A stretch of DNA of 64,000 nt from NCBI GenBank assembly GCA_001303585.1, contig LJTT01000009.1:1-64000 (forward strand), read 5' to 3'. Source of the stretch: Betaproteobacteria bacterium SG8_41 (GTDB lineage: Bacteria > Pseudomonadota > Gammaproteobacteria > Burkholderiales > SG8-41). Within the stretch, counting starts at the first letter, position 1; every line of letters begins with the position of its first letter. The position numbers and the translations under genes were made by a program. This document shows positions 1 through 64,000 of the stretch, piece after piece. The notes under the pieces were generated by a model. That model searched no databases, was not told where the DNA came from, and was given only the letters and a program-made list of their open reading frames with translations.

Positions 1-36
1 GTCGGCGGATCGGGATTGCATTACAGCGGCATTCAT
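1..36 (-). CDS. ahcY: S-adenosylhomocysteine hydrolase, N-terminal fragment (window edge)
   Basis: Only the first 12 codons (MNAAVMQSRSAD) lie in the window; the gene runs off the left edge. The fragment is too short to identify by itself. The call comes from the leader, which holds two S-adenosylhomocysteine (SAH) riboswitch aptamers, and from metK lying just upstream on the same strand, the usual proteobacterial order. AhcY splits the methylation by-product SAH into adenosine and homocysteine in the cytoplasm. The start is the ATG at 36-34, preceded by AAGGAG at 50-45 with an 8-base gap. Confidence 0.75.
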   Translation of the reverse strand, partial: MNAAVMQSRSAD

Positions 37-57
37 GGATCAAGCTCCTTAAACGAA

Positions 58-130
58 GGGCGCAGTTCCACGCACAAGGTGTGCTTCCGAGCCTGGCCAG
101 GCTGTCCTGGTCGCAGCGCCCCTCGAAAGC
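58..130 (-). promoter_or_regulatory. SAH riboswitch, copy 2 (proximal to ahcY)
   Basis: Reading the minus strand, a 9-bp P1 helix pairs GCTTTCGAG (130-122) with CTCGGAAGC (91-83), with one G-U pair. It encloses the family-typical GGGGCGCTGCGACC and GCCAGGCTCGG segments. GGGCGC (121-116) can pair with GCGCCC (63-58) as the pseudoknot, and a small GCACA/TGTGC hairpin takes the place of P4. The 3' pseudoknot strand lies 7 bases before the AAGGAG ribosome-binding site. The alternative pairing CCTT/AAGG (60-57 with 50-47) would hide that site. This copy therefore looks suited to translational control, with SAH freeing the ribosome-binding site. Confidence 0.85.
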
Positions 131-137
131 CGGGACC

Positions 138-175
138 AAAAAGCAAAGCGCCCGCATCGTTCCCGATGCGAGCGC
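138..175 (-). terminator. Intrinsic terminator between the two SAH aptamers
   Basis: On the minus strand GCGCTCGCATCG pairs with CGATGCGGGCGC (12 bp, one G-U) around a GGAA loop (175-148). TTTGCTTTTT (147-138) follows. The 5' arm shares CGCTC (174-170) with the pseudoknot strand of the upstream aptamer, so pseudoknot formation with SAH and the full terminator compete. That gives an ON switch for ahcY, the known behaviour of this class. Confidence 0.8.
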
Positions 176-230
176 CGTTGTGTTTTCGCTGAGCCTGGCC
201 GGGCCGCCCCGGTCGCAACGCTCCTCAGCG
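170..230 (-). promoter_or_regulatory. SAH riboswitch, copy 1 (distal)
   Basis: On the minus strand P1 is CGCTGAG (230-224) with CTCAGCG (193-187). Between them are GGAGCGTTGCGACC and GGCCAGGCTCAG, both typical of SAH aptamers. GAGCG (223-219) can form the pseudoknot with CGCTC (174-170). The pseudoknot pair differs in sequence from that of copy 2 yet stays complementary, so the two copies covary. It is followed directly by the terminator at 175-138. Confidence 0.85.
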
Positions 231-236
231 GCCCGG

Positions 237-242
237 ATTATA
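237..242 (-). promoter_or_regulatory. -10 box of the ahcY leader transcript
   Basis: A perfect TATAAT on the minus strand (242-237) places transcription start near 230, exactly the first base of P1 of the distal SAH aptamer. No good -35 hexamer is visible 16-18 bases upstream. The box lies 38 bases past the metK stop, so ahcY can be transcribed separately from metK. Confidence 0.6.
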
Positions 243-280
243 CCGCAGCCGCTTGCTGCGCGGCCACCCCGGGCCGTGTC

Positions 281-1444
281 CTAGCGCCCTGCGTCGGCCT
301 TGAGCGCGGACACCTTGTCGAGCGCTTCCCAGCTGAACTCGGGTTCGTCGCGGCCAAAGTGACCATAGGCCGCGGTCTTGGTATAGATCGGGCGCACCAG
401 GTCGAGCGCGTGAATGATGCCTTTCGGTCGCAGGTCGAAGTGCTTCTCGACCAGCGCCGCTAGCTTATCCTCCGATATCGTCCCCGTGCCGAATGTCTCG
501 ACGAGCACGCTGACCGGGCGCGCCACGCCGATCGCGTAGGCGACCTGTATTTCGCACTTCTTTGCAAGACCGGCAGCGACGATGTTCTTGGCGACATGGC
601 GCGCGGCGTAGGCTGCCGAGCGGTCGACCTTGGAAGGATCCTTGCCGGAGAACGCGCCGCCGCCGTGGCGCGAGTAGCCGCCATAGGTGTCCACGATGAT
701 CTTGCGCCCCGTGAGGCCGGTGTCGCCGTGAGGTCCGCCGATCACGAAGCGGCCGGTCGGGTTGATGAGGTAGCGCGTCTGTTTCGTGATCATGTTTTTC
801 GGGAGCACGGGCTTGCAGATCTCCTCGATCACGGCCTCCGTCAGTGGCTCGTGCGAGATGTCCTCGCGGTGCTGGGTCGAGATCACGACCGTGTCAACGT
901 GATGCGGCTTGCCGTCCACGTAGCGCACAGAGACCTGCGACTTCGCGTCCGGACGCAGCCAGGGCAGGCGCCCGTCCTTGCGCAACTCTGCGTGGCGCTC
1001 CATGAGCCGGTGCGCATAGTAAATCGGCATCGGCATCAGCGCCGGCGTCTCGTCGCAGGCGAAGCCGTACATGAGGCCCTGGTCGCCCGCGCCCTGCTCC
1101 AGGTCGAGGCCCTTGCCTTCATCGACGCCCTGGGCGATGTCGGCCGACTGGCGGTCGAACGCGGTGAGCACCGCGCACGAGCGATAATCGAACCCCGTGG
1201 CCGAATCGTCGTAGCCGATGCGCTTGATCACGTCCCGCGCAAGGTCGCCATAATTGACGGCGGCGTGCGTGGTGATCTGGCCAGCCATGACGACGAGGCC
1301 GGTGGCAACCAGCGTTTCGGCGGCGACACGGCCGTGCCGGTCCTGCGCGAGCACCGCGTCGAGCACGGCATCGGAAATCTGGTCGGCGATCTTGTCGGGA
1401 TGGCCTTCGGAGACGGATTCGGAAGTAAATAGAAAATCGCTCAT
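281..1444 (-). CDS. metK: S-adenosylmethionine synthetase
   Basis: Cytoplasmic enzyme that makes S-adenosylmethionine from methionine and ATP. 387 residues, normal family length. Visible signatures: the N-terminal [10 protein letters not shown] segment, GAGDQG in the middle, and the glycine-rich [16 protein letters not shown] loop. The start is the ATG at 1444-1442 giving [11 protein letters not shown]; the frame stays open another 68 codons upstream, but that part is not MetK-like and would cross the divergent spacer. AGAAG upstream of the ATG is a modest ribosome-binding site. Its product is the source of the SAH sensed by the two riboswitches before ahcY. Confidence 0.97.
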
Positions 1445-1512
1445 CGTTATTTCTTCTGGCGTCAAAAGGCGCATAGAATAGCAGATAAGCCTCGATTTAT
1501 AAAGAATAATTG

Positions 1513-2379
1513 ATGATAATTTGGCTTCTTCGGCTGCTCGGGCGCGTGCCACTTGCTTCTCTGCATCGCGTCGGTGCCGCCCTGGGCTGGCTCGTGTACC
1601 GTGCGTCGCCGACCTACGCGCGGCGGCTGCGCGAGAACCTCTACGCAAGCGGCGTCTGCGCTGACGAGGCCCAATGTCGTGCCCTGTTGCGAGAAACCGT
1701 TGCGGAAACCGGCAAGGGCGCGGCAGAACTGGCCGCGGTCTGGTTCGGGCCGGATGAGCCGGTCACGCGAATGGTGGTGGAATGCGACGGCTGGGCCGAC
1801 GTCGACGCGGCGCGCGCGCGCGGCAAGGGCATCATTTTTCTCACGCCGCACCTCGGTTGCTTCGAGATGGCGGGGCTGTACGTGGGCGAGCACGTGCCGC
1901 TGACGGTTCTTTATCGCCCGCCTCGACAACGCTGGCTCGAACCTTTCATGGTGGCCGGCCGCAGCCGGGTGCGCTCGCAGCTCGCGCCCACGACGCTGAA
2001 GGGCGTGCGCATGCTCTACAGGGCCCTGTCGCGTGGTGAGGCGGTGGGCATACTGCCGGATCAGGCCCCGGGCGAGGGCGAAGGCGTCTGGGCAGATTTT
2101 TTCGGGCGACCGGCTTATACGATGACATTGGTGCGCCGGCTGCAGCAGGCCAGCGGAGCGGCGGTGATCATGACCTTCGCGGAGCGCCTGCCGCGAGGCC
2201 GCGGCTATCGAATGCACGCCAAAGCGCTGTCAACGGAACACTTCGACGAGGCGGCGCTCAACCGCGCCGTTGAAGAGCAGGTGCGGCGCTGTCCGGCGCA
2301 ATACCTCTGGGGCTACAACCGCTTCAAGGTTCCGGCCGGCGCGGAACCGCCGCCGGCGAAGGCGGAACGCACAACCTAG
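1513..2379 (+). CDS. Lipid A late acyltransferase, LpxL/HtrB family (first copy)
   Basis: 288-residue inner-membrane acyltransferase expected to add a secondary acyl chain to the lipid A precursor. An N-terminal hydrophobic segment (residues 2-30) is followed by the HX4E catalytic motif HLGCFE near residue 115, then [11 protein letters not shown] and a C-terminal YLWGYNRFK, all typical of LpxL/LpxM proteins. It starts a forward gene block divergent from metK (68-bp spacer). TTG at 1510 and ATG at 1513 are possible starts; ATG is preferred, with only a weak AAAGAA upstream. The sequence cannot tell which acyl position it serves. Confidence 0.9.
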
Positions 2380-2466
2380 GCGGATGAACGAAAGACCCAG
2401 CTGCGAGAACGAGCGCCGGACCGCCTTTATCGTTCGGCTTCCATCTCTGATCCTTCGGAGCACGGC

Positions 2467-3336
2467 GTGCTGATTCGGTTCGGGCTCGCGCTGCTGTGGC
2501 TGCTGCATTTTCTACCGTTGAGCGTGCTGGCCGCGCTCGGGCGCGGTTTGGGGCTGGTTCTCTACGCGCTTGGTCGCGAACGGCGCAATGTTGCGTTGAC
2601 GAATCTGCGGCTGTGTTTTCCGCATTGGACCGAGGAAGAGCGGCGCAAGGTCGCGCGTCGTCATGTTCAGGCCGTCGCCCGCAGCTTTGTCGAACGCGGG
2701 ATCCTGTGGTGGAGTTCGCTAGAGCGCATTCAACGGCTGATTCGAGTGGAAGGCCGCGAGCACGTTGATGCCATGCACGGCCAGCCCATGATCTGGCTTG
2801 CCCCGCATTTTGTGGGTCTCGATATGGGCGGCACGCGCTTGATCACCGAATGGGCTGGCTGCTCGATGTACAGCCGCCAGAAGGACCCGGTGGTCGATCG
2901 CGTACTGCTGCGCGGACGCACACGCTTCATCACGCCGCGCCTGTTCTCCCGTCAGGACGGTATCCGGCCGCTGGTGCGCGCCATCCGCGAGGGCTTGCCG
3001 TTCTATTATTTGCCCGACCAGGATCTGGGGCCGCGTGAGTCGATTTTCGTGCCGTTCTTCGGCGTTCCGGCAGCGACGATTACCGGTCTTTCCCGGTTGG
3101 CTCGTCTCGCCGGCGCGGTGGTTGTGCCCGTGGTGACACGCCAGCTCCCGGGCGGGGACGGTTACGTGACGACCTTTTACCCGCACTGGCGTGGCTTTCC
3201 GAGCGGGGACGACGAGGCCGATGCGCGCCGCATGAATGCGTTCATCGAGCAGCGCGTGCTCGAGATGCCGGAGCAGTACTGGTGGCTGCACAAGCGGTTC
3301 AAGACCCGACCGCCCGGCGAGACGCGACCGTATTGA
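2467..3336 (+). CDS. Lipid A late acyltransferase, LpxL/HtrB family (second copy)
   Basis: 289-residue homologue of the preceding gene, diverged in sequence. It has the same hydrophobic N terminus, an HX4D catalytic motif (HFVGLD), FYYLPDQDLGP and the C-terminal QYWWLHKRFKTRP. The Asp in place of Glu in HX4(D/E) is allowed in the family. The start is GTG at 2467, 87 bases after the previous stop. Two neighbouring family members suggest two secondary acylations of lipid A. The next genes modify the sugar precursor (see gnnA, gnnB), so this looks like a lipid A island placed before dapF. Confidence 0.9.
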   Translation: MLIRFGLALLWLLHFLPLSVLAALGRGLGLVLYALGRERRNVALTNLRLCFPHWTEEERRKVARRHVQAVARSFVERGILWWSSLERIQRLIRVEGREHVDAMHGQPMIWLAPHFVGLDMGGTRLITEWAGCSMYSRQKDPVVDRVLLRGRTRFITPRLFSRQDGIRPLVRAIREGLPFYYLPDQDLGPRESIFVPFFGVPAATITGLSRLARLAGAVVVPVVTRQLPGGDGYVTTFYPHWRGFPSGDDEADARRMNAFIEQRVLEMPEQYWWLHKRFKTRPPGETRPY

Positions 3337-3437
3337 GCGTTCCGTGCTGTAGTGGTCGCCGCCACGTGCGCCGCACGATGGCCACGCGATAGAATGGGGC
3401 CGGACGACTGATGGCTGGAACACCGCAGGAGCAAAAT

Positions 3438-4403
3438 GTGAACAAGTTGCGCGCGGCCGTGATCGGCGCGGGCTATTTCGGGCGCTTGCATGCATTGAAG
3501 CTGGCCGCCAATCCTGACGTGGATCTGGTGGCCATTGCCGATGTCGACACGCCGCGAGCCGAAGCCGTCGCGCGCGAAACGGGCTGCCGGGCAGTGCGCA
3601 ATTTCCGGGATCTGATCGGCAGCATTGATATCGCGTCGGTGGCGGTCCCGACCGAGTCGCACCACGCGCTCGCCCGCCCGATGATCGACGCGGGCGTGCA
3701 TGTGCTGGTCGAAAAGCCGATCGCAAAGACGCTGGAGCAGGCTGACGATCTGGTGCGGCTTGCCGCGGCGCGCGGCACGCTCGTTGCCGTGGGTCATCAG
3801 GAGCGATTCAATCCGGCATTCGTGGCGCTGCGCGCCAAGCCCAGCCGGGCGCTTTTCATCGAGGCGGAGCGGCTGACCGAATTTCGCGGCCGCGGAACCG
3901 ACGTTGATATCGTGCTCGACTTGATGATCCACGATCTGGATCTGATCCTCACGCTCGTGGGGGCCGAGCCGGTCCAGGTGTCGGCCTGCGGTTTCAGCGT
4001 GCTCACCGATGCCCTCGATATTGCGAACGCGCGGCTCGAATTCGCCAGCGGGTGCGTAGCGAACGTTTCGGCCAGCCGGGTGAGCCAGTCCCCCGTGCGC
4101 AAGCTGCGGGTGTTCCAGGCCGATTCTTATGTCTCGGCCGACCTCCAGGGCGCGCGATTGCGTTCCGTGTGCCGTTCCACGACAGCAGCGAGCGGCGTGG
4201 CCGTCGAAGAGCAGTCTTTTGAAAGCGCCGATGCGCTGGGCGCGGGAATCGCCGCATTCGTGAACGCGGTGCGCGCGCGGCGGTCGCCGCCGGTGGACGG
4301 TGAGGCGGGGCGGCGGGCGCTCAAGCTCGCGCTTGAGATCGGGGATCTCGTGCGCGCCCGCCTCGAGCGGCTTTTCCCGACTGGTTCGGCGAGCGCCGCA
4401 TGA
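3438..4403 (+). CDS. gnnA: Gfo/Idh/MocA-family NAD-dependent dehydrogenase, GnnA-like
   Basis: 321-residue oxidoreductase. The N-terminal Rossmann fold shows VIGAGYFGRLH, and the family motif VEKPIAKT with its catalytic Lys is near residue 98; the C-terminal domain binds the sugar. With the overlapping DegT-family aminotransferase downstream it fits GnnA, which oxidises the 3-position of UDP-GlcNAc in the route to UDP-GlcNAc3N for lipid A (established in Acidithiobacillus ferrooxidans). The alternative is a WlbA/WbpB-type dehydrogenase for a surface polysaccharide; two LpxL-like genes just upstream favour GnnA. The GTG at 3438 is preferred because AGGAG lies 6 bases before it; the in-frame ATG at 3411 has no such site. 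Confidence 0.7.
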   Translation: MNKLRAAVIGAGYFGRLHALKLAANPDVDLVAIADVDTPRAEAVARETGCRAVRNFRDLIGSIDIASVAVPTESHHALARPMIDAGVHVLVEKPIAKTLEQADDLVRLAAARGTLVAVGHQERFNPAFVALRAKPSRALFIEAERLTEFRGRGTDVDIVLDLMIHDLDLILTLVGAEPVQVSACGFSVLTDALDIANARLEFASGCVANVSASRVSQSPVRKLRVFQADSYVSADLQGARLRSVCRSTTAASGVAVEEQSFESADALGAGIAAFVNAVRARRSPPVDGEAGRRALKLALEIGDLVRARLERLFPTGSASAA

Positions 4404-5494
4404 AGGTGCCGATGCTCGATCTGGTGGGCGAGTACCGCGAGTTGCGCGCGGAGATAGAGCCAGCTGTCGGACGTGTTCTGGCCTCAGGCCATTACATCCT
4501 CGGTCAGGAAGTCGCCCGTCTCGAGGCCGAGGTTGCGCGCTATGTCGGTGTCCCGCATGCCGTGGCGGTGGCCTCCGGTACCGATGCGCTCATACTTGGG
4601 TTGCGCGCCGCTGGCATCGGCTCGGGTGACGAGGTGGTCACTCCGGCATTTACGTTCATCGCGGCCGCCGAAGCCATTACCCATGTCGGCGCGCGGCCTG
4701 TTTTTGCCGACATCGATCCACTGACCTACAACATGGACCCGGCGAGTCTGGAGGCGGCGCTTACGCCGGGCACGCGCGCGGTGATCGCGGTGCATCTCTT
4801 CGGCCAGAGCGCTGAGATCGCCGAAATCCGCGCCATCTGCAAGGACCGCCGGTTGGTGCTCATCGAAGACTGCGCGCAGGCGATCGGGGCGGACTATGAC
4901 GGTGTGCGTGTCGGGGGCTGGGGGGCGCTCGGCTGCTTTTCCTTCTACCCGACGAAGAATCTCGGAGCCTGCGGTGACGGGGGCCTGGTGACGACGCGCG
5001 ATGCGGCGCTGGCGGAGCGGCTGAGAATGCTGCGCCATCACGGCAGCCGTGTGGCCTATCAGCATGAGATCGTCGGCTACAACAGCCGCCTCGATGAGCT
5101 GCAGGCGGCGATCCTGCTCACCAAGGTCGCCCATCTCGACCGTTTCAACGCCGCGCGGCGGGCGCACGCTGCCGCATACAGGAAGGCGCTCACCGGCGCC
5201 CCCATCGGGCTTCCCCGCGAGCACGGGCGCGGTACGCATGTCTACCATGTCTACTGCGTTCGCGCGGCGCGACGCGATGCCGTGCGCGAAGCGCTGGCCG
5301 CCCGCGGCATCGCGAGTGGAATCTACTACCCCATCCCGCTCCACAAGCAGGCGGCCTACGAGCGCGAATTCGGGAATGTGCAGCTGCCCCACTCGGAGCA
5401 GGCGGCGCGAGAGGTGCTGGCGCTGCCGATCTACCCTCAGCTGGACGAGGCGCGTATCGGGCTGGTGTGCGAGGCGGTGCGGAGTGCGCTCTGA
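4400..5494 (+). CDS. gnnB: DegT/DnrJ/EryC1/StrS-family PLP aminotransferase, GnnB-like
   Basis: 364-residue sugar aminotransferase. The PLP-binding lysine is K186 in SFYPTKNLGACGDGG; the SGTDAL segment near residue 60, EDCAQAIGA (156-164) and the C-terminal GIYYPIPLH are family hallmarks. Its ATG overlaps the stop of the dehydrogenase by 4 bases, so the two are probably translationally coupled. Proposed role: glutamate-dependent amination of the 3-keto sugar made by GnnA to give UDP-GlcNAc3N, which would let LpxA add an amide-linked chain. Related enzymes (WlbC/WbpE) serve O-antigen sugars, so substrate is inferred. Confidence 0.75.
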   Translation: MKVPMLDLVGEYRELRAEIEPAVGRVLASGHYILGQEVARLEAEVARYVGVPHAVAVASGTDALILGLRAAGIGSGDEVVTPAFTFIAAAEAITHVGARPVFADIDPLTYNMDPASLEAALTPGTRAVIAVHLFGQSAEIAEIRAICKDRRLVLIEDCAQAIGADYDGVRVGGWGALGCFSFYPTKNLGACGDGGLVTTRDAALAERLRMLRHHGSRVAYQHEIVGYNSRLDELQAAILLTKVAHLDRFNAARRAHAAAYRKALTGAPIGLPREHGRGTHVYHVYCVRAARRDAVREALAARGIASGIYYPIPLHKQAAYEREFGNVQLPHSEQAAREVLALPIYPQLDEARIGLVCEAVRSAL

Positions 5495-5525
5495 GTGCCG
5501 GGCAAATTGAAGATCGCGTCAGCGC

Positions 5526-6182
5526 ATGGAGCGTATCCCCGAGCCGGAGTTGATGGAGCAGTGGGAGCAGGCACGAGCGTACGCCCTGGCCGATTTCAGC
5601 GAGCCGCACGACGCCTTCGTGCGACACTTCCAGCGGCTCTTCCCGGTTTTCGCGCAGGGGCGCGTGATCGATCTCGGTTGCGGCGCAGCCGACGTCACGA
5701 TTCGCTTCGCGCGGGCTTACCCGCAGTCGACGCTCGTGGGCCTGGACGGCGCCGAAGCGATGCTCCAGCTCGGGCAGGAGGCGGTCGCGCGTGCCGGTCT
5801 CGATTCGCGAATCGACCTGCGCCAGTTGCGTTTGCCGGCGGCAGGCATCGGCCGGGACTACGATGCCGTGATCAGCAACAGCCTGTTGCATCACCTGGCC
5901 GAGCCCGCGACATTGTGGGAGGCCGTGGCGCGAGCAGCCCGGCCGAGCGCGCCCGTCCTGGTCATGGATTTGTTGCGGCCGGCCTCGCGCGACGCGGCGC
6001 TCACGCTTGTCCGTCTGCATGCCGCGGAGGCTCCGCCCGTTCTGGCGCGCGACTTCTTCAACTCGATGCTTGCAGCTTACCGGCCAGACGAGGTCAGGAA
6101 GCAGCTGCGCGCCGCGGGTCTTATGCATTTGGATGTTGAGATCGTGAGCGACCGTCACTGGCTGGTGTGCGGCCATGTTTGA
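5526..6182 (+). CDS. Class I SAM-dependent methyltransferase, target unknown
   Basis: 218 residues with a clear SAM-binding motif I (RVIDLGCGAADVT, residues 46-58), an acidic LDGAE at the end of strand 2 and a motif IV-like YDAVISNSLLHHL. It is a methyltransferase of the UbiE/Methyltransf_11 type; nothing indicates the substrate. It starts 31 bases after gnnB and overlaps the next gene by 8 bases, so it is likely co-transcribed with the gnn pair. Its position after sugar-nucleotide genes makes a small-molecule substrate possible, but this is inference. Confidence 0.75.
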   Translation: MERIPEPELMEQWEQARAYALADFSEPHDAFVRHFQRLFPVFAQGRVIDLGCGAADVTIRFARAYPQSTLVGLDGAEAMLQLGQEAVARAGLDSRIDLRQLRLPAAGIGRDYDAVISNSLLHHLAEPATLWEAVARAARPSAPVLVMDLLRPASRDAALTLVRLHAAEAPPVLARDFFNSMLAAYRPDEVRKQLRAAGLMHLDVEIVSDRHWLVCGHV

Positions 6183-6588
6183 GAATCCGTCCGACGAAGA
6201 CCGGCGCGCGCTGCTTCGCCGCGTGAAGGTGATCGCGGTGGTCGGGCTTTCGCCGAACCCCGCCCGGCCGAGCCATGGCGTTGCCCGGTCCATGCAGCGT
6301 TTCGGCTATTCGATCATCCCGATTCATCCCACGGCGGCCGAGGTGCTGGGCGCAAAGGCCTACCGGCGGTTGTCCGAGGTGCCCGATCCGATCGATCTGG
6401 TAAACGTCTTCCGCCGGTCCGAGTTTATCGGACCGATTGTCGAGGACTGTTTGGCGCTTGGAATAAAAGCCATTTGGATTCAGGAGGGTATCGTAAACGA
6501 GGAGGCCGCGCGTCGAGCTCGGGAAGGCGGGATGACCGTCGTAATGGATCGCTGCATCTACCGCGATCATCGCCAATTATGCAGCTAA
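6175..6588 (+). CDS. CoA-binding domain protein (YccU family)
   Basis: 137-residue single-domain protein with a CoA-binding Rossmann-like fold: VIAVVGLSPNPARPSHGVAR near the N terminus and a C-terminal MDRCIYRDHR. This matches the small stand-alone CoA_binding_2/YccU family, whose role is not well defined. Overlaps the methyltransferase by 8 bases and ends 10 bases before dapF, so it sits in a tight operon. Confidence 0.85.
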   Translation: MFENPSDEDRRALLRRVKVIAVVGLSPNPARPSHGVARSMQRFGYSIIPIHPTAAEVLGAKAYRRLSEVPDPIDLVNVFRRSEFIGPIVEDCLALGIKAIWIQEGIVNEEAARRAREGGMTVVMDRCIYRDHRQLCS

Positions 6589-6598
6589 CTTCTCCTAA

Positions 6599-7429
6599 AT
6601 GCGCCTAAAATTCACTAAAATGCAGGGATTGGGTAATGATTTCGTGGTGTTGGACGCCACAACCGCGAAAATCAGCTTGAACTCCCGCCAACTGCGCCAG
6701 ATCGCAGATCGGCATTTTGGAATCGGGTGCGACCAGATATTGCAGGTCGAGGCGCCGCGCCGCTCCGATACCGATTTTTACTACCGGATCTTCAACGCCG
6801 ACGGCGGTGAGGTGGAGCAATGCGGCAACGGCGCGCGCTGTTTCGTGCGCTATGTGCACGGGCGCGGCTTGACCAAGAAGACAGAGATCCGGGTTGGCAC
6901 CCTGAGCGGCGTGATCGTGCCGCGCCTGGAAAGCGACGGGCAGGTGACGGTCAACATGGGGGTGCCTGAATTCGACCCCGCCCGGATTCCCTTCGAGGCC
7001 CCGGGACGCTCACTCACCTACGAGCTCGCGATCGATGGGAGGCGGCTCGAAATCAGCGCGCTTTCGATGGGCAACCCGCATGCCATCCAACTGGTGCCCG
7101 ACATCGAGCGTGCACCGGTCGCGAGCGACGGCCCGCTCATCGAGCGTCATTCGCGTTTTCCGCAAGGCGTCAACGCGGGCTTCGTTCAGATTGTCAGCCG
7201 GCAACACGTCCGGCTACGCGTTTTCGAGCGCGGCGCGGGCGAGACGCTGGCGTGCGGCACCGGCGCCTGCGCAGCGGTGGCCGCAGCGCGGGCACGCGGG
7301 CTGCTCGACGAGCGCGTCACGGTCAGCACGCGCGGGGGTGACCTCGGTATATCATGGGCGGGGGACGGGAAACCCGTCATGATGACGGGACCTGCGGTCA
7401 CCGTATTCGAAGGCGAGATCGAGCTTTAA
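6599..7429 (+). CDS. dapF: Diaminopimelate epimerase
   Basis: 276 residues, normal length. Interconverts LL- and meso-diaminopimelate in lysine and peptidoglycan synthesis. The two catalytic cysteines are visible in QCGNGARC (near residue 79) and ACGTGACA (near residue 220); the N terminus [11 protein letters not shown] is diagnostic. ATG at 6599 follows CTCCTAA with no strong ribosome-binding site, fitting translation coupled to the preceding gene. dapF-DUF484-xerC is a conserved proteobacterial order. Confidence 0.97.
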
Positions 7430-7449
7430 TGGACAGTTGCTGGTGTTGA

Positions 7450-7556
7450 GTTTCAGGTTTCAAGTCTCAGGTTTCAGGTTTCGACGCTACCACGCTGGGC
7501 CGTTGACCCTGAACGCGGAACACGGAACACGGAGCACGGAACATTGAACACGGAAG
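7450..7556. repeat. Heptad repeat locus between dapF and DUF484 gene
   Basis: Five tandem heptads of GTTTCAG type (7450-7484), a 23-base core, then seven heptads of ACGGAAC type (7508-7556), all in exact 7-base phase. The second arm read on the other strand is a GTTCCGT series, so the two arms are inverted relative to each other. The array starts 20 bases after the dapF stop and ends 11 bases before the next ATG. Confidence 0.85.
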
Positions 7557-7567
7557 CAGGGAGTGCG

Positions 7568-8215
7568 ATGAAGCCAGACGAGGTCGCGAGTTATCTCAAG
7601 GACAACCCGGAATTCTTCGAGCAGTACGCGGACATGCTCGCGGAAATCTTCATTCCGCATCCTCACGGCGGGCGGGCCGTGTCGATCAGCGAGCGCCAGA
7701 TTCTGACGCTGCGCGACAAGAACAAGCAGCTCGAGAGCAAGCTTCGCGATGTACTCCAGTTTGGCGAGGAAAACGACGCCATCAGCGAAAAGGTGCACCG
7801 CATCTCGATCGCGCTGCTCGGCACGACCGACATTCGCGGCGTGCTGAACAGCGTTTACCTGAGCCTGCGTGAGGATTTCGCGGTGCCTCACGTCGCGCTG
7901 CGCGTTTGGCGCGGGAACGGCGAGCCCGACCTCGCGGAGTTCGCGCCGGTGAGCGAGGCTTCCCGCGAATTCACGATCAGCCTGACCCATCCCTACTGCA
8001 GCAGCCGGCCCATGGTGGACACGGCAGGCCTCTTCGGGGAAGCGGGTGCGCACTTGCGCTCGTTTTCCTATGTGCCGCTGCGCAACGGCGAGACCTTCGG
8101 TCTCTTGGCGCTTGCAAGCGAGGACCCGCAGCGTTTTTACGCCGAAATGGGGACCCTTTATCTCAAGCGCCTCGGCGAGCTGATCGGCGCCGCGATCGAC
8201 CGGCAGCTGGGGTGA
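7568..8215 (+). CDS. DUF484 family protein
   Basis: 215 residues: a short helical N-terminal part (VASYLKDNPEFFEQYADML, then RDKNKQLESKLRDVL, likely coiled coil around residues 45-65) and a GAF-like C-terminal domain. DUF484 proteins sit between dapF and xerC in many proteobacteria; their function is unknown. The ATG at 7568 has GGGAG upstream. The in-frame TTG at 7544 lies inside the heptad array and is not favoured. Confidence 0.88.
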   Translation: MKPDEVASYLKDNPEFFEQYADMLAEIFIPHPHGGRAVSISERQILTLRDKNKQLESKLRDVLQFGEENDAISEKVHRISIALLGTTDIRGVLNSVYLSLREDFAVPHVALRVWRGNGEPDLAEFAPVSEASREFTISLTHPYCSSRPMVDTAGLFGEAGAHLRSFSYVPLRNGETFGLLALASEDPQRFYAEMGTLYLKRLGELIGAAIDRQLG

Positions 8216-8269
8216 AGGACGCGCAGCCGCTGGCGATTGCTCGATTCCGGGACCCCGTTTCTTACTCGA

Positions 8270-8316
8270 TATAATCAATTAAACAAACAGTTAGACCTGT
8301 AAGTGGGTGCTAACTG
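8270..8316 (+). promoter_or_regulatory. xerC -10 box and leader hairpin
   Basis: TATAAT at 8270-8275 is a perfect -10 box with no convincing -35. Downstream, CAGTTAG (8288-8294) and CTAACTG (8310-8316) form a 7-bp inverted repeat around a 15-base loop, lying in the untranslated leader just before the xerC start region. Its role is unknown. Confidence 0.4.
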
Positions 8317-8334
8317 GGGGAGTCGAAAACGCGC

Positions 8335-9225
8335 TTGCCAGCCCGCCAGCCCCTGCTCGGAGGCTATCTTGAACACCTCGAACATGAGCGTCGACTGAGC
8401 GCTCATACGGTGCGGAATTACGAGCGCGACATTCGCGCGCTGCTGCGCGCGGCAGGAACGGTCCCGCTACGGGAGCTGCAGCCAGCGCAGATTCGTCGGT
8501 TCGTCTCGCAGCTGCATTCCCAGGGCCTTGACGGGAAATCGCTCGCGCGCGTGCTCTCGGCCTGGCGGGGGTTCTTCACGTATCTGTGCCGCGACCATGG
8601 GCACGATCACAACCCGTGCCTTGGTATCCGTGCGCCGAAGGCGGCTAAGCGCCTGCCCCATGCGTTGTCTCCCGATGAGGCCGGACGTTTGATGCAGCCG
8701 GGGGCGGCCGACGCGCTGGCAGTGCGCGACCGTGCCATTCTCGAGCTCCTCTACTCTTCCGGTCTGCGCTTGTCCGAGCTGACCGGGCTCGCACTCGATG
8801 ACGTGAACTACCGGGATGCCACGATTCGCGTAACGGGCAAGGGCGCCAAGACGCGGGTCGTGCCCGTTGGCAGTTACGCGATAGCCGCGCTCAGGGCCTG
8901 GCTTGTCGAGCGCGCGCCGCTCGCTCCGCAAGGAGAACAGGCCATGTTCCTCGCGCGCAACGGGGCGCCGCTCTCGGCGCGTTCCGTGCAGGCCAGGCTC
9001 AAGCAATGGGGCCTCAAGCTCGGCTTGCCAGGTAACGTTCATCCCCATGCCCTGCGACACTCCTTTGCATCGCACCTGCTGCAATCCAGCGGCGATCTGC
9101 GCGCAGTGCAGGACATGCTTGGCCACGCGAGCATTTCCACGACTCAGGTCTACACGCATCTGGACTTTCAACACCTGGCAAAGGTGTACGACGCGGCTCA
9201 TCCGCGCGCCAGGAAGAAAAGCTGA
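8335..9225 (+). CDS. xerC: Tyrosine recombinase XerC
   Basis: 296 residues, normal length. Acts with XerD at dif to resolve chromosome dimers. N-terminal SAM-like DNA-binding domain (LSAHTVRNYERDIRAL) and a C-terminal catalytic domain with Arg in SSGLRLSEL, HALRHSFASHLL, LGHASISTTQVYTH containing the nucleophilic Tyr. Position after DUF484 supports XerC over XerD. Start is TTG at 8335; GGGGGAG lies about 11 bases upstream. No ATG gives a full-length N terminus. Confidence 0.95.
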   Translation: MPARQPLLGGYLEHLEHERRLSAHTVRNYERDIRALLRAAGTVPLRELQPAQIRRFVSQLHSQGLDGKSLARVLSAWRGFFTYLCRDHGHDHNPCLGIRAPKAAKRLPHALSPDEAGRLMQPGAADALAVRDRAILELLYSSGLRLSELTGLALDDVNYRDATIRVTGKGAKTRVVPVGSYAIAALRAWLVERAPLAPQGEQAMFLARNGAPLSARSVQARLKQWGLKLGLPGNVHPHALRHSFASHLLQSSGDLRAVQDMLGHASISTTQVYTHLDFQHLAKVYDAAHPRARKKS

Positions 9226-9430
9226 ACCGCCAAGCGAGCGAGGTACACAGAAAACCTATTGAACTGCCACAACGCTGAGCCCGCCAACAACAATCGAACC
9301 GCGGAGACGCGGCGAGGATTGACAACAAGAACGATAATATTGGTGTCAGATGCGGTATGCTGGTTTGATTTTCCTTCTTGTAGTCGGTTCTCTCCTCATC
9401 TCCGCGGTTCAGTAGATTCCCATTTTCGGT
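9226..9430. repeat. Inverted repeat spacer between xerC and the rlmI-like gene
   Basis: Begins at the xerC stop with an AACCGCCAAGCGAGCGAGG-type repeat. GAACCGCGGAGA (9296-9307) is perfectly inverted as TCTCCGCGGTTC (9399-9410), and the similarity continues inward for about 48 bases per arm (both arms also share an ACAAGAA-containing stretch). The central 20 bases are AT-rich. This belongs to the same general class as the CGCGGAGA octads at 49338, not to a coding gene. Confidence 0.7.
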
Positions 9431-9472
9431 TCGATCCCTGAAGCGTTTTCCCCTGGAGCCCTGCGGTAAAAC

Positions 9473-10657
9473 ATGCAAAAGCTGATTCTCAAGCCTGGAC
9501 GTGAGAAGTCCCTCAAGCGACGCCATCCCTGGGTATTCTCCGGAGGGGTGGCACGCGTGACGGGCGAGCCCTCTTCAGGTGACACGATTGAGGTGCATTC
9601 GTCGAGCGGGGACTTTCTCGCGCTCGCTGCCTACAGCCCGAAGTCGCAGATCGTGGCGCGGGCTTGGAGCTGGGACACGCGCGACATCGATGCCGGGTTT
9701 TTCCGAGAGCGCATCGAGCGGGCGTTGCGCGAGCGCGAAACGTTCCTCGACGCAAGCACGACCGATGCGATCCGCCTCGTTCATGGTGAGTCTGACGGTC
9801 TTCCCGGCGTGGTTGCCGACCGTTATGCCGACACGATCGTTATGCAGCTTTCCAGCGCTGGCGCGGATCGCTGGCGGGAGGTGATTGCCGATGCGTTGAT
9901 GGAGGCAAGTGGCGCAGCTCGCCTGTGGGAGCGCTCGGACGCCGAGGTGCGGAAGCTGGAGGGCCTGCCCGCAGCTGTCGGTCCGCTGCGCGGTCAGCGG
10001 GAGCCTACGCGCGTTACCGTTAACGAGAACGGTCTCGCATTCTGTGTAGACCTGGAGCGCGGCCACAAGACGGGCTTCTATCTCGACCAGCGCGACAACC
10101 GCCAGCTCGTCCGCACGCTGGCGCGCGGGCGCGACGTCCTCGACGGATTCTGCTACACGGGCGGATTCTCAGTGAATGCCGCGGCCGGAGGCGCGCGTTC
10201 GGTGCTGGCGGTGGACAGTTCCAGCGAAGCGCTCGAGCTTGCGCGTCAAAATGCCGGTCTCAATGCTGTATCGGGCGTCAGCTGGGTCGAGGACGACGTG
10301 TTTTTGCTTCTCCGGAAACTCCGCGACGAGCGCCGCGCGTTTGACCTGGTTGTGCTCGATCCGCCCAAGTTCGCGCCGACGGCGGCGCATGTCGCGAAGG
10401 CGGCGCGCGCCTACAAGGACATCAGCCTGCTTGCCTTCAAGCTGCTGCGCCCGGGAGGCATCCTCGTCACGTTCTCCTGCTCGGGCGGCGTTTCGGCTGA
10501 GCTCTTTCAGAAGATCGTTGCCGGATCCGCGCTAGATGCAGGAGTCGACGCGCAGATCATCCGGCATCTGGGCGCCGCCGCCGACCATCCGGTCGCGCTC
10601 CAATTTCCTGAAGGCGAGTACCTCAAGGGGCTCGTCTGCCGCGTCTCAGGCCAATGA
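9473..10657 (+). CDS. rlmI: Class I rRNA cytosine methyltransferase, RlmI-like
   Basis: 394 residues. N-terminal PUA-like domain (KLILKPGREKSLKRRHPWVFSG), an RlmI-type linker with GLPGVVADRY, then a Rossmann methyltransferase domain with FCYTGGFSVNAA, AVDSSSEALELA and the catalytic VVLDPPKFA; FSCSGGVS follows. This fits the RlmI (YccW) family that methylates C1962 of 23S rRNA to m5C. ATG at 9473 gives the standard N terminus. The stop codon is embedded in the first heptads of the downstream repeat. Confidence 0.88.
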   Translation: MQKLILKPGREKSLKRRHPWVFSGGVARVTGEPSSGDTIEVHSSSGDFLALAAYSPKSQIVARAWSWDTRDIDAGFFRERIERALRERETFLDASTTDAIRLVHGESDGLPGVVADRYADTIVMQLSSAGADRWREVIADALMEASGAARLWERSDAEVRKLEGLPAAVGPLRGQREPTRVTVNENGLAFCVDLERGHKTGFYLDQRDNRQLVRTLARGRDVLDGFCYTGGFSVNAAAGGARSVLAVDSSSEALELARQNAGLNAVSGVSWVEDDVFLLLRKLRDERRAFDLVVLDPPKFAPTAAHVAKAARAYKDISLLAFKLLRPGGILVTFSCSGGVSAELFQKIVAGSALDAGVDAQIIRHLGAAADHPVALQFPEGEYLKGLVCRVSGQ

Positions 10658-10744
10658 TGAATTTTGAATGATGAATGTTAAACGGCCCCTGCGTTAAGGC
10701 AGATCAGGCTAAACCCTTTTCAACATTCAAACTTTAATATTTAG
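10654..10744. repeat. Heptad repeat locus between rlmI and yidD (convergent)
   Basis: Left arm of four heptads (ATGATGA, ATTTTGA type; 10654-10681) starts inside the rlmI stop codon region. Right arm (TTTTCAA, CATTCAA type; 10717-10744) ends next to the yidD stop. The arms are partly complementary (TTTGAATG against CATTCAAA). It lies between convergent genes and could act as a two-way transcript end. Confidence 0.7.
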
Positions 10745-10747
10745 CAG

Positions 10748-10963
10748 TCACGCCGGCGGAACGGGGTCCACGCCGCCGGGGTGCCATGGTCCGCAGCGCA
10801 GAATGCGCCGCACCGCGAGCCACGAGCCCTTGAATGCCCCGTGCACTTCGATCGCCTCGCGTGCATAGGCCGAGCAGGTCGGATAGAAACGGCACTGGCC
10901 GCCGAAGAACGGCGAAAGGACAAGCTGGTAGGCGCGGATGAGACCGAGAAGCAGGGTCTTCAT
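10748..10963 (-). CDS. yidD: Membrane protein insertion efficiency factor YidD
   Basis: 71-residue protein with the diagnostic [30 protein letters not shown] and [13 protein letters not shown]; the conserved cysteines are present. YidD sits at the inner membrane and helps YidC-mediated insertion. It is usually between rnpA and yidC; here neither is near, so it is an orphan. TATACT (10974-10969 on the minus strand) lies only 5 bases before the ATG, so the message may be nearly leaderless. Confidence 0.93.
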
Positions 10964-11109
10964 GGGATCAGTATAACGCCCGCGAGCGAGTGTTTCCGGC
11001 GATCGCCATGACGTCGTGCGCTCGAGGCAAAGCGATTGAACGCAGGGGCGCCGCGGCCAAAGTGCTTCTTCACAGACAGCGGGCGCCTTGAGCCAACGGG
11101 CGGAACGTT

Positions 11110-11135
11110 CGCGGCAAACGGGATGGGGCTATACT
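11110..11135 (+). promoter_or_regulatory. Possible promoter of the TonB-like gene
   Basis: TATACT at 11130-11135 with a weak TTCGCG about 16 bases upstream. A start near 11142 would leave a roughly 60-base leader before GTG at 11201, which argues against the longer reading frame beginning at 11036. Confidence 0.35.
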
Positions 11136-11200
11136 ATTTGCTCAGCGACGCGGGTCGGGTTGGTCCGAAGCATCAAGTCCTCTCCTTTGGAAAGCAGAAC

Positions 11201-11923
11201 GTGCACGAGCGCGCCATTGAATCTGAAGATCGGCCCCGCGCGCCGCTTGCCCTGCTGGCATTTCTCGCGGCAAGCGTCGCCGTGCACGCGGCCGTCATTG
11301 TCGCTTTGCCGGAATTCTCACTCGAACGCGCGCCGCTTCCTGTGACAATGCTGGAAGTCGTCCTGGTGCAGACGGCGCCGCCCCGGCCGTTGGCGGTTGC
11401 CAAGGCGCGCCCCCGCCCCGTGCCGACCCCGGCCCCCCCGGTCCAGCGCAAGGAGGGAAGGCGTCGATCGACACTCGAACCGATTCCGCCGTCACCTGCG
11501 CCCGAAGCGCCGCCGCCGCTGTTGACGCAGACCATGCCCAAACCGGCTCGAGAGGTCGCTGTCCCGGCAGAGCGTCCCGAAAAAATCGCTGCGTCGGAGA
11601 TCACTTCGTCGAATCTGGTTGCGCCCGTTGCGCCAACGCCGCCGCGTTTCAGCGCGTCGTACCTGCAGAATCCCGCGCCCCGTTACCCGCTCGCTGCTCG
11701 CCGTGCTGGGGAACAGGGGACGGTGACGCTCAAGGTGAGGGTGACCAGCGAGGGCTTGCCGGAACGGGTGGAGGTGGAAAAGACAAGCGGTTCGTCCCGA
11801 CTCGACGCGGCCGCACTGGACGCCGTCAGGCAGTGGCGATTCGTCCCCGCGCGCCGCGGAGCCACGCCGGTCGAATCGTGGGTGCTGGTCCCGGTGGTGT
11901 TCCGGCTCGAGGAGCCGTCGTGA
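11201..11923 (+). CDS. TonB-family energy transducer
   Basis: About 240 residues. A short cytoplasmic start, one membrane anchor (ALLAFLAASVAVHAAVIVAL), a proline-rich periplasmic spacer (PRPVPTPAPPV, PPSPAPEAPPP) and a C-terminal TonB domain (YPLAARRAGEQGTVTLKVRV, SGSSRLDAAALDAVRQWRF). TonB proteins pass proton-motive energy from ExbBD to outer-membrane receptors; no exbB or exbD is nearby. GTG at 11201 is chosen because it falls after the TATACT box; the frame is open back to 11036. Confidence 0.8.
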   Translation: MHERAIESEDRPRAPLALLAFLAASVAVHAAVIVALPEFSLERAPLPVTMLEVVLVQTAPPRPLAVAKARPRPVPTPAPPVQRKEGRRRSTLEPIPPSPAPEAPPPLLTQTMPKPAREVAVPAERPEKIAASEITSSNLVAPVAPTPPRFSASYLQNPAPRYPLAARRAGEQGTVTLKVRVTSEGLPERVEVEKTSGSSRLDAAALDAVRQWRFVPARRGATPVESWVLVPVVFRLEEPS

Positions 11924-11999
11924 GGGAATAGGGAACGGGGAATGGGAAAGGGGAAGACGCGAGCCTTGCGGAATCAGCCTATTTCCTATTTCCCATTCA
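11924..11999. repeat. Heptad repeat locus between TonB gene and rlpA (convergent)
   Basis: Starts on the base after the tonB stop: GGGAATA, GGGAACG and GGGAATG heptads in phase (11924-11944) followed by drifting GGAAAGG units. The opposite arm is CTATTTC, CTATTTC, CCATTCA (11979-11999), which is complementary and runs up to the rlpA stop. Between convergent genes, so it may serve both transcripts. Confidence 0.8.
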
Positions 12000-13043
12000 C
12001 CGGGTGAAGACGAAAGGCTTCACCCCGAGCGCCTGGCTGACGCGATCCGCAACGGAGCGCGCCTCGTTCCGGCTCGCGTAAGGTCCGGCATGCACGCGAT
12101 ACAGGCCATCGCGCGGGTAGATGTGGATCGTCTCGGCAAGCCAGGCCACTTCTGCCTGAAGGCGCAGGAGGAAACTCTCGGCGTTTTGCCTTGAGCCAAA
12201 CGCTCCAAGCTGCAAATAGATACCGGAAGCCTCACTGGTGAGCGGTGCCCGGGCCGCGCGGGCGCCCGACGATCCATCGAGTGCCAATTCGGAACCTGCT
12301 GCCGCGGTCATCGGCTGCGCACTTTCCGAACCATCGTTAACGGCTGTGACAGCGGCGCCATCCGCCGCCGGGGCGCAACAGCCTTCGCGATCCGGCGCGC
12401 CTGCCATGACGGGGGCCGCGTCGATGCCTGGAATGATGCTTTCCACCTCGACCATTCCGCTGCCATTGGCAATGATGCCGAGCTTGTAGGCAGCGGTGTA
12501 GGACAGGTCGATTTCCCGATTGTCCAGAAACGGCCCGCGGTCGTTGATCCGTACCACGACGGCCCTGCCATTGCGCAAGTTGGTGACGCGCACGTAGCTC
12601 GGGATCGGCAGGACCGGATGAGCAGCGGTCATCCGGTACATGTCGTAGACCTCGCCGGACGAGGTCTGCTTGCCATGATAACGGCGGCCGTACCAGGTGG
12701 CCACGCCCCGCGCCCTGTAGGGCTGCAGCGACGTCATCGGCGTGTACTGCTTGCCCATCACGACGTACGGGCGCATGGTGGCCCGGTTCAGTGGCTCAAC
12801 CCGTGGTGTTGCATCCGGAATGCTACTGAGATCGGCGGGCGGGTTCGCGTCGGGGCCGTCATCGAGGTAGTAGCCGCCGCCGCGGGGCGTGGCGGGGCCA
12901 GACCCGGGTCTGCCCGTCGTGCCGCAACCGCTTAACGCAATGGCCAGCAGAGCGGTGACCGCGATGTAACGCGTGACGCGTGGCAAATAACGAGCGCCAG
13001 GACGGCGCCGCGCATGGGCCGGGAGCTTCATATGGTCATCCAT
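11997..13043 (-). CDS. rlpA: Septal ring lytic transglycosylase RlpA
   Basis: 348-residue lipoprotein. Signal peptide ends in a lipobox (LSGC). The RlpA double-psi beta-barrel shows GVATWYGRRYHGKQTSSGE and INDRGPF, and the C-terminal SPOR domain (IYLQLGAFGSRQNAESF...VHAGPY) binds denuded glycan at the septum. Cuts naked peptidoglycan strands in the periplasm. Last gene of the reverse-strand shape operon, 6 bases after rodA. ATG at 13043 is taken; ATG at 13031 is equally possible. Confidence 0.93.
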   Translation of the reverse strand: MDDHMKLPAHARRRPGARYLPRVTRYIAVTALLAIALSGCGTTGRPGSGPATPRGGGYYLDDGPDANPPADLSSIPDATPRVEPLNRATMRPYVVMGKQYTPMTSLQPYRARGVATWYGRRYHGKQTSSGEVYDMYRMTAAHPVLPIPSYVRVTNLRNGRAVVVRINDRGPFLDNREIDLSYTAAYKLGIIANGSGMVEVESIIPGIDAAPVMAGAPDREGCCAPAADGAAVTAVNDGSESAQPMTAAAGSELALDGSSGARAARAPLTSEASGIYLQLGAFGSRQNAESFLLRLQAEVAWLAETIHIYPRDGLYRVHAGPYASRNEARSVADRVSQALGVKPFVFTR

Positions 13044-13049
13044 CAACGG

Positions 13050-14153
13050 TCATGTCTGGATCAGTCTCTTATGCGTCGCAATGCTCATCAGAATCCCGAA
13101 GCCAAGGCAGATCGACACCATTGCGGTGCCGCCGTAGCTGATAAGCGGCAAGGGAATGCCTACCACGGGCAGAACGCCGCTGACCATGCCCATATTGACG
13201 AAGGCGTAGGTGAAGAAGGTAAGGGTGATCGCTCCCGCGAGCAGCCGGCCGAAGAGCGTCGGCGCGTTCGCCGCGATGAACAGGCCACGCGCGATCACAA
13301 GCAGGAGGAGCGCGAGGAGCACGAGGCTTCCCGCGAACCCGAATTCCTCCGCGTAGACGGCAAAAATGAAATCGGTCGTGCGTTCAGGTATGAAGTCGAG
13401 ATGGGTTTGTGTGCCCGTCAACCACCCTTTACCTGTCCAGCCGCCGGAACCCATTGCGATCGTCGACTGTATCGTGTGGTAGCCCGTGCCAAGCGGGTCC
13501 TGAGCGGGGTCGATGAGGGTGAGCACGCGCTGGCGCTGATAGTCATGCAGCAGTGACCACACGAAGGGCGCTGCGACAACGCTCCCAAGCACGGCGCCCG
13601 CGACGATTCTCCAGGACAGCCCCGCCAGGAACAGCACGAAGAACCCCGACGCGGTTATGAGCAGGGCGGTGCCCAGGTCGGGTTGGCGTGCGATCAGGGC
13701 GACCGGCACGATCAGCATGACCGTGGCGACGGCAAAGTTCGTAAACCGGAGCGTTGCCTCGTGGCGGTGCAAGTACCAGGCGAGAGCAAGCGGCAGCGCG
13801 ATCTTCATCAGCTCGGAGGGCTGAACCCGCGTTATCCCGAGATCAAGCCAGCGTCGGGCCCCGTGCGCGACTTCTCCGTACATCGCCACGCCCAGCAGCA
13901 TCAGGACCCCTGCAACATAGAGGGGGGCAGCGAGACGCATCAGGTAATGCGGCGGAATGTTGGCGAAAACCCACATGACGACAACCGCGATCATCATGTT
14001 CGCGAGCTGGGCGGTCACGCGTGCCGTGTTGGCATTGGAGGCGCTGTAGAGCACCAGCAGTCCGAGGCCCATAACCAGCACGATGAGTCCCAGCAGCATG
14101 CCATCGATGTGGCGCGTCAGCAGACGGGGAATGCGTCTAACCGTCGGATGCAT
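13050..14153 (-). CDS. rodA: Rod-shape SEDS peptidoglycan polymerase RodA
   Basis: 367-residue multispanning SEDS protein that polymerises glycan strands with PBP2 during elongation. About ten membrane helices; conserved GARRWLDLG, QPSELMKIA, RQPDLGTAL, and the C-terminal GIPLPLISYGG. ATG at 14153 (MHPTVRRIP) is preferred; it overlaps mrdA by 17 bases, suggesting translational coupling. Longer reading of the frame would lie entirely inside mrdA. Confidence 0.96.
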   Translation of the reverse strand: MHPTVRRIPRLLTRHIDGMLLGLIVLVMGLGLLVLYSASNANTARVTAQLANMMIAVVVMWVFANIPPHYLMRLAAPLYVAGVLMLLGVAMYGEVAHGARRWLDLGITRVQPSELMKIALPLALAWYLHRHEATLRFTNFAVATVMLIVPVALIARQPDLGTALLITASGFFVLFLAGLSWRIVAGAVLGSVVAAPFVWSLLHDYQRQRVLTLIDPAQDPLGTGYHTIQSTIAMGSGGWTGKGWLTGTQTHLDFIPERTTDFIFAVYAEEFGFAGSLVLLALLLLVIARGLFIAANAPTLFGRLLAGAITLTFFTYAFVNMGMVSGVLPVVGIPLPLISYGGTAMVSICLGFGILMSIATHKRLIQT

Positions 14154-16044
14154 TACCTGCAGCCTTTTCTGGTTTGCTCGAAACCGGGTGCTTACCGAGC
14201 AAGTAGTAGTCGAGCACGGCGCGGGCGAGCGGCGCGGCAGCACGCGACCCGAAGCCCGCGTTCTCGACGATCACCGCCAGCGCGATCTTCGGCCGGTCGG
14301 CGGGCGCGTAGGCCACATACAACGAATGATCGCGGAATCGCTCCGCCACCTCGCTCTCGACGTACTTTTCCCCCTGCTTGATGCCAATTACCTGCGCGGT
14401 TCCGGTCTTGCCCGCGCTCTCATATTCCGCACCCGCGAAAGCGATCCGGCTGGTGCCCTCCTTGGTGACGCCTACCAGCGCTTCCTTGACCACCGCGAGG
14501 TGCTCCGGCTTGAGATCGAGCGTGCGTGCCGGACCAGTCGCGACCGCTGTGCGCTCCCGCGTGCGGGAATCCTCTACGTAGTCAACGATGTGAGGGCGGG
14601 GCACGACCCCGTCGTTGGCGATCGTCGCGATGGCGACCGCGAGCTGCAGCGGCGTGTATGAGTTATAGCCCTGCCCGATTCCGACGCTGATGGTCTCGCC
14701 GGGATACCACTTCTGCTTGAACCGCCGCATCTTCCACTCTGGCGAGGGCAGCACGCCCACCGCCTCCCCGATAATGTCTACACCGGTGCGGGAGCCGAAG
14801 CCGAACTGTCCCACGAACCGCGCGATGGCATCGATTCCCATGTCGTTCGCCAGCATGTAGTAGTAGGTGTCGCTGGACTTCACGAGGGACGTGTAGAGAT
14901 CGACCACTCCGTGTCCTCCGGCGTGGCTGTCGCGGAACTGTCGGCCGCCGAAGAAAAAATAACCCGGGTCGTTGATTGTTTGCTGGGGCGTGCGCTTGCC
15001 GTAGGTAAGGGCGGCGAGCGCCATGTAGGGCTTGAACGTGGAGCCGGGCGGATAAGTTCCCGAGAGCGCCCGGTTCATCATCGGCCGGTCCGGCGAATTG
15101 CTGAGCTCGCTCCAGTTCTGCGGATCGATGCCGTCGACGAAGACATTGGGGTCGAATCCCGGTTTGCTGACGAAGGCGAGTATGCCCCCGGTTGCTGGTT
15201 CGATCGCGACCAGCGCGCCGCGCTCGTCGCCGAAAGCCTCGTAGACCATTTCCTGGAGGCGCGCATCGATAGTGAGGACAATATTGTTGCCGGATACGGG
15301 TGGCGTATGCGAAAGCGTGCGCACGGCGCGTCCCCCGGAGTCGACCTCGACATTCTCAACCCCGGTAGTGCCGTGGAGAAAGCGCTCGTAGCTGCGCTCG
15401 ATGCCGGTTTTGCCGATATAGTCCGTGCCGCGGTAGTTGGCGATCAGCCCGTCGGCCTCGAGCCGATCGAGCTCGCGCTGGTTGATGCGGCCGATGTATC
15501 CGACGACGTGAGAGAAACGCTCCCCCCGGGGGTACTCGCGGAAAGGCCGGGCGTTGACCTCCACGAGCGGAAACCGGTAGCGATTGGCGGCGAAGCGCGC
15601 CACCTCCTCGTCCGAGAGCCGGGTGCGGATCGGCAGGCTGCCGACGACCTTGCTCTCCTCCAGCAACCGCTTGAAGCGCCGCCGGTCGCGCGGCCCGATC
15701 TCGATGAGCGCTCCGACGTCTTCGACAAGGCGGTCGATGTTGTCGACGTCCTGCGGCCGGATCTCCAGTGTGTAAGCAGAGTAGTTGTGTGCCAGCACGG
15801 CCCCGTTTCGGTCGAGGATGATCCCGCGGTTCGGGGCGACCGGCAGCACTGTAATGCGATTCGCGTCGGCGAGCGTGCTCAGTTCGCCGTGCCTCACGAT
15901 CTGCAGATAGAAGAATCGCAGGCCGAGCAGCGCGAAGATCAGCAGCACGAAGGCCGAGGCAATCGCCAGCCGCGCCTGGAAGTGCCGCAGCTCGAGCTCG
16001 GCGTTCCGGATTTCCACGCCCTGATTGATCGACAACTCAGACAT
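14137..16044 (-). CDS. mrdA: Penicillin-binding protein 2 (elongation transpeptidase)
   Basis: 635 residues. One N-terminal membrane anchor (LAIASAFVLLIFALLGLRFFYLQ), a PBP dimerisation domain (LPVAPNRGIILDRNG, SHVVGYIGRI) and a transpeptidase domain with the acylation serine in PPGSTFKP, the second motif SSD in KSSDTYYYM and KTGTAQ. Partner of RodA in lateral wall synthesis. ATG at 16044 overlaps mreD by 8 bases. Member of mreBCD-mrdA-rodA-rlpA. Confidence 0.97.
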   Translation of the reverse strand: MSELSINQGVEIRNAELELRHFQARLAIASAFVLLIFALLGLRFFYLQIVRHGELSTLADANRITVLPVAPNRGIILDRNGAVLAHNYSAYTLEIRPQDVDNIDRLVEDVGALIEIGPRDRRRFKRLLEESKVVGSLPIRTRLSDEEVARFAANRYRFPLVEVNARPFREYPRGERFSHVVGYIGRINQRELDRLEADGLIANYRGTDYIGKTGIERSYERFLHGTTGVENVEVDSGGRAVRTLSHTPPVSGNNIVLTIDARLQEMVYEAFGDERGALVAIEPATGGILAFVSKPGFDPNVFVDGIDPQNWSELSNSPDRPMMNRALSGTYPPGSTFKPYMALAALTYGKRTPQQTINDPGYFFFGGRQFRDSHAGGHGVVDLYTSLVKSSDTYYYMLANDMGIDAIARFVGQFGFGSRTGVDIIGEAVGVLPSPEWKMRRFKQKWYPGETISVGIGQGYNSYTPLQLAVAIATIANDGVVPRPHIVDYVEDSRTRERTAVATGPARTLDLKPEHLAVVKEALVGVTKEGTSRIAFAGAEYESAGKTGTAQVIGIKQGEKYVESEVAERFRDHSLYVAYAPADRPKIALAVIVENAGFGSRAAAPLARAVLDYYLLGKHPVSSKPEKAAGNASDG

Positions 16045-16558
16045 GGAACGGATCGGGCTTGGGCCGCAGCGGAATCTTGAGCAAGGCGCTGAGGGGCGGC
16101 CACAGCGCGCCCGCGACAAAGCTGCCGATGAAGTAATGCCAGCCGGGGAAATCCGCCCCCGCGAGCATGCGGACGATGACGATGATGAGGTCGTTCAGCA
16201 AAAGCAGCGGAATGATGTGCAGCGCCTGCGGGGTCACCGCGAACATGCGCACGCGGCGGTGAAGCACGATTCCAGCGTACGCCAGGATGATATAGGCAAG
16301 CGCATGCTGGCCGAACAGGGTGCCGTCCGCCACGTCCATGAACATGCCCAGGAGCCACGCTGCGACGAAGCCCATCTTGCGCGGCTGTTCGACGCACCAG
16401 TAGAGCACGACCAGCGCGACGAAATCAGGCTTGATCCACAGCCCGTATCCCGACCACGGCAGCAGATTGACCAGGAGCGCGGCGATCAGGGTAAGCGCAA
16501 TGTAGCCGGTTTTGGCCGGCAACAGGATTTCCTGGGGCGCCGGGCGGGCGTGTGCCAT
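16037..16558 (-). CDS. mreD: Rod shape-determining protein MreD
   Basis: 173 residues, about five membrane helices, with KPDFVALVVLYWCVEQPRKMGF and the MFMDVADGTLFGQHALAY segment that is typical of MreD. Part of the elongasome at the inner membrane. Its ATG overlaps the mreC stop by 1 base and its end overlaps mrdA. Confidence 0.94.
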   Translation of the reverse strand: MAHARPAPQEILLPAKTGYIALTLIAALLVNLLPWSGYGLWIKPDFVALVVLYWCVEQPRKMGFVAAWLLGMFMDVADGTLFGQHALAYIILAYAGIVLHRRVRMFAVTPQALHIIPLLLLNDLIIVIVRMLAGADFPGWHYFIGSFVAGALWPPLSALLKIPLRPKPDPFHV

Positions 16559-17457
16559 CAGCGTTTCCTCAGCTTCTTTTTGGAGCCGCGCGTTTTCGGC
16601 TCCTCGGCCGGACGCGGCGGCAGCTCGCGCTCCAGGCCCAACAGCAGAAGCCGGGTGTGGCTGGATACGCCTGCTAGCGGAGTGCAGGTGATGCGGGCGA
16701 AGAGCTGCGTCGCGTTGCGCTCGACGTGCGAGACGCGCGCGACGGGCAGGCCGGGTGGATAGACTCCGCCGATGCCCGAGGTGACGAGCTCATCACCGTT
16801 CCGGTGGTCGGCGTTGATCGAGATGAAACGCAGCTCGAGTGTGTCCTCACTGCCTGTGCCCGAGAGTACCGCCCGCAATCCGTTGCGCAGGTTCTGGACC
16901 GGGACGAAGTGGCTCTTGTCGGTGACGAGCGTCACTTCGGAAAGCCACGGATAGACGCGGGTTACCTGGCCCACGAGTCCGCGCTCGTCCACGACCGCCT
17001 GACCCGCCTTCACGTCATCGCGCGCACCCTTGTCCACGACGATCTTGCGGCTGAAGGGGTCGCGCGCGGCGTAGACCACCTCGGCGGCGGCGGCCGTGAC
17101 ACCGAAGCGCTCGCGCGCGCCAATCAGCGCGCGGAGACGCGCGTTCTCGGCCTGCAGCGCTTTTAACTCCTGCAGCAGCCGTGCATTGGAGAAATTCTCG
17201 GTGGCGAGACGCGCGTTATCGGCGCGCAGCGACGAGTGCGTGACGAAAAAATTGCTGGCGCGGCGCGCGATGCTCGCGGGCGCCGAGGCGATGCGCTGCA
17301 GCGGATAGAGAATGACGGCGACAATCTGGCGCAACGGCGCAAGATAATCGAGGCGGGCGTCGGTTACCAGCAGCGCGAGGGAGAGCGCGGAAAAGATCAG
17401 CAGGCGGGCAAGCGGGGTAGGGCCGGTCTTGAAAAAAGGCGGAGCCTGATATTCCAT
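16558..17457 (-). CDS. mreC: Rod shape-determining protein MreC
   Basis: 299 residues: one N-terminal membrane helix, a coiled coil (residues about 75-110, LRADNARLATEN...LKALQAENARLRALIG) and the beta-barrel domain with DKGARDDVKAGQAVVDERGLVGQV and TSGIGGVYPPGLPVARV. Periplasmic scaffold that activates PBP2-RodA. The C terminus is Lys/Arg-rich. Its start codon abuts a heptad array, which separates it from mreB by 110 bases. Confidence 0.95.
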   Translation of the reverse strand: MEYQAPPFFKTGPTPLARLLIFSALSLALLVTDARLDYLAPLRQIVAVILYPLQRIASAPASIARRASNFFVTHSSLRADNARLATENFSNARLLQELKALQAENARLRALIGARERFGVTAAAAEVVYAARDPFSRKIVVDKGARDDVKAGQAVVDERGLVGQVTRVYPWLSEVTLVTDKSHFVPVQNLRNGLRAVLSGTGSEDTLELRFISINADHRNGDELVTSGIGGVYPPGLPVARVSHVERNATQLFARITCTPLAGVSSHTRLLLLGLERELPPRPAEEPKTRGSKKKLRKR

Positions 17458-17460
17458 TCA

Positions 17461-17559
17461 GTTCAACGTTCCCTGTTCAGAGTTCAGGGTTCAAGGTTCA
17501 ACGTCAAAACCTAAAACGTGGAACGCGGAAATTTGAACCCGGAACTTTGAGCCCGGGAC
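17461..17559. repeat. Heptad palindrome between mreB and mreC
   Basis: Seven GTTCNNN-type heptads (17461-17509), one base, then seven NNNGAAC-type heptads (17511-17559), all in strict phase. The two arms face each other and make a near 100-bp imperfect palindrome. It starts 8 bases after the mreB stop and ends 3 bases before the mreC ATG (minus strand), so it fills the only large gap of the mre operon and would fold in the operon mRNA. Confidence 0.9.
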
Positions 17560-17567
17560 ACGCGACG

Positions 17568-18623
<1,056 letters not shown>

Positions 18624-18633
18624 CTAAAAGGAT

Positions 18634-18661
18634 TTGATGCTGCGCATCAGGCGGTTATGAT
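18634..18661 (+). promoter_or_regulatory. Likely gatC promoter
   Basis: TTGATG (18634-18639), a 16-base spacer and TATGAT (18656-18661) make a fair sigma-70 promoter pointing to gatCAB. CCGCCT and AGGCGG (18620-18655) form an inverted repeat with an inner GATGC/GCATC stem in the same 92-bp divergent spacer shared with mreB. Confidence 0.45.
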
Positions 18662-18703
18662 ACCCTATGCAGCTTCGATTTTTAAGTCGTTTTGCGGTGC
18701 TCG

Positions 18704-18991
18704 ATGGCGCTGACGCTGGATGATGTGAAGCGCGTGGCCCACCTGGCCCGGATCGCGGTCGATGAGGCGGAAGCACAGGCCGTGCTGGACCAGTTGAACG
18801 GGGTCTTTCTGCTGATTGCGGAGATGCGGGCAGTCGACACCCGCGGGGTCGAGCCGATGTCCCATGCGCTCGATGTCACGCAGCGCCTGCGTGCGGACGC
18901 GGTGACCGAGCCCGACCAGCATGACCTTTTTCAAGCGGTCGCGCCTCACGTCGAGGACGCCCTCTACCTCGTTCCGAAGGTCATTGAATAG
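18704..18991 (+). CDS. gatC: Aspartyl/glutamyl-tRNA amidotransferase subunit C
   Basis: 95-residue small subunit of the GatCAB complex, which converts misacylated Glu-tRNA(Gln) and/or Asp-tRNA(Asn) to the amide forms. Shows [32 protein letters not shown] and [12 protein letters not shown] at 18704 chosen; TTG at 18692 only adds four residues. First gene of gatCAB. Confidence 0.95.
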
Positions 18992-19058
18992 TTGAGGCGT
19001 GCGGCTCCCGAGGCCGTCGCGCCCCGGCCCGGCCCCGTTACCCGGCGCTCACAGATCG

Positions 19059-20516
19059 ATGCACAACGCCACTATCAGCAGCCTCGCCGCGGAGCTTGCC
19101 AGCCGCCGGCTGTCCAGCGTGGAGCTGACGCGCCATTTTCTGCATAGAATCAAGCAGCTGAATGAGCGCTACAACTGTTTCGTCACGCTCGACGAGGCGC
19201 GCAGCCTGCAGCAGGCGCAAGCCGCCGACGGGTTGAGGGCGGAGGGGCGCGCGGGCCCGCTCACCGGTATTCCGCTCGCTCAGAAGGACATCTTCTGCGC
19301 CCGTGGCTGGCGCACGACCTGCGCGTCCAAAATGCTCTCGAACTTCGTTTCCCCGTACGACGCGCATGTGGTGGAGCAGTTCAATGCGGCCGGTGCGGTC
19401 ATTCTGGGCAAGACCAACATGGACGAGTTCGCCATGGGCTCGTCGAACGAGAACTCTTGCTTCGGTCCGGTCCGGAACCCATGGAAGGAGGATGCAGTGC
19501 CGGGGGGCAGTTCCGGGGGGTCGGCCGTCGCGGTGGCCGCCCGGCTCGCGCCGGGAGCCACTGCGACCGACACCGGGGGGTCCATCCGGCAGCCGGCGGC
19601 TCTGACCGGGATTTGCGGACTGAAGCCGACTTATGGGGTGGTTTCCCGCTACGGCATGATCGCCTTTGCCTCCAGCCTTGACCAGGGCGGCCCCATGGCG
19701 CGCACCGCCGGCGACCTTGCGTTGATGCTGAACGTCATGGCCGGCTTCGATGCGCGCGATTCCACTTCGCTCGAGCGCGAGCGCGAGGACTATACGCGCG
19801 GCCTCGGGCAGTCGATCCGCGGCATGAAGGTCGGGCTGCCCCGCGAGTTCTTCGCCGAAGGCGCGTCCGCTGCCGTGACGAAGGCGGTCGATGCCGCGAT
19901 AACCGAGCTGCGCAAGCTTGGCTGCGAAACGGTCGAGGTGAGCCTGCCGAACATGAAGCTTTCCGTGCCCGTCTACTACGTGCTCGCGCCGGCCGAAGCT
20001 TCGAGCAACCTGGCGCGTTATGACGGCGTGCGCTACGGGTATCGCGCTCCGGACTACGCGGATTTGACCGATATGTACAAGAAGACGCGGGCGCAGGGCT
20101 TTGGCGCGGAGGTCAAGCGCCGCATCTTGATCGGGACCTATGTGCTTTCCCACGGCTACTACGATGCTTACTACATCCAGGCGCAGAAAGTGCGCCGGCT
20201 GATCGCGCGCGACTTCGCCGAGGCGTTCAAGGCGTGCGATGTCATCATGGGACCGACCAGCCCGACGACTGCATTCCGGATCGGAGAGAAGGCGGGCGAC
20301 CCGGTGCAAATGTATCTGTCCGATATCTACACCATCGCTGTCAATCTGGCAGGCCTGCCCGGTATGTCGATTCCCTGCGGCTTGGACGGCGACGGACTGC
20401 CCGTCGGATTGCAGATCATCGGCAATTACTTTGCAGAAGCCAGGATGCTCAATGTCGCGCATCAGTATCAGCAGGCGACGGATTGGCATATGCGGATGCC
20501 TCCCGGCATCCAGTGA
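19059..20516 (+). CDS. gatA: Aspartyl/glutamyl-tRNA amidotransferase subunit A
   Basis: 485-residue amidase-signature enzyme that releases ammonia from glutamine for the amidotransferase. The Ser-cisSer-Lys triad is seen in QKDIF (Lys), [11 protein letters not shown] and [17 protein letters not shown] at 19059 gives the family N terminus [13 protein letters not shown]. Its TGA stop is the first three bases of a TGATGAG heptad array, so the gene end and repeat are fused. Confidence 0.96.
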
Positions 20517-20648
20517 TGAGTGACGAGTGATGAGTGATGAGTGATGAGTGATGAGTGGAAAATCGTCGCTCCGCCCGCGCGGAGCGCGCACGGGTGGTGT
20601 GGGGCAAGGACAGCACCCGGTCACCCATCACCCATCACCCATCACGCT
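20514..20648. repeat. Heptad repeat locus between gatA and gatB
   Basis: Six TGATGAG/TGACGAG heptads in phase (20514-20555) beginning with the gatA stop codon. After a 65-base core with a GC-rich hairpin (CCGCCCGCGCGGAGCG region), three TCACCCA heptads and one TCACGCT (20621-20648) form the opposing arm; TGATG pairs with CATCA at every step. The second arm ends 17 bases before the gatB ATG. Confidence 0.9.
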
Positions 20649-20665
20649 CCGCGGAGCGAAGCAAA

Positions 20666-22093
20666 ATGAAGTGGGAAACGGTCATCGGCATCGAGACGCA
20701 CGCCCAGCTCTCGACGAAGTCCAAGATCTTCTCGGGCGCGGCCACCGCGTTTGGCGCGGCGCCAAACACGCAAGCGTGCGCGGTGGACATCGCGCTGCCT
20801 GGCGTGCTGCCGGTGGCGAACCGGGAGGCGGTTGCCAAGGCGGTGCGTTTCGGTCTGGCCGTCGGCGCCAGCATCAACCGCCGCTCGATATTTGCGCGCA
20901 AGAACTACTTCTATCCCGACCTTCCGAAGGGCTACCAGATCAGCCAGTACGAAACGCCGATCGTTCAAGGTGGCGCCCTTGCGATCTTCGTGGACGGCGC
21001 CGAAAAAATCGTGCGGCTGACGCGCGCGCACCTGGAAGAGGACGCCGGCAAGTCGCTTCACGAGGGCTTCCACGATTTCACGGGTATCGACCTCAACCGC
21101 GCCGGCACGCCCCTGCTCGAGATCGTCTCCGAGCCCGATCTGAGGAGCGCACAGGAGGCGGTCGCCTATGCCAGGGGGCTGCACGCGCTCGTGCGCTGGA
21201 TCGACATTTGCGACGGCAACATGCAGGAGGGCTCGTTCCGCTGCGATGCCAACGTTTCGGTGCGGCCCGCGGGCTCGGACACGCTCGGCACGCGCTCCGA
21301 GATCAAGAATCTCAACTCCTTCCGTTTTCTCGAGCGTGCGATCGAGTTTGAGGTGCGACGCCAGATCGAGATCATCGAGGACGGCGGCACGATTGTGCAG
21401 GAGACGCGCCTCTACGACGCGGGACGCGACGAGACGCGCTCGATGCGCACCAAAGAGGACGCCCACGATTATCGTTATTTCCCCGACCCTGATCTCTTGC
21501 CGCTCTCGGTCGAGCAGGCCTGGGTCGAGGAGATTCGTTCCGCGATGCCTGAGCTTCCGCAAGCGAAGCGCAGCGCATTTGTGGCGCTTGGCTTGTCGCC
21601 CTATCAGGCCGGCGTGCTGACGGCGAGCCGCGAACTGGCGGAATATTCCGCGGCGGCCTTCGCGGGCGCGGCGGCCCCGGCAGAACTCGCCAACTGGATC
21701 ACGGGCGCCCTCAGCGCGCGGCTCAACGATGAGGGTCTGGATATCACTGCCAGCCGGATTACGCCGGCCCAGCTGAGGGCGCTTGCCGCCCGCATCTCGG
21801 ACGGCACGCTCTCGGGCAAGATGGCGAGGGAGGTGTTCGACGCCGTCTGGGCCGGAGAAGGCGACCCTGATGCCATCATCGCGAAGCGCGGCCTGAAGCA
21901 GATCTCGGACAGCAGCGAGCTCGAGAAGATCTGCGACGAGGTAATCGCTGGCAACGCGCGGCAGGTCGAGGACTACCGCTCCGGGAAAGACAAGGCATTC
22001 AACTCGCTCGTGGGTCAGGTAATGAAGGCGACCAGGGGCAAGGCGAACCCCCAGCAGGTGAGCGAGATCCTGAAGCGCAGGCTCGCCGGCTAG
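20666..22093 (+). CDS. gatB: Aspartyl/glutamyl-tRNA amidotransferase subunit B
   Basis: 475-residue tRNA-binding kinase-like subunit that activates the misacylated tRNA. N terminus [23 protein letters not shown], then [36 protein letters not shown], and the C-terminal YqeY domain ([18 protein letters not shown]). ATG at 20666 is the standard start. The frame remains open upstream through the repeat to 20555, but that extension is translated repeat. Confidence 0.96.
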
Positions 22094-22123
22094 GGGGCGC
22101 CGGACAAGCTGCCTGATGAGCGG

Positions 22124-22807
22124 CTAGTAGGTCCTGGCCGAACCCGCCGAGGTCGAGGCTTCGCCGGTCAACGTGCGAAAGCGCTGTTTCTGCGCATCGA
22201 AACGCGAGCGGATGGCGTCCATGTCTTTCTCCCGGCTCGTGATGCGTTGCTGCAGGCGCCTCTGCTCGGCAGTAGTGCTTTCCAATTCCTTTTTCAAGGC
22301 GGGAAGGCGGTCCGCGAGGTTCTCGTCCTTTTCCGCGATCTCGCGCCGCGCCTCGAGATCGGCGCGGCGCTCCTTCGCGTTCTTCAAGGCAACGTCGAGC
22401 TGTTTGATCTGAGCCTCCACTTGCTCGAGCTCGCGGTCGCGTCGATCGTCAATTTCCCGCTCGCTCGTGTAGGTTGCGAGGAGCGCGTGATCCCGGCGCT
22501 TCTGCTCGGCCAGGCGCCGGCTTTCCTCGGCCCTTTGCTTGGCTAGCTCCCGCTCCCGCGCCTGCCGCCGCTCCGCCTCTTCCACCGTTTCCGTCGTTTT
22601 GCGTGTGACACCGCGGCTGTCCAATTCCTTGGTGGCGCTTTCGTGGAACTCGGGGGGCACCCTGTCGCCGCAGCCCACGACCTTGCCGCTGGCGTCTTTC
22701 CAGCAGATGATCCTGCCTGCCGCTCCTGCATCGGGCAGAGCACCAGAACATACGATCAACGCGGTTACCGCAGCGGCAACAAACAGGCGTGAGCGCTTTT
22801 CAAGCAT
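22124..22807 (-). CDS. DUF4124-like periplasmic coiled-coil protein
   Basis: 227 residues: signal peptide (ending near ALPDAGAA), a short DUF4124-like domain ([23 protein letters not shown]), then a long charged coiled coil from about residue 70 to 205 ([27 protein letters not shown]...). Probably periplasmic and structural; function unknown. Overlaps the pyrE end by 8 bases, so it is the second gene of a pyrE operon. Confidence 0.75.
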
Positions 22808-23453
22808 CGGCCGTCACTCCATAGGAATTACGGTAACGGGCAACCGCCGCGAGGTCGCGTGCGCGTCGCGGATCGGCCTTCAGGAATCCAACCAGATCGT
22901 CGAGTGTGGCGATGCTGATCACGGGAATATTATATCGGGTGCGCACTTCCTGGACCGCGGACAAATTACCGCTTCCGCGCTCCATTCGGTCAAGCGCGAT
23001 CAGCACGCCGCACGGCGTGGCGCCCGCGGCGCGGATGAGCTCGACGGATTCGCGCACCGAGGTGCCCGCCGATATGACATCGTCCACAATCAGCACGCGG
23101 CCGGCGAGCGGCGCCCCGACCACGCTGCCACCTTCCCCATGGTCCTTGGCTTCCTTGCGGTTGAAGCTGTAGGGCACGTCACGCCCGGTGTCTGCCAGCG
23201 CAATCGCCGTGGCTGCGACCAGCGGAATGCCCTTGTATGCCGGCCCGAAGAGCATGTCGAATTCGATGCCGCCCGCAACAATCGCTTTCGCGTAGAATTG
23301 GGCGAGCCGTTTCAGCGCCGCGCCGTCATGAAACAGGCCGGCATCGAAGAAATAGGGCGAAACGCGGCCCGCCTTGGTCTTGTATTCACCGAAGCGCAGC
23401 ACGTTCTGCTCGATCGTGAACTGGATGAACTCCTGCCTGAAATCAGACGGCAT
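22800..23453 (-). CDS. pyrE: Orotate phosphoribosyltransferase
   Basis: 217 residues, normal length. Makes OMP from orotate and PRPP in pyrimidine synthesis. Shows [42 protein letters not shown] and the PRPP loop [17 protein letters not shown]. Divergent from xthA with a 92-bp spacer. Confidence 0.96.
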
Positions 23454-23545
23454 ATCCGATTCCCGGTGGCCGCTGTGCGAGCTGACCGTGGCGCTGGCCA
23501 GGCGCCCGGTCGAGTGAGCCGCGATCGGTTGTTATTCGTGACACC

Positions 23546-24331
23546 GTGAAAATTATAACGCTGAACGTCAACGGCATCCGCTCCGCGACGCGCCGGGGGT
23601 TTTTCTCGTGGCTGAAGCGCCAGCGCGCGGACGTGGTTTGCGTCCAGGAGATCAAGGCCCAGGCCGCCGATATGACGCCGGAAATGGTCAAAGCCGGGGG
23701 ACTCGCGGGATTCTTCCACTTCGCGGAGAAGAAGGGCTACAGCGGCGTCGGTCTTTACTGCCGGCGGGCGCCGGACCGCGTCATCGAGGGGCTCGGAATT
23801 CGTGACATCGACCGCGAGGGGCGTTACGTCCGCGTGGACTTCGGGCGACTGAGCGTCATCTCGGTCTACCTTCCTTCCGGGTCCGCGGGCGCGCACCGGC
23901 AGGCGATCAAGTTCCGCTTCATGGACGAGTTCTTCCCCCACCTCAGGGCCCTCAGGCGCAGCGGCCGCGAGGTGCTTCTGTGCGGGGACTGGAACATTGC
24001 TCACAAGGAGATCGATCTCAGAAACTGGCGCGGCAACCGGAATAATTCCGGCTTCCTGCCGGAGGAGCGCGCCTGGTTGACGCGTGTGTTCGACGAGCTC
24101 GGGTGGGTCGACGTCTTCCGGCGCGTCGATCCTCGCCCCGACCAGTACACCTGGTGGTCCAACCGCGGCCAGGCGTGGGCCAAGAACGTCGGATGGCGCA
24201 TCGACTATCACATCGCGACGCCGAAGCTGGCCGCGGTCGCGCGGCGTGCCGCCATTTACAAGGCGCACCGGTTTTCCGACCACGCGCCGCTCACCATCGA
24301 CTACGATTACTCTCCATGGGAGGCGGGATGA
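23546..24331 (+). CDS. xthA: Exodeoxyribonuclease III / AP endonuclease
   Basis: 261 residues. Removes nucleotides from 3' ends and cuts at abasic sites. Catalytic features: NVNGIRSATRRGFF, VQEIKAQ (metal Glu), CGDWNIAHKEIDLRN, and C-terminal WRIDYHIATP and FSDHAPLTIDY. The start is GTG at 23546. Next to pyrE in many Betaproteobacteria. Ends with a 4-base overlap with the channel gene. Confidence 0.94.
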   Translation: MKIITLNVNGIRSATRRGFFSWLKRQRADVVCVQEIKAQAADMTPEMVKAGGLAGFFHFAEKKGYSGVGLYCRRAPDRVIEGLGIRDIDREGRYVRVDFGRLSVISVYLPSGSAGAHRQAIKFRFMDEFFPHLRALRRSGREVLLCGDWNIAHKEIDLRNWRGNRNNSGFLPEERAWLTRVFDELGWVDVFRRVDPRPDQYTWWSNRGQAWAKNVGWRIDYHIATPKLAAVARRAAIYKAHRFSDHAPLTIDYDYSPWEAG

Positions 24332-25164
24332 AGCACGAAATCTTCGGACTCGATGCTTTCTCGCCGACGGAGATCGCGCAACGAGTGGAATCCGTCGGGG
24401 TCACGAAGGCGAGGCTGCCCCTGCTCTCGATGTGCATGCTGGGCGTTCTCGCCGGCGGTTTCATCGGGCTCGGCGCGATGTATTCGGTGCTCGTCACGAG
24501 CGACGCCTCGCTTGGTTTTGGCCTGTCGCGCCTGCTGGGGGGCATCACCTTTTCGATGGGGCTCATCCTGGTCGTGATTGCGGGCGCCGAGCTTTTCACC
24601 GGGAACAATCTGCTTGCGATGGCGTGGGCGGACGGCCGAATTTCGACTGGCGAGGTGCTTTACAACTGGGCCGTCGTTGCCGTGTCCAATTTTGCCGGCG
24701 CGGCCGGCCTTGCGCTGATCATCTACTGGTCGGGCCATCCGGAGATGAACGGCGGGGCCGTCGGCGCCCAGTACGTCGCGATCGCCGCGGCGAAATGCTC
24801 GATGCCGGTCTGGGAGGCATTTTTCAGGGGCGTGCTCTGCAACTTTCTCGTCTGCATTGCCGTGTGGATGGCCATGGCGGGGCGGTCGGTCACCGACAAG
24901 GTCCTCGCCATCGTTTTTCCGATCTCGGCCTTCGTCGCCGCGGGGTTCGAGCACAGCATCGCGAACATGTACCTCATTCCGCTCGCGATGCTCCTGCGCG
25001 ACGGGATGGCGTTCCCGGTACAGGGGGGCGATGCGATCAGCTGGGCTGGATTCGCGCGCAACCTGGTGCCCGTGATATTGGGCAACTTGGTCGGGGGCAG
25101 CGTGCTGGTGGCGCTTGTCTACCACGTCATCTACCGGCGGGGTTCGCGGGGAGAGCGTGCATGA
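24328..25164 (+). CDS. Formate/nitrite transporter (FNT) family channel
   Basis: 278-residue six-helix inner-membrane protein. Features: N-terminal DAFSPTEIAQRVESVGVTKA, GGFIGLGAMYSVLV, AGAELFTGNNLLAMAW, NFLVCIAVWMA and FEHSIANMYLIPL, all typical of FocA/NirC. Moves formate, nitrite or similar small anions. Begins inside the xthA stop (ATGA) and ends inside the ampG start (ATGA), so it is tightly embedded between two unrelated genes. Substrate not decided by the sequence. Confidence 0.88.
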   Translation: MKHEIFGLDAFSPTEIAQRVESVGVTKARLPLLSMCMLGVLAGGFIGLGAMYSVLVTSDASLGFGLSRLLGGITFSMGLILVVIAGAELFTGNNLLAMAWADGRISTGEVLYNWAVVAVSNFAGAAGLALIIYWSGHPEMNGGAVGAQYVAIAAAKCSMPVWEAFFRGVLCNFLVCIAVWMAMAGRSVTDKVLAIVFPISAFVAAGFEHSIANMYLIPLAMLLRDGMAFPVQGGDAISWAGFARNLVPVILGNLVGGSVLVALVYHVIYRRGSRGERA

Positions 25165-26429
25165 CCGGCGCGGTGCGGCCCGCCGACTATCTGAAGGTCT
25201 TCACCAACCGCCGCATCGCGGCGGTGTTGCTGCTCGGTTTTGCCTCGGGGCTGCCGCTGGCGCTCACGGCGGGCACGCTGCAGGCGTGGCTTGCAGTGGA
25301 GAACGTCGATATCACGACGATCGGTTTGTTCACGCTGGCGGGCCAGCCCTATATCTACAAATTTCTGTGGGCCCCGTTCATGGACCGTTTTGTTCCGCCG
25401 ATTTTTGGGCGCAGGCGAGGCTGGATCCTGATCGCGCAGCTTGGGCTGCTCGCTACGATCGCTTTCATGGGGACGCTCTCGCCGCGCGAGACGCCATGGC
25501 TGCTGGGCGGGACCGCGCTTGTGGTGGCCTTCCTCTCGGCGTCGCAGGACGTCGTGATCGACGCCTATCGCACCGATGTGCTACACGAAACCGAGCGCGG
25601 CGCGGGAGCCGCGATCTCGGTCATGGGTTATCGCATCGCCATGCTCGTCTCGGGCGGGCTCGCACTCGTGCTTGCGGACCAGGTCCTCGGCTGGAGCGGC
25701 ATGTACTTCCTGATGGCGTCGCTGATGGTCATTGGAATGGTAGCGACCTGGTTCGCGCCCGAGCCGGAGGACGCGGGGCGCGCCCCGGCAACGCTCGTTG
25801 CCGCATTCGTCGAGCCGCTGCGCGAATTCCTGACGCGTAACGGCGCGTGGCTGCTCCTGCTCTTGATCGTGCTCTACAAGCTTGGCGATGCCTTCGCCGG
25901 CACCCTCACCACTGCCTTTCTCATTCGCGGGGTCGGTTTCTCCGCCACGGACGTGGGCGCGATCAACAAGGCGCTCGGCCTTGCCGCGACCATCACGGGA
26001 GCGCTCGTGGGCGGCGCCTGGATGGCGGGACTCGGCCTCTACCGTGCGCTGATGATCTTCGGCGTTCTGCAAGCCCTGACGAACCTTGGGTTCATGGCGC
26101 TCGCCATGGCGGGCAAGAGTTACTCGCTCATGGTCGCGGCCGTGGCCGCAGAGAATATGTGCGGCGGGATGGGAACGGCCGCGTTCGTGGCGCTGCTGAT
26201 GTCGTTGTGCAATCATCGTTTCTCCGCGACTCAATACGCGCTGCTCTCCGCACTCGCGGCGGTGGGTCGCGTCTACGTCGGCCCGGCTTCGGGCTATCTT
26301 GTGGCGGCGCTCGGCTGGGCCCCGTTCTTCTTCTTCACGTTCCTGATCGCGCTGCCGGGGTTGTGGCTGCTTTGGCTGCTTCGGGCCCGGCTTGAACCCG
26401 CCCCTCCTCGGGCGGCGGTTGCGCCGTAA
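25161..26429 (+). CDS. ampG: MFS muropeptide permease, AmpG family
   Basis: 422 residues with about 12 membrane helices. FASGLPLALTAGTLQAWL, KFLWAPFMDRF, SASQDVVIDAYRTD and GYRIAMLVSGGLALVLAD are AmpG signatures. Imports anhydromuropeptides released during wall turnover. ATG at 25161 overlaps the FNT stop. The frame is open far upstream (to 24084), but only the part from here is AmpG. Confidence 0.9.
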   Translation: MTGAVRPADYLKVFTNRRIAAVLLLGFASGLPLALTAGTLQAWLAVENVDITTIGLFTLAGQPYIYKFLWAPFMDRFVPPIFGRRRGWILIAQLGLLATIAFMGTLSPRETPWLLGGTALVVAFLSASQDVVIDAYRTDVLHETERGAGAAISVMGYRIAMLVSGGLALVLADQVLGWSGMYFLMASLMVIGMVATWFAPEPEDAGRAPATLVAAFVEPLREFLTRNGAWLLLLLIVLYKLGDAFAGTLTTAFLIRGVGFSATDVGAINKALGLAATITGALVGGAWMAGLGLYRALMIFGVLQALTNLGFMALAMAGKSYSLMVAAVAAENMCGGMGTAAFVALLMSLCNHRFSATQYALLSALAAVGRVYVGPASGYLVAALGWAPFFFFTFLIALPGLWLLWLLRARLEPAPPRAAVAP

Positions 26430-26544
26430 TGCTCGTCGGTCGCGGCGCACGTGCTCAAAACGCTCAAGGGATCATAGCCGGCAGCGTGCCAGGCGCAGAA
26501 GGGGTCGGTACACTGCGGGCGTGCGGAGGGCCGCGCGAAGAATT

Positions 26545-26579
26545 ACCATCCACCATTCACGAATCACGATTCACGGGTT
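26545..26579. repeat. Single-arm heptad array before the FAH-family gene
   Basis: ACCATTC, ACGAATC, ACGATTC-type heptads in phase over five units, ending 15 bases before the next ATG. No clear opposing arm was found in the 165-bp spacer after ampG. Confidence 0.65.
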
Positions 26580-26594
26580 TTAGGGGGAAATGAA

Positions 26595-27488
26595 ATGCGA
26601 CTTGTAACATTCTCGCCGCAAGCTGGCGGCGCACCGCGCGTCGGCATGCTGCGCGACGGTGACGAGGTGATCGACCTTACGCACGTGGGCGGCAACCCGC
26701 CATTCGATCCGGCGGACATGGTTTCTCTCATCGCGGCGGGAGGGAAGGCGCTATCGTGGCTGCGGGACATCGCGTCGAAGGGCAAGGACCTTGTGGCGCT
26801 CGACCAGGTGCGGCTGCATGCGCCGATCCCGCGCCCGTCCAAGAACGTCTACTGCGTGGGCTGGAATTACCTCGACCATTTCCAGGAAGGGGCAAAAGCG
26901 CGCCCGCAAAAAGTCGACCTTCCGGAGCACCCCGCGTTCTTTTCAAAGGCCGCGACCTCGGTGACGGGGCCTCGCGATGCGATCCCGTTCGATGCCGGCG
27001 TGTCCAGACAGATCGACTGGGAAGTGGAGCTCGGGCTCATCATCGGACCGGGGGGCAAGAACATCCCGGAGGCCGAGGCCATGGAGCACGTTTTCGGCTA
27101 CACCGTCATCAATGACGTCTCGGCGCGCGATATACAGCGCCGGCACAACCAATGGTTCAAGGGAAAGAGCCTGGACGGCTCATGTCCAATGGGTCCCTGG
27201 ATCGTCACGGCCGACGCGGTAAAGGATCCGGACAACCTGCGCCTGAGAACACGGGTGAACGGCGCCGTCAAGCAGGATTCAAGCACGAGCTATCTCTACT
27301 TCAAGCTGCCGCGCATCATCGCAGAACTCTCGCTCGGACTGACGCTCGAGCCCGGCGACATCATTGCCACCGGCACGCCGTCCGGGGTCGGCTACGCGCG
27401 CACGCCGCCCGAGTTCCTCAAGCCCGGAGACGTGCTGGAGACGGAAGTCGAGGGAATCGGGTTGCTCCGCAATCGGATCGGCGCCTAG
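26595..27488 (+). CDS. Fumarylacetoacetate hydrolase (FAH) family protein
   Basis: 297 residues. A small N-terminal domain (residues 1-75) and the FAH catalytic domain: VYCVGWNYLDHF, DWEVELGLIIG with metal-binding acidic residues, GYTVINDVSARDIQ, FKGKSLDGSCPMGPW and GDIIATGTPSGVGYAR. Family members hydrolyse or decarboxylate 2-oxo acids such as acylpyruvates; substrate unknown here. AGGGGGAAATGAA precedes the ATG. Confidence 0.88.
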   Translation: MRLVTFSPQAGGAPRVGMLRDGDEVIDLTHVGGNPPFDPADMVSLIAAGGKALSWLRDIASKGKDLVALDQVRLHAPIPRPSKNVYCVGWNYLDHFQEGAKARPQKVDLPEHPAFFSKAATSVTGPRDAIPFDAGVSRQIDWEVELGLIIGPGGKNIPEAEAMEHVFGYTVINDVSARDIQRRHNQWFKGKSLDGSCPMGPWIVTADAVKDPDNLRLRTRVNGAVKQDSSTSYLYFKLPRIIAELSLGLTLEPGDIIATGTPSGVGYARTPPEFLKPGDVLETEVEGIGLLRNRIGA

Positions 27489-27506
27489 CCGCCGATCCGA
27501 TGATAG

Positions 27507-27668
27507 TGGTGATGAGGTAATGGTGATGAGGTGATGGTGATGAGGTGATGGTGATGAGGTGATGGTGATGAGGTGATGGTGATAGGAGTTCTGCAAACCG
27601 GATTACATGATCAGCTCTTATCACCAGTAATCATCACCATTTCTCATCACCAGTACTCGTCACCATTT
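27507..27668. repeat. Composite heptad locus between FAH gene and metW (convergent)
   Basis: Eleven heptads alternate TGGTGAT and GAGGTGA (27507-27583), making a 14-base higher-order unit. After about 34 bases the opposing arm has TCACCA boxes every 13 bases (27618-27668), complementary to TGGTGA. Strand bias is strong: the left arm is nearly free of C, the right arm nearly free of G. It lies between convergent genes. Confidence 0.88.
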
Positions 27669-27687
27669 CGCGCCTCCGCGCGAGCAG

Positions 27688-28290
27688 TCAGGCGCGCTGG
27701 AAGCGGTAGACGGCGAGCGCGCCCCGGAGATTGGGCAGAAATGAAACCGCGCTTCCGTTGGTGATCACCTTGCGCTCGAGGATGCGCATCTCCTGCGCAC
27801 GGCAGAAATCCTCGAAGTCGGTGATCGTGCAGAGATGAATATTGGGCGTGTCGTACCACTGGAAGGGTAGGTTGTCGGAGACGGGCATCTTTCCGAGCGC
27901 GACCTGAAATCGGTTTTTCCAGTAGCCGAAATTCGGGAACGTCACGATGCCCTCGCGTCCGACGCGCAGCATTTCGCGCACGATGCGCTCGCTGTGTCGC
28001 ACGGCCTGCAGCGTTTGCGACAGGATGACATAGTCGAACGCGCGGTTCTCGAAGTCGGACAGCCCGCTCTCGAGATCGCTCTGGATCACATTTACGCCGT
28101 TCCGGACGCACGCCAGCACGCCCGCTTCATCGATCTCGACCCCATAACCGGATGCATTGCGCTCGCGCCAGAGATACCTGAGCAGCGTTCCATCGCCGCA
28201 GCCGAGGTCGAGCACGCGCGAACCGGGCCGCACCCACTCGGCAATTGCCGCGTAATCCGGCCGCTGCATCCCGTTGCCGTTGGGCTTCAT
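27688..28290 (-). CDS. metW: Methionine biosynthesis protein MetW
   Basis: 200-residue methyltransferase-fold protein: VLDLGCGDGTLLRYL, NVIQSDLESGLSDF, DYVILSQTLQAV and FPNFGYWKNRFQ. MetW works with MetX in homoserine acylation in many Proteobacteria. Its ATG overlaps the metX stop by 1 base, so both are governed by the SAM-II leader. Confidence 0.94.
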   Translation of the reverse strand: MKPNGNGMQRPDYAAIAEWVRPGSRVLDLGCGDGTLLRYLWRERNASGYGVEIDEAGVLACVRNGVNVIQSDLESGLSDFENRAFDYVILSQTLQAVRHSERIVREMLRVGREGIVTFPNFGYWKNRFQVALGKMPVSDNLPFQWYDTPNIHLCTITDFEDFCRAQEMRILERKVITNGSAVSFLPNLRGALAVYRFQRA

Positions 28291-29438
28291 CACGCTGTTG
28301 TCTCTGCGTGAATGCGGTCGAAATACGCCGCTACCAGGCCATGGTAGCGGGCGTCATCGAGCAGGAACGCGTCGTGTCCGTGCGGCGCATCGATGTCCGC
28401 ATAGGTGACCTCGCGCCGGTTATGCAGCAGCGCCCTCACGATTTCGCGCGATCGTTCGGACGAGAAGCGCCAGTCGGTCGCGAACGAGATCACAAGGTAA
28501 GCCGCCCGCGCCGGGGCGAGCGCTTTGGCAAGGTCGCCGCCGTGTTCGAAGCCGGGGTCGAAATAGTCGAGGACCTTGGTAATGCGAAGGTAGGTGTTGG
28601 CGTCGAAGTAGTCGGAGAATTTCGTTCCCTGGTAACCCAGGTAGGACTCGATCTCGAACTCCGGCTCGAAGGTGTACTGGAGCCGGCCGTGCTTGAGCTG
28701 CCGGCCGAATTTGTCGGCCATCACATCGTCCGAGAGATAGGTTATGTGGCCGACCATGCGCGCGACGCGCAGCCCCCGCGTCGGGCGGGTGCCGTGCTCG
28801 TAGTAGTGTCCGCCGTGGAAGTCGGGATCGGTGATGATCGCCTGGCGCGCGACCTCGTTGAACGCGATATTCTGGGCCGAGAGGTTCGGCGTGCAGGCAA
28901 TGACGAGGGCGTGTCCCACACGATCGGGGTAGCTTACCGTCCACTGCAGCGCTTGCATCGCCCCCAGACTGCCGCCCATGACGGCGGCAAAGCGCTTGAT
29001 GCCGAGATGATCGGCGAGCCGTGCCTGGGTCGCGACCCAGTCCTCCACCGTGACGAGGGGAAAATCAGCCCCCCAGGGCTTGCCGGTGCGCGGGTTGATG
29101 CTCTGGGGGCCGGTGGAACCGTGGCAGCCACCGAGATTGTTCATGCCGATGACGAAAAAACGGTCGGTGTCCACGGGCTTGCCGGGTCCGATCATGTTGT
29201 CCCACCAGCCGACGTCTCCGGGATCATCGGCATAACGGCCGGCGACATGGTGCGCGGCATTGAGCGCATGGCATACCAGCACGGCGTTGCTGCGATCGGC
29301 GTTGAGCCGCCCGTAGGTCTCGTAGACGAGCTCGTACTGGTCGATCACCGCCCCGCACTTGAGCCGGACCGGCTCGCTGAACTTCGCGCGCTGTGGCGCC
29401 ACGACACCGACCGTTTTCGATGTAATTGAGCTGTCCAT
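28290..29438 (-). CDS. metX: Homoserine O-acyltransferase MetX
   Basis: 382-residue alpha/beta-hydrolase that acylates homoserine as the first committed step of methionine synthesis. Nucleophile serine in [38 protein letters not shown], catalytic Asp/His near the C terminus ([10 protein letters not shown]). Members of this family use acetyl- or succinyl-CoA, and the acyl donor is not certain from sequence. ATG at 29438 follows the terminator closely; only a short GGGA lies before it. Expression is probably set by the SAM-II riboswitch upstream. Confidence 0.95.
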
Positions 29439-29443
29439 GTCCC

Positions 29444-29480
29444 AAAAAAGCAAAACCCGGCGAGCTTGCGCTGGCCGGGT
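29444..29480 (-). terminator. metX leader terminator of the SAM-II riboswitch
   Basis: On the minus strand ACCCGGC (29480-29474) pairs with GCCGGGT (29460-29454), with an inner AGC-GCAA-GCT stem, followed by TTTTGCTTTTTT. It ends 5 bases before the metX ATG. Its 3' arm (29461-29453) can instead pair over 9 bp with AAATCCGGC (29519-29511), which includes the P2 strand of the aptamer, so termination is predicted when SAM locks the pseudoknot. Confidence 0.85.
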
Positions 29481-29501
29481 CTGAAAAAACCTGTAAGTGT
29501 T

Positions 29502-29556
29502 TTCTCTTTAGCCGGATTTGTAACGCGCCCGCAAGCTGAATATCAAATCGGCGCGA
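29502..29556 (-). promoter_or_regulatory. SAM-II riboswitch aptamer upstream of metXW
   Basis: Minus strand starts TCGCGCCGATTTG and ends CAAATCCGGCTAAAGAG. P1 pairs CGCGCC (29555-29550) with GGCGCG (29529-29524). The pseudoknot P2 pairs GATTTG (29549-29544) with CAAATC (29520-29515), all perfect. The 3' GGCTAAAG tail is the conserved SAM-II end. SAM-II classically controls metX or metA, mostly in Alphaproteobacteria, which makes this betaproteobacterial-looking case notable. Confidence 0.9.
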
Positions 29557-29577
29557 CCGAAGCGGAAGGAACCTTAC

Positions 29578-29614
29578 CCGCCCGACGGTGGAATGTCAAA
29601 TTCCCGCCGGGCGG
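29578..29614. other. Strong hairpin between ptsI and the SAM-II leader
   Basis: CCGCCCG (29578-29584) faces CGGGCGG (29608-29614), and the stem continues with GGAAT/ATTCC around a GTCAA-centred loop. There is no T-run on either strand, so it is not a textbook terminator; it may mark the end of the ptsI transcript. Confidence 0.5.
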
Positions 29615-29618
29615 CCGA

Positions 29619-29646
29619 GTTCAAGGTTCAACGTTCAAGGTTCAAG
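29619..29646. repeat. Heptad array between ptsI and metX
   Basis: Four in-phase heptads of the GTTCAAG/GTTCAAC type, then about three decayed units (ATTCGGT, GTTTGGA). The other arm is weak (ACTCCGAACCCGCAAC near 29690). It lies downstream of the ptsI stop on the minus strand. Confidence 0.75.
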
Positions 29647-29717
29647 CTTTGGGATTCGGTGTTTGGAATGCGACTTTCGACAAAACTGCACTCCGAACCC
29701 GCAACCTGCGCCGCGCG

Positions 29718-31448
29718 TCACGCATTGAGGCGCGCCAGCAGCGCCTGGAGCTTCTGGGGGTCCGAGGTGCGGAGCATCTTCATCGCGAGCGGCTTGATAT
29801 GTGCGAGGTTGCAATGGAGGATCACCTGTTTCACGTCGAGCAGGTGGGCCGCGTGCATCGAAAACTGGCGCAGTCCGAAGGCGAGCAGCAGGCGGGTGAG
29901 GCTGATGTCGCCTGCCATCTCCCCGCAGAGCGCGACCGGAACCTTGGCCTTGTTGGCATTGCGGATGATTCCGGATATGAGCCCGAGCAGCGCCGGGTGC
30001 AGCGGATCGTAGAGATGCGCTACCGTGTCGTCGGTGCGGTCGATTGCCAGCGTGTACTGAATGAGGTCGTTGGTGCCGATCGACAGGAAGTCCAGCTTGC
30101 GCGTGAAGATCTGAAGCGCGAGGGCTGCCGCTGGCACCTCGATCATGCCACCCACCTTGATGTGCCTGTCGTAGGGCACATGCTGCTCGTCGAGGCTCTT
30201 TTTCGCCTGGCGGATGAGCGCCAGCGCCTGGTCAACCTCGCCCGCCGTGGCCAGCATCGGGATGAGAATGTTGATCTTGCCGTAGTGCGACGCGCGCAAC
30301 AGGGCGCGCAGTTGGATCAGGAAGCGCTTTGGCTCGATCAGGCAGAGCCGGATTGCGCGCAGCCCGAGCGCGGGGTTGAGCGTATGGCGCTGCAACTCGT
30401 CACTGGGCTTGTCGGCGCCCAGGTCGTAGGTGCGAATCGTGACCGGCATGCCGTCCATCTCGACGGTTGCCTTGCGGTAGGCTTCAAACTGCTCGTCCTC
30501 GTCCGGAAGATCCGCCCGGTTGAGAAACAGGAATTCGCTGCGGAACAGGCCGATTCCGGTGGCGCCGTTCTCCCTGGCCTCGGCAACGTCGCCGGGCAAC
30601 TCGATGTTGGCCTGCAGCTCGACGGGAACGCCGTCGAGCGTGGCGGCGCGCGTGCCCTTCAGCCGCTTGAGCTTCTGGCGCTCGAGGTCGAACTCGTACT
30701 GGCGCAGGCGGTACTCGGACAGCACCTGCTCGTCGGGGTTGACGATGACAACCCCCTGGACGCCATCGACGATGATCAGCTCGTTCTCATGGATCAGCTG
30801 CCGGGCGCTGTGCAACGCAACGATCGAGGGGATCGCCAAGCTGCGCGCCACGACTGCGGTATGCGAGGTCGTGCCGCCGAGATCGGTAATAAAGCTCGCG
30901 AACTGGTGCTGCTTGAACTGAACGACGTCCGCGGGTGAGAGATCGCGCGCGACCAGGATGAGATTCTGCTCGGAATCCGCCTTGGGCGGCGGCGGGACAT
31001 AGCCCGGCTGTCCGGAGAGCGCCTTCATCATGCGCTCGACCACCTGGATGACGTCGCTCTTGCGCTCGCGCAGATAACCGTCCTCGATCTCGTCGAACTG
31101 CGCGACCAGGGCATCCATCTGGACGCGAAGCGCCCACTCCGCGTTGCATTTCTCCGTTTCAATGATCCTGCGCGGTGCGACCGACAACGTCGAGTCGCCG
31201 AGGATCATCAGATGCAAATCGATGAACGCTGCCAGCTCGGCGGGCGCGGTCGGGGGAAGGCTGGCGCGCAGACTTTCGAGCTCCGCGCGCACATTTTGCA
31301 CTGCGACCTCGAAGCGAGCGGATTCTTCAGCCACCTGGTCCTGCGGCACGACGTAGTGCGCGACCTCGAGCCTGGCATGCGAGAACAGGTGCGCATGCCC
31401 GATGGCGATGCCGCCGGAGACGCCGATGCCGTGGATCGAGAGGCTCAT
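29718..31448 (-). CDS. ptsI: PTS phosphoenolpyruvate-protein phosphotransferase (Enzyme I)
   Basis: 576 residues, normal length. Takes phosphate from PEP and passes it to HPr. The phosphorylated His is in GGTTSHTAVVARS; the PEP-binding domain has LFRSEFLFL and the Cys motif VALCGEMAGD. With HPr and a mannose-type EIIA but no sugar permease in the window, it probably serves a regulatory PTS. Confidence 0.97.
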   Translation of the reverse strand: MSLSIHGIGVSGGIAIGHAHLFSHARLEVAHYVVPQDQVAEESARFEVAVQNVRAELESLRASLPPTAPAELAAFIDLHLMILGDSTLSVAPRRIIETEKCNAEWALRVQMDALVAQFDEIEDGYLRERKSDVIQVVERMMKALSGQPGYVPPPPKADSEQNLILVARDLSPADVVQFKQHQFASFITDLGGTTSHTAVVARSLAIPSIVALHSARQLIHENELIIVDGVQGVVIVNPDEQVLSEYRLRQYEFDLERQKLKRLKGTRAATLDGVPVELQANIELPGDVAEARENGATGIGLFRSEFLFLNRADLPDEDEQFEAYRKATVEMDGMPVTIRTYDLGADKPSDELQRHTLNPALGLRAIRLCLIEPKRFLIQLRALLRASHYGKINILIPMLATAGEVDQALALIRQAKKSLDEQHVPYDRHIKVGGMIEVPAAALALQIFTRKLDFLSIGTNDLIQYTLAIDRTDDTVAHLYDPLHPALLGLISGIIRNANKAKVPVALCGEMAGDISLTRLLLAFGLRQFSMHAAHLLDVKQVILHCNLAHIKPLAMKMLRTSDPQKLQALLARLNA

Positions 31449-31549
31449 TGGCCGATCAGAGACGCAGAATGTGGCACGAAGGTTGAATATTACTTCGAAC
31501 CTGCGCCAGCGGAAGGCATTCTGTCCTTCCGCTTCCCTTCATCCCCGGG

Positions 31550-31819
31550 TTATTCGTCTTCCTCGAACCGGCTGGCAATGAGGCCGGTGATGGCCGCCAT
31601 TGCAGCTTCTTCGTCCGGACCGTCGATTTCCAGGACCACGGTAGAGCCCTTTGCGGCCGCCAGCATCATGACCCCCATGATGCTTTTGGCGTTGACGCGC
31701 CGGCCGTTGCGGCTGATCCACACGCCGCTCTCGAACTGCCCGGCGACCTGCGTCAGCTTGGCCGAGGCCCGCGCATGCAACCCGAGTTTGTTGGTGATCT
31801 CAACTTCCCGTTGCAGCAT
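31550..31819 (-). CDS. ptsH: Phosphocarrier protein HPr
   Basis: 89 residues. His-15-type site in KLGLHARASAKL and a Ser-46-type site in NAKSIMGVMML, so it could in principle be a target of HPr kinase (no hprK here). Overlaps the EIIA gene by 20 bases; ptsI follows after about 100 bases. Confidence 0.96.
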   Translation of the reverse strand: MLQREVEITNKLGLHARASAKLTQVAGQFESGVWISRNGRRVNAKSIMGVMMLAAAKGSTVVLEIDGPDEEAAMAAITGLIASRFEEDE

Positions 31820-32216
31820 GTTTGACGACGAGGGCGGGAATGCGCACCACGCCGTCGCATCCGCCGCTGATGGCTTTTACGACGGCGGTCTGCAAGGGCT
31901 TGTCGCGGTAGGTCAGCACGCGGATCAGCATGGGGAGACTGACCCCGGCCACGCCCTCGACATGGCCGGGGACGATCAGCTTGGCGGCGATGTTGGCTGG
32001 CGAGCCCCCGAAAATGTCCGAGAGGATCAGCACACCGTCGCCGTCATCGAGTTCCTTGACCAGGGCCTGGGCCTGCGGGAGCAGCCTGAAGGGGTCGTCC
32101 TGCGCGGTAATGCCGAGCTGCTTGACCTGCGGCGGGCGTTTGTTGAGCACATGGCTCGCACAATGGATGAGGCTCTCGCCCAGCGTTCCGTGGCTTATGA
32201 TCAAAATCCCAATCAT
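31800..32216 (-). CDS. PTS mannose-type EIIA component
   Basis: 138-residue cytoplasmic EIIA. The phosphorylated His9 is in IGILIISHG, and LSDIFGGSPANIAA is the family hallmark. In Betaproteobacteria this gene with ptsH and ptsI, next to gshB, forms an incomplete PTS thought to signal metabolic state rather than import sugar. The ATG at 32216 is preferred over the TTG at 32219. Confidence 0.93.
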   Translation of the reverse strand: MIGILIISHGTLGESLIHCASHVLNKRPPQVKQLGITAQDDPFRLLPQAQALVKELDDGDGVLILSDIFGGSPANIAAKLIVPGHVEGVAGVSLPMLIRVLTYRDKPLQTAVVKAISGGCDGVVRIPALVVKHAATGS

Positions 32217-32296
32217 CAAAAGGCCTTACAGCCCGGTATCAGGCCGTAACAGTCTAAACTATTGCGCTGCACAATGCAGCAAGGGCCTTTGTAACA

Positions 32297-33241
32297 TCAG
32301 GGGACCCCGCCGGTCTCGAGGGCGTCCATCAGCATGCCGGCGACGTTAAAGCCTGTTTGTTCAGCGATTTCCTGGAAACAAGTGGGGCTGGTGACGTTGA
32401 CTTCGGTGAGGTAGTCCCCGATCACGTCGAGACCGACGAGCAACAGTCCCTCCCGGTAGAGCGCGGGGCCGAGCGCTTCGCCAATTTCGCGGTCACGGGC
32501 AGTGAGCGCCCGCGCCTCGCCGGTCGCGCCTGCGGCAAGATTGCCCCGCGTCTCCCCCGGGCGGGGCACTCTGGCGAGGCAGTAGGGCACCGGCTTGCCG
32601 GCGATCAGCAGCACCCGCTTGTCGCCGTCCCGGATCTCCGGGATGAAGCGCTGGGCCATGATGGTCTTGCGGCCGTAGTGCGTGACGGTCTCGATGATCA
32701 CGTTGACGTTGGGATCGTCGTTACGCACGCGGAAAACGGACGTTCCGCCCATCCCGTCGAGCGGCTTGAGAATGACATCCCCGTGCTCGGCCAGAAACTC
32801 GCGAATGAGCTGGTCGCGCCGCGTGACCAGCGTGGGCGGGGTGAACTGCGAAAATCGCGCAATGCCCATCTTCTCGTTCCAGTCGCGGATCGCGCGCGGA
32901 CGGTTGAACACGCGCGCGCCGTTCGCTTCCGCCAGCTCGAGAAGATAAGTGCTGTAGACATACTCCATGTCGAACGGCGGGTCCTTGCGCATCAGGACCG
33001 CGTCGAAATCCGCAAGCGATCCCGTGCTCGCCGGCTCGGCGCGGTACCACGCCGCTTTCTCTCCGGTGAGATGGATGCGTCGCGCGTGGCCGAAGACGGT
33101 TCCTCCCCGCCACATCAGGTCTTCCTGCTCCATGGCGTAGAGCGAGTGGCCCCGTCCCGCCGCCTCGCGCATGATGGCGAACGTGGTGTCCTTGTAAATC
33201 TTGAACGAGTCCAGCGGGTCGGCTATGAAGGCAATTTTCAT
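32297..33241 (-). CDS. gshB: Glutathione synthetase
   Basis: 314-residue ATP-grasp ligase joining gamma-Glu-Cys and glycine. Shows MRKDPPFDMEYVYSTYLLE, ILKPLDGMGGTSVFRV, AQRFIPEIRDGDKRVLLI and the metal-binding VNVTSPTCFQEI. Normal length. Followed by a small GCTGCA/TGCAGC hairpin (32263-32277) before the EIIA gene. Confidence 0.97.
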   Translation of the reverse strand: MKIAFIADPLDSFKIYKDTTFAIMREAAGRGHSLYAMEQEDLMWRGGTVFGHARRIHLTGEKAAWYRAEPASTGSLADFDAVLMRKDPPFDMEYVYSTYLLELAEANGARVFNRPRAIRDWNEKMGIARFSQFTPPTLVTRRDQLIREFLAEHGDVILKPLDGMGGTSVFRVRNDDPNVNVIIETVTHYGRKTIMAQRFIPEIRDGDKRVLLIAGKPVPYCLARVPRPGETRGNLAAGATGEARALTARDREIGEALGPALYREGLLLVGLDVIGDYLTEVNVTSPTCFQEIAEQTGFNVAGMLMDALETGGVP

Positions 33242-33338
33242 CCGGCGTCGTTGGTCTTGAAGGCCCGTGGCAGAAAATTGCCTTAATTGTAAAGGCTATT
33301 CGCTGTAATCGTTGATCCTTCCGCCATTCGCCAGAGGG

Positions 33339-33352
33339 GGTGACCGGTCACC
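33339..33352. promoter_or_regulatory. 14-bp perfect palindrome between gshB and the amtB terminator
   Basis: GGTGACCGGTCACC is perfectly self-complementary and lies about 98 bases upstream of the gshB start. It could be an operator for gshB or the PTS genes. No regulator can be named from sequence. Confidence 0.3.
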
Positions 33353-33356
33353 TGTC

Positions 33357-33385
33357 AAAAAAAGGGGCGCCCGCGGGCGCCCCTT
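33357..33385 (-). terminator. Intrinsic terminator after amtB
   Basis: On the minus strand AAGGGGCGCCCG pairs with CGGGCGCCCCTT (33385-33362) with almost no loop, and a T-run follows (33363-33357). A very stable hairpin 21 bases past the amtB stop; it ends the torF-glnK-amtB transcript. Confidence 0.9.
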
Positions 33386-33405
33386 GGACCGCATTCCCGA
33401 GACGC

Positions 33406-34779
33406 TTAAGTGTGGTAGGCGACCTCGCCATGCTGGGTCGAGTCGAGCCCTTCGCGCTCGTTCTCTTCCGCAACGCGCAGCCCGACCATCATGTCGACGA
33501 CTTTGTAGAGGATGTAGCTGATGATTCCCGTCCAGAGCAGGGTAACGATGACGGCGATGGCCTGCGTGACGATCTGGCCACCCATCGTGACGTCCTTGTC
33601 GTAGCCGACGCCGCCCAGCGCCGCGGACATCAGGATGCCGGTGCCGATGGCGCCGACGATGCCGCCAACGCCGTGCACACCGAACACATCGAGCGAATCA
33701 TCGTAGCCGAACATCTTCTTGAGGCCCGTGCACGCCCAGAAGCAGATTACGCCGGCTGCGGCACCCAGAATTATCGATCCCATGGGCCCCACGAAGCCGC
33801 AGGCGGGCGTGATCGCAACCAGCCCTGCCACGGCACCGGAAGCGGCGCCGAGCATGGTCGGCTTGCCGCGGGCCATCCACTCGACGAACATCCAGCCGAG
33901 CACTGCGGCGGCGGTGGCGAACTGCGTGTTGGCAAGCACCATCCCGGCGACGCCGTCGGCGGCAAGCTCGCTGCCAACGTTGAAGCCGAACCAGCCCACC
34001 CACAACAGCGAGGCGCCGACCATGGTGAGCGTCAGGTTGTGCGGCGGCATCGCTTCCCGGCCGTAGCCGATGCGCTTGCCGAGCACGATGCAGCCCACCA
34101 GCGCGGCGATCCCGGCGTTGATATGAACAACGGTTCCGCCCGCGAAATCCTTCGCGCCAAGCGCGCCAAGGAATCCGCCGCCCCACACCATGTGCGCGAT
34201 CGGCACGTAACAGAACGTGAACCACAGCGCCATGAACCAGAGCACCGCCGAGAACTTGATGCGCTCGGCGAAGCCGCCGATGATCAGCGCCGGCGTGATG
34301 GCCGCGAACGTGAGCTGGAAGATGAGGAACACGTATTCCGGAATAACCCCGCTCAAGCTGTCGGGCTGGATGCCAGCAAGGAAGGACTTGCTGAAGCCCC
34401 CGATGATCGAATTCATGGAGCCTTCCGAGAACGCCAGGCTGTAGCCGTAAACCGCCCACAGAATGGAGATGAGCGAGACGGTTACGAACACCTGCATCAG
34501 CACCGAAAGCATGTTCTTCGCCCGGACGAGGCCGCCGTAGAAGAGCGCGAGCCCCGGGATCGTCATCATGATCACAAGCACTGTGGCGGTGATCATCCAT
34601 GCCGTGCTCCCGCTGTCGAGCGTGGGTTTCTTGGCTTCCGGCGCCGGTGCAGCGGCTGCGACAGTGCCCGCGGGTGCCATCGCAGCCGGCGCATCGGCTG
34701 GCTTGTCCTGAGCGCCCGCCGGGGAGACGGCAAAGCCCAGGGCGCCGAACAGCGCAAGGATAGTGAGTAATCGCTTCAT
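33406..34779 (-). CDS. amtB: Ammonium transporter AmtB
   Basis: 457 residues with a signal peptide and a Pro/Ala-rich N-terminal stretch before 11 predicted helices. Conserved PGLALFYGGLVRAKNMLS, HMVWGGGFLGALGAKDFAGGTVVHINAGIAALV, GWFGFNVGSE and DVFGVHGVGGIVGAIGTG with the pore twin histidines. Brings in ammonium under nitrogen limitation; blocked by the GlnK protein encoded just upstream. Confidence 0.96.
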   Translation of the reverse strand: MKRLLTILALFGALGFAVSPAGAQDKPADAPAAMAPAGTVAAAAPAPEAKKPTLDSGSTAWMITATVLVIMMTIPGLALFYGGLVRAKNMLSVLMQVFVTVSLISILWAVYGYSLAFSEGSMNSIIGGFSKSFLAGIQPDSLSGVIPEYVFLIFQLTFAAITPALIIGGFAERIKFSAVLWFMALWFTFCYVPIAHMVWGGGFLGALGAKDFAGGTVVHINAGIAALVGCIVLGKRIGYGREAMPPHNLTLTMVGASLLWVGWFGFNVGSELAADGVAGMVLANTQFATAAAVLGWMFVEWMARGKPTMLGAASGAVAGLVAITPACGFVGPMGSIILGAAAGVICFWACTGLKKMFGYDDSLDVFGVHGVGGIVGAIGTGILMSAALGGVGYDKDVTMGGQIVTQAIAVIVTLLWTGIISYILYKVVDMMVGLRVAEENEREGLDSTQHGEVAYHT

Positions 34780-34795
34780 GTCGTGTGCTCCCTTT

Positions 34796-35191
<396 letters not shown>

Positions 35192-36007
35192 TCAGAACGA
35201 CTTGCTGACGTAGACAACGAACGAGGATTTCGCTGTGTCGTAGCCGGTGGCATCAATCCACCAGCTCGCTCCCGTGGGCGACTTCTTGGCGTCGGTATCG
35301 GCGTAGTACGCGCCAATCTCCAGGTCTTTGAGCGGTCCCGACTGCACCGAGTAGGTCGCCCCGAGTTTCCAGTCGTTGTAGGACACTTCCGTTCCCGCGT
35401 CCCGTGTGCCGTCGTTCTTCACATCCAGGATCCCGTAGTGCGCATTCAGCGAGAAGCCGGTGTTGCCGATCGGGTAGTCGGCGAAGAGGTCGAGATACCA
35501 GGTGCCGTCGGTCTTATCACCGTTCGCGTTCGGCCGCGCGCCGAAGTAGTCCTTCAGGTTGTAGGAATACTTCACACCCAGAAACTTCCAGCCGAGCGCG
35601 CCATAGATCTCCCAAGTGTTCGCCTTGGTCACGCCTGGATTCGGGTCGCCGGGGTAATAGTAGTAGAGCGTGCCGACGTCGAACGTGAAATCACTTTTCC
35701 CGATGTTGCCCTTGAAGCCGCCGTAGAAGTCCCATTCGAGGCTCGAGCGTGTGTAGGCATTGAAATCCTCGAGCCAGCTCACGTTCGAGGCCCATGTGCC
35801 CGCGTAGAAACCGCTGGAATGCTCATAGTCGAACCCGCCTTGCACCGCGGGCTCACCCGCAGTCTGCGCTGTGCCGCGGAAGATGTACTCGCTGAACAGC
35901 CCGACGTTGGCGCTGAACGTATGCGGCGACGCTGGCTGTTGCGCTTGGACCACTCCCGACCCAAGCGCCATCGAAAGCAATCCCGCTGTTAATGTCTTTT
36001 TGATCAT
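35192..36007 (-). CDS. TorF family putative porin
   Basis: 271 residues. Signal peptide (cleavage after VQAQ), then a beta-rich chain with many aromatic residues (FSEYIFRGTAQTAGEPAVQGGFDYEH, LYYYYPGDP), ending in SFVVYVSKSF with a C-terminal Phe, the mark of an outer-membrane barrel. Matches the TorF/Gcw_chp family found next to glnK-amtB. Probably an outer-membrane channel used when nitrogen is scarce. First gene of the sigma-54 operon. Confidence 0.88.
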   Translation of the reverse strand: MIKKTLTAGLLSMALGSGVVQAQQPASPHTFSANVGLFSEYIFRGTAQTAGEPAVQGGFDYEHSSGFYAGTWASNVSWLEDFNAYTRSSLEWDFYGGFKGNIGKSDFTFDVGTLYYYYPGDPNPGVTKANTWEIYGALGWKFLGVKYSYNLKDYFGARPNANGDKTDGTWYLDLFADYPIGNTGFSLNAHYGILDVKNDGTRDAGTEVSYNDWKLGATYSVQSGPLKDLEIGAYYADTDAKKSPTGASWWIDATGYDTAKSSFVVYVSKSF

Positions 36008-36057
36008 GATCGTTCCCTTTGTAATTAACGAATTCGAAATAAGCCGCGGTTGCTCTC

Positions 36058-36074
36058 AGCATAGAGCGTGCCAA
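36058..36074 (-). promoter_or_regulatory. Sigma-54 promoter of torF-glnK-amtB
   Basis: Minus strand TTGGCACG-CTCT-ATGCT (36074-36058) matches the -24/-12 consensus with GG and GC exactly 12 bases apart; only one base of the -12 box differs. Predicted start near 36047, giving a leader of about 40 bases before the torF ATG. Confidence 0.88.
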
Positions 36075-36134
36075 CTAAGTTAAGCTTTATAAACAATGCC
36101 CTATGAATTTTCCCTTGAAGGAAGGGCGTGATTG

Positions 36135-36181
36135 TGCACCGTTATGGGGCGCGCGATCCCTGTCCCGCACTATGGAAGTGC
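36135..36181 (-). promoter_or_regulatory. Two NtrC-like enhancer sites upstream of the sigma-54 promoter
   Basis: GCACT-ATGGA-AGTGC (36167-36181) is a perfect 5-5-5 inverted repeat of the NtrC type. TGCACC-GTTAT-GGGGCG (36135-36151) is a half-conserved second site. They lie about 90-135 bases before the predicted start, the normal enhancer distance, and read as NtrC control by nitrogen limitation. Confidence 0.65.
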
Positions 36182-36303
36182 CCGATTGGATTTGGCTTGA
36201 TTGGTGCGCTAGCTGCCGGAAATGGCGGGCTGATCACTGCAACGGGGCTGCCGTGCCTGGGCGTTGTGGGAGAATTGACCTGGAGCCCGCTTACTGGAAG
36301 GCC

Positions 36304-36549
36304 ATGGCTGAAACGAAACTGTTTGAAGAGCTCGACCGCAGGATGAAAGAGGTCCTCGCCCAGAGCCCCGCCAAGGACCTGGAGAAGAACCTGCGGGCGC
36401 TGCTCACCGGCGCGTTTAGCCGGCTCGACCTCGTCACTCGTGAGGAATTCGACGTGCAGCGAGAGGTGCTGGCACGCACCCGCGCGAAGGTGGAGGAACT
36501 CGAGGCGCGAGTTGCCGAACTTGAGAAACAAGTGACCCGTGACCCGTGA
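36304..36549 (+). CDS. ubiK: Ubiquinone biosynthesis accessory factor UbiK
   Basis: 81-residue helical protein: MAETKLFEELDRRMKEVL, KDLEKNLRALLTGAFSRLDLVTREEFD, and a C-terminal coiled coil (KVEELEARVAELEKQ). Matches the BMFP/UbiK family that helps the aerobic Ubi complex. Common neighbour of glnK-amtB and comM. ATG at 36304 is chosen; the longer frame from 36103 crosses the NtrC sites. The last codons (VTRDP) are made of GTGACCC heptads. Confidence 0.9.
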   Translation: MAETKLFEELDRRMKEVLAQSPAKDLEKNLRALLTGAFSRLDLVTREEFDVQREVLARTRAKVEELEARVAELEKQVTRDP

Positions 36550-36618
36550 CCGGCAAAACGGGGCAGCCGGTGGCTCTTCGCGCATCACTGATCGCCCATC
36601 GCCGATCACCCATCACGG
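36532..36618. repeat. Heptad locus at the end of ubiK
   Basis: Three GTGACCC/G heptads (36532-36552) start inside the ubiK coding end and include its stop. A 31-base core, then five ATCACNN/ATCGCCN heptads (36584-36618). GTGA in the first arm can face TCAC in the second at each 7-base step. Confidence 0.8.
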
Positions 36619-36689
36619 TCTTCCGCGGTAATCCTGCAGCCCGACTCGCGCGTTAAGCGGTCATTGAGACCCCCTTTGAGGGAGGGCCG

Positions 36690-38189
36690 ATGTCGCTTGC
36701 GGTCGTCTATAGCCGTGCATTGGCAGGTGTCGAGGCGCCGCTGGTGTCCGTGGAATCGCATCTGGCGAACGGTCTGCCGAGCTTTACCATTGTCGGGTTG
36801 CCCGAAACCGAGGTAAAAGAGGCAAAGGACCGGGTGCGGGCAGCGTTGCAGAACGCGCGCTTCGAATTCCCGGCGCGGCGCATCACGGTCAACCTCGCAC
36901 CAGCGGACCTGCCGAAAGAGTCGGGGCGCTTTGATTTGCCAATCGCGCTCGGGATACTCGCCGCGTCCGGACAAATTCCGACAGAGCCGCTGGGCAGCTG
37001 TGAATTTGCCGGGGAGCTTGCGCTGACGGGGGAATTGCGCCCGATCCGCGGGGCGCTCGCGATGGCGCTCAGGGCGTCGCGCGAGGGCCGTGCGTTCGTG
37101 CTGCCCGAAACCAGCGCGCGCGAGGCTGCCTTGGTGGAGCGCGCAATGGTTTATCCGGCGCGGTCGCTGCTGGAGGTGTGCGCTCATCTTGCCGGGCGCG
37201 CGCCGCTGACCCGCTGTCGCGGAGCGCAAGCCGGGAGCCTAAGCCCTTATCCCGACGTGCAGGACGTGAAGGGACAGGCCTACGCCAAGCGGGCTCTCGA
37301 GGTCGCAGCTGCGGGCGGACACAGCCTGGTCATGATCGGGCCGCCCGGCACGGGCAAAACCATGCTTGCGGAGCGACTGCCGGGGATTCTGCCGCCGATG
37401 ACTCAGGACGAAGCGCTAACCAGCGCCGCGATCCAGTCATTGGGGACAGCCGGCTTCGAGATTGCCCGCTGGCGGCAGCGCCCTTTCCGCGCGCCCCACC
37501 ATACGGCTTCCGCGGTTGCGCTCGTCGGGGGCGGCAGCCACCCGAGGCCGGGCGAGATCTCGATGGCCATGCACGGTGTGCTTTTTCTCGATGAGTTGCC
37601 GGAGTTCGACCGCAAGGTGCTCGAGGTGCTGCGCGAGCCGCTGGAATCCGGGCGCATCAGTGTGTCGCGTGCCGCGCGGCAGGCAGAGTTCCCCGCGTCG
37701 TTTCAGCTGGTGGCGGCGATGAACCCCTGCCCGTGCGGCTACCTCGGACACTCCAATGGCCGCTGCCGTTGCACCCCCGACCAGGTTGCGCGTTACCGCG
37801 GCAGGATTTCGGGGCCGCTGCTCGACCGAATCGACCTCCAGGTCGAGGTGCCGGCTGTGCCGCAGGAAGAGCTCGCGCACAAGGCGCAGGGCGAGAGCTC
37901 CGCAGTGATTCGCGAACGCGTTGCGGCCGCGCGCACGCTGCAACTGGCGCGCCAGGGCAAGCCAAACTTTGCGCTGTCGAGCCGGGAAGTGGATCGGTAT
38001 TGCGCGCCGGATGCGCGCGGCGCAACGGTGTTGAAGCAGGCGATCGCGCGTCTCGGGCTGTCGGCTCGCGCTTATCACCGCATTCTCAAGGTAGCGCGCA
38101 CGATTGCCGACCTCGCCGGCGAAAAGGCGTTGGCCGCGGCGCACGTGGCTGAGGCGATTCAGTACCGGCACTTCGAGCGCGCTCCTTGA
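36690..38189 (+). CDS. comM: ComM/YifB-type Mg chelatase-like AAA+ ATPase
   Basis: 499 residues. N-terminal ChlI-like domain (SLAVVYSRALAGVEAPLVSVE, LPSFTIVGLPETEVKEA), AAA+ domain with Walker A GPPGTGKTMLA and Walker B GVLFLDELPEF, an arginine-finger region and the C-terminal Mg_chelatase_C domain (YHRILKVARTIADLAG). ComM is a branch-migration helicase in natural transformation. AGGGAGG precedes the ATG. Confidence 0.94.
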   Translation: MSLAVVYSRALAGVEAPLVSVESHLANGLPSFTIVGLPETEVKEAKDRVRAALQNARFEFPARRITVNLAPADLPKESGRFDLPIALGILAASGQIPTEPLGSCEFAGELALTGELRPIRGALAMALRASREGRAFVLPETSAREAALVERAMVYPARSLLEVCAHLAGRAPLTRCRGAQAGSLSPYPDVQDVKGQAYAKRALEVAAAGGHSLVMIGPPGTGKTMLAERLPGILPPMTQDEALTSAAIQSLGTAGFEIARWRQRPFRAPHHTASAVALVGGGSHPRPGEISMAMHGVLFLDELPEFDRKVLEVLREPLESGRISVSRAARQAEFPASFQLVAAMNPCPCGYLGHSNGRCRCTPDQVARYRGRISGPLLDRIDLQVEVPAVPQEELAHKAQGESSAVIRERVAAARTLQLARQGKPNFALSSREVDRYCAPDARGATVLKQAIARLGLSARAYHRILKVARTIADLAGEKALAAAHVAEAIQYRHFERAP

Positions 38190-38195
38190 ACGGAT

Positions 38196-38371
38196 GTTCA
38201 AGGTTCAAAGTTCCGGGTTCAATGTTCCGGGTTCAACGTTCGGTGTTCAGGGTCCGAATGTCAAAGTTCGAGGCGCGCGGTCCAAGGCTGGAAGCAGCAT
38301 CGCTGGACCCCGAGGCCAGAACTCCAGAACTGGGACTCGGAACTTGAAACTTGAAACTCGGAACCGGGAAC
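38196..38371. repeat. Long heptad palindrome between comM and the drug exporter gene
   Basis: Left arm: about ten GTTCNNN heptads (38196-38272), the first eight in exact phase. Right arm: heptads ending in GAAC (38316-38371), two with a one-base phase slip. The 43-base core holds its own CCAAGGCTGG-type inverted repeats. Longest member of the GTTCAAN subfamily here; starts 7 bases after the comM stop. Confidence 0.88.
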
Positions 38372-38417
38372 CCTCGCTCCGGTAGAATCGGCGTCTTTCG
38401 ATCTGGCGCGCCACTCC

Positions 38418-39644
38418 TTGTCGACCTCTCCCCGCCCAAGCGCGTTCCTGCCGCTGATCGTTGCCGGTCTGGCGACGATCGGTCCGTTTTCGATCGACAC
38501 CTATCTGCCGTCGTTTCCGGCGATGGCCGATGCGCTCGGCACTACGCAGCTGCACGTCCAGCAGACGCTGACGGCGTACCTCCTGCCCTACGCGGGCATG
38601 ATGCTTTTCCACGGCGCGGTCTCCGACTCATTCGGGCGTCGGCGGCCGATTCTGGTGGGCGTCGTGGGCTACGCGCTCGCTTCGGTCGGTTGCGCGCTGG
38701 CTCCGAACATTGAGATGCTCCTCTTATTCCGCGCACTGCAGGGCCTGCTCGCCGGCGTCGGCATGGTCATCGGGCGCGCCATTATTCGCGACTGCTACCA
38801 TGGCCACGAAGCGCAGCGGTTAATGTCGCAAGTCCTGATGATCTTCGCCATTGCACCGGCAGTGGCCCCGATCATCGGCGGCTGGCTTCACACCTGGTTC
38901 GGCTGGCGCGCGAACTTCTGGTTCCTCGCCGGCCTCGGCATCGTCCTGTTCCTGGCCTGCCTGCGATACCTGCCCGAGACGCATCCGCCGCACGCGCGGC
39001 ACCGGTTCGCGCCCGCGCCGCTCATTGCGGCCTACCGCCACGTTGCGTTTAACCGACGTTTTCTCCTGTTGGCCGGAACGGCAGCGATCAATTTCGCGGG
39101 GTTCTTCATTTACGTTCTCTCCGCACCGACATTCATCTATCGCCATCTGGGCCTCGAGATCAACCAGTTCGCGTGGCTGTTCATGGCCGGTGTCGTGGGA
39201 ATGGTCATTGGCGCCTATCTTTCGGGCCGGCTTGCTGGCCGGATCCCGCCGCAGCGCGCGGTGAAGCTTGGCTACACGATCATGTTCGTAGCAGCGCTCT
39301 ACAATGTGCTCTACTATATGTGGTTTCCGCCGATGCTGCCGTGGTCCATCATCCATCAGGCGTTCTACGCGGTGGGTCTGACGATCGCCATGCCGGCGAT
39401 CACGTTGCTGCTGCTTGACCTGTTCCCGCGCAACCGCGGAATGGCGTCTTCGCTGCAGGGCTTCGTGCACTCGCTTTTTTCAGCCGTGAACGCCGGGGTG
39501 CTTTCACCTCTGTTTTCGGGCACGGCAGCGATGCTGGCGGGCGGAATGCTGGGGTTGCTCACCGCCGGGTTCGGCTGCTGGTGGATCTACTCGAGCCTGC
39601 CCCCCGCGCCCGTTGCGGCCGGGCAAGGCGTGGCGAGCGATTGA
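38418..39644 (+). CDS. Bcr/CflA-family multidrug efflux MFS transporter
   Basis: 408 residues, 12 membrane helices. DTYLPSFPAMADAL, GAVSDSFGRRRPILVG (MFS motif A), RALQGLLAGVGMVIGRAIIRD (motif C-like) and PAVAPIIGGWL fit the Bcr/CflA drug-proton antiporters. Start is TTG at 38418; no upstream ATG exists. TAGAAT near 38384 may be its -10 box. Confidence 0.88.
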   Translation: MSTSPRPSAFLPLIVAGLATIGPFSIDTYLPSFPAMADALGTTQLHVQQTLTAYLLPYAGMMLFHGAVSDSFGRRRPILVGVVGYALASVGCALAPNIEMLLLFRALQGLLAGVGMVIGRAIIRDCYHGHEAQRLMSQVLMIFAIAPAVAPIIGGWLHTWFGWRANFWFLAGLGIVLFLACLRYLPETHPPHARHRFAPAPLIAAYRHVAFNRRFLLLAGTAAINFAGFFIYVLSAPTFIYRHLGLEINQFAWLFMAGVVGMVIGAYLSGRLAGRIPPQRAVKLGYTIMFVAALYNVLYYMWFPPMLPWSIIHQAFYAVGLTIAMPAITLLLLDLFPRNRGMASSLQGFVHSLFSAVNAGVLSPLFSGTAAMLAGGMLGLLTAGFGCWWIYSSLPPAPVAAGQGVASD

Positions 39645-39663
39645 GCCTGGGGGTCGGCTACGT

Positions 39664-40698
39664 ATGCACCAGATCGCAAGCTGGCTTGAAGAGAAGCGCT
39701 CCGCCTACCTTTATCGCGTTGTCGCGGTGAAGGAAGCCGGGACGCCGAGGCAGGCCCTGTTCAACGAGCTGGCGCAGGAGGCTGAAAATCAGGCAGCCAT
39801 CTGGGATCGCCATGCGCGCGAGGCCGGCGCTGCCGTTCCGGAGACATTCTCCCCCGATCTGCGAACGCGACTGGTTGCCGCGCTGGTGCGCAGACTCGGC
39901 GTGCGTCCGCTGCGCGGCGTGCTCGCCGCGATGAAGGTGCGCGGCATGTCGCTCTACACGAACGCCTCACACGGCCACGTTGTGCCCCGCACGGCAGATC
40001 AGCTCGAGCACCGTCATCGCGGCGTAGGCGAAGGCGGCAATCTGCGCGCGGCGGTCTTCGGTGTCAACGATGGTCTCATCTCGAACGCCAGCCTCATCAT
40101 GGGAATCGCCGGCGCAACCGCGGACAGCCAGATCATCGTGCTCTCGGGGGCGGCGGGGCTCATCGCCGGGGCCTTTTCGATGGCCGCCGGCGAGTACGTC
40201 TCGGTACGCTCTCAGCGCGAGATGTACGAGTACCAGATCGGGCTCGAGCGCGAAGAGCTCGAGCATTACCCGGAAGCGGAGGCCGAGGAGCTGGCGCTGA
40301 TCTACGAGGCGCGCGGGCATGCGCGCGAGGAGGCGGTCAGCATGGCGAAGAACCTGATCGCCGACCCCGAGAGGGCGCTCGTGGCCCTCGCCCGCGAGGA
40401 ACTCGGCCTCAATCCCGAGGATCTTGGCTCGCCGTGGGGCGCAGCCTTGTTCTCGTTCTTTTCGTTCGCGGCGGGCGCGGTTATTCCCCTGGTGCCATTC
40501 CTCGTTGCGGAGGGCGCCGCGAGTCTTGTTGCGGCCATCGTGGCGACGGGCGTTGCCCTGTTCGCAATCGGTGCGGCGCTGTCACTGTTTACCGGCCGCA
40601 GCGCGCTGCGGAGCGGTTTGCGGATGCTCGCGATTGGCGCGGGCGCTGGCGGATTTACCTACCTGATCGGGGCCATGTTGGGCGTGACGCTGGCCTAG
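39664..40698 (+). CDS. Ferritin-CCC1 fusion (VIT1/CCC1 family membrane protein)
   Basis: 344 residues. The first 125 residues resemble the ferritin-like CCC1-N domain (WLEEKRSAYLYRVVAVKEAG, LFNELAQEAENQAAIW); the rest is a VIT1/CCC1 transporter with VFGVNDGLISNASLIMGIAGA, FSMAAGEYVSVRSQREMYE and four further helices. The family moves iron or manganese across membranes, related to MbfA exporters. ATG at 39664 lies 19 bases after the exporter stop. Confidence 0.85.
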   Translation: MHQIASWLEEKRSAYLYRVVAVKEAGTPRQALFNELAQEAENQAAIWDRHAREAGAAVPETFSPDLRTRLVAALVRRLGVRPLRGVLAAMKVRGMSLYTNASHGHVVPRTADQLEHRHRGVGEGGNLRAAVFGVNDGLISNASLIMGIAGATADSQIIVLSGAAGLIAGAFSMAAGEYVSVRSQREMYEYQIGLEREELEHYPEAEAEELALIYEARGHAREEAVSMAKNLIADPERALVALAREELGLNPEDLGSPWGAALFSFFSFAAGAVIPLVPFLVAEGAASLVAAIVATGVALFAIGAALSLFTGRSALRSGLRMLAIGAGAGGFTYLIGAMLGVTLA

Positions 40699-40716
40699 CG
40701 GCCCGCCGCCTTCGTT

Positions 40717-40800
40717 GTTCAGTGTTCAATGTTCAGTGTTTGGCGTTGAAGTTTTAACCCCAAACCCAGAACCCGGAACCTGGAACGTTGAACCCGGAAC
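40717..40800. repeat. Heptad locus between the CCC1 gene and rhodanese gene (convergent)
   Basis: Left arm GTTCAGT, GTTCAAT, GTTCAGT plus two decayed units (40717-40751). Right arm seven heptads, each ending in AAC, at exactly 7-base steps (40752-40800). Begins 18 bases after the upstream stop and ends 14 bases from the rhodanese stop. Confidence 0.87.
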
Positions 40801-40814
40801 GCCGACAGTGCCGG

Positions 40815-41201
40815 TCAGCATTGCTCCCAGGGCAGCCCATCGAAGCGCCAACCGGTCTTGGCGTTGCGGTGATGGCTGTCGTCGAGCTCGCCCTCGAAGC
40901 CGTGCAGCACGTTGTAGACTTGCGTGAAACCTGCCTCCTCGAGGGCGCGGCCCGCATCGAGCGAGCGGTTGCCACTGCGGCAGATGAGCACGATCGGGCG
41001 GTCCACGCTCGCCGCCTTCCTCACGTGCGCGACGAAGTCGGGGTTGATCTCCCAGTTCGGCCCGTCGTTCCAGGGCACGAGAATCGCGCCGGTCGGGTGG
41101 CCGACGAAGAGATACTCCATCTCGCTGCGGCAATCAATGAAGATGGTGTTGGGGTTCTTCTTCAAGAACTCGTAAGCTTCTTTGGGTTCGAAGTGCTTCA
41201 T
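40815..41201 (-). CDS. Rhodanese-like sulfurtransferase
   Basis: 128 residues, a single rhodanese domain with the active-site loop CRSGNR, preceded by FIDCRSEMEYLFVGHPTGA. It carries sulfane sulfur as cysteine persulfide; its partner is unknown. TATAAT (41239-41234, minus strand) lies 33 bases upstream of the ATG with a TTGCGA element nearby. Divergent from metH. Confidence 0.88.
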   Translation of the reverse strand: MKHFEPKEAYEFLKKNPNTIFIDCRSEMEYLFVGHPTGAILVPWNDGPNWEINPDFVAHVRKAASVDRPIVLICRSGNRSLDAGRALEEAGFTQVYNVLHGFEGELDDSHHRNAKTGWRFDGLPWEQC

Positions 41202-41322
41202 CGCCGTTTTACGCTCTGCGTGACGGGAGCGGAATTATAGTCGCAACTGCTGGCGGGCAGCCAGTCTGCAGCCGTTTCGAGATAAAATAAACGCCTTTTG
41301 CATCAGGGGTTTTGCGCGTCGC

Positions 41323-45012
<3,690 letters not shown>

Positions 45013-45058
45013 CTCGGTAGCTGCAATAGCCTGTCTCTAAAGTTGAAAACGGCTCGTC

Positions 45059-45090
45059 AGTCACTTAGTTACTTGGTCGTCCAGTCACTG
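45059..45090. repeat. Octad repeat just before the CPBP gene
   Basis: AGTCACTT, AGTTACTT, GGTCGTCC and AGTCACTG stand in exact 8-base phase and end 5 bases before the next ATG. Period 8 sets it apart from the heptads, but position (between co-directional genes) is the same. Confidence 0.6.
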
Positions 45091-45095
45091 ATCCG

Positions 45096-45968
45096 ATGAA
45101 GCCGCAAACGCAACGCTACCTTGACCTTGCCGTCCCGGGCTACAACGCGTGGTGGCGCTACGTCCTCGGCGCACTGCTCATCGCTGGAGCATGGCTCGGG
45201 TTCGGCATGGTGCCGTACGCGCTGCTGAGCGGCGCGAATATTTTCGATCCGCGGCTCGATTTCATCGCGATCAATCTCTCGATCTTCGTCATGCTCGGCG
45301 GCCTGGCGGTGACCATGAAGTGGCTGCATCGCCGCCCGCTGTTGAGTCTCATCACACCGGGGGCCCGTATCGACTGGCGGCGGGTGTGGCGCGGAGCAGC
45401 CGTCTGGCTTGCGATTGCTGCCGCGCTGTCGGTGCTCGAATTCCTGCTGTTTCGCGACCGCTTCTACCTGAGCTTCGATGCGGCGCGGTTTGCCCCGTTT
45501 CTGCTGCTCGTGCTGCTGCTCACGCCCTTGCAGGCCGCGACGGAGGAGCTCGTCTTTCGCGGCTACGCCATGCAGGCGTTCGGGCGGCTGACGCGCGATC
45601 CCGCCATGATCGCGATCCTGAGCAGCGTGGTGTTCACGGCGCCCCACCTCCTGAACCCGGAAGTGCATGAGCACGGCGTGCTCCTCATGGCGGCGAATTA
45701 CTTCGCGATCGGCATGCTGCTCGCCACGATCACGCTGCGCGACGGGCGCCTCGAGCTCGCCGTCGGGCTGCACGCAGCCAACAACGTTTTTCTCGCTCTG
45801 CTGGTCAATTACGAGGGGTCCGCGCTCATGACCGAGTCGATATTCACCGCGCGCGAGCTCGATCCGTATTATTCGCTGATGGCGCTGGTCGGTGGCGCCC
45901 TTGTCTTTCACTGGTGGGTGTTTCGCCCTGCGCGGGACGTGGACTACCCGCGCGGCGGCGCTGTTTGA
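45096..45968 (+). CDS. CPBP-family intramembrane metalloprotease
   Basis: 290 residues, about eight membrane helices. The CPBP motifs are present: EELVFRGYAMQAFG (EExxxR), FTAPHLLNPE with His, and GLHAANNVF. CPBP (Abi/CAAX-like) proteases cut within membranes; substrate unknown. Ends 27 bases before the next membrane protein gene. Confidence 0.85.
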   Translation: MKPQTQRYLDLAVPGYNAWWRYVLGALLIAGAWLGFGMVPYALLSGANIFDPRLDFIAINLSIFVMLGGLAVTMKWLHRRPLLSLITPGARIDWRRVWRGAAVWLAIAAALSVLEFLLFRDRFYLSFDAARFAPFLLLVLLLTPLQAATEELVFRGYAMQAFGRLTRDPAMIAILSSVVFTAPHLLNPEVHEHGVLLMAANYFAIGMLLATITLRDGRLELAVGLHAANNVFLALLVNYEGSALMTESIFTARELDPYYSLMALVGGALVFHWWVFRPARDVDYPRGGAV

Positions 45969-45995
45969 CGCGACCTCGGTTAAACTGTTGCCACG

Positions 45996-46604
45996 GTGAG
46001 ATTTCTCGCTTTCTTCGAATACGTCGCGGTCGTCGTCGGCATCATCGCGATCGTCGCCGGGCAGTTCTTCGCGCTGCCCAAGGGCGTACACCTCGGCATC
46101 TTTCTGGTCGGCGCGGGCATCGCGCTCGGCGGTTTCGAGTCCATCTGGACGCGCCGCATGTGTTTCCGCACCTCGGAGGACCAGTACGAGGCCTATGCGG
46201 GCACGCCGGCGATAATCGTCGGGCTGATGGCACTCATTATCGGCGCGGGGCTCGTCGGGAGCGCCTATCTTCTCGACGATGGCGCTTGGTACTCGACCGT
46301 GCACTATCTGCAGCGCCGCCCCGCGCTGGTGCTGGTAGCGGCGGGATTGCTGCTAATCGGCGCGGGCGTGCTGATGATGCTCAACCCGCGTGGCCGCAGG
46401 GGCCTCGCCTGGACGCTCCTCGTGCGCGTGCCACGGTGGCTCTTGGGCCTTATTCTGGCCCTGGCTGGCCTTACGGGCATCGGGCTGGGCGTTTGGGAGT
46501 CGCTCGACCCGGTCGCGTTCGACCGATTCACGAGAAGTCTGCCGCAGCAGCTCGACTGGCAGGCCTGGGACCGCTGGTGGCGAACGCTTCTCGGTCTGCG
46601 CTAG
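45996..46604 (+). CDS. Hypothetical inner-membrane protein
   Basis: 202 residues with four to five membrane segments (EYVAVVVGIIAIVAGQFFAL, GIFLVGAGIALGGFESIW, AIIVGLMALIIGAGLVG, LVLVAAGLLLIGAGVLMML, LLGLILALAGLTGIGLGVW) and a Trp-rich C terminus. Not recognised. Start GTG at 45996. Same strand and close to the CPBP protease gene, which might act on it or alongside it (inference). Confidence 0.6.
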   Translation: MRFLAFFEYVAVVVGIIAIVAGQFFALPKGVHLGIFLVGAGIALGGFESIWTRRMCFRTSEDQYEAYAGTPAIIVGLMALIIGAGLVGSAYLLDDGAWYSTVHYLQRRPALVLVAAGLLLIGAGVLMMLNPRGRRGLAWTLLVRVPRWLLGLILALAGLTGIGLGVWESLDPVAFDRFTRSLPQQLDWQAWDRWWRTLLGLR

Positions 46605-46618
46605 TGAGGATCGCCAGA

Positions 46619-46731
46619 TAGCCGCCGATGAATATGGCTGAGCGCGGAGACGAGAATGACCCGGAAAAATTGGCAGTGAAGCCGGTGTTTTTTTCGCCGG
46701 TGTTAACGTTAGCGGCGTTCATCGGCGGCTA
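46619..46731. repeat. 113-bp inverted-repeat element before mpl (MITE-like)
   Basis: TAGCCGCCGATGAA (46619-46632) is perfectly inverted as TTCATCGGCGGCTA (46718-46731), both ends carrying an outer TA. Inside are GCCGGTG repeated on both sides of a T-run and no ORF. It could be a small non-autonomous mobile element with TA ends, or a relative of the other arm-and-core repeats in this window. It ends 13 bases before mpl. Confidence 0.65.
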
Positions 46732-46744
46732 AAAGTTTCTAACG

Positions 46745-48073
46745 ATGCATCTGCACATCCTCGGCATTTGCGGGACCTTCATGGGCGGCATGGCGCTTCT
46801 CGCGCGCGCCGCCGGACACCGCGTGAGCGGCTGCGACGCAAACGTCTATCCCCCCATGAGCACGCAGCTTGCCGCGCAAGGCATCGAATTGACCGAGGGT
46901 TGGGCTGCGGAGCAGGCCGCGCTCAGGCCCGATGTCTTCGTCATCGGCAACGTCGTGACGCGCGGCAACCCGCTCATGGAAGAGATCTTGAATCGCGGGC
47001 TGCCCTACGTCTCGGGCCCACAATGGCTGAAAGAAAACGTGCTCGCGGGGCGCTGGGTCGCGGCGGTGGCAGGCACCCATGGCAAGACCACTGTTGCTTC
47101 CATGCTGGCCTGGATCCTGGAGCACGCCGGGCTGGCGCCGGGATTCCTGATCGGAGGAATACCGAATAATTTCGGGGTGTCGGCGCGTCTAAATCCCCCC
47201 CAACCCCCCTTTGACAAAGGGGGGCAGGGGGGATTTTTCGTCGTCGAAGCCGATGAGTACGACACGGCCTTCTTCGACAAACGGTCGAAGTTCGTTCATT
47301 ACCCGTCCCGAACGACCGTCCTCAACAACCTCGAGTTCGACCACGCCGACATCTTTCCCGATCTTGCCGCCATCGAGACGCAGTTTCATCATTTCGTCCG
47401 TACGCTCCCGGCAAACGGCTTGATCGTCGTCAACGGCCTGGATCGGAGTCTCGGGCAGGTGCTCGCGCGCGGCTGCTACACGCCTGTCGAGCGCTTCGGG
47501 GTAGGGGACGGATGGAGCGCGGGCACGCAGCAGGGCGACGGCTTCGAAGTGCTTTTTCAAAACAAGATCGTGGGTCGCGTGGTGTCGTCGCTTGCCGGTG
47601 CGCACAACCAGGCGAACGCGCTCGCGGCGATCGCGGCGGCGCGTCATTGCGGGGTTGCGCCGTCGCAGGCGATCGAGGCATTTCGCGACTTCAAGGGCAT
47701 CAAGCGACGAATGGAAGTGCGCGGCGTGGTGAACAGCATCACTATTTACGATGATTTCGCCCACCATCCGACCGCTATTCAGGCCACGCTCGCCGGGTTG
47801 CGCGCCAGAGTTGGCGCGGGGCGCATCGTTGTAGTCGTCGAGCCGCGGTCGAACACCATGAAGCTGGGCGTCATGAATGACCGGCTTGCGCCCAGTCTTG
47901 ATCGCGCCGATCGCGTCTTTTGCTACAGCGCCGGTGTACAGTGGGATGCCGCTGCCGTTCTGGCGGCTCTAGGCGCGAAGGCCGAGGCACATGCCGATTT
48001 CGATGCGCTGCTGGAGCGGCCACGAAAAACTCTTGGCCCGACTGGCCCAAAAACGGTGAGTGGTGAGTCGTGA
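46745..48073 (+). CDS. mpl: UDP-MurNAc:L-Ala-gamma-D-Glu-meso-Dap ligase Mpl
   Basis: 442-residue Mur ligase that re-uses the tripeptide recovered from old wall (complementing AmpG in the window). N-terminal HILGICGTFMGGMALLAR, ATP loop AGTHGKTTVASMLAW, EADEYDTAFFDKRSKFVHY, NNLEFDHADIF and YDDFAHHPTAIQATL. Between GVSARL and FFVVEADEYD lies a 14-residue NPPQPPFDKGGQGG stretch where relatives have about four residues; it is encoded by a palindromic repeat. The last residues come from heptad repeats (see those entries). Confidence 0.95.
   Translation: MHLHILGICGTFMGGMALLARAAGHRVSGCDANVYPPMSTQLAAQGIELTEGWAAEQAALRPDVFVIGNVVTRGNPLMEEILNRGLPYVSGPQWLKENVLAGRWVAAVAGTHGKTTVASMLAWILEHAGLAPGFLIGGIPNNFGVSARLNPPQPPFDKGGQGGFFVVEADEYDTAFFDKRSKFVHYPSRTTVLNNLEFDHADIFPDLAAIETQFHHFVRTLPANGLIVVNGLDRSLGQVLARGCYTPVERFGVGDGWSAGTQQGDGFEVLFQNKIVGRVVSSLAGAHNQANALAAIAAARHCGVAPSQAIEAFRDFKGIKRRMEVRGVVNSITIYDDFAHHPTAIQATLAGLRARVGAGRIVVVVEPRSNTMKLGVMNDRLAPSLDRADRVFCYSAGVQWDAAAVLAALGAKAEAHADFDALLERPRKTLGPTGPKTVSGES
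47191..47236. repeat. Palindromic repeat inserted in frame in mpl
   Basis: Outer arms AAATCCCCCC (47191-47200) and GGGGGGATTT (47227-47236) enclose inner arms CCCCCCTTTG and CAAAGGGGGG (47204-47224) around one base. The whole 46-base stretch is a nearly perfect hairpin. It is translated as part of Mpl without breaking the frame. The same kind of C6-TTTG/CAAA-G6 palindrome is known as an intergenic repeat in varied bacteria; inside a conserved gene it is unusual. Confidence 0.85.
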
Positions 48074-48164
48074 GTCGTGAGTCGAAAGAGGCGCACGGCA
48101 CTCTCTGCAAGGTTTGGCGAGGTTTTTGGATAAACTCGAATCACGAATCACGATTCACGAATAA
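48056..48164. repeat. Heptad locus spanning the mpl end and the amidase leader
   Basis: Four GTGAGTC-type heptads (48056-48083), with the mpl stop inside the third unit. A 53-base core, then CGAATCA, CGAATCA, CGATTCA, CGAATAA (48137-48164). GTGA(G)TC faces GATTCAC, so the arms are inverted. Ends 9 bases before the amidase ATG. Confidence 0.87.
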
Positions 48165-48173
48165 CGGCCTCGA

Positions 48174-49292
48174 ATGAACGAAATCGTTTCCAACGACCAA
48201 CTCGGCGCGTTCTGCCGCCACACACATGTCGAGTTGAGCGGGACGGCCGGCGGTCCGCTTGCCGGGCGCACCTTTGCAGTGAAGGACATTTACGCGCGCA
48301 CGGCATCTGCGGTGCAGGCCCTGCTCGACGCCGGCGCAAATCTCGTCGGCAAAACCCTGACCGACGAAATGGCCTGGAGCCTCTCAGGGGAGAACGCGCA
48401 CTACGGAACGCCGGTCAACGTCAACGCGCCCGGCCGCATCCCCGGCGGGTCCTCGAGCGGGTCGGTCTCCGCGGTAGCGGCTGGCGTCGTGGATTTCGCG
48501 ATCGGCAGCGACACGGGAGGGTCGGTCCGCCTGCCCGCAAGCTTTTGCGGCGTGATCGGCCTGCGTCCCACGCATGGCCGCATTCCCATGGATGGCGTGC
48601 GCCCGCTCGCGCCCAGTTTTGACACGTGCGGCTGGTTTGCCCGGGATGCGGCGCTGTTCGAACGGGTCGGCCGCATTCTGCTGCGGGAAGAAGGTAGCGC
48701 GCCAAAGCCGCGCAGAGCGCTGCTGGCGCAGGATGCCCTCGCCCTTGCGGGGGACGCAGTTGCGCATGCGCTCAAACCCGCGATCGCCCGAGTAGAGATG
48801 CTGATCGGCGCGCTCGAGGCGGTGACGGTGGCTGACGAGCCGCTCTCGCAGTGGATGAATTATTTTCGGCTGCTGCAAAGCGCCGAGGCCTGGGCGCAGC
48901 ACGGCGAGTGGGTGAGGCGGGTCAGTCCGCAGCTTGGGCCCGGCGTGAAGGAGCGATTTGCCTGGGCTTCCAGCGTCGATCCGGGTGCGGTGGCGCGGGC
49001 GAAAATGCGGCGCGAGGACATCGCGCGCCGCATGGCAGCGTTGCTGGAGGGTGAGACGGTGCTCGTGCTGCCCAGCGCGCCCGGCATCGCGCCGTTGAGG
49101 AACTCGCCGCCCCAGGTCCTCGACGATCTTCGCGCCCGCGCGCTGGCGATGCTGTCCATCGCGGGACTGGCGCGGCTGCCGCAGGTGAGCCTGCCGCTCG
49201 CCTCGCTCGAAGGCTGCCCCCTGGGCCTGTCGTTGATCGCCGCACGCGGCAATGACACGATGCTCCTTGCGCTCGCGAAGACGCTCACTTGA
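48174..49292 (+). CDS. Amidase-signature hydrolase, AMI1-like, with a shortened loop
   Basis: 372 residues. Catalytic Lys in FAVKDIY, cis-Ser and nucleophile in GGSSSGSVSAVAAG, and IGSDTGGSVRLPASFCG. Resembles AMI1-type indole-acetamide/aryl amidases. Directly after AVKDIY the chain jumps to ARTASAVQALL; relatives have about 25-30 extra residues there (a GYxTGxGNP-type region), so an in-frame deletion is suspected. All triad residues remain. Substrate unknown. Confidence 0.82.
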   Translation: MNEIVSNDQLGAFCRHTHVELSGTAGGPLAGRTFAVKDIYARTASAVQALLDAGANLVGKTLTDEMAWSLSGENAHYGTPVNVNAPGRIPGGSSSGSVSAVAAGVVDFAIGSDTGGSVRLPASFCGVIGLRPTHGRIPMDGVRPLAPSFDTCGWFARDAALFERVGRILLREEGSAPKPRRALLAQDALALAGDAVAHALKPAIARVEMLIGALEAVTVADEPLSQWMNYFRLLQSAEAWAQHGEWVRRVSPQLGPGVKERFAWASSVDPGAVARAKMRREDIARRMAALLEGETVLVLPSAPGIAPLRNSPPQVLDDLRARALAMLSIAGLARLPQVSLPLASLEGCPLGLSLIAARGNDTMLLALAKTLT

Positions 49293-49294
49293 AC

Positions 49295-49424
49295 CGCCAA
49301 GCCGCCAAGCACGCCAAGAGGACTTGATATACAACTTGAACCGCGGAGACGCGGAGAGTAGCAGGCTGCAATTCAAGGTTCACGGTTTGCAGCCGAACGC
49401 GCATCACCCGTCACCCATCGCGCC
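49295..49424. repeat. Composite repeat spacer between amidase and yqiA genes
   Basis: Three repeat families follow one another: octads CCGCCAAG (49295-49319) starting 2 bases after the stop; CGCGGAGA octads (about 49342-49357) preceded by GAAC; heptads ATTCAAG/GTTCACG (49371 on); and ATCACCC/GTCACCC heptads (about 49402-49424). The spacer ends 11 bases before the yqiA start. Confidence 0.75.
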
Positions 49425-49435
49425 TTCTGAGCAAA

Positions 49436-50011
49436 ATGCTGCTCTACATCCACGGGCTCAACAGCTCGCCGGCTTCATTCAAGGCCAACCTGTTAAAGCG
49501 CAAGCTCGATGCGCTGGGGCGGGGGGCGGAATTCCTGGCGCCCGCGCTGCCGGACCGTCCGAAGGCTGCTGCCGCACTGCTTGAACGCGAGTTGGCGAAG
49601 CATCCGGGAGCCGCCCTCGTGGGCAGCTCGCTCGGTGGGTTCTATGCCACCTGGCTCGCGGAGAGGCACGGGCTCAAAGCCGTACTCGTCAATCCCGCCG
49701 TGCGGCCTTACGAGGGACTGCGGCAGTATCTCGGGCCGCAGCAAAATCTTCATACCGGGGAGCGCTACGAGCTGAGGCCGGCGCATCTCGAGGAGCTCCG
49801 GGAAATGGACGCAGCGGCCATCACACATCCCGAACGCTACCTCTTGTTGGTTGAAACCGGCGACGAGGTGCTCGACTATCGGCAGGCCGTAGAGCGCTAT
49901 CGCGGCTGCGTTCAGATGGTCATTGAGGGGGGCGATCATGGCTTCAGCGATTTTGCCGAGTATCTCGGGCCGGTGCTCGAGTTCTGCGGTGTTAGTCCGT
50001 CAAATCAATGA
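49436..50011 (+). CDS. YqiA/YcfP-family alpha/beta hydrolase
   Basis: 191 residues. YIHGLNSSPASFKANLL, nucleophile serine in VGSSLGGFYATWLAERHG, NPAVRPYEGL, TGDEVLDYRQA and the His motif GGDHGFSDFAEY. YqiA is a small esterase/thioesterase; its natural substrate is not settled. In related genomes it lies close to an RNB-type nuclease, as here (3.5 kb apart). Confidence 0.88.
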   Translation: MLLYIHGLNSSPASFKANLLKRKLDALGRGAEFLAPALPDRPKAAAALLERELAKHPGAALVGSSLGGFYATWLAERHGLKAVLVNPAVRPYEGLRQYLGPQQNLHTGERYELRPAHLEELREMDAAAITHPERYLLLVETGDEVLDYRQAVERYRGCVQMVIEGGDHGFSDFAEYLGPVLEFCGVSPSNQ

Positions 50012-50136
50012 CTCGGCCGCTTCGATTGCCCTCCGGGTTGCGATCGTCGTAGTATGCACGGGCTCGAGCCTCGAGTAGAAAAGTGTCCGGGGTCCCCCGC
50101 GCACAAGAGACAGACCTGCAAACTGGAGGAGATCAG

Positions 50137-51195
50137 ATGATTTCGTTTTTCAAGTTGTTGCGTTTTGGCCTCGCGGCGCTATTGGCGGCGTCTTTGGGTA
50201 TATCCACCGCATACGCGCAGAAGTGGAGCATGAAAGCGCCGTTTCCCGAGCCGGCCGAGGAAGTCTACGGTATAGCCGCAGGCGGTAAGTTCTACGTATT
50301 CGGCGGGATTGCGCCCGGCTGGAAACCGAAGGGCATGGTCTACGAATACGATCCGTCGAGCGACAAGTGGACGAAAAAGAAGGGCATGCCGCTCAAATCG
50401 CATCATGTCGCGCTGGCAGAGCTGAACGGCAAGATCTACGTCATGGGCGGTTTCAAGTACCCCGACGAGGGCAAGCCTTCGTGGGTGCCGATCGACAACG
50501 CGTGGGAATACGATCCGGAGAACGATAGCTGGAAAGAGCTGGCGCCGATGCCGACCAGGCGCGGCTCGCCGAACGCAGTGGCGCACGATGGCAAGATCTA
50601 CGTCATTGGCGGCGCGGGCGTGCATCCCGGCTCGAAAGCAACCGATATCCATCCGGCGCGCCCGCACCGCTCGCTTGACACGAATGAGGTCTACGATCCC
50701 GCAACCAACACCTGGGAGGCCCGCAACCCGTTGCCGACCGCGCGTAACCATGCGATAGCCGGCGTGGTCAACGGCAAGATCTACATCATTGGCGGCCGGT
50801 TGGGAGCCGCGTTCATCACCCGCGCGATGAACACCGGAATCGTCGAGGAATACGATCCCGCCAAGGATCAGTGGGGTTCGTTGAAGGCGCCCATGCCGAC
50901 TCCGCGCAGCGCCACGGGCTGGGGCACCTACGATGGCAAGATCTACGTTGCCGGAGGCGAGGAACGCTTCGGCGCAGGAGATTGGCAGAGAACGTTCCGC
51001 AGGGTCGAGGCCTTTGACCCCAAGAAGAACGCCTGGTCGGTACTGCCCCCGATGAAATACCCGCGCCACGGACTGGCGGGCGACATCCTGGACGGAAAGT
51101 TTCATCTGGTGAGCGGTGACGTTGCCTCGGGTGGGGCTCCGGGAACGGAACTCCACACCAACGCGCACGAGGTGCTCGACCTTACCGCGAAGTAG
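50137..51195 (+). CDS. Secreted kelch-repeat protein
   Basis: 352 residues. Sec signal peptide (FGLAALLAASLGISTAYAQ) and then five to six kelch blades with KFYVFGG, KIYVMGG, KIYVIGG, KIYIIGG, KIYVAGG, alternating with YDPxxxxW segments; together they predict a beta-propeller. Probably periplasmic. Role unknown. A strong GGAGGAGATCAG precedes the ATG at 50137. TTGCCC-N18-TAGTAT at about 50028-50057 may be its promoter. Confidence 0.85.
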   Translation: MISFFKLLRFGLAALLAASLGISTAYAQKWSMKAPFPEPAEEVYGIAAGGKFYVFGGIAPGWKPKGMVYEYDPSSDKWTKKKGMPLKSHHVALAELNGKIYVMGGFKYPDEGKPSWVPIDNAWEYDPENDSWKELAPMPTRRGSPNAVAHDGKIYVIGGAGVHPGSKATDIHPARPHRSLDTNEVYDPATNTWEARNPLPTARNHAIAGVVNGKIYIIGGRLGAAFITRAMNTGIVEEYDPAKDQWGSLKAPMPTPRSATGWGTYDGKIYVAGGEERFGAGDWQRTFRRVEAFDPKKNAWSVLPPMKYPRHGLAGDILDGKFHLVSGDVASGGAPGTELHTNAHEVLDLTAK

Positions 51196-51442
51196 TTTGG
51201 GTTAGTAAGCGGCGCGCGCGATCTTTGCGTGGCGTTCCGATTTGCGGGCGCAGTCGATTCGACTGAGCCCGTTTTATTTGCCTGGCTCGATCGTGCCGTA
51301 CGCGTTGCCGTCAGAAAATTTCTAGCCGAAAACACCCCGGGCAACCTACTGTTGCCGTGCTTATGAACGCCGATATGCGCTCGCAGCAGTTACACTGAAC
51401 GGTGACCCGTCAACAGTGGTTTCCCGAGCTTGCTGCGCGCCT
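51196..51442. other. 247-bp convergent spacer, no gene found
   Basis: Between the kelch gene and the FedB-like gene. No ORF with coding features and no heptad array. The only small structure seen is AGTCGATTCGACT (51250-51262), a short palindrome. No clear terminator on either strand. Confidence 0.5.
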
Positions 51443-52900
51443 CTAAGACGGTGTGCCCGGGGTTCCGAATTGAACCAGCGGCTCGGCCATCACCAGCAGG
51501 CTGATGACTGTAAAGACCACCATTAATACGGTGAGCGGCACAGAGGCCATTACGGCTTCGCCGGGCGTGCGGTACTCGCGCAGCGCAAGACGGTGGGCGA
51601 GCCATATCGAGATGATGTGGCCGACCACGATCGAGACGATTGCCAGATGCCAGGTGGCACGAGCGCTAACGATGCCGATATCCGGGTAGAAACGGATGGT
51701 GCCGAAAAGATCCCATCCGCGTCCCAGCGGATCCGAGATGAGCGGAATGATCAGTTGCCCGTGTACGACCAGGTAAGTGAAATAATGCGCCACGTTGTAG
51801 GCAATGGCGATCGGCACCAGCGTCAAGGCGAAAAGGCGCGCGACCGCGCCCGCCGGGCGATCGGGAACGAGACGCGCCGTGGCGAAGCTTGACAGGAGAT
51901 AAGCGCCCAGGAACGAGAGCCACACAAAGAGCAGGCTGGCCGTGCCGAGGAAATAGCCGCGGTCATTGGCAAGCTGTGGCAGCCAGCCGATCGCGGCGCG
52001 GCGGACAAGTATCAATGCCTGCGTTCCCAGCAAGCCGTCGAACAGCACGGTGGCAAGCATGGTAATGACGAATGCCACCATCGCAAAAGACTTCACCGGT
52101 GACGCGATTAGCCCGGAGCCCGGCAGACGCAACACGATGCTGCGCGCATCGGGTCCGGCGCCAACTGCTGCAAACCGCCCAATCGCGGAAAAGTAGAGCG
52201 AGAAGACATCTGCATTACGGCGCCAGGCAGCGCTGCCGAAGCACATCATGCCGAGCAATGTCACCGCTGACCAACCCAGCACCATGCTCGCGAGCCGATA
52301 GGGCATCACTGAGTGCGGATATAGCACCTCGATCCAGACGAACAGCAGGAGCAGGAATACGGCGGGCCATGCGCCAAGCGAGGCGGGGTAGTTAAAGCCA
52401 AGGAAGAGGCCTCGCGCAAACCCCGCGCGCCGCGCTGCGGCGTTGCCCCACTCGTATATGGCGCGCCATGGGTCGAGCGCCGACCAGATATTTCCTGTGC
52501 AGGCAACGAGGAAGGACAAGCCAACCCACCAGACGATCCAGACGAAAACGGGAGCCAGGTTCATCTCCGGATTGCGGGTTCCGAACAGACCCGCAACCAC
52601 GACTGCGCACAGCAGGGCAACAGATAAGACCTGACACACGATACGCAGTGCAGGCAGCACCGGCCCGAGCGATACAACGAGCCCTTCCCCTCGCAGCTTT
52701 CCGGGCTCGGCGCGCATGAACAGCGCGGCGACGACAAACGACAGCGCAACCGCCAGCGCCGCTCCCACCAGGAAATAACCGAGCGGGACGGGCAGGTCGT
52801 AGCGTTCCCCGAAAGCATGCGCCCAAGCGGGCACGGGGAGGCTCAAACACGTTGCGAACCAGAAACGCGCAACGCGGCAGCGCAACCGCCGAGGCGTCAT
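51443..52900 (-). CDS. Multispanning membrane protein, FedB (fenitrothion hydrolase)-like
   Basis: 485 residues with a signal-like N terminus ending near PAWAHAF, then about 11 membrane helices. The start of the mature part, HAFGERYDLPVPLGYFLVGAALAVALSFV, resembles proteins annotated as fenitrothion hydrolase FedB. That name comes from a Burkholderia pesticide study and need not reflect the native role. Its ATG overlaps the end of a small secreted protein gene by 4 bases, so the two likely act together at the membrane. Confidence 0.55.
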   Translation of the reverse strand: MTPRRLRCRVARFWFATCLSLPVPAWAHAFGERYDLPVPLGYFLVGAALAVALSFVVAALFMRAEPGKLRGEGLVVSLGPVLPALRIVCQVLSVALLCAVVVAGLFGTRNPEMNLAPVFVWIVWWVGLSFLVACTGNIWSALDPWRAIYEWGNAAARRAGFARGLFLGFNYPASLGAWPAVFLLLLFVWIEVLYPHSVMPYRLASMVLGWSAVTLLGMMCFGSAAWRRNADVFSLYFSAIGRFAAVGAGPDARSIVLRLPGSGLIASPVKSFAMVAFVITMLATVLFDGLLGTQALILVRRAAIGWLPQLANDRGYFLGTASLLFVWLSFLGAYLLSSFATARLVPDRPAGAVARLFALTLVPIAIAYNVAHYFTYLVVHGQLIIPLISDPLGRGWDLFGTIRFYPDIGIVSARATWHLAIVSIVVGHIISIWLAHRLALREYRTPGEAVMASVPLTVLMVVFTVISLLVMAEPLVQFGTPGTPS

Positions 52901-53307
52901 TTCGGCCGCACTTCAAGTGTTGCGAGCGGTGGAGCGTGATGCCCCTTCTTCGCGGCGTTGCCCGCGGGGTGCCACTCGATGCGGAACCGGCCCGTAGCAC
53001 GGGCCTTGAAGTTGAGTTCTGCGGGGACGCCGGGCGTAACTTTTGCGTCGATCCGGTAGGCGTGAAAATGGATCTCCCCGGCGGCCTCGCTCGTGATGAT
53101 CAGCTGCACGCGATCGTCTTTCTCGACGCGCAGCACGCGGGCCTGAGGCGCAGCCGTGGACTGCGGAACGGACAGCTCAAAGCGCTTCACCGAGGGCTCG
53201 GCCGCCACCGCGGACGCGAGACACGAGGAGAGCGCCGAGGCGAGCAGCACGGACGCAGCGATCCGCGAGCAGAAAGACGTTTCGGCAATGCGACCCGCGT
53301 TTTTCAT
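52897..53307 (-). CDS. Small periplasmic His-rich, cupredoxin-like protein
   Basis: 136 residues. Signal peptide (SVLLASALSSCLASAVAA) and a beta-sandwich-like domain: VEKDDRVQLIITSEAAGEIHFHAYRID, then ATGRFRIEWHPAGNAAKKGHH. The layout looks like cupredoxin-fold proteins, but a full copper site (Cys, Met) is not seen; histidines could bind metal. Overlaps the FedB-like gene, so probably its periplasmic partner. ATG at 53307 chosen. Confidence 0.6.
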   Translation of the reverse strand: MKNAGRIAETSFCSRIAASVLLASALSSCLASAVAAEPSVKRFELSVPQSTAAPQARVLRVEKDDRVQLIITSEAAGEIHFHAYRIDAKVTPGVPAELNFKARATGRFRIEWHPAGNAAKKGHHAPPLATLEVRPK

Positions 53308-53344
53308 CATCGATAGCCTAGCGTGCCTGCGATGGCAGCACAAT

Positions 53345-53378
53345 AAAAAAAGCGCCGTATTTTTACCGCAACCGGCGC
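53345..53378 (-). terminator. Terminator-like hairpin in the leader of the FedB-like operon
   Basis: On the minus strand GCGCCG (53378-53373) pairs with CGGCGC (53357-53352) and T7 follows (53351-53345), ahead of the CDS start at 53307. A larger 8-bp repeat, ATGGCAGC (53387-53380) with GCTGCCAT (53339-53332), encloses it. A TATAT-type -10 lies near 53402. This could be an attenuator, or simply the end of an upstream transcript. Confidence 0.45.
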
Positions 53379-53493
53379 AGCTGCCATGCATGATCGCATA
53401 TAATTATTCCGGCATTCGAGACAGATGGACTTCAGGCCCGCCTTTCAACGCGCATTTCGCCGATCCTGATCGGACACGCGCGCCCCCTGCCAC

Positions 53494-55347
53494 GTGAGCA
53501 AGAACGTCTTTTACGACGAGGAAGGCGACTTCAAGGTCGGCGCCATACTCGCTGACAACGAGACTTCGCTCCAGGTCGAGGCCCCTCACGGCAAGCGCTC
53601 GAAGGTGAAGGCGTCGCACGTGTTGCTTCGTTTCGAGGATGCGCGGCTCGTGGACTTCATGAGCACAGCGCATCAGCTCGCTGAGGATCTCGATGTTGAT
53701 TTCCTCTGGGAATGCTGCGGAGATTCCGAATTCTCATACGAGTCGCTGGCACGGGAGTACTTCGGGCGCCCGCCCAAACCGGTCGAGGCAGCCGCGCTGC
53801 TCATCAAGCTGCACGGCGCGCCGATGTACTTCTACAAGAAGGGCCGGGGGCGTTACCGGGCAGCGCCGAAGGAGGCGTTGAAAGCGGCGCTGGCTTCCGT
53901 GGAGCGCAAGCGCCGTGAAGCGGAGAAGCGCGCCGAATACGTGGCCCAGCTGAAGCGCGCCGAGTTGCCGGTGGAATTTGCCCCGCGCCTGGCAAGCCTG
54001 CTCTACAAGCCCGAGAAGGCGAGTCTCGAATGGAAAGCGCTCGAGGAGGCATGCGAGGCGCTCAAGCTGACGCCGGTCCGCCTCATCGAGCGCTGCGGCG
54101 GCATACCGTCCACGCACGCTTACCATCTCGATCGTTTCCTGTTCGAGTACTTCCCGCATGGAACTGCATTCCCGGAGTTGCCGCCGTTGCCGGAACTGGC
54201 CGACCTGCCGCCGGCGGGCGTGGAGGCGTTCAGCATCGACGACGTCAGCACGACGGAGATCGACGACGCGTTTTCCGTGAGCCCGCTTGCCAACGGCAAT
54301 GTGTCGGTGGGAATTCATATTGCCGCGCCGGCGGTCGGCATTACGCCGGGCTCGCCGACGGACACGATCGCGCGCGAGCGTCTTTCGACCGTGTATTTCC
54401 CGGGCGCAAAACTCACCATGCTGCCCGAGGCGGCCGTGGAGCGATTCTCGCTTACCGAGGATGGCGACCGGCCGGCGCTATCGCTGTATCTGGAAATCGC
54501 GCCGGATGCGTCGGTAATCTCGTTGACGACGCGTGCCGAGCGCATCCCGATCGCGGCCAATCTTCGGCACGCCGAGCTGGAGCGGGTGCTCGACGAGGAC
54601 GCGCTTGCGGCCGGGAACGTGGCGCACCACTACGGGAAGCCGCTGGTGACGCTGTGGCGGCTCGCGAGCGCGCTGGAGCGGGCGCGGCGCGGGGACGAGC
54701 CCGAGCTCGGGATGCGGCCCGAGTACAACTTCTATGTCGAGCATGACCGCGTGCGCATCGTGCGCCGCCAGCGAGGCACGCCGCTCGACCGGATCGTCTC
54801 GGAGCTGATGATCTACGTCAACAGCGCCTGGGGCCGGCAGCTTGCTGCAGCGGATGCGGCCGCAATTTACCGCGTGCAAGGCGCGGGCAAGGTGCGCATG
54901 AGCACCGTGCCGGCGGGTCACGAGGGCCTGGGCGTGGAGAGCTACGCCTGGGCGAGCTCGCCGTTGCGGCGCTACGTGGACCTCGTCAACCAGCGCCAGC
55001 TCCTCGCATTGACGCGGGGCAACGCGCTTCCGTACCGGGCGGGCGATGAGGCGCTGCTTGCGGCGATGCGGGATTTCGAGTCCGCCTATGAAGCGTATGG
55101 CGAATTCCAGCGCAACATGGAACGTTACTGGTCCCTGCGCTGGTTGATGCAGGAAGGCGTCGAAACTGTGTGCGCGACAGTCCTGCGCGAGAGCCTGGTG
55201 CGCTTCGAGGAGTTGCCTCTGGTGGCGCGCGTGCCCTCGCTTCCCGCCCTCGCGCCCGGAGCGCGTGTCGAGCTGGCCGTCGCGGGCATCGACCTCCTCG
55301 ATCTGACGCTGCGGTGCGAATACCGGAGACAGGTCCCGCTGGGTTAG
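53494..55347 (+). CDS. RNB-domain exoribonuclease (RNase II/R family)
   Basis: 617 residues. N-terminal beta domain (MSKNVFYDEEGDFKVGAILAD), a helical linker rich in Glu/Lys/Arg (about residues 130-165), the RNB domain with the metal-binding SIDDVSTTEIDDAF and the ASSPLRRYVDLVNQRQL motif. Degrades RNA 3' to 5'. Shorter than RNase R and without its Lys-rich tail. GTG start at 53494. Common in Betaproteobacteria next to aroE-mtgA. Confidence 0.88.
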   Translation: MSKNVFYDEEGDFKVGAILADNETSLQVEAPHGKRSKVKASHVLLRFEDARLVDFMSTAHQLAEDLDVDFLWECCGDSEFSYESLAREYFGRPPKPVEAAALLIKLHGAPMYFYKKGRGRYRAAPKEALKAALASVERKRREAEKRAEYVAQLKRAELPVEFAPRLASLLYKPEKASLEWKALEEACEALKLTPVRLIERCGGIPSTHAYHLDRFLFEYFPHGTAFPELPPLPELADLPPAGVEAFSIDDVSTTEIDDAFSVSPLANGNVSVGIHIAAPAVGITPGSPTDTIARERLSTVYFPGAKLTMLPEAAVERFSLTEDGDRPALSLYLEIAPDASVISLTTRAERIPIAANLRHAELERVLDEDALAAGNVAHHYGKPLVTLWRLASALERARRGDEPELGMRPEYNFYVEHDRVRIVRRQRGTPLDRIVSELMIYVNSAWGRQLAAADAAAIYRVQGAGKVRMSTVPAGHEGLGVESYAWASSPLRRYVDLVNQRQLLALTRGNALPYRAGDEALLAAMRDFESAYEAYGEFQRNMERYWSLRWLMQEGVETVCATVLRESLVRFEELPLVARVPSLPALAPGARVELAVAGIDLLDLTLRCEYRRQVPLG

Positions 55348-55452
55348 TGCCCGCTCATGGTCCTGCCGGAATCCGCGACTTCACTTTAATTATGTATTAC
55401 AAGTGGCCGCCCAGAATGAGTTTTCTGTTCATTCTGTCCGGCCTTCGGTAGA

Positions 55453-56484
55453 ATGCGCACGATGGGCTTGCTACCTGAGCGGAAGGTCATCGCGCTGCGC
55501 CGGCGGGCGAAGCACTCGCGGCACGCGCCGTGGAGCGGCGCCGCGGCGAAACTTGATGCTCGAGTCACCGAACTCGAGCAGCGCATGACGGCGTTTGATC
55601 GCCGCATTGCGGTCCTGGGGCGGCACGCGCGGATGCAGGTGTCGTTCGTGCTCTCGGTGCTCATCCATATCGTGATCATCTTCGGCATCACATTCACGAT
55701 GCCGGACCTGGCAAAGCTCAAGCACCTGGACCAGCCGCTCGAGGTGACGCTGGTCAACAGCAAGACGCGGGAGCGGCCGGTGAAGGCCGACGCGCTGGCG
55801 CAGGCCAATCTCGATGGCGGCGGCAATACCGATGAGAAGGTCAGCGCGGCGAGCCCGTTGCCCGTGCCAGCCGAGCACAAGCCCATGCCCGAAGTCACGA
55901 TGGCGGAGAAGCGCGTCGAGAAGCTCGAGCGCGAGGCGAAGCGGCTCATGACCCAAGCCAAGAAGGCCCCGGCAGCGGTGCCGCCGCCACAGCCAAAGCC
56001 GCAGCCTCAACCGAAGACGGCCGAGCCGGAGGTGGCGCCAAACGCCGCGGACCTCATGGCGCGCAGCCTCGAGATCGCGCGCCTGGAGGCGCGGATCTCG
56101 AAACGGTGGAACGCTTATCAGCAGCGCCCGCGGCGCCGGTTCGTGGGCGCGCGCACGCAGGAGTTCCGGTTTGCGCGCTACATAGAGGATTGGCGCCTTA
56201 AAATCGAGCGGATCGGCGAGCTGAACTATCCCCAGGCAGCCCGCGAGCAGCGGATCTACGGCAGCCTCGTCGCCACGGTTTCGATCAGGGCCGACGGCTC
56301 GCTCGAGAGCGTCGATATCAACCGGTCCTCGGGCCAACAAATCCTGGATCGGGCCGCTATCCGTATCGTCCACCTCGCCGCGCCCTATGCTCCATTCCCG
56401 CCCGACATCGCCAAGGATACGGATGTCCTGAGCATCACTCGCACCTGGCTGTTCACGCGGGAGGATCAGTTCGTTTCCCAATAA
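55453..56484 (+). CDS. TonB-family protein with N-terminal coiled coil
   Basis: 343 residues. A basic N terminus (residues 1-30), a coiled coil (KLDARVTELEQRMTAFDRRIAVL), one membrane helix (VSFVLSVLIHIVIIFGITFTM), a proline/lysine spacer (PAAVPPPQPKPQPQPKT) and a C-terminal TonB domain (GELNYPQAAREQRIYGSLVATVSI, SSGQQILDRAAIRIV). Typical neighbour of aroE-mtgA in this class. No clear ribosome-binding site before 55453; a later start is possible. Confidence 0.8.
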   Translation: MRTMGLLPERKVIALRRRAKHSRHAPWSGAAAKLDARVTELEQRMTAFDRRIAVLGRHARMQVSFVLSVLIHIVIIFGITFTMPDLAKLKHLDQPLEVTLVNSKTRERPVKADALAQANLDGGGNTDEKVSAASPLPVPAEHKPMPEVTMAEKRVEKLEREAKRLMTQAKKAPAAVPPPQPKPQPQPKTAEPEVAPNAADLMARSLEIARLEARISKRWNAYQQRPRRRFVGARTQEFRFARYIEDWRLKIERIGELNYPQAAREQRIYGSLVATVSIRADGSLESVDINRSSGQQILDRAAIRIVHLAAPYAPFPPDIAKDTDVLSITRTWLFTREDQFVSQ

Positions 56485-56502
56485 CGGCAGCCCCGCCGTC
56501 AG

Positions 56503-56605
56503 GTTCAAAGTTCAACGTTCAAAGTTCCAAATTCTGTCCGCGTAAAGTCGTAGACCACTGTCATCCAAACTTGAAACTTAAACCTTGAACCTTGAACGTT
56601 GAAAA
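56503..56605. repeat. Heptad locus running into the aroE start codon
   Basis: Left arm GTTCAAA, GTTCAAC, GTTCAAA, GTTCCAA (56503-56530). Right arm TTGAAAC, TTAAACC, TTGAACC, TTGAACG, TTGAAAA (56571-56605), whose last base is the A of the aroE ATG. Core of about 40 bases. The right arm fills the place where a ribosome-binding site would be. Confidence 0.87.
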
Positions 56606-57438
56606 TGGCTGACAAGTACGCCGTCATCGGCAATCCCGTCGAACACAGCCTGTCGCCAGCAATACACGCGGAATTCGCGCGGGCGACCGGGCAGGATATC
56701 GTCTACGGAAAGATACTGGCTCCGCTCGACGGCTTCCGTGCCGCGGCATTCAGATTTCGAGATGAGGGCGGCAAGGGGCTCAACGTGACACTGCCGTTCA
56801 AACACGAGGCGTGGCATCTCGCAGGCCAGCGGAGCGGTTTTGCCCTGGCGGCCAGCGCGGTCAACACGCTCACCTTCCATGGAGCCGAAGTCATTGGCGA
56901 CAACACGGACGGAATCGGGCTGGTGCGCGACCTCACGCAGAATCTGCGGGTGCCTTTGCGCGGCAGGCGCGTGCTGCTGATGGGCGCGGGCGGGGCGAGC
57001 TTTGGAGTGGTCGAACCGCTGCTGCGCGAGCAACCCGAGCTCATGGTGGTCGCGAACCGCACGCTGGAAAAGGCGATTACCTTGGTCGGGCACTTTGGAC
57101 AATTCCAGCATTATGCGGCCCAGGGTCTTGTCGCGCGCTCCTATGAAGCGCTGGCGGGCTCGCAGTTCGACCTCGTGATCAACGCAACCTCGGCGGGTCT
57201 CGCAAACGCCATGCCGCCGCTGCCCACTGGCATATTCGCCCCCGGCGCGATGGCCTACGACATGGTCTATGCCAAGCGCACGCCATTCATGGCGTTCGCG
57301 CAGGAGCAGGGCGCCCGGGTGTCGGACGGCCTTGGCATGCTGGTCGAGCAGGCCGCCGAAGCGTTCTTCATCTGGCGCGGCGTCTACCCGGAGACGCGGG
57401 CGGCGATGGCGATGCTGAGGCGCCAGATGCCAAAGTGA
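56605..57438 (+). CDS. aroE: Shikimate dehydrogenase
   Basis: 277 residues, normal length. Reduces 3-dehydroshikimate in aromatic amino-acid synthesis. YAVIGNPVEHSLSPAIHAEFA, GLNVTLPFKHEA with catalytic Lys, NTDGIGLVRDL with Asp, NADP loop LLMGAGGASFGV and NRTLEKA. ATG at 56605 used; TTG at 56599 would add two residues. No Shine-Dalgarno is visible because heptads fill the region. Confidence 0.95.
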   Translation: MADKYAVIGNPVEHSLSPAIHAEFARATGQDIVYGKILAPLDGFRAAAFRFRDEGGKGLNVTLPFKHEAWHLAGQRSGFALAASAVNTLTFHGAEVIGDNTDGIGLVRDLTQNLRVPLRGRRVLLMGAGGASFGVVEPLLREQPELMVVANRTLEKAITLVGHFGQFQHYAAQGLVARSYEALAGSQFDLVINATSAGLANAMPPLPTGIFAPGAMAYDMVYAKRTPFMAFAQEQGARVSDGLGMLVEQAAEAFFIWRGVYPETRAAMAMLRRQMPK

Positions 57439-58163
57439 GGTCCAAGACACAAGGTACAAGGCGCAAGGGGCAGCGTTTCATCCGCTGGATCGGCTACGGC
57501 GTACTGCTCGTCCTTGCTGCATTCGTGCTGGTGCAGCTCTGGTTCGCGGCGCAGGTGTGGTACTGGGCCGGAAACAACCCGCAGAGCACGGCCTTCATGC
57601 GCGCCCGGATTGCGGTCTTGCGCGAGGACGATCCAAGGGCGAGGCTGACCCACAGATGGGTTGCCTATCGCCGTATATCGGTGCACCTCAAGCGCGCCGT
57701 CGTGGCAGCGGAAGACGCCAAGTTCATGAGTCACAGCGGGTTCGACTGGGACCAGATTCGGAAGGCGGTAAAGCGCAACGTAAGGGAGGGCGAGATCGTG
57801 CGCGGCGCGTCGACTATCACCCAGCAGCTTGCGAAAAACCTGTTTCTTTCGGGCGAACGCACCTGGTGGCGCAAGGGACAGGAGGCCCTCATCACGATCA
57901 TGCTGGAAACACTGATGAGCAAGCGACGCATTCTGGAGATCTACCTCAACGTGATCGAGTGGGGTGACGGCGTGTTCGGCGCCGAGGCGGCCGCCCGTCA
58001 CCACTTCGGGGAGTCGGCTGCCCGCCTCGACCCGGAGCAGGCGGCGAGACTGGCGGCCATGGTCCCGAGTCCGCGGCGCTACCTGCCCGGCAGCTATACG
58101 CCCTATCTCGCGCGCCGCACGGCCGTGATTCTTGCCCGGATGAATGCCGTGCGCGTGCCGTGA
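57435..58163 (+). CDS. mtgA: Monofunctional peptidoglycan transglycosylase MtgA
   Basis: 242 residues. One N-terminal membrane anchor (WIGYGVLLVLAAFVLVQLWF) and a GT51 domain: catalytic Glu in VAAEDAKFMSHSGFDW, RGASTITQQLAKNLFLS, and LETLMSKRRILEIYLNVIEWG. Polymerises glycan strands at the outer face of the inner membrane. GTG start overlaps the aroE stop. The first residues (about RSKTQGTRRKG) are encoded by CAAG-containing heptads. Confidence 0.95.
   Translation: MRSKTQGTRRKGQRFIRWIGYGVLLVLAAFVLVQLWFAAQVWYWAGNNPQSTAFMRARIAVLREDDPRARLTHRWVAYRRISVHLKRAVVAAEDAKFMSHSGFDWDQIRKAVKRNVREGEIVRGASTITQQLAKNLFLSGERTWWRKGQEALITIMLETLMSKRRILEIYLNVIEWGDGVFGAEAAARHHFGESAARLDPEQAARLAAMVPSPRRYLPGSYTPYLARRTAVILARMNAVRVP
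57440..57467. repeat. Heptad array inside the mtgA N terminus
   Basis: GTCCAAG, ACACAAG, GTACAAG and GCGCAAG in exact 7-base phase just after the aroE stop. They encode the basic cytoplasmic lead of MtgA. No opposing arm was found. Confidence 0.75.
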
Positions 58164-58271
58164 TAGTGCCTGACGTTAGGGGCTCTAAGGCTGCGTGAGC
58201 CGCCCTGTCAGCTGCGCGACAGCTCGATTCGTTAGACCCGCGCGCTCCGGCTTCGCTCAAGGACACATCCA

Positions 58272-58337
58272 ATGGAAAAAAGGCGGTTTCTCGCCAGGAT
58301 CGGCGCGCTTGGCGCCGCGCCCTGGGCCGGCTGGTGA
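58272..58337 (+). pseudogene. Tat-leader remnant or 21-residue leader peptide
   Basis: ATG opens a 21-residue frame, MEKRRFLARIGALGAAPWAGW, then TGA. RRFLARIGALGAA has the twin-arginine plus hydrophobic stretch of a Tat signal peptide, but no mature protein follows in any frame. It may be the decayed start of a secreted protein gene. Lies in the 368-bp gap between mtgA and the molybdenum hydroxylase, which otherwise holds only the promoter below. Confidence 0.5.
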
Positions 58338-58365
58338 CCGGGGCAAGGAAATGCTGATGGCCCCC

Positions 58366-58394
58366 TTGACCCGGCGACGCGCCGGGAATAATCT
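58366..58394 (+). promoter_or_regulatory. Promoter with a palindromic spacer before the Mo-hydroxylase/sox genes
   Basis: TTGACC (58366-58371), a 17-base spacer and TAATCT (58389-58394). CCCGGCG-ACG-CGCCGGG (58370-58386) is a 7-bp inverted repeat lying across the spacer, a natural place for an operator. Predicted leader about 130 bases to the ATG at 58532. Confidence 0.6.
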
Positions 58395-58531
58395 GCGATG
58401 CCCCAGGTTTTCAAATTACCGCGACGCGACGATCGCGGGCTCAAAACCATTTCGAGGAGATTAGGCCAGGGCACGCACGCTGCCGCGTGGTGTGCGCTGC
58501 GCGATTTCCCGCATTTGTGTAAGGAGTGGAC

Positions 58532-58981
58532 ATGATCAAGCTGACGGTCAACGGAAAAACATACGAGACGGATGCCGAACCCGACACGCCGCTGCTCTGG
58601 GTTATTCGCGAGCAGGTCGGACTGACCGGAACGAAATACGGATGCGGTATCGCGCAGTGTGGCTCGTGCACGGTACACATCGACGGTGCCGCCGTGCGCT
58701 CGTGCGCGATCCCGGCCAGCGCAGCCGCCGGCAAGAAAATCACGACGATCGAGGGCCTCGCCTCGGGCGAGGTTCTGCACAAAGTTCAGCAGGCGTGGCT
58801 CGATCATGACGTCCCGCAATGTGGCTATTGTCAGGCGGGCATGATCATGGCCGTCGCGGCGCTTCTGAAGGACAAGCCGAAGCCGACCGACGCCGACATC
58901 GACGCGACCATCACCAATATTTGCCGCTGCGGCACATTCCAGCAGGTGCGCGAGGCGATCCACGCCGTCGCCAAGGCCTGA
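58532..58981 (+). CDS. Molybdenum hydroxylase 2Fe-2S subunit (IorA-like)
   Basis: 149 residues with two iron-sulfur domains: plant-type [20 protein letters not shown] and the helical [16 protein letters not shown]...NICRCGTF. Small subunit of xanthine-oxidase-family enzymes such as isoquinoline 1-oxidoreductase; passes electrons from the Mo centre. AAGGAG lies 6 bases before the ATG at 58532. Ten bases separate it from the large subunit. Confidence 0.9.
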
Positions 58982-58991
58982 GGGAGGATCC

Positions 58992-61178
58992 ATGACAACC
59001 ATGCCGAAAATGAATCGTCGTACCTTTATCATCAGCACCGCGGCCATCGGCGGCGGCCTTGCGCTTGGATTGCGGCTTCCGTTCGGCCCCGGGGTCGTGC
59101 GCGCTGCAGACGGCTCGCCCGAAGTCAACGCCTGGGTCGTGATCCGGCCTGACGACACCGTCGTCATACGGGTCGCGCGCTCCGAGATGGGGCAGGGCAC
59201 GATTACTGGCCTCGCGCAGCTCGTCACCGAAGAGCTCGAGTGCGACTGGTCGAAGGTAACGACCGAATACCCGACCCCGGGCCAGAGCGTCGCGCGCAAG
59301 CGTGTATGGGGTCCCTTCTCGACCGGGGGCAGCCGCGGCATTCGCACTTCGCACGACTACGTCCGCCAGGGCGGCGCCACGGCACGTCTGATGCTGATTC
59401 AGGCCGCGGCAAACGAATGGAACGTCCCCGCGTCCGAGTGCAGCGCATCGAACAGCGTTATCACGCACGGGCCGTCGGGTCGCACCACCACCTATGGCAA
59501 GGTGGCGGAGGCGGCCGCCCGCCTCACCCCGCCGAAGGACGTGAAGCTGAAAGACCCGAAGGACTGGAAGATTGCGGGAAAGCCGGTGAAGCGGCTTGAC
59601 ACCCTGGACAAGCTGACCGGCAAGCAGGTCTTCGGTTTCGACCTGAAGCTGCCCGGCATGCTCAATGCGGCGATCAAGGAGTGCCCGGTCTTCGGAGGCA
59701 AGGTGAAGAGCTTTGATGCCGCCAAGGTGTCCGGCATGAAAGGCGTGAAAAAGGTGGTTCAGGTCGGCGATACCGCGGTGGCGGTGGTGGCCGACACCTG
59801 GTGGCGCGCCAAAACGGCGCTCGATGCGCTTCCAGTGGTATGGGACGAGGGCCCGAACGCCAAGGTGTCGAGCGCAACCATTGCGGACGTGCTGAGAGCC
59901 GGGCTCGATGCGGAGCAGGCATTCGTCGGCAACCGCAGTGGCGACGCCAGGGCCGCGCTCTCTGCCGCCGCGAAGAAGGTCGAGGCGGTCTACTCCTATC
60001 CGTTCCAGAACCACGCGTGCATGGAGCCGATGAATGCGACGGCGCGCTACACTCCGGACAAGTGCGAGGTCTGGGTGCCGACGCAGGATGGCGAAGGATC
60101 GTTCGCCGCGGTTCTCCGGGCATCCGGCCTGCCGGCCGAGAAGTGCGAGGTCTACAAGATCAACCTGGGCGGCGGCTTTGGCCGGCGTGGCGCGTTCCAG
60201 GATTACGTGACGCAGGCGGTGCAAATCGCGAAGCAGCTTCCGGGCACGCCGGTCAAGCTGCTCTGGTCGCGCGAGGAGGACATGGCGCAGGGCCGGTATC
60301 ACCCGGTGATGCAGTGCAAGCTCACCGGTGGGCTCGATGCCGACAACAATCTGTCCGGGTTGCACATGCGGCTCTCCGGCCAATCGATCCTGGCCAGCGT
60401 GCGCCCCCATATCCTGGAGAAACAGAAAGGGCGCGATCCGGCAACATTTCAGGGCGTGGCCGACAGCGGCGAGCACGCATTCGGCTACACCATCCCGAAC
60501 CTGCTGGTCGATCACGCGATGCGCAACACGCACGTGCCGCCGGGTTTCTGGCGCGGTGTCAACATCAACCAGAACTGCATCTTCCTGGAATGTTTCATGG
60601 ATGAGCTGGCGCACGCGGCCGGGCAGGACGCCCTCGAGTTCCGGCGCAAGCTGCTGGGAAAGCACCCGAGAAACCTGGCCGTGCTGAATGCCGTGGCAGA
60701 GCGGGCCGGCTGGGGCCGGCCCGCACCCGAGGGCATCCACCGCGGCCTTGCGCACATGAAGGCGTTCAACAGCTACGTGGCGGCGTGCGTAGAGATTTCC
60801 GTGAGCGGCGGAAACAAGGTAAAGATACATCGCATCGTGTGCGCGACTGATACGAGCTACGCGGTCAATCCCGCCCAGATCGAGCGCCAGATCGCGGGAT
60901 CCTTTGTGTACGGGCTGTCCGCCCTGTTCTTCCAGGAATGCACGGTCAAGAACGGGCGCATCGAGCAAACAAACTTCGATAGTTACAACTCGATGCGCAT
61001 CGCACAGATGCCCAAGGTCGAGTCGATCATCATGCCGTCCGGAGGCGCCGTGTGGGGCGGGGTCGGTGAGCCGACGATCTGCGTCGCCGCGCCGGCGGTG
61101 ATCAATGCCTTCTTCCGCGCGACGGGCAAGCGGATTCGCTCGTTCCCGCTCAAGAACCACGACATCGAGCTGGTGTAA
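58992..61178 (+). CDS. Molybdenum hydroxylase large subunit (IorB-like), Tat-exported
   Basis: 728 residues. Tat signal (NRRTFIISTAAIGGGLALGL), then the Mo-binding domains: VARSEMGQGTITGLAQLV, INLGGGFGRRGAFQDYV, PPGFWRGVNINQNCIFLECFMDELAH, and catalytic Glu in GAVWGGVGEPTICVAAPAV. Resembles the beta subunit of isoquinoline 1-oxidoreductase and periplasmic aldehyde oxidases, whose electrons usually go to a cytochrome c. soxX (a cytochrome c) starts 4 bases downstream. Substrate unknown. Confidence 0.88.
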   Translation: MTTMPKMNRRTFIISTAAIGGGLALGLRLPFGPGVVRAADGSPEVNAWVVIRPDDTVVIRVARSEMGQGTITGLAQLVTEELECDWSKVTTEYPTPGQSVARKRVWGPFSTGGSRGIRTSHDYVRQGGATARLMLIQAAANEWNVPASECSASNSVITHGPSGRTTTYGKVAEAAARLTPPKDVKLKDPKDWKIAGKPVKRLDTLDKLTGKQVFGFDLKLPGMLNAAIKECPVFGGKVKSFDAAKVSGMKGVKKVVQVGDTAVAVVADTWWRAKTALDALPVVWDEGPNAKVSSATIADVLRAGLDAEQAFVGNRSGDARAALSAAAKKVEAVYSYPFQNHACMEPMNATARYTPDKCEVWVPTQDGEGSFAAVLRASGLPAEKCEVYKINLGGGFGRRGAFQDYVTQAVQIAKQLPGTPVKLLWSREEDMAQGRYHPVMQCKLTGGLDADNNLSGLHMRLSGQSILASVRPHILEKQKGRDPATFQGVADSGEHAFGYTIPNLLVDHAMRNTHVPPGFWRGVNINQNCIFLECFMDELAHAAGQDALEFRRKLLGKHPRNLAVLNAVAERAGWGRPAPEGIHRGLAHMKAFNSYVAACVEISVSGGNKVKIHRIVCATDTSYAVNPAQIERQIAGSFVYGLSALFFQECTVKNGRIEQTNFDSYNSMRIAQMPKVESIIMPSGGAVWGGVGEPTICVAAPAVINAFFRATGKRIRSFPLKNHDIELV

Positions 61179-61182
61179 GCGG

Positions 61183-61656
61183 TTGGCGGGACTGCGCGCG
61201 ATCCTGAGTGCAGCACTGGCCGCTAGCCTCGCCGGGGCGATGCCGGGTTTGGCTGAGGGAGGAGCGGGCTCGCCCGCGTACGGGATCGTCAAGGACGCGA
61301 TTCCGGTGTCGCTCACGGGGGCTGCGGGCAATGCGGCGCGCGGGCGCATGCTGGTCCTTGATCGTCGTGTTGGGCTGTGCCTGCTTTGCCACAGCGGGCC
61401 GTTTCCGGAAGAGCGCTTTCAAGGCACGATCGGGCCTGACTTGAGCGGAATCGGCGCGCGGTTGTCGGAAGGCCAGATCCGGTTGAGAATCGTCGAGCCG
61501 GCCCGGATTAATACGGCGACAATCATGCCGGCGTATTTCCGGACCGAAGGGCTGACACGGGTCGCGGCCGCTTTTCGCGGCAAACCGATCTTGAGCGCGC
61601 AGCAAATCGAGGACATTGTTGCCTTCCTCACCGGGTTGCGGGACGAAAGCCGATGA
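61183..61656 (+). CDS. soxX: Sulfur-oxidation cytochrome c SoxX
   Basis: 157 residues, signal peptide (LRAILSAALAASLAGAMPGLAEG) and one haem site CLLCH with a C-terminal NTATIMPAYFRTEGLTRVA holding the likely Met ligand. SoxX pairs with SoxA to attach thiosulfate to SoxY. Start TTG at 61183, 4 bases after the Mo-hydroxylase stop; a longer frame from 61105 overlaps that gene and is not favoured. Confidence 0.88.
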   Translation: MAGLRAILSAALAASLAGAMPGLAEGGAGSPAYGIVKDAIPVSLTGAAGNAARGRMLVLDRRVGLCLLCHSGPFPEERFQGTIGPDLSGIGARLSEGQIRLRIVEPARINTATIMPAYFRTEGLTRVAAAFRGKPILSAQQIEDIVAFLTGLRDESR

Positions 61657-62114
61657 CGTCGCGCCGTGATTTTCTTGTTGCCGCCGGCAGCCTTGCGGGC
61701 GGCGTCGCCCTCGCATCCGCTGCGGGCGCTGCGCGCGCAACGCCCGCAGCGATGCAGGAGGCGATCCGCAAAGTGGTGGGCGAAGCGCAAATCCGCCGCG
61801 GCCGTGTAAGGCTCGAAATCCCGCCACTCGTCGACAACGGGAATGCCGTGCCGCTTACGGTTTCGGTCGAGAGCCCGATGACGCAGGTGGATCACGTCAA
61901 GGCGATCCATGTTTTCGCGGAAAAGAACCCGTTGCCAAACGTGCTGAGTGCCTATTTCAACGCTCGCGCCGGGCGCGCCCGTGTTGTGACCCGCATTCGC
62001 CTGGCTGACTCGCAGACCGTGACCGCCATCGCCGAGCTCTCCGATGGATCATTCTGGACGGACACGGTGGACGTCGTGGTCACGCTCTCCGCCTGCCTTG
62101 AGGAGTTCGTCTGA
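61653..62114 (+). CDS. soxY: Sulfur carrier subunit SoxY, atypical C terminus
   Basis: 153 residues. Tat signal (TSRRDFLVAAGSLAGGVALAS) and the SoxY domain (RLEIPPLVDNGNAVPLTVSVESPM, VKAIHVFAEKNPLPNV). Canonical SoxY ends in GGCGG, the Cys carrying the sulfur substrate; this one ends VTLSACLEEFV with the only nearby Cys five residues before the end. No frameshift restores GGCGG. Overlaps soxX by 4 bases and abuts soxZ. Confidence 0.88.
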   Translation: MTSRRDFLVAAGSLAGGVALASAAGAARATPAAMQEAIRKVVGEAQIRRGRVRLEIPPLVDNGNAVPLTVSVESPMTQVDHVKAIHVFAEKNPLPNVLSAYFNARAGRARVVTRIRLADSQTVTAIAELSDGSFWTDTVDVVVTLSACLEEFV

Positions 62115-62435
62115 ATGGCGCGTGCAGTGGTGAAATTGCCGTCGACCGTGAAGCGCGGTGAAATCGTCGAGATCAGGACGCTGGTCCAGCATGCGATGGA
62201 AACCGGGTTTCGCCGCACCCAGCTCGGCGAGGTGATTCCCAGGAACATCATCAGGACTTTCGTGTGCGCCTACAACGGCAAGGAAATTTTTCGTGCGGGG
62301 TTACATCCTGCCATTGCCGCCAACCCGTTGCTTGCGTTCACCACGGTGGCGACTGAAAGCGGCACCATTACTTTTACGTGGACCGGCGACAACGGTTTTT
62401 CCGTGACCGAGTCGGCCACGATCACGGTCGAGTGA
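62115..62435 (+). CDS. soxZ: Sulfur-oxidation protein SoxZ
   Basis: 106 residues, normal length. Immunoglobulin-like partner of SoxY: VKRGEIVEIRTLVQHAMETGFRR, IIRTFVCAYNGKEIFRA, TFTWTGDNGFSVTESATI. Starts right at the soxY stop. Confidence 0.94.
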   Translation: MARAVVKLPSTVKRGEIVEIRTLVQHAMETGFRRTQLGEVIPRNIIRTFVCAYNGKEIFRAGLHPAIAANPLLAFTTVATESGTITFTWTGDNGFSVTESATITVE

Positions 62436-63217
62436 GCGCTGGCAGCAGGGCGCGCGCGGTCGCCTGGATCTTTTTCGCGGCGACGCAAACAGTCGCCGGC
62501 GCCGAGATCCCTCTTGAGGAGCGCCGGTCGGGCTACGAATTCATGAGCCGCGACACGCGTGCGATGCAGGACGACGACGCCACCAATCCGGGTGTGTTCT
62601 GGGTGCTGGATGGCGAGGCGCTGTGGAATCGCAAGGCGGGCGCTGCCGGTACCGCGTGCGCTGACTGTCACGGTAATGCCCGCGTGAGCATGAAGGGTGT
62701 TGCGGCGCGATATCCGGCATGGGACGCAGCGCGCCGACGGCCCGTCAATCTCGAACAGCGCATCAACATGTGTCGAACCGAGCGGCAGAAGGCCGCGCCG
62801 CTCGAGCACGAGAACAGGGATTTGCTCGCGCTTACCGCCTACGTAGCGCACCAGTCGCGTGGCATGCCCATAACGATAGCGCCGGATAAGCGCACGGAAC
62901 CGTTCTTGAATGCTGGCCGCGCGACTTTCATGCGCCGTCAGGGGCAGTTGAACCTTGCCTGTGCGCAGTGCCACGACGAACGATGGGGCAAGAAGCTGGC
63001 CGGAACTACCATCCCCCAGGGCCACCCGACCGGCTATCCTCTCTACCGGCTTGAGTGGCAGAGCCTCGGTTCCCTCCAGCGCCGGCTGCGCAACTGCATG
63101 ATCGGCATCCGTGCGGAGCCTTATCCATACGGTGCCATGGAATTCGTCGAACTTGAGCTCTATCTGATGTGGCGAGCGCGGGGAATGAAGCTCGAGACGC
63201 CGGCTGTGCGGCCGTGA
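62432..63217 (+). CDS. soxA: Sulfur-oxidation dihaem cytochrome SoxA
   Basis: 261 residues. Signal peptide, two CxxCH sites (CADCHG near residue 75 and CAQCHDERWG near 175) and conserved cysteines in NMCRTERQ and RNCMIGIRAEPY, the last likely the active-site cysteine that forms persulfide. Works with SoxX. GTG start overlaps the soxZ stop (GTGA). soxB, usually next, is not present; a reverse-strand gene follows. Confidence 0.92.
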   Translation: MSAGSRARAVAWIFFAATQTVAGAEIPLEERRSGYEFMSRDTRAMQDDDATNPGVFWVLDGEALWNRKAGAAGTACADCHGNARVSMKGVAARYPAWDAARRRPVNLEQRINMCRTERQKAAPLEHENRDLLALTAYVAHQSRGMPITIAPDKRTEPFLNAGRATFMRRQGQLNLACAQCHDERWGKKLAGTTIPQGHPTGYPLYRLEWQSLGSLQRRLRNCMIGIRAEPYPYGAMEFVELELYLMWRARGMKLETPAVRP

Positions 63218-63221
63218 CCGC

Positions 63222-63238
63222 GACAGACGGGGTCTGTC
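63222..63238. other. Hairpin after soxA
   Basis: GACAGAC-GGG-GTCTGTC is a perfect 7-bp stem 4 bases after the soxA stop. No T-run follows, so it may stabilise the 3' end or act in factor-dependent termination. Confidence 0.45.
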
Positions 63239-63353
63239 TGAGGCTTTCCCTTCGCGAAACCTTTCTTGAGACCGTGGCCCTGGCTGCAAATGGGGCCGTA
63301 GTCGCGCTTCGTCCCGGGTCACGGTAGCCGGGTGCACTCCCGTTAAGGTGCGA

Positions 63354-64000
63354 TCAGGAGTCGGGTGCGGAATCGGGTCTGCCCTTCAGCCACGTGACCC
63401 GCACGCGATCGTAGTCCTCGCCCCGCTCGAGCAATTCCTCGAGGCGCACATAGGGCGGGGGATCGCCCATCATGACCTCGTAGATGACGCCGGGGTTGAA
63501 GGTTTCCCGTTTCAACACGATCTCGTGTGCGGTGCTCGAGACCGCATTCTCGTTGAGAATCAGCGCGTTCACGAACGTGAATTCGAACGAGCCGGAGGAG
63601 GTCTGCCAGTTTTCGGCCTTCTCGGCCCCTTCGCCGATTCCCTTGAAATAGACGGACAGCGGCTTCTTGGAGACGATCTCGATCTCCGCGTGCACTCGGT
63701 CCTGTTCGTCACGCTGCATGCGGCGGACGACCCCGAGCCACCACGATTTCATGCCGGGTGCGACGATCGCGCAGAGCACGCCGATTCTTGCCCAGACCTC
63801 GTGCTGGCGGGGAACGTCTGCCCCGATGCTCCAGGCGCTCGCGTCCCGCTCCCGCCACTCATCGACTTGCGCCGTGATTTCGTGAGCCTGCAGCGCGATG
63901 CCGGTGCGCTGCTTGACGCGCATGCGCATGTCCTCGTTCATCTCGGCCATGGCGCTCAGCTCGACGCGCGTGACGAGTTCGGAGGCTGCCGGGAATCCGT
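63354..64000 (-). CDS. Unidentified protein, C-terminal part (window edge)
   Basis: At least 214 residues; the frame is open to the right window edge, so the true start is outside. The visible part has a helical, charged half (SELVTRVELSAMAEMNEDMRMRV...) and a C-terminal beta-rich domain around SWWLGVVRRMQRDEQDRVHAEIEIVS. The GVVRRM-type turn recalls PilZ-like barrels, but this is weak. Convergent with soxA. Function unknown. Confidence 0.6.
   Translation of the reverse strand, partial: GFPAASELVTRVELSAMAEMNEDMRMRVKQRTGIALQAHEITAQVDEWRERDASAWSIGADVPRQHEVWARIGVLCAIVAPGMKSWWLGVVRRMQRDEQDRVHAEIEIVSKKPLSVYFKGIGEGAEKAENWQTSSGSFEFTFVNALILNENAVSSTAHEIVLKRETFNPGVIYEVMMGDPPPYVRLEELLERGEDYDRVRVTWLKGRPDSAPDS

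Follow-up and report, generated by a model that had tools for sequence, protein, structure and literature searches.

The leader of ahcY in Betaproteobacteria bacterium SG8_41 carries two SAH riboswitch aptamers in series. Judged from sequence, it is probably (at a probability of about 0.72) a two-stage, SAH-activated leader built of two modules that also occur singly. The gene ahcY encodes SAH hydrolase, which clears SAH, a toxic by-product of methylation. The tandem element lies between metK and ahcY on the minus strand and is read from right to left in the window, by which the whole analysed stretch of 64,000 nucleotides is meant. It was compared in a set of 33 leaders with the tandem layout, which came from 25 of the 74 genomes in the family, from five genomes of other families of the order and from three further named metagenome-assembled genomes. 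The features of the window are the following.

1..36, minus strand: first 12 codons of ahcY (MNAAVMQSRSAD), bases read directly; the contig start truncates the gene
36-34, minus strand: ATG start codon of ahcY, read from the bases
45..48, minus strand: GGAG, putative ribosome-binding site of ahcY, 9 nt after the copy 2 pseudoknot strand and starting 12 nt before the ATG
51..130, minus strand: SAH riboswitch aptamer, copy 2 (RF01057, 48.6 bits)
58..64, minus strand: 3' strand of the copy 2 pseudoknot, TGCGCCC (covariance model and comparison of the 33 leaders)
116..120, minus strand: 5' strand of the copy 2 pseudoknot, GGCGC (covariance model and comparison of the 33 leaders)
147-138, minus strand: T tract of the terminator, directly after the hairpin
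148..175, minus strand: intrinsic terminator hairpin of 13 pairs, scanned as 176-147 (terminator scan, folding and covariation)
163..232, minus strand: SAH riboswitch aptamer, copy 1, transcribed first (RF01057, 57.3 bits)
170..176, minus strand: 3' strand of the copy 1 pseudoknot, GGCGCTC, which doubles as the terminator 5' arm
218..222, minus strand: 5' strand of the copy 1 pseudoknot, AGCGT (covariance model and comparison of the 33 leaders)
237..242, minus strand: TATAAT, putative -10 element of a promoter belonging to the leader itself; the GAGG of copy 1 follows after 16 nt
281..1444, minus strand: metK (TIGR01034 and Pfam S-AdoMet_synt), upstream on the same strand

Since ahcY is truncated in the window, and a genome search with the AhcY fragment of a relative as query (run without a positive control) found none of the remaining gene, the identity of the gene rests on relatives. 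A family search identified full-length AhcY at the same place in the relative G001, and an AhcY-like frame follows the leader in all 32 other tandem leaders, in some cases truncated by contig ends. The motifs for calling AhcY and MetK were based in part on the sequences compared here, and confirmation by family search covers one AhcY and the MetK of the window. The stop codon of metK in the window lies 54 nt upstream of the copy 1 GAGG. Further genes were seen on the other side of metK. Divergent from it, an adjacent pair of lipid A acyltransferase-like genes (PF03279) occupies 1510-2379 and 2467-3336 on the plus strand, a GFO/IDH/MocA oxidoreductase overlapping a DegT/DnrJ aminotransferase lies at 3411-5494 on the plus strand, and a methyltransferase-like frame follows this last pair at 5526-6182.

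Two complete SAH aptamers in series had been proposed in the first-pass annotation, and the covariance model scored both of them (57.3 and 48.6 bits) above the Rfam cut-off for RF01057 of 37 bits, with alignments over the full model length. With the pseudoknot present and ahcY downstream (gene identity via relatives), both copies belong to RF01057. The pair accounts for all Rfam matches over the cut-off within the window and for all RF01057 matches reported in this genome, of which 150 of 1649 candidates were scored. A gap of 32 nt separates the two matches, and an open reading frame of note would not fit into it. On folding, the aptamer stretches of the window were not unusually stable (z 0.99 and -1.20); the pseudoknots may account for this ordinary stability, which does not count as positive evidence. 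Both copies are predicted to bind SAH.

The pseudoknots were found to be copy-specific. In all 33 leaders the 3' strand reads GCGCTC in copy 1 and GCGCC[CT] in copy 2, and one position of the helix is occupied by an A-U pair in copy 1 and by a G-C pair in copy 2 (32 of 33 leaders each), which confirms the earlier observation that the two helices differ in sequence and stay complementary. Exceptions at this position are G197, with G-U in copy 1, and G120, with an A-C mismatch in copy 2. In both copies, standard pairing is kept at six pseudoknot positions in 32 or more of the 33 leaders, and the seventh pair, a terminal U-G, is lost in one copy 1 and in three copy 2s, that of the window included.

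These data bear on an alternative explanation, according to which the leader is on its way to becoming terminator-only, with copy 1 as its one working switch and copy 2 as a remnant that is redundant or in decay. Copy 2 of the window scores lower, and the first base of its pseudoknot 3' strand is a T, where 29 of 33 copy 2s carry a G. Against this explanation, copy 2 keeps the six conserved pairs of its pseudoknot, and in G003 the outer pair of this helix changed from G-C to A-U, a compensated double change. Likewise, each of the four inner P1 pairs of copy 2 is standard in no fewer than 32 of the 33 leaders, and the fifth is so in 26 of 33, where C-G, T-A and G-C types occur. Together with the distribution of the two halves, given below, these conserved pairs make the remnant explanation rather unlikely.

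Orthogonal pseudoknots as a means of insulation between the two aptamers were also considered and rejected as stated, as the energies of cross-pairing are close and the copy 1 strand even pairs better with the core of copy 2 (-10.95) than with its own core (-9.73). Because the pseudoknots are not orthogonal, independence of the two gates would rest on the order of synthesis. As a separate observation, the copy 2 linker of four leaders (L057, L100, L117 and L118) contains a small GC-rich hairpin-like stretch (GCGTCCC..GACGC) between P1 and the pseudoknot strand, which by eye is absent from the listed linkers of genus g6.

Transcription termination by copy 1 is well supported, at the level of sequence, as the first predicted gate. 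The terminator region of the window folds with -25.8 kcal/mol (z -6.5), and the outer 5' arm of its 13-pair hairpin, GCGCTC, is the pseudoknot strand of copy 1, as the first-pass annotation had described. In total, the terminator scan lists three matches against a shuffled mean of 0.5; the other two are weak, with five pairs each, and one of these lies within copy 2 (75-60, minus strand). When at least seven pairs, an overlap with the pseudoknot strand and subsequent T's were demanded, a terminator was found after copy 1 in 33 of 33 leaders and after copy 2 in none of the 33. Of the terminator's twelve outer pairs, one is standard in 31 of the 33 leaders and each of the other eleven in 32 or more. 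Among 20 distinct sequences, 98.8% of the terminator cells pair (shuffled mean 94.7) and 12 cells are changed on both sides, each value being reached in 0 of 500 shuffles, whereas only two pairs show double-sided changes, a number matched by 203 of 500 shuffles; this covariation control is inflated by the relatedness of the sequences. The terminator arms pair with a mean energy of about -21 kcal/mol compared to -9.7 for the copy 1 pseudoknot strands without ligand, and therefore ligand and timing during synthesis would be needed for the pseudoknot to win.

For copy 2, translation is the likely output, and the main support comes from its position and from the absent terminator. The pseudoknot strand ends 9-24 nt upstream of a GGAG-like site throughout the 33 leaders. 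In the window the spacing to GGAG is 9 nt. It had further been suggested that a CCTT/AAGG pairing hides the ribosome-binding site. Both motifs are contained in the window (59-56 and 50-47), but permutation tests did not support a hiding pairing as a feature shared by the leaders. Two candidates were rejected in this respect, as the complementarity of the pseudoknot strand plus spacer to its own site was no better than to the sites of other rows (1900 of 2000 permutations as low), and the same held true for the P1 5' strand (1909 of 2000), even though GGAG is paired with the P1 5' strand in the unconstrained minimum-energy fold of the window (brackets read by eye). For the P1 3' strand plus linker, only 1 of 2000 permutations was as good; permutation within clades left 225 of 5000, and the signal is therefore weak and due in part to relatedness.

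Modelled accessibility of the ribosome-binding site pointed in no consistent direction either. The mean over the 33 leaders was 0.43 without and 0.46 with the pseudoknot (0.37 and 0.39 in the window), and changes above 0.05 were upwards in 15 and downwards in nine leaders. Of the earlier proposal of one transcriptional and one translational switch, the transcriptional half is backed by the terminator overlap conserved in 33 of 33 leaders, and the translational half is suggested by position. The inconsistent folding at the ribosome-binding site also speaks in favour of copy 2 being a remnant. Moreover, together with the missing conserved site-hiding pairing and the weak five-pair terminator-like match inside copy 2 of the window, it leaves room for both copies acting on transcription, or for copy 2 acting via Rho-dependent termination, message stability or another route apart from ribosome access. 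This is considered unlikely, as no terminator of at least seven pairs on the pseudoknot strand follows copy 2 in any of the 33 leaders and the strand ends close to the GGAG-like site in all of them.

Independently of the tandem leaders, several single-aptamer leaders of the genera g2, g3, g5 and g9 (L003, L004, L006, L009, L016 and similar ones) have in common stretches resembling CTTTTTTC and GAAAGGAG that flank the ribosome-binding site. By eye, these could pair and might hide the ribosome-binding site beside the pseudoknot strand, which would make a translational platform more plausible for these single leaders than for copy 2 of the tandem.

The tandem was found to be unevenly distributed. 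Within the family, where two matches at most 300 nt apart on one strand were counted and the window's own genome was included, it occurs in 19 of 21 genomes of genus g6, in three of ten of the window's genus g1, in two of three of g7, in one of five of g3 and in none of the 35 genomes of the remaining five genera. From the order, 399 genomes were drawn, of which 335 have the riboswitch and 36 have two matches, 12 of these being tandem by coordinates and 24 not. The tandems of other families belong to G045 and G419 (family f11), G112 and G197 (f40) and G120 (f48), which brings the arrangement to four or more families of the order. Three metagenome-assembled Burkholderiales genomes, SKW247, FR_12 and PRO12, were added through a pattern scan of named genomes. 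The scan yielded 32 stretches, of which 18 were given to Rfam (four hold the pair and 14 have no SAH match); the stretches outside this check were eight apparently already counted and L096, L099, L107, L109, L115 and L119, which are Actinomycetota and Streptomyces records.

The class was sampled with 369 genomes, of which 154 have the riboswitch; scoring 12 candidates per genome under stricter filters revealed no tandem outside the order. Seven genomes outside the order have two matches, which lie on separate contigs or more than 1 kb apart. Two of them, G534 (C3:160-1529) and G763 (C1:65782-67193), hold two SAH riboswitches on the same strand slightly more than 1 kb apart, perhaps standing before two neighbouring genes. 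A second SAH riboswitch lies elsewhere in each of the genomes G013, G023 and G028 (L082, L084 and L086), before a frame whose start, by eye, resembles metH (methionine synthase). As the wide searches score 11 or 12 candidates per genome, second copies can be missed; 40 single-copy loci re-scanned with Rfam as a control gave one match each. Thirty of the 33 leaders came from covariance-model searches, which are blind to terminator and copy order, and three came from the pattern, in which a GCGCNC strand must separate the copies. One leader, that of G197, was missed by the locating motif and added to the set by hand.

A chance duplication or an assembly artefact, i.e., a pair without function, might be suspected since the named tandem records are metagenome-assembled genomes. 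This is very improbable in view of 33 leaders from at least four families of the order, with the same order of diverged copies and with copy-specific pseudoknots.

The two halves of the tandem were also found separately. Single-aptamer ahcY leaders, counted once per genome, number 73, and 13 of them are of the terminator type; all 13 have the TATAAT-like box, and metK was seen upstream in seven, with some contigs or stretches being too short to tell. Another 11 combine a GGCG core with a GCGCCC strand as in copy 2; they have no terminator (0 of 11), the box in one, and metK upstream at 14-173 nt in all 11. The remaining types without terminator are 46 leaders with an AGCG core (box in 39) and three with a GGCG core and a GCGCTC strand (box in one). 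Since the box is present in 39 of 46 AGCG-core leaders that lack a terminator, it tracks the AGCG core and not the terminator alone. Given these single occurrences of either half, the tandem appears to combine two recurrent modules.

In the window's genus, the first module only was found in G002, G006 and G009 and the second only in G005, whereas G004, G007 and G008 showed no riboswitch match. The three genomes with the terminator module alone are what would be expected if copy 2 were being lost as a remnant, but a copy-2-type riboswitch stands alone before ahcY in 11 genomes, and both copies are kept in 19 of 21 genomes of g6. In a tree of AhcY (quick method, 109 loci, window excluded), the tandem label needs 10 changes, at least six of them forced by starred branches, compared to a shuffled mean of 27.8; four of the 109 loci are unlabelled, with no riboswitch core by motif, and the tree does not distinguish gain from loss. 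The constant order of the copies and their specific sequences agree with an old tandem that repeatedly lost one of its halves, and transfer is also possible.

A promoter of its own is suggested for the leader by a hexamer matching TATAAT at 5 or 6 positions, which is located 15-17 nt before the copy 1 GAGG in 33 of 33 tandem leaders and is exact in 27. At shifted offsets, used as a control, the box was found in 0.6 leaders on average and in at most three of 33. A clear -35 box was not detected, the best match having 2-3 of 6 bases in 26 of 33 tandem leaders, and a consensus promoter scan found no promoter. The metK stop lies at most 168 nt upstream of GAGG in 17 leaders and 332-1167 nt upstream in nine, and it was not seen in seven. 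Four leaders keep the box though the metK stop is only 18 nt before GAGG, so that the box touches the region of the stop codon. For Burkholderia cenocepacia, a 119-nt RNA with a single SAH riboswitch from the 5' UTR of adenosylhomocysteinase was described, which was deduced from dRNA-seq and whose length was unconfirmed experimentally (PMC4603805).

In the preferred two-stage reading, transcription would start probably a few bases past the TATAAT at 242-237 and thus almost at copy 1, and read-through transcripts from metK would feed the same leader. In the absence of SAH, the pseudoknot strand of copy 1 would be free to form the terminator 5' arm, and transcription would stop before copy 2. 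With SAH bound, the pseudoknot would keep GGCGCTC, the terminator would lose its outer pairs beside the T tract and the polymerase would read on. Copy 2 would then act as a second SAH sensor on the completed transcript and would most likely open the ribosome-binding site. An ON direction is thus predicted from the layout. A steeper or a two-step response is possible; by arithmetic, a pair of gates that are equal and independent would reduce the 10-90% range from 81-fold to no less than 40-fold. A more extended interpretation is proposed tentatively, at somewhat less than even odds. It holds that two SAH modules are matched to two sources of message, a promoter and terminator gate for the leader's own transcript and a translational gate without a box of its own, which otherwise serves metK-ahcY read-through, and that the tandem, which would be the first known for the SAH class, is old in the order, with lineages repeatedly losing either half.

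A survey of 44,270 bacterial genomes and environmental DNA by Sherlock et al. (2022) puts SAH, in its Table 3, among the classes not found in tandem (PMC9481103). The tandem criteria given there are one orientation, no intervening open reading frame and a gap of at most 300 nt (PMC9481103), and the pair of the window, with its gap of 32 nt, is a tandem by this definition. Leyn et al. (2014) reported that ahcY is preceded by SAH riboswitches in beta- and gammaproteobacteria, and in the part concerned the word tandem refers to MetJ boxes (PMC4239095). Excerpts of three further papers (PMC2864571, PMC3766115 and PMC7011215) do not mention an SAH pair. Among the matches listed from the open-licence literature, no report of a tandem SAH riboswitch was found, and a mention elsewhere is possible. 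The view of the first-pass annotation that the dual arrangement was undescribed can therefore be kept for the SAH class within the literature searched, but not for the principle, since bi-mechanism tandems were published for SAM-II/SAM-V and for some SAM-II pairs (PMC9481103).

Several known systems resemble the leader in part. Single SAH riboswitches (RF01057) before ahcY share aptamer and gene and occur with and without a terminator in the same order, whereas here two copies stand in series, apparently with different platforms. The SAM-II/SAM-V tandem likewise has the terminator first and the ribosome-binding site second for one ligand, but it combines two aptamer classes and SAM at the first is predicted to terminate, whereas here the SAH class occurs alone and is predicted to switch ON (PMC9481103). 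Tandem SAM-II riboswitches with mixed platforms also use one class twice, some with the terminator first and ribosome access second; ligand and aptamer differ (PMC9481103). Pseudo-cooperative tandems (TPP, c-di-GMP-I and others) similarly have a gene preceded by two complete riboswitches that share a ligand, but two successive decisions of the same kind steepen the response there, whereas the platforms appear to differ here (PMC9481103). Within the literature searched, what is new is the tandem for the SAH class, earlier reported absent; the aptamer and the bi-mechanism kind of tandem are known.

The tandem SAH leaders contradict the listing of SAH as a class without tandems in Table 3 of the survey (PMC9481103), and the bi-mechanism architecture gains a predicted ON-switch example. 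That the promoter box is linked with the type of aptamer and platform suggests a reason for the choice of a riboswitch between control of termination and of translation. Relatives with both halves, with the first only and with the second only, all three within one genus, constitute a natural series on the value of a second gate against a toxic metabolite, and if the two-module reading is true, they would offer natural dissections of a bi-mechanism ON switch.
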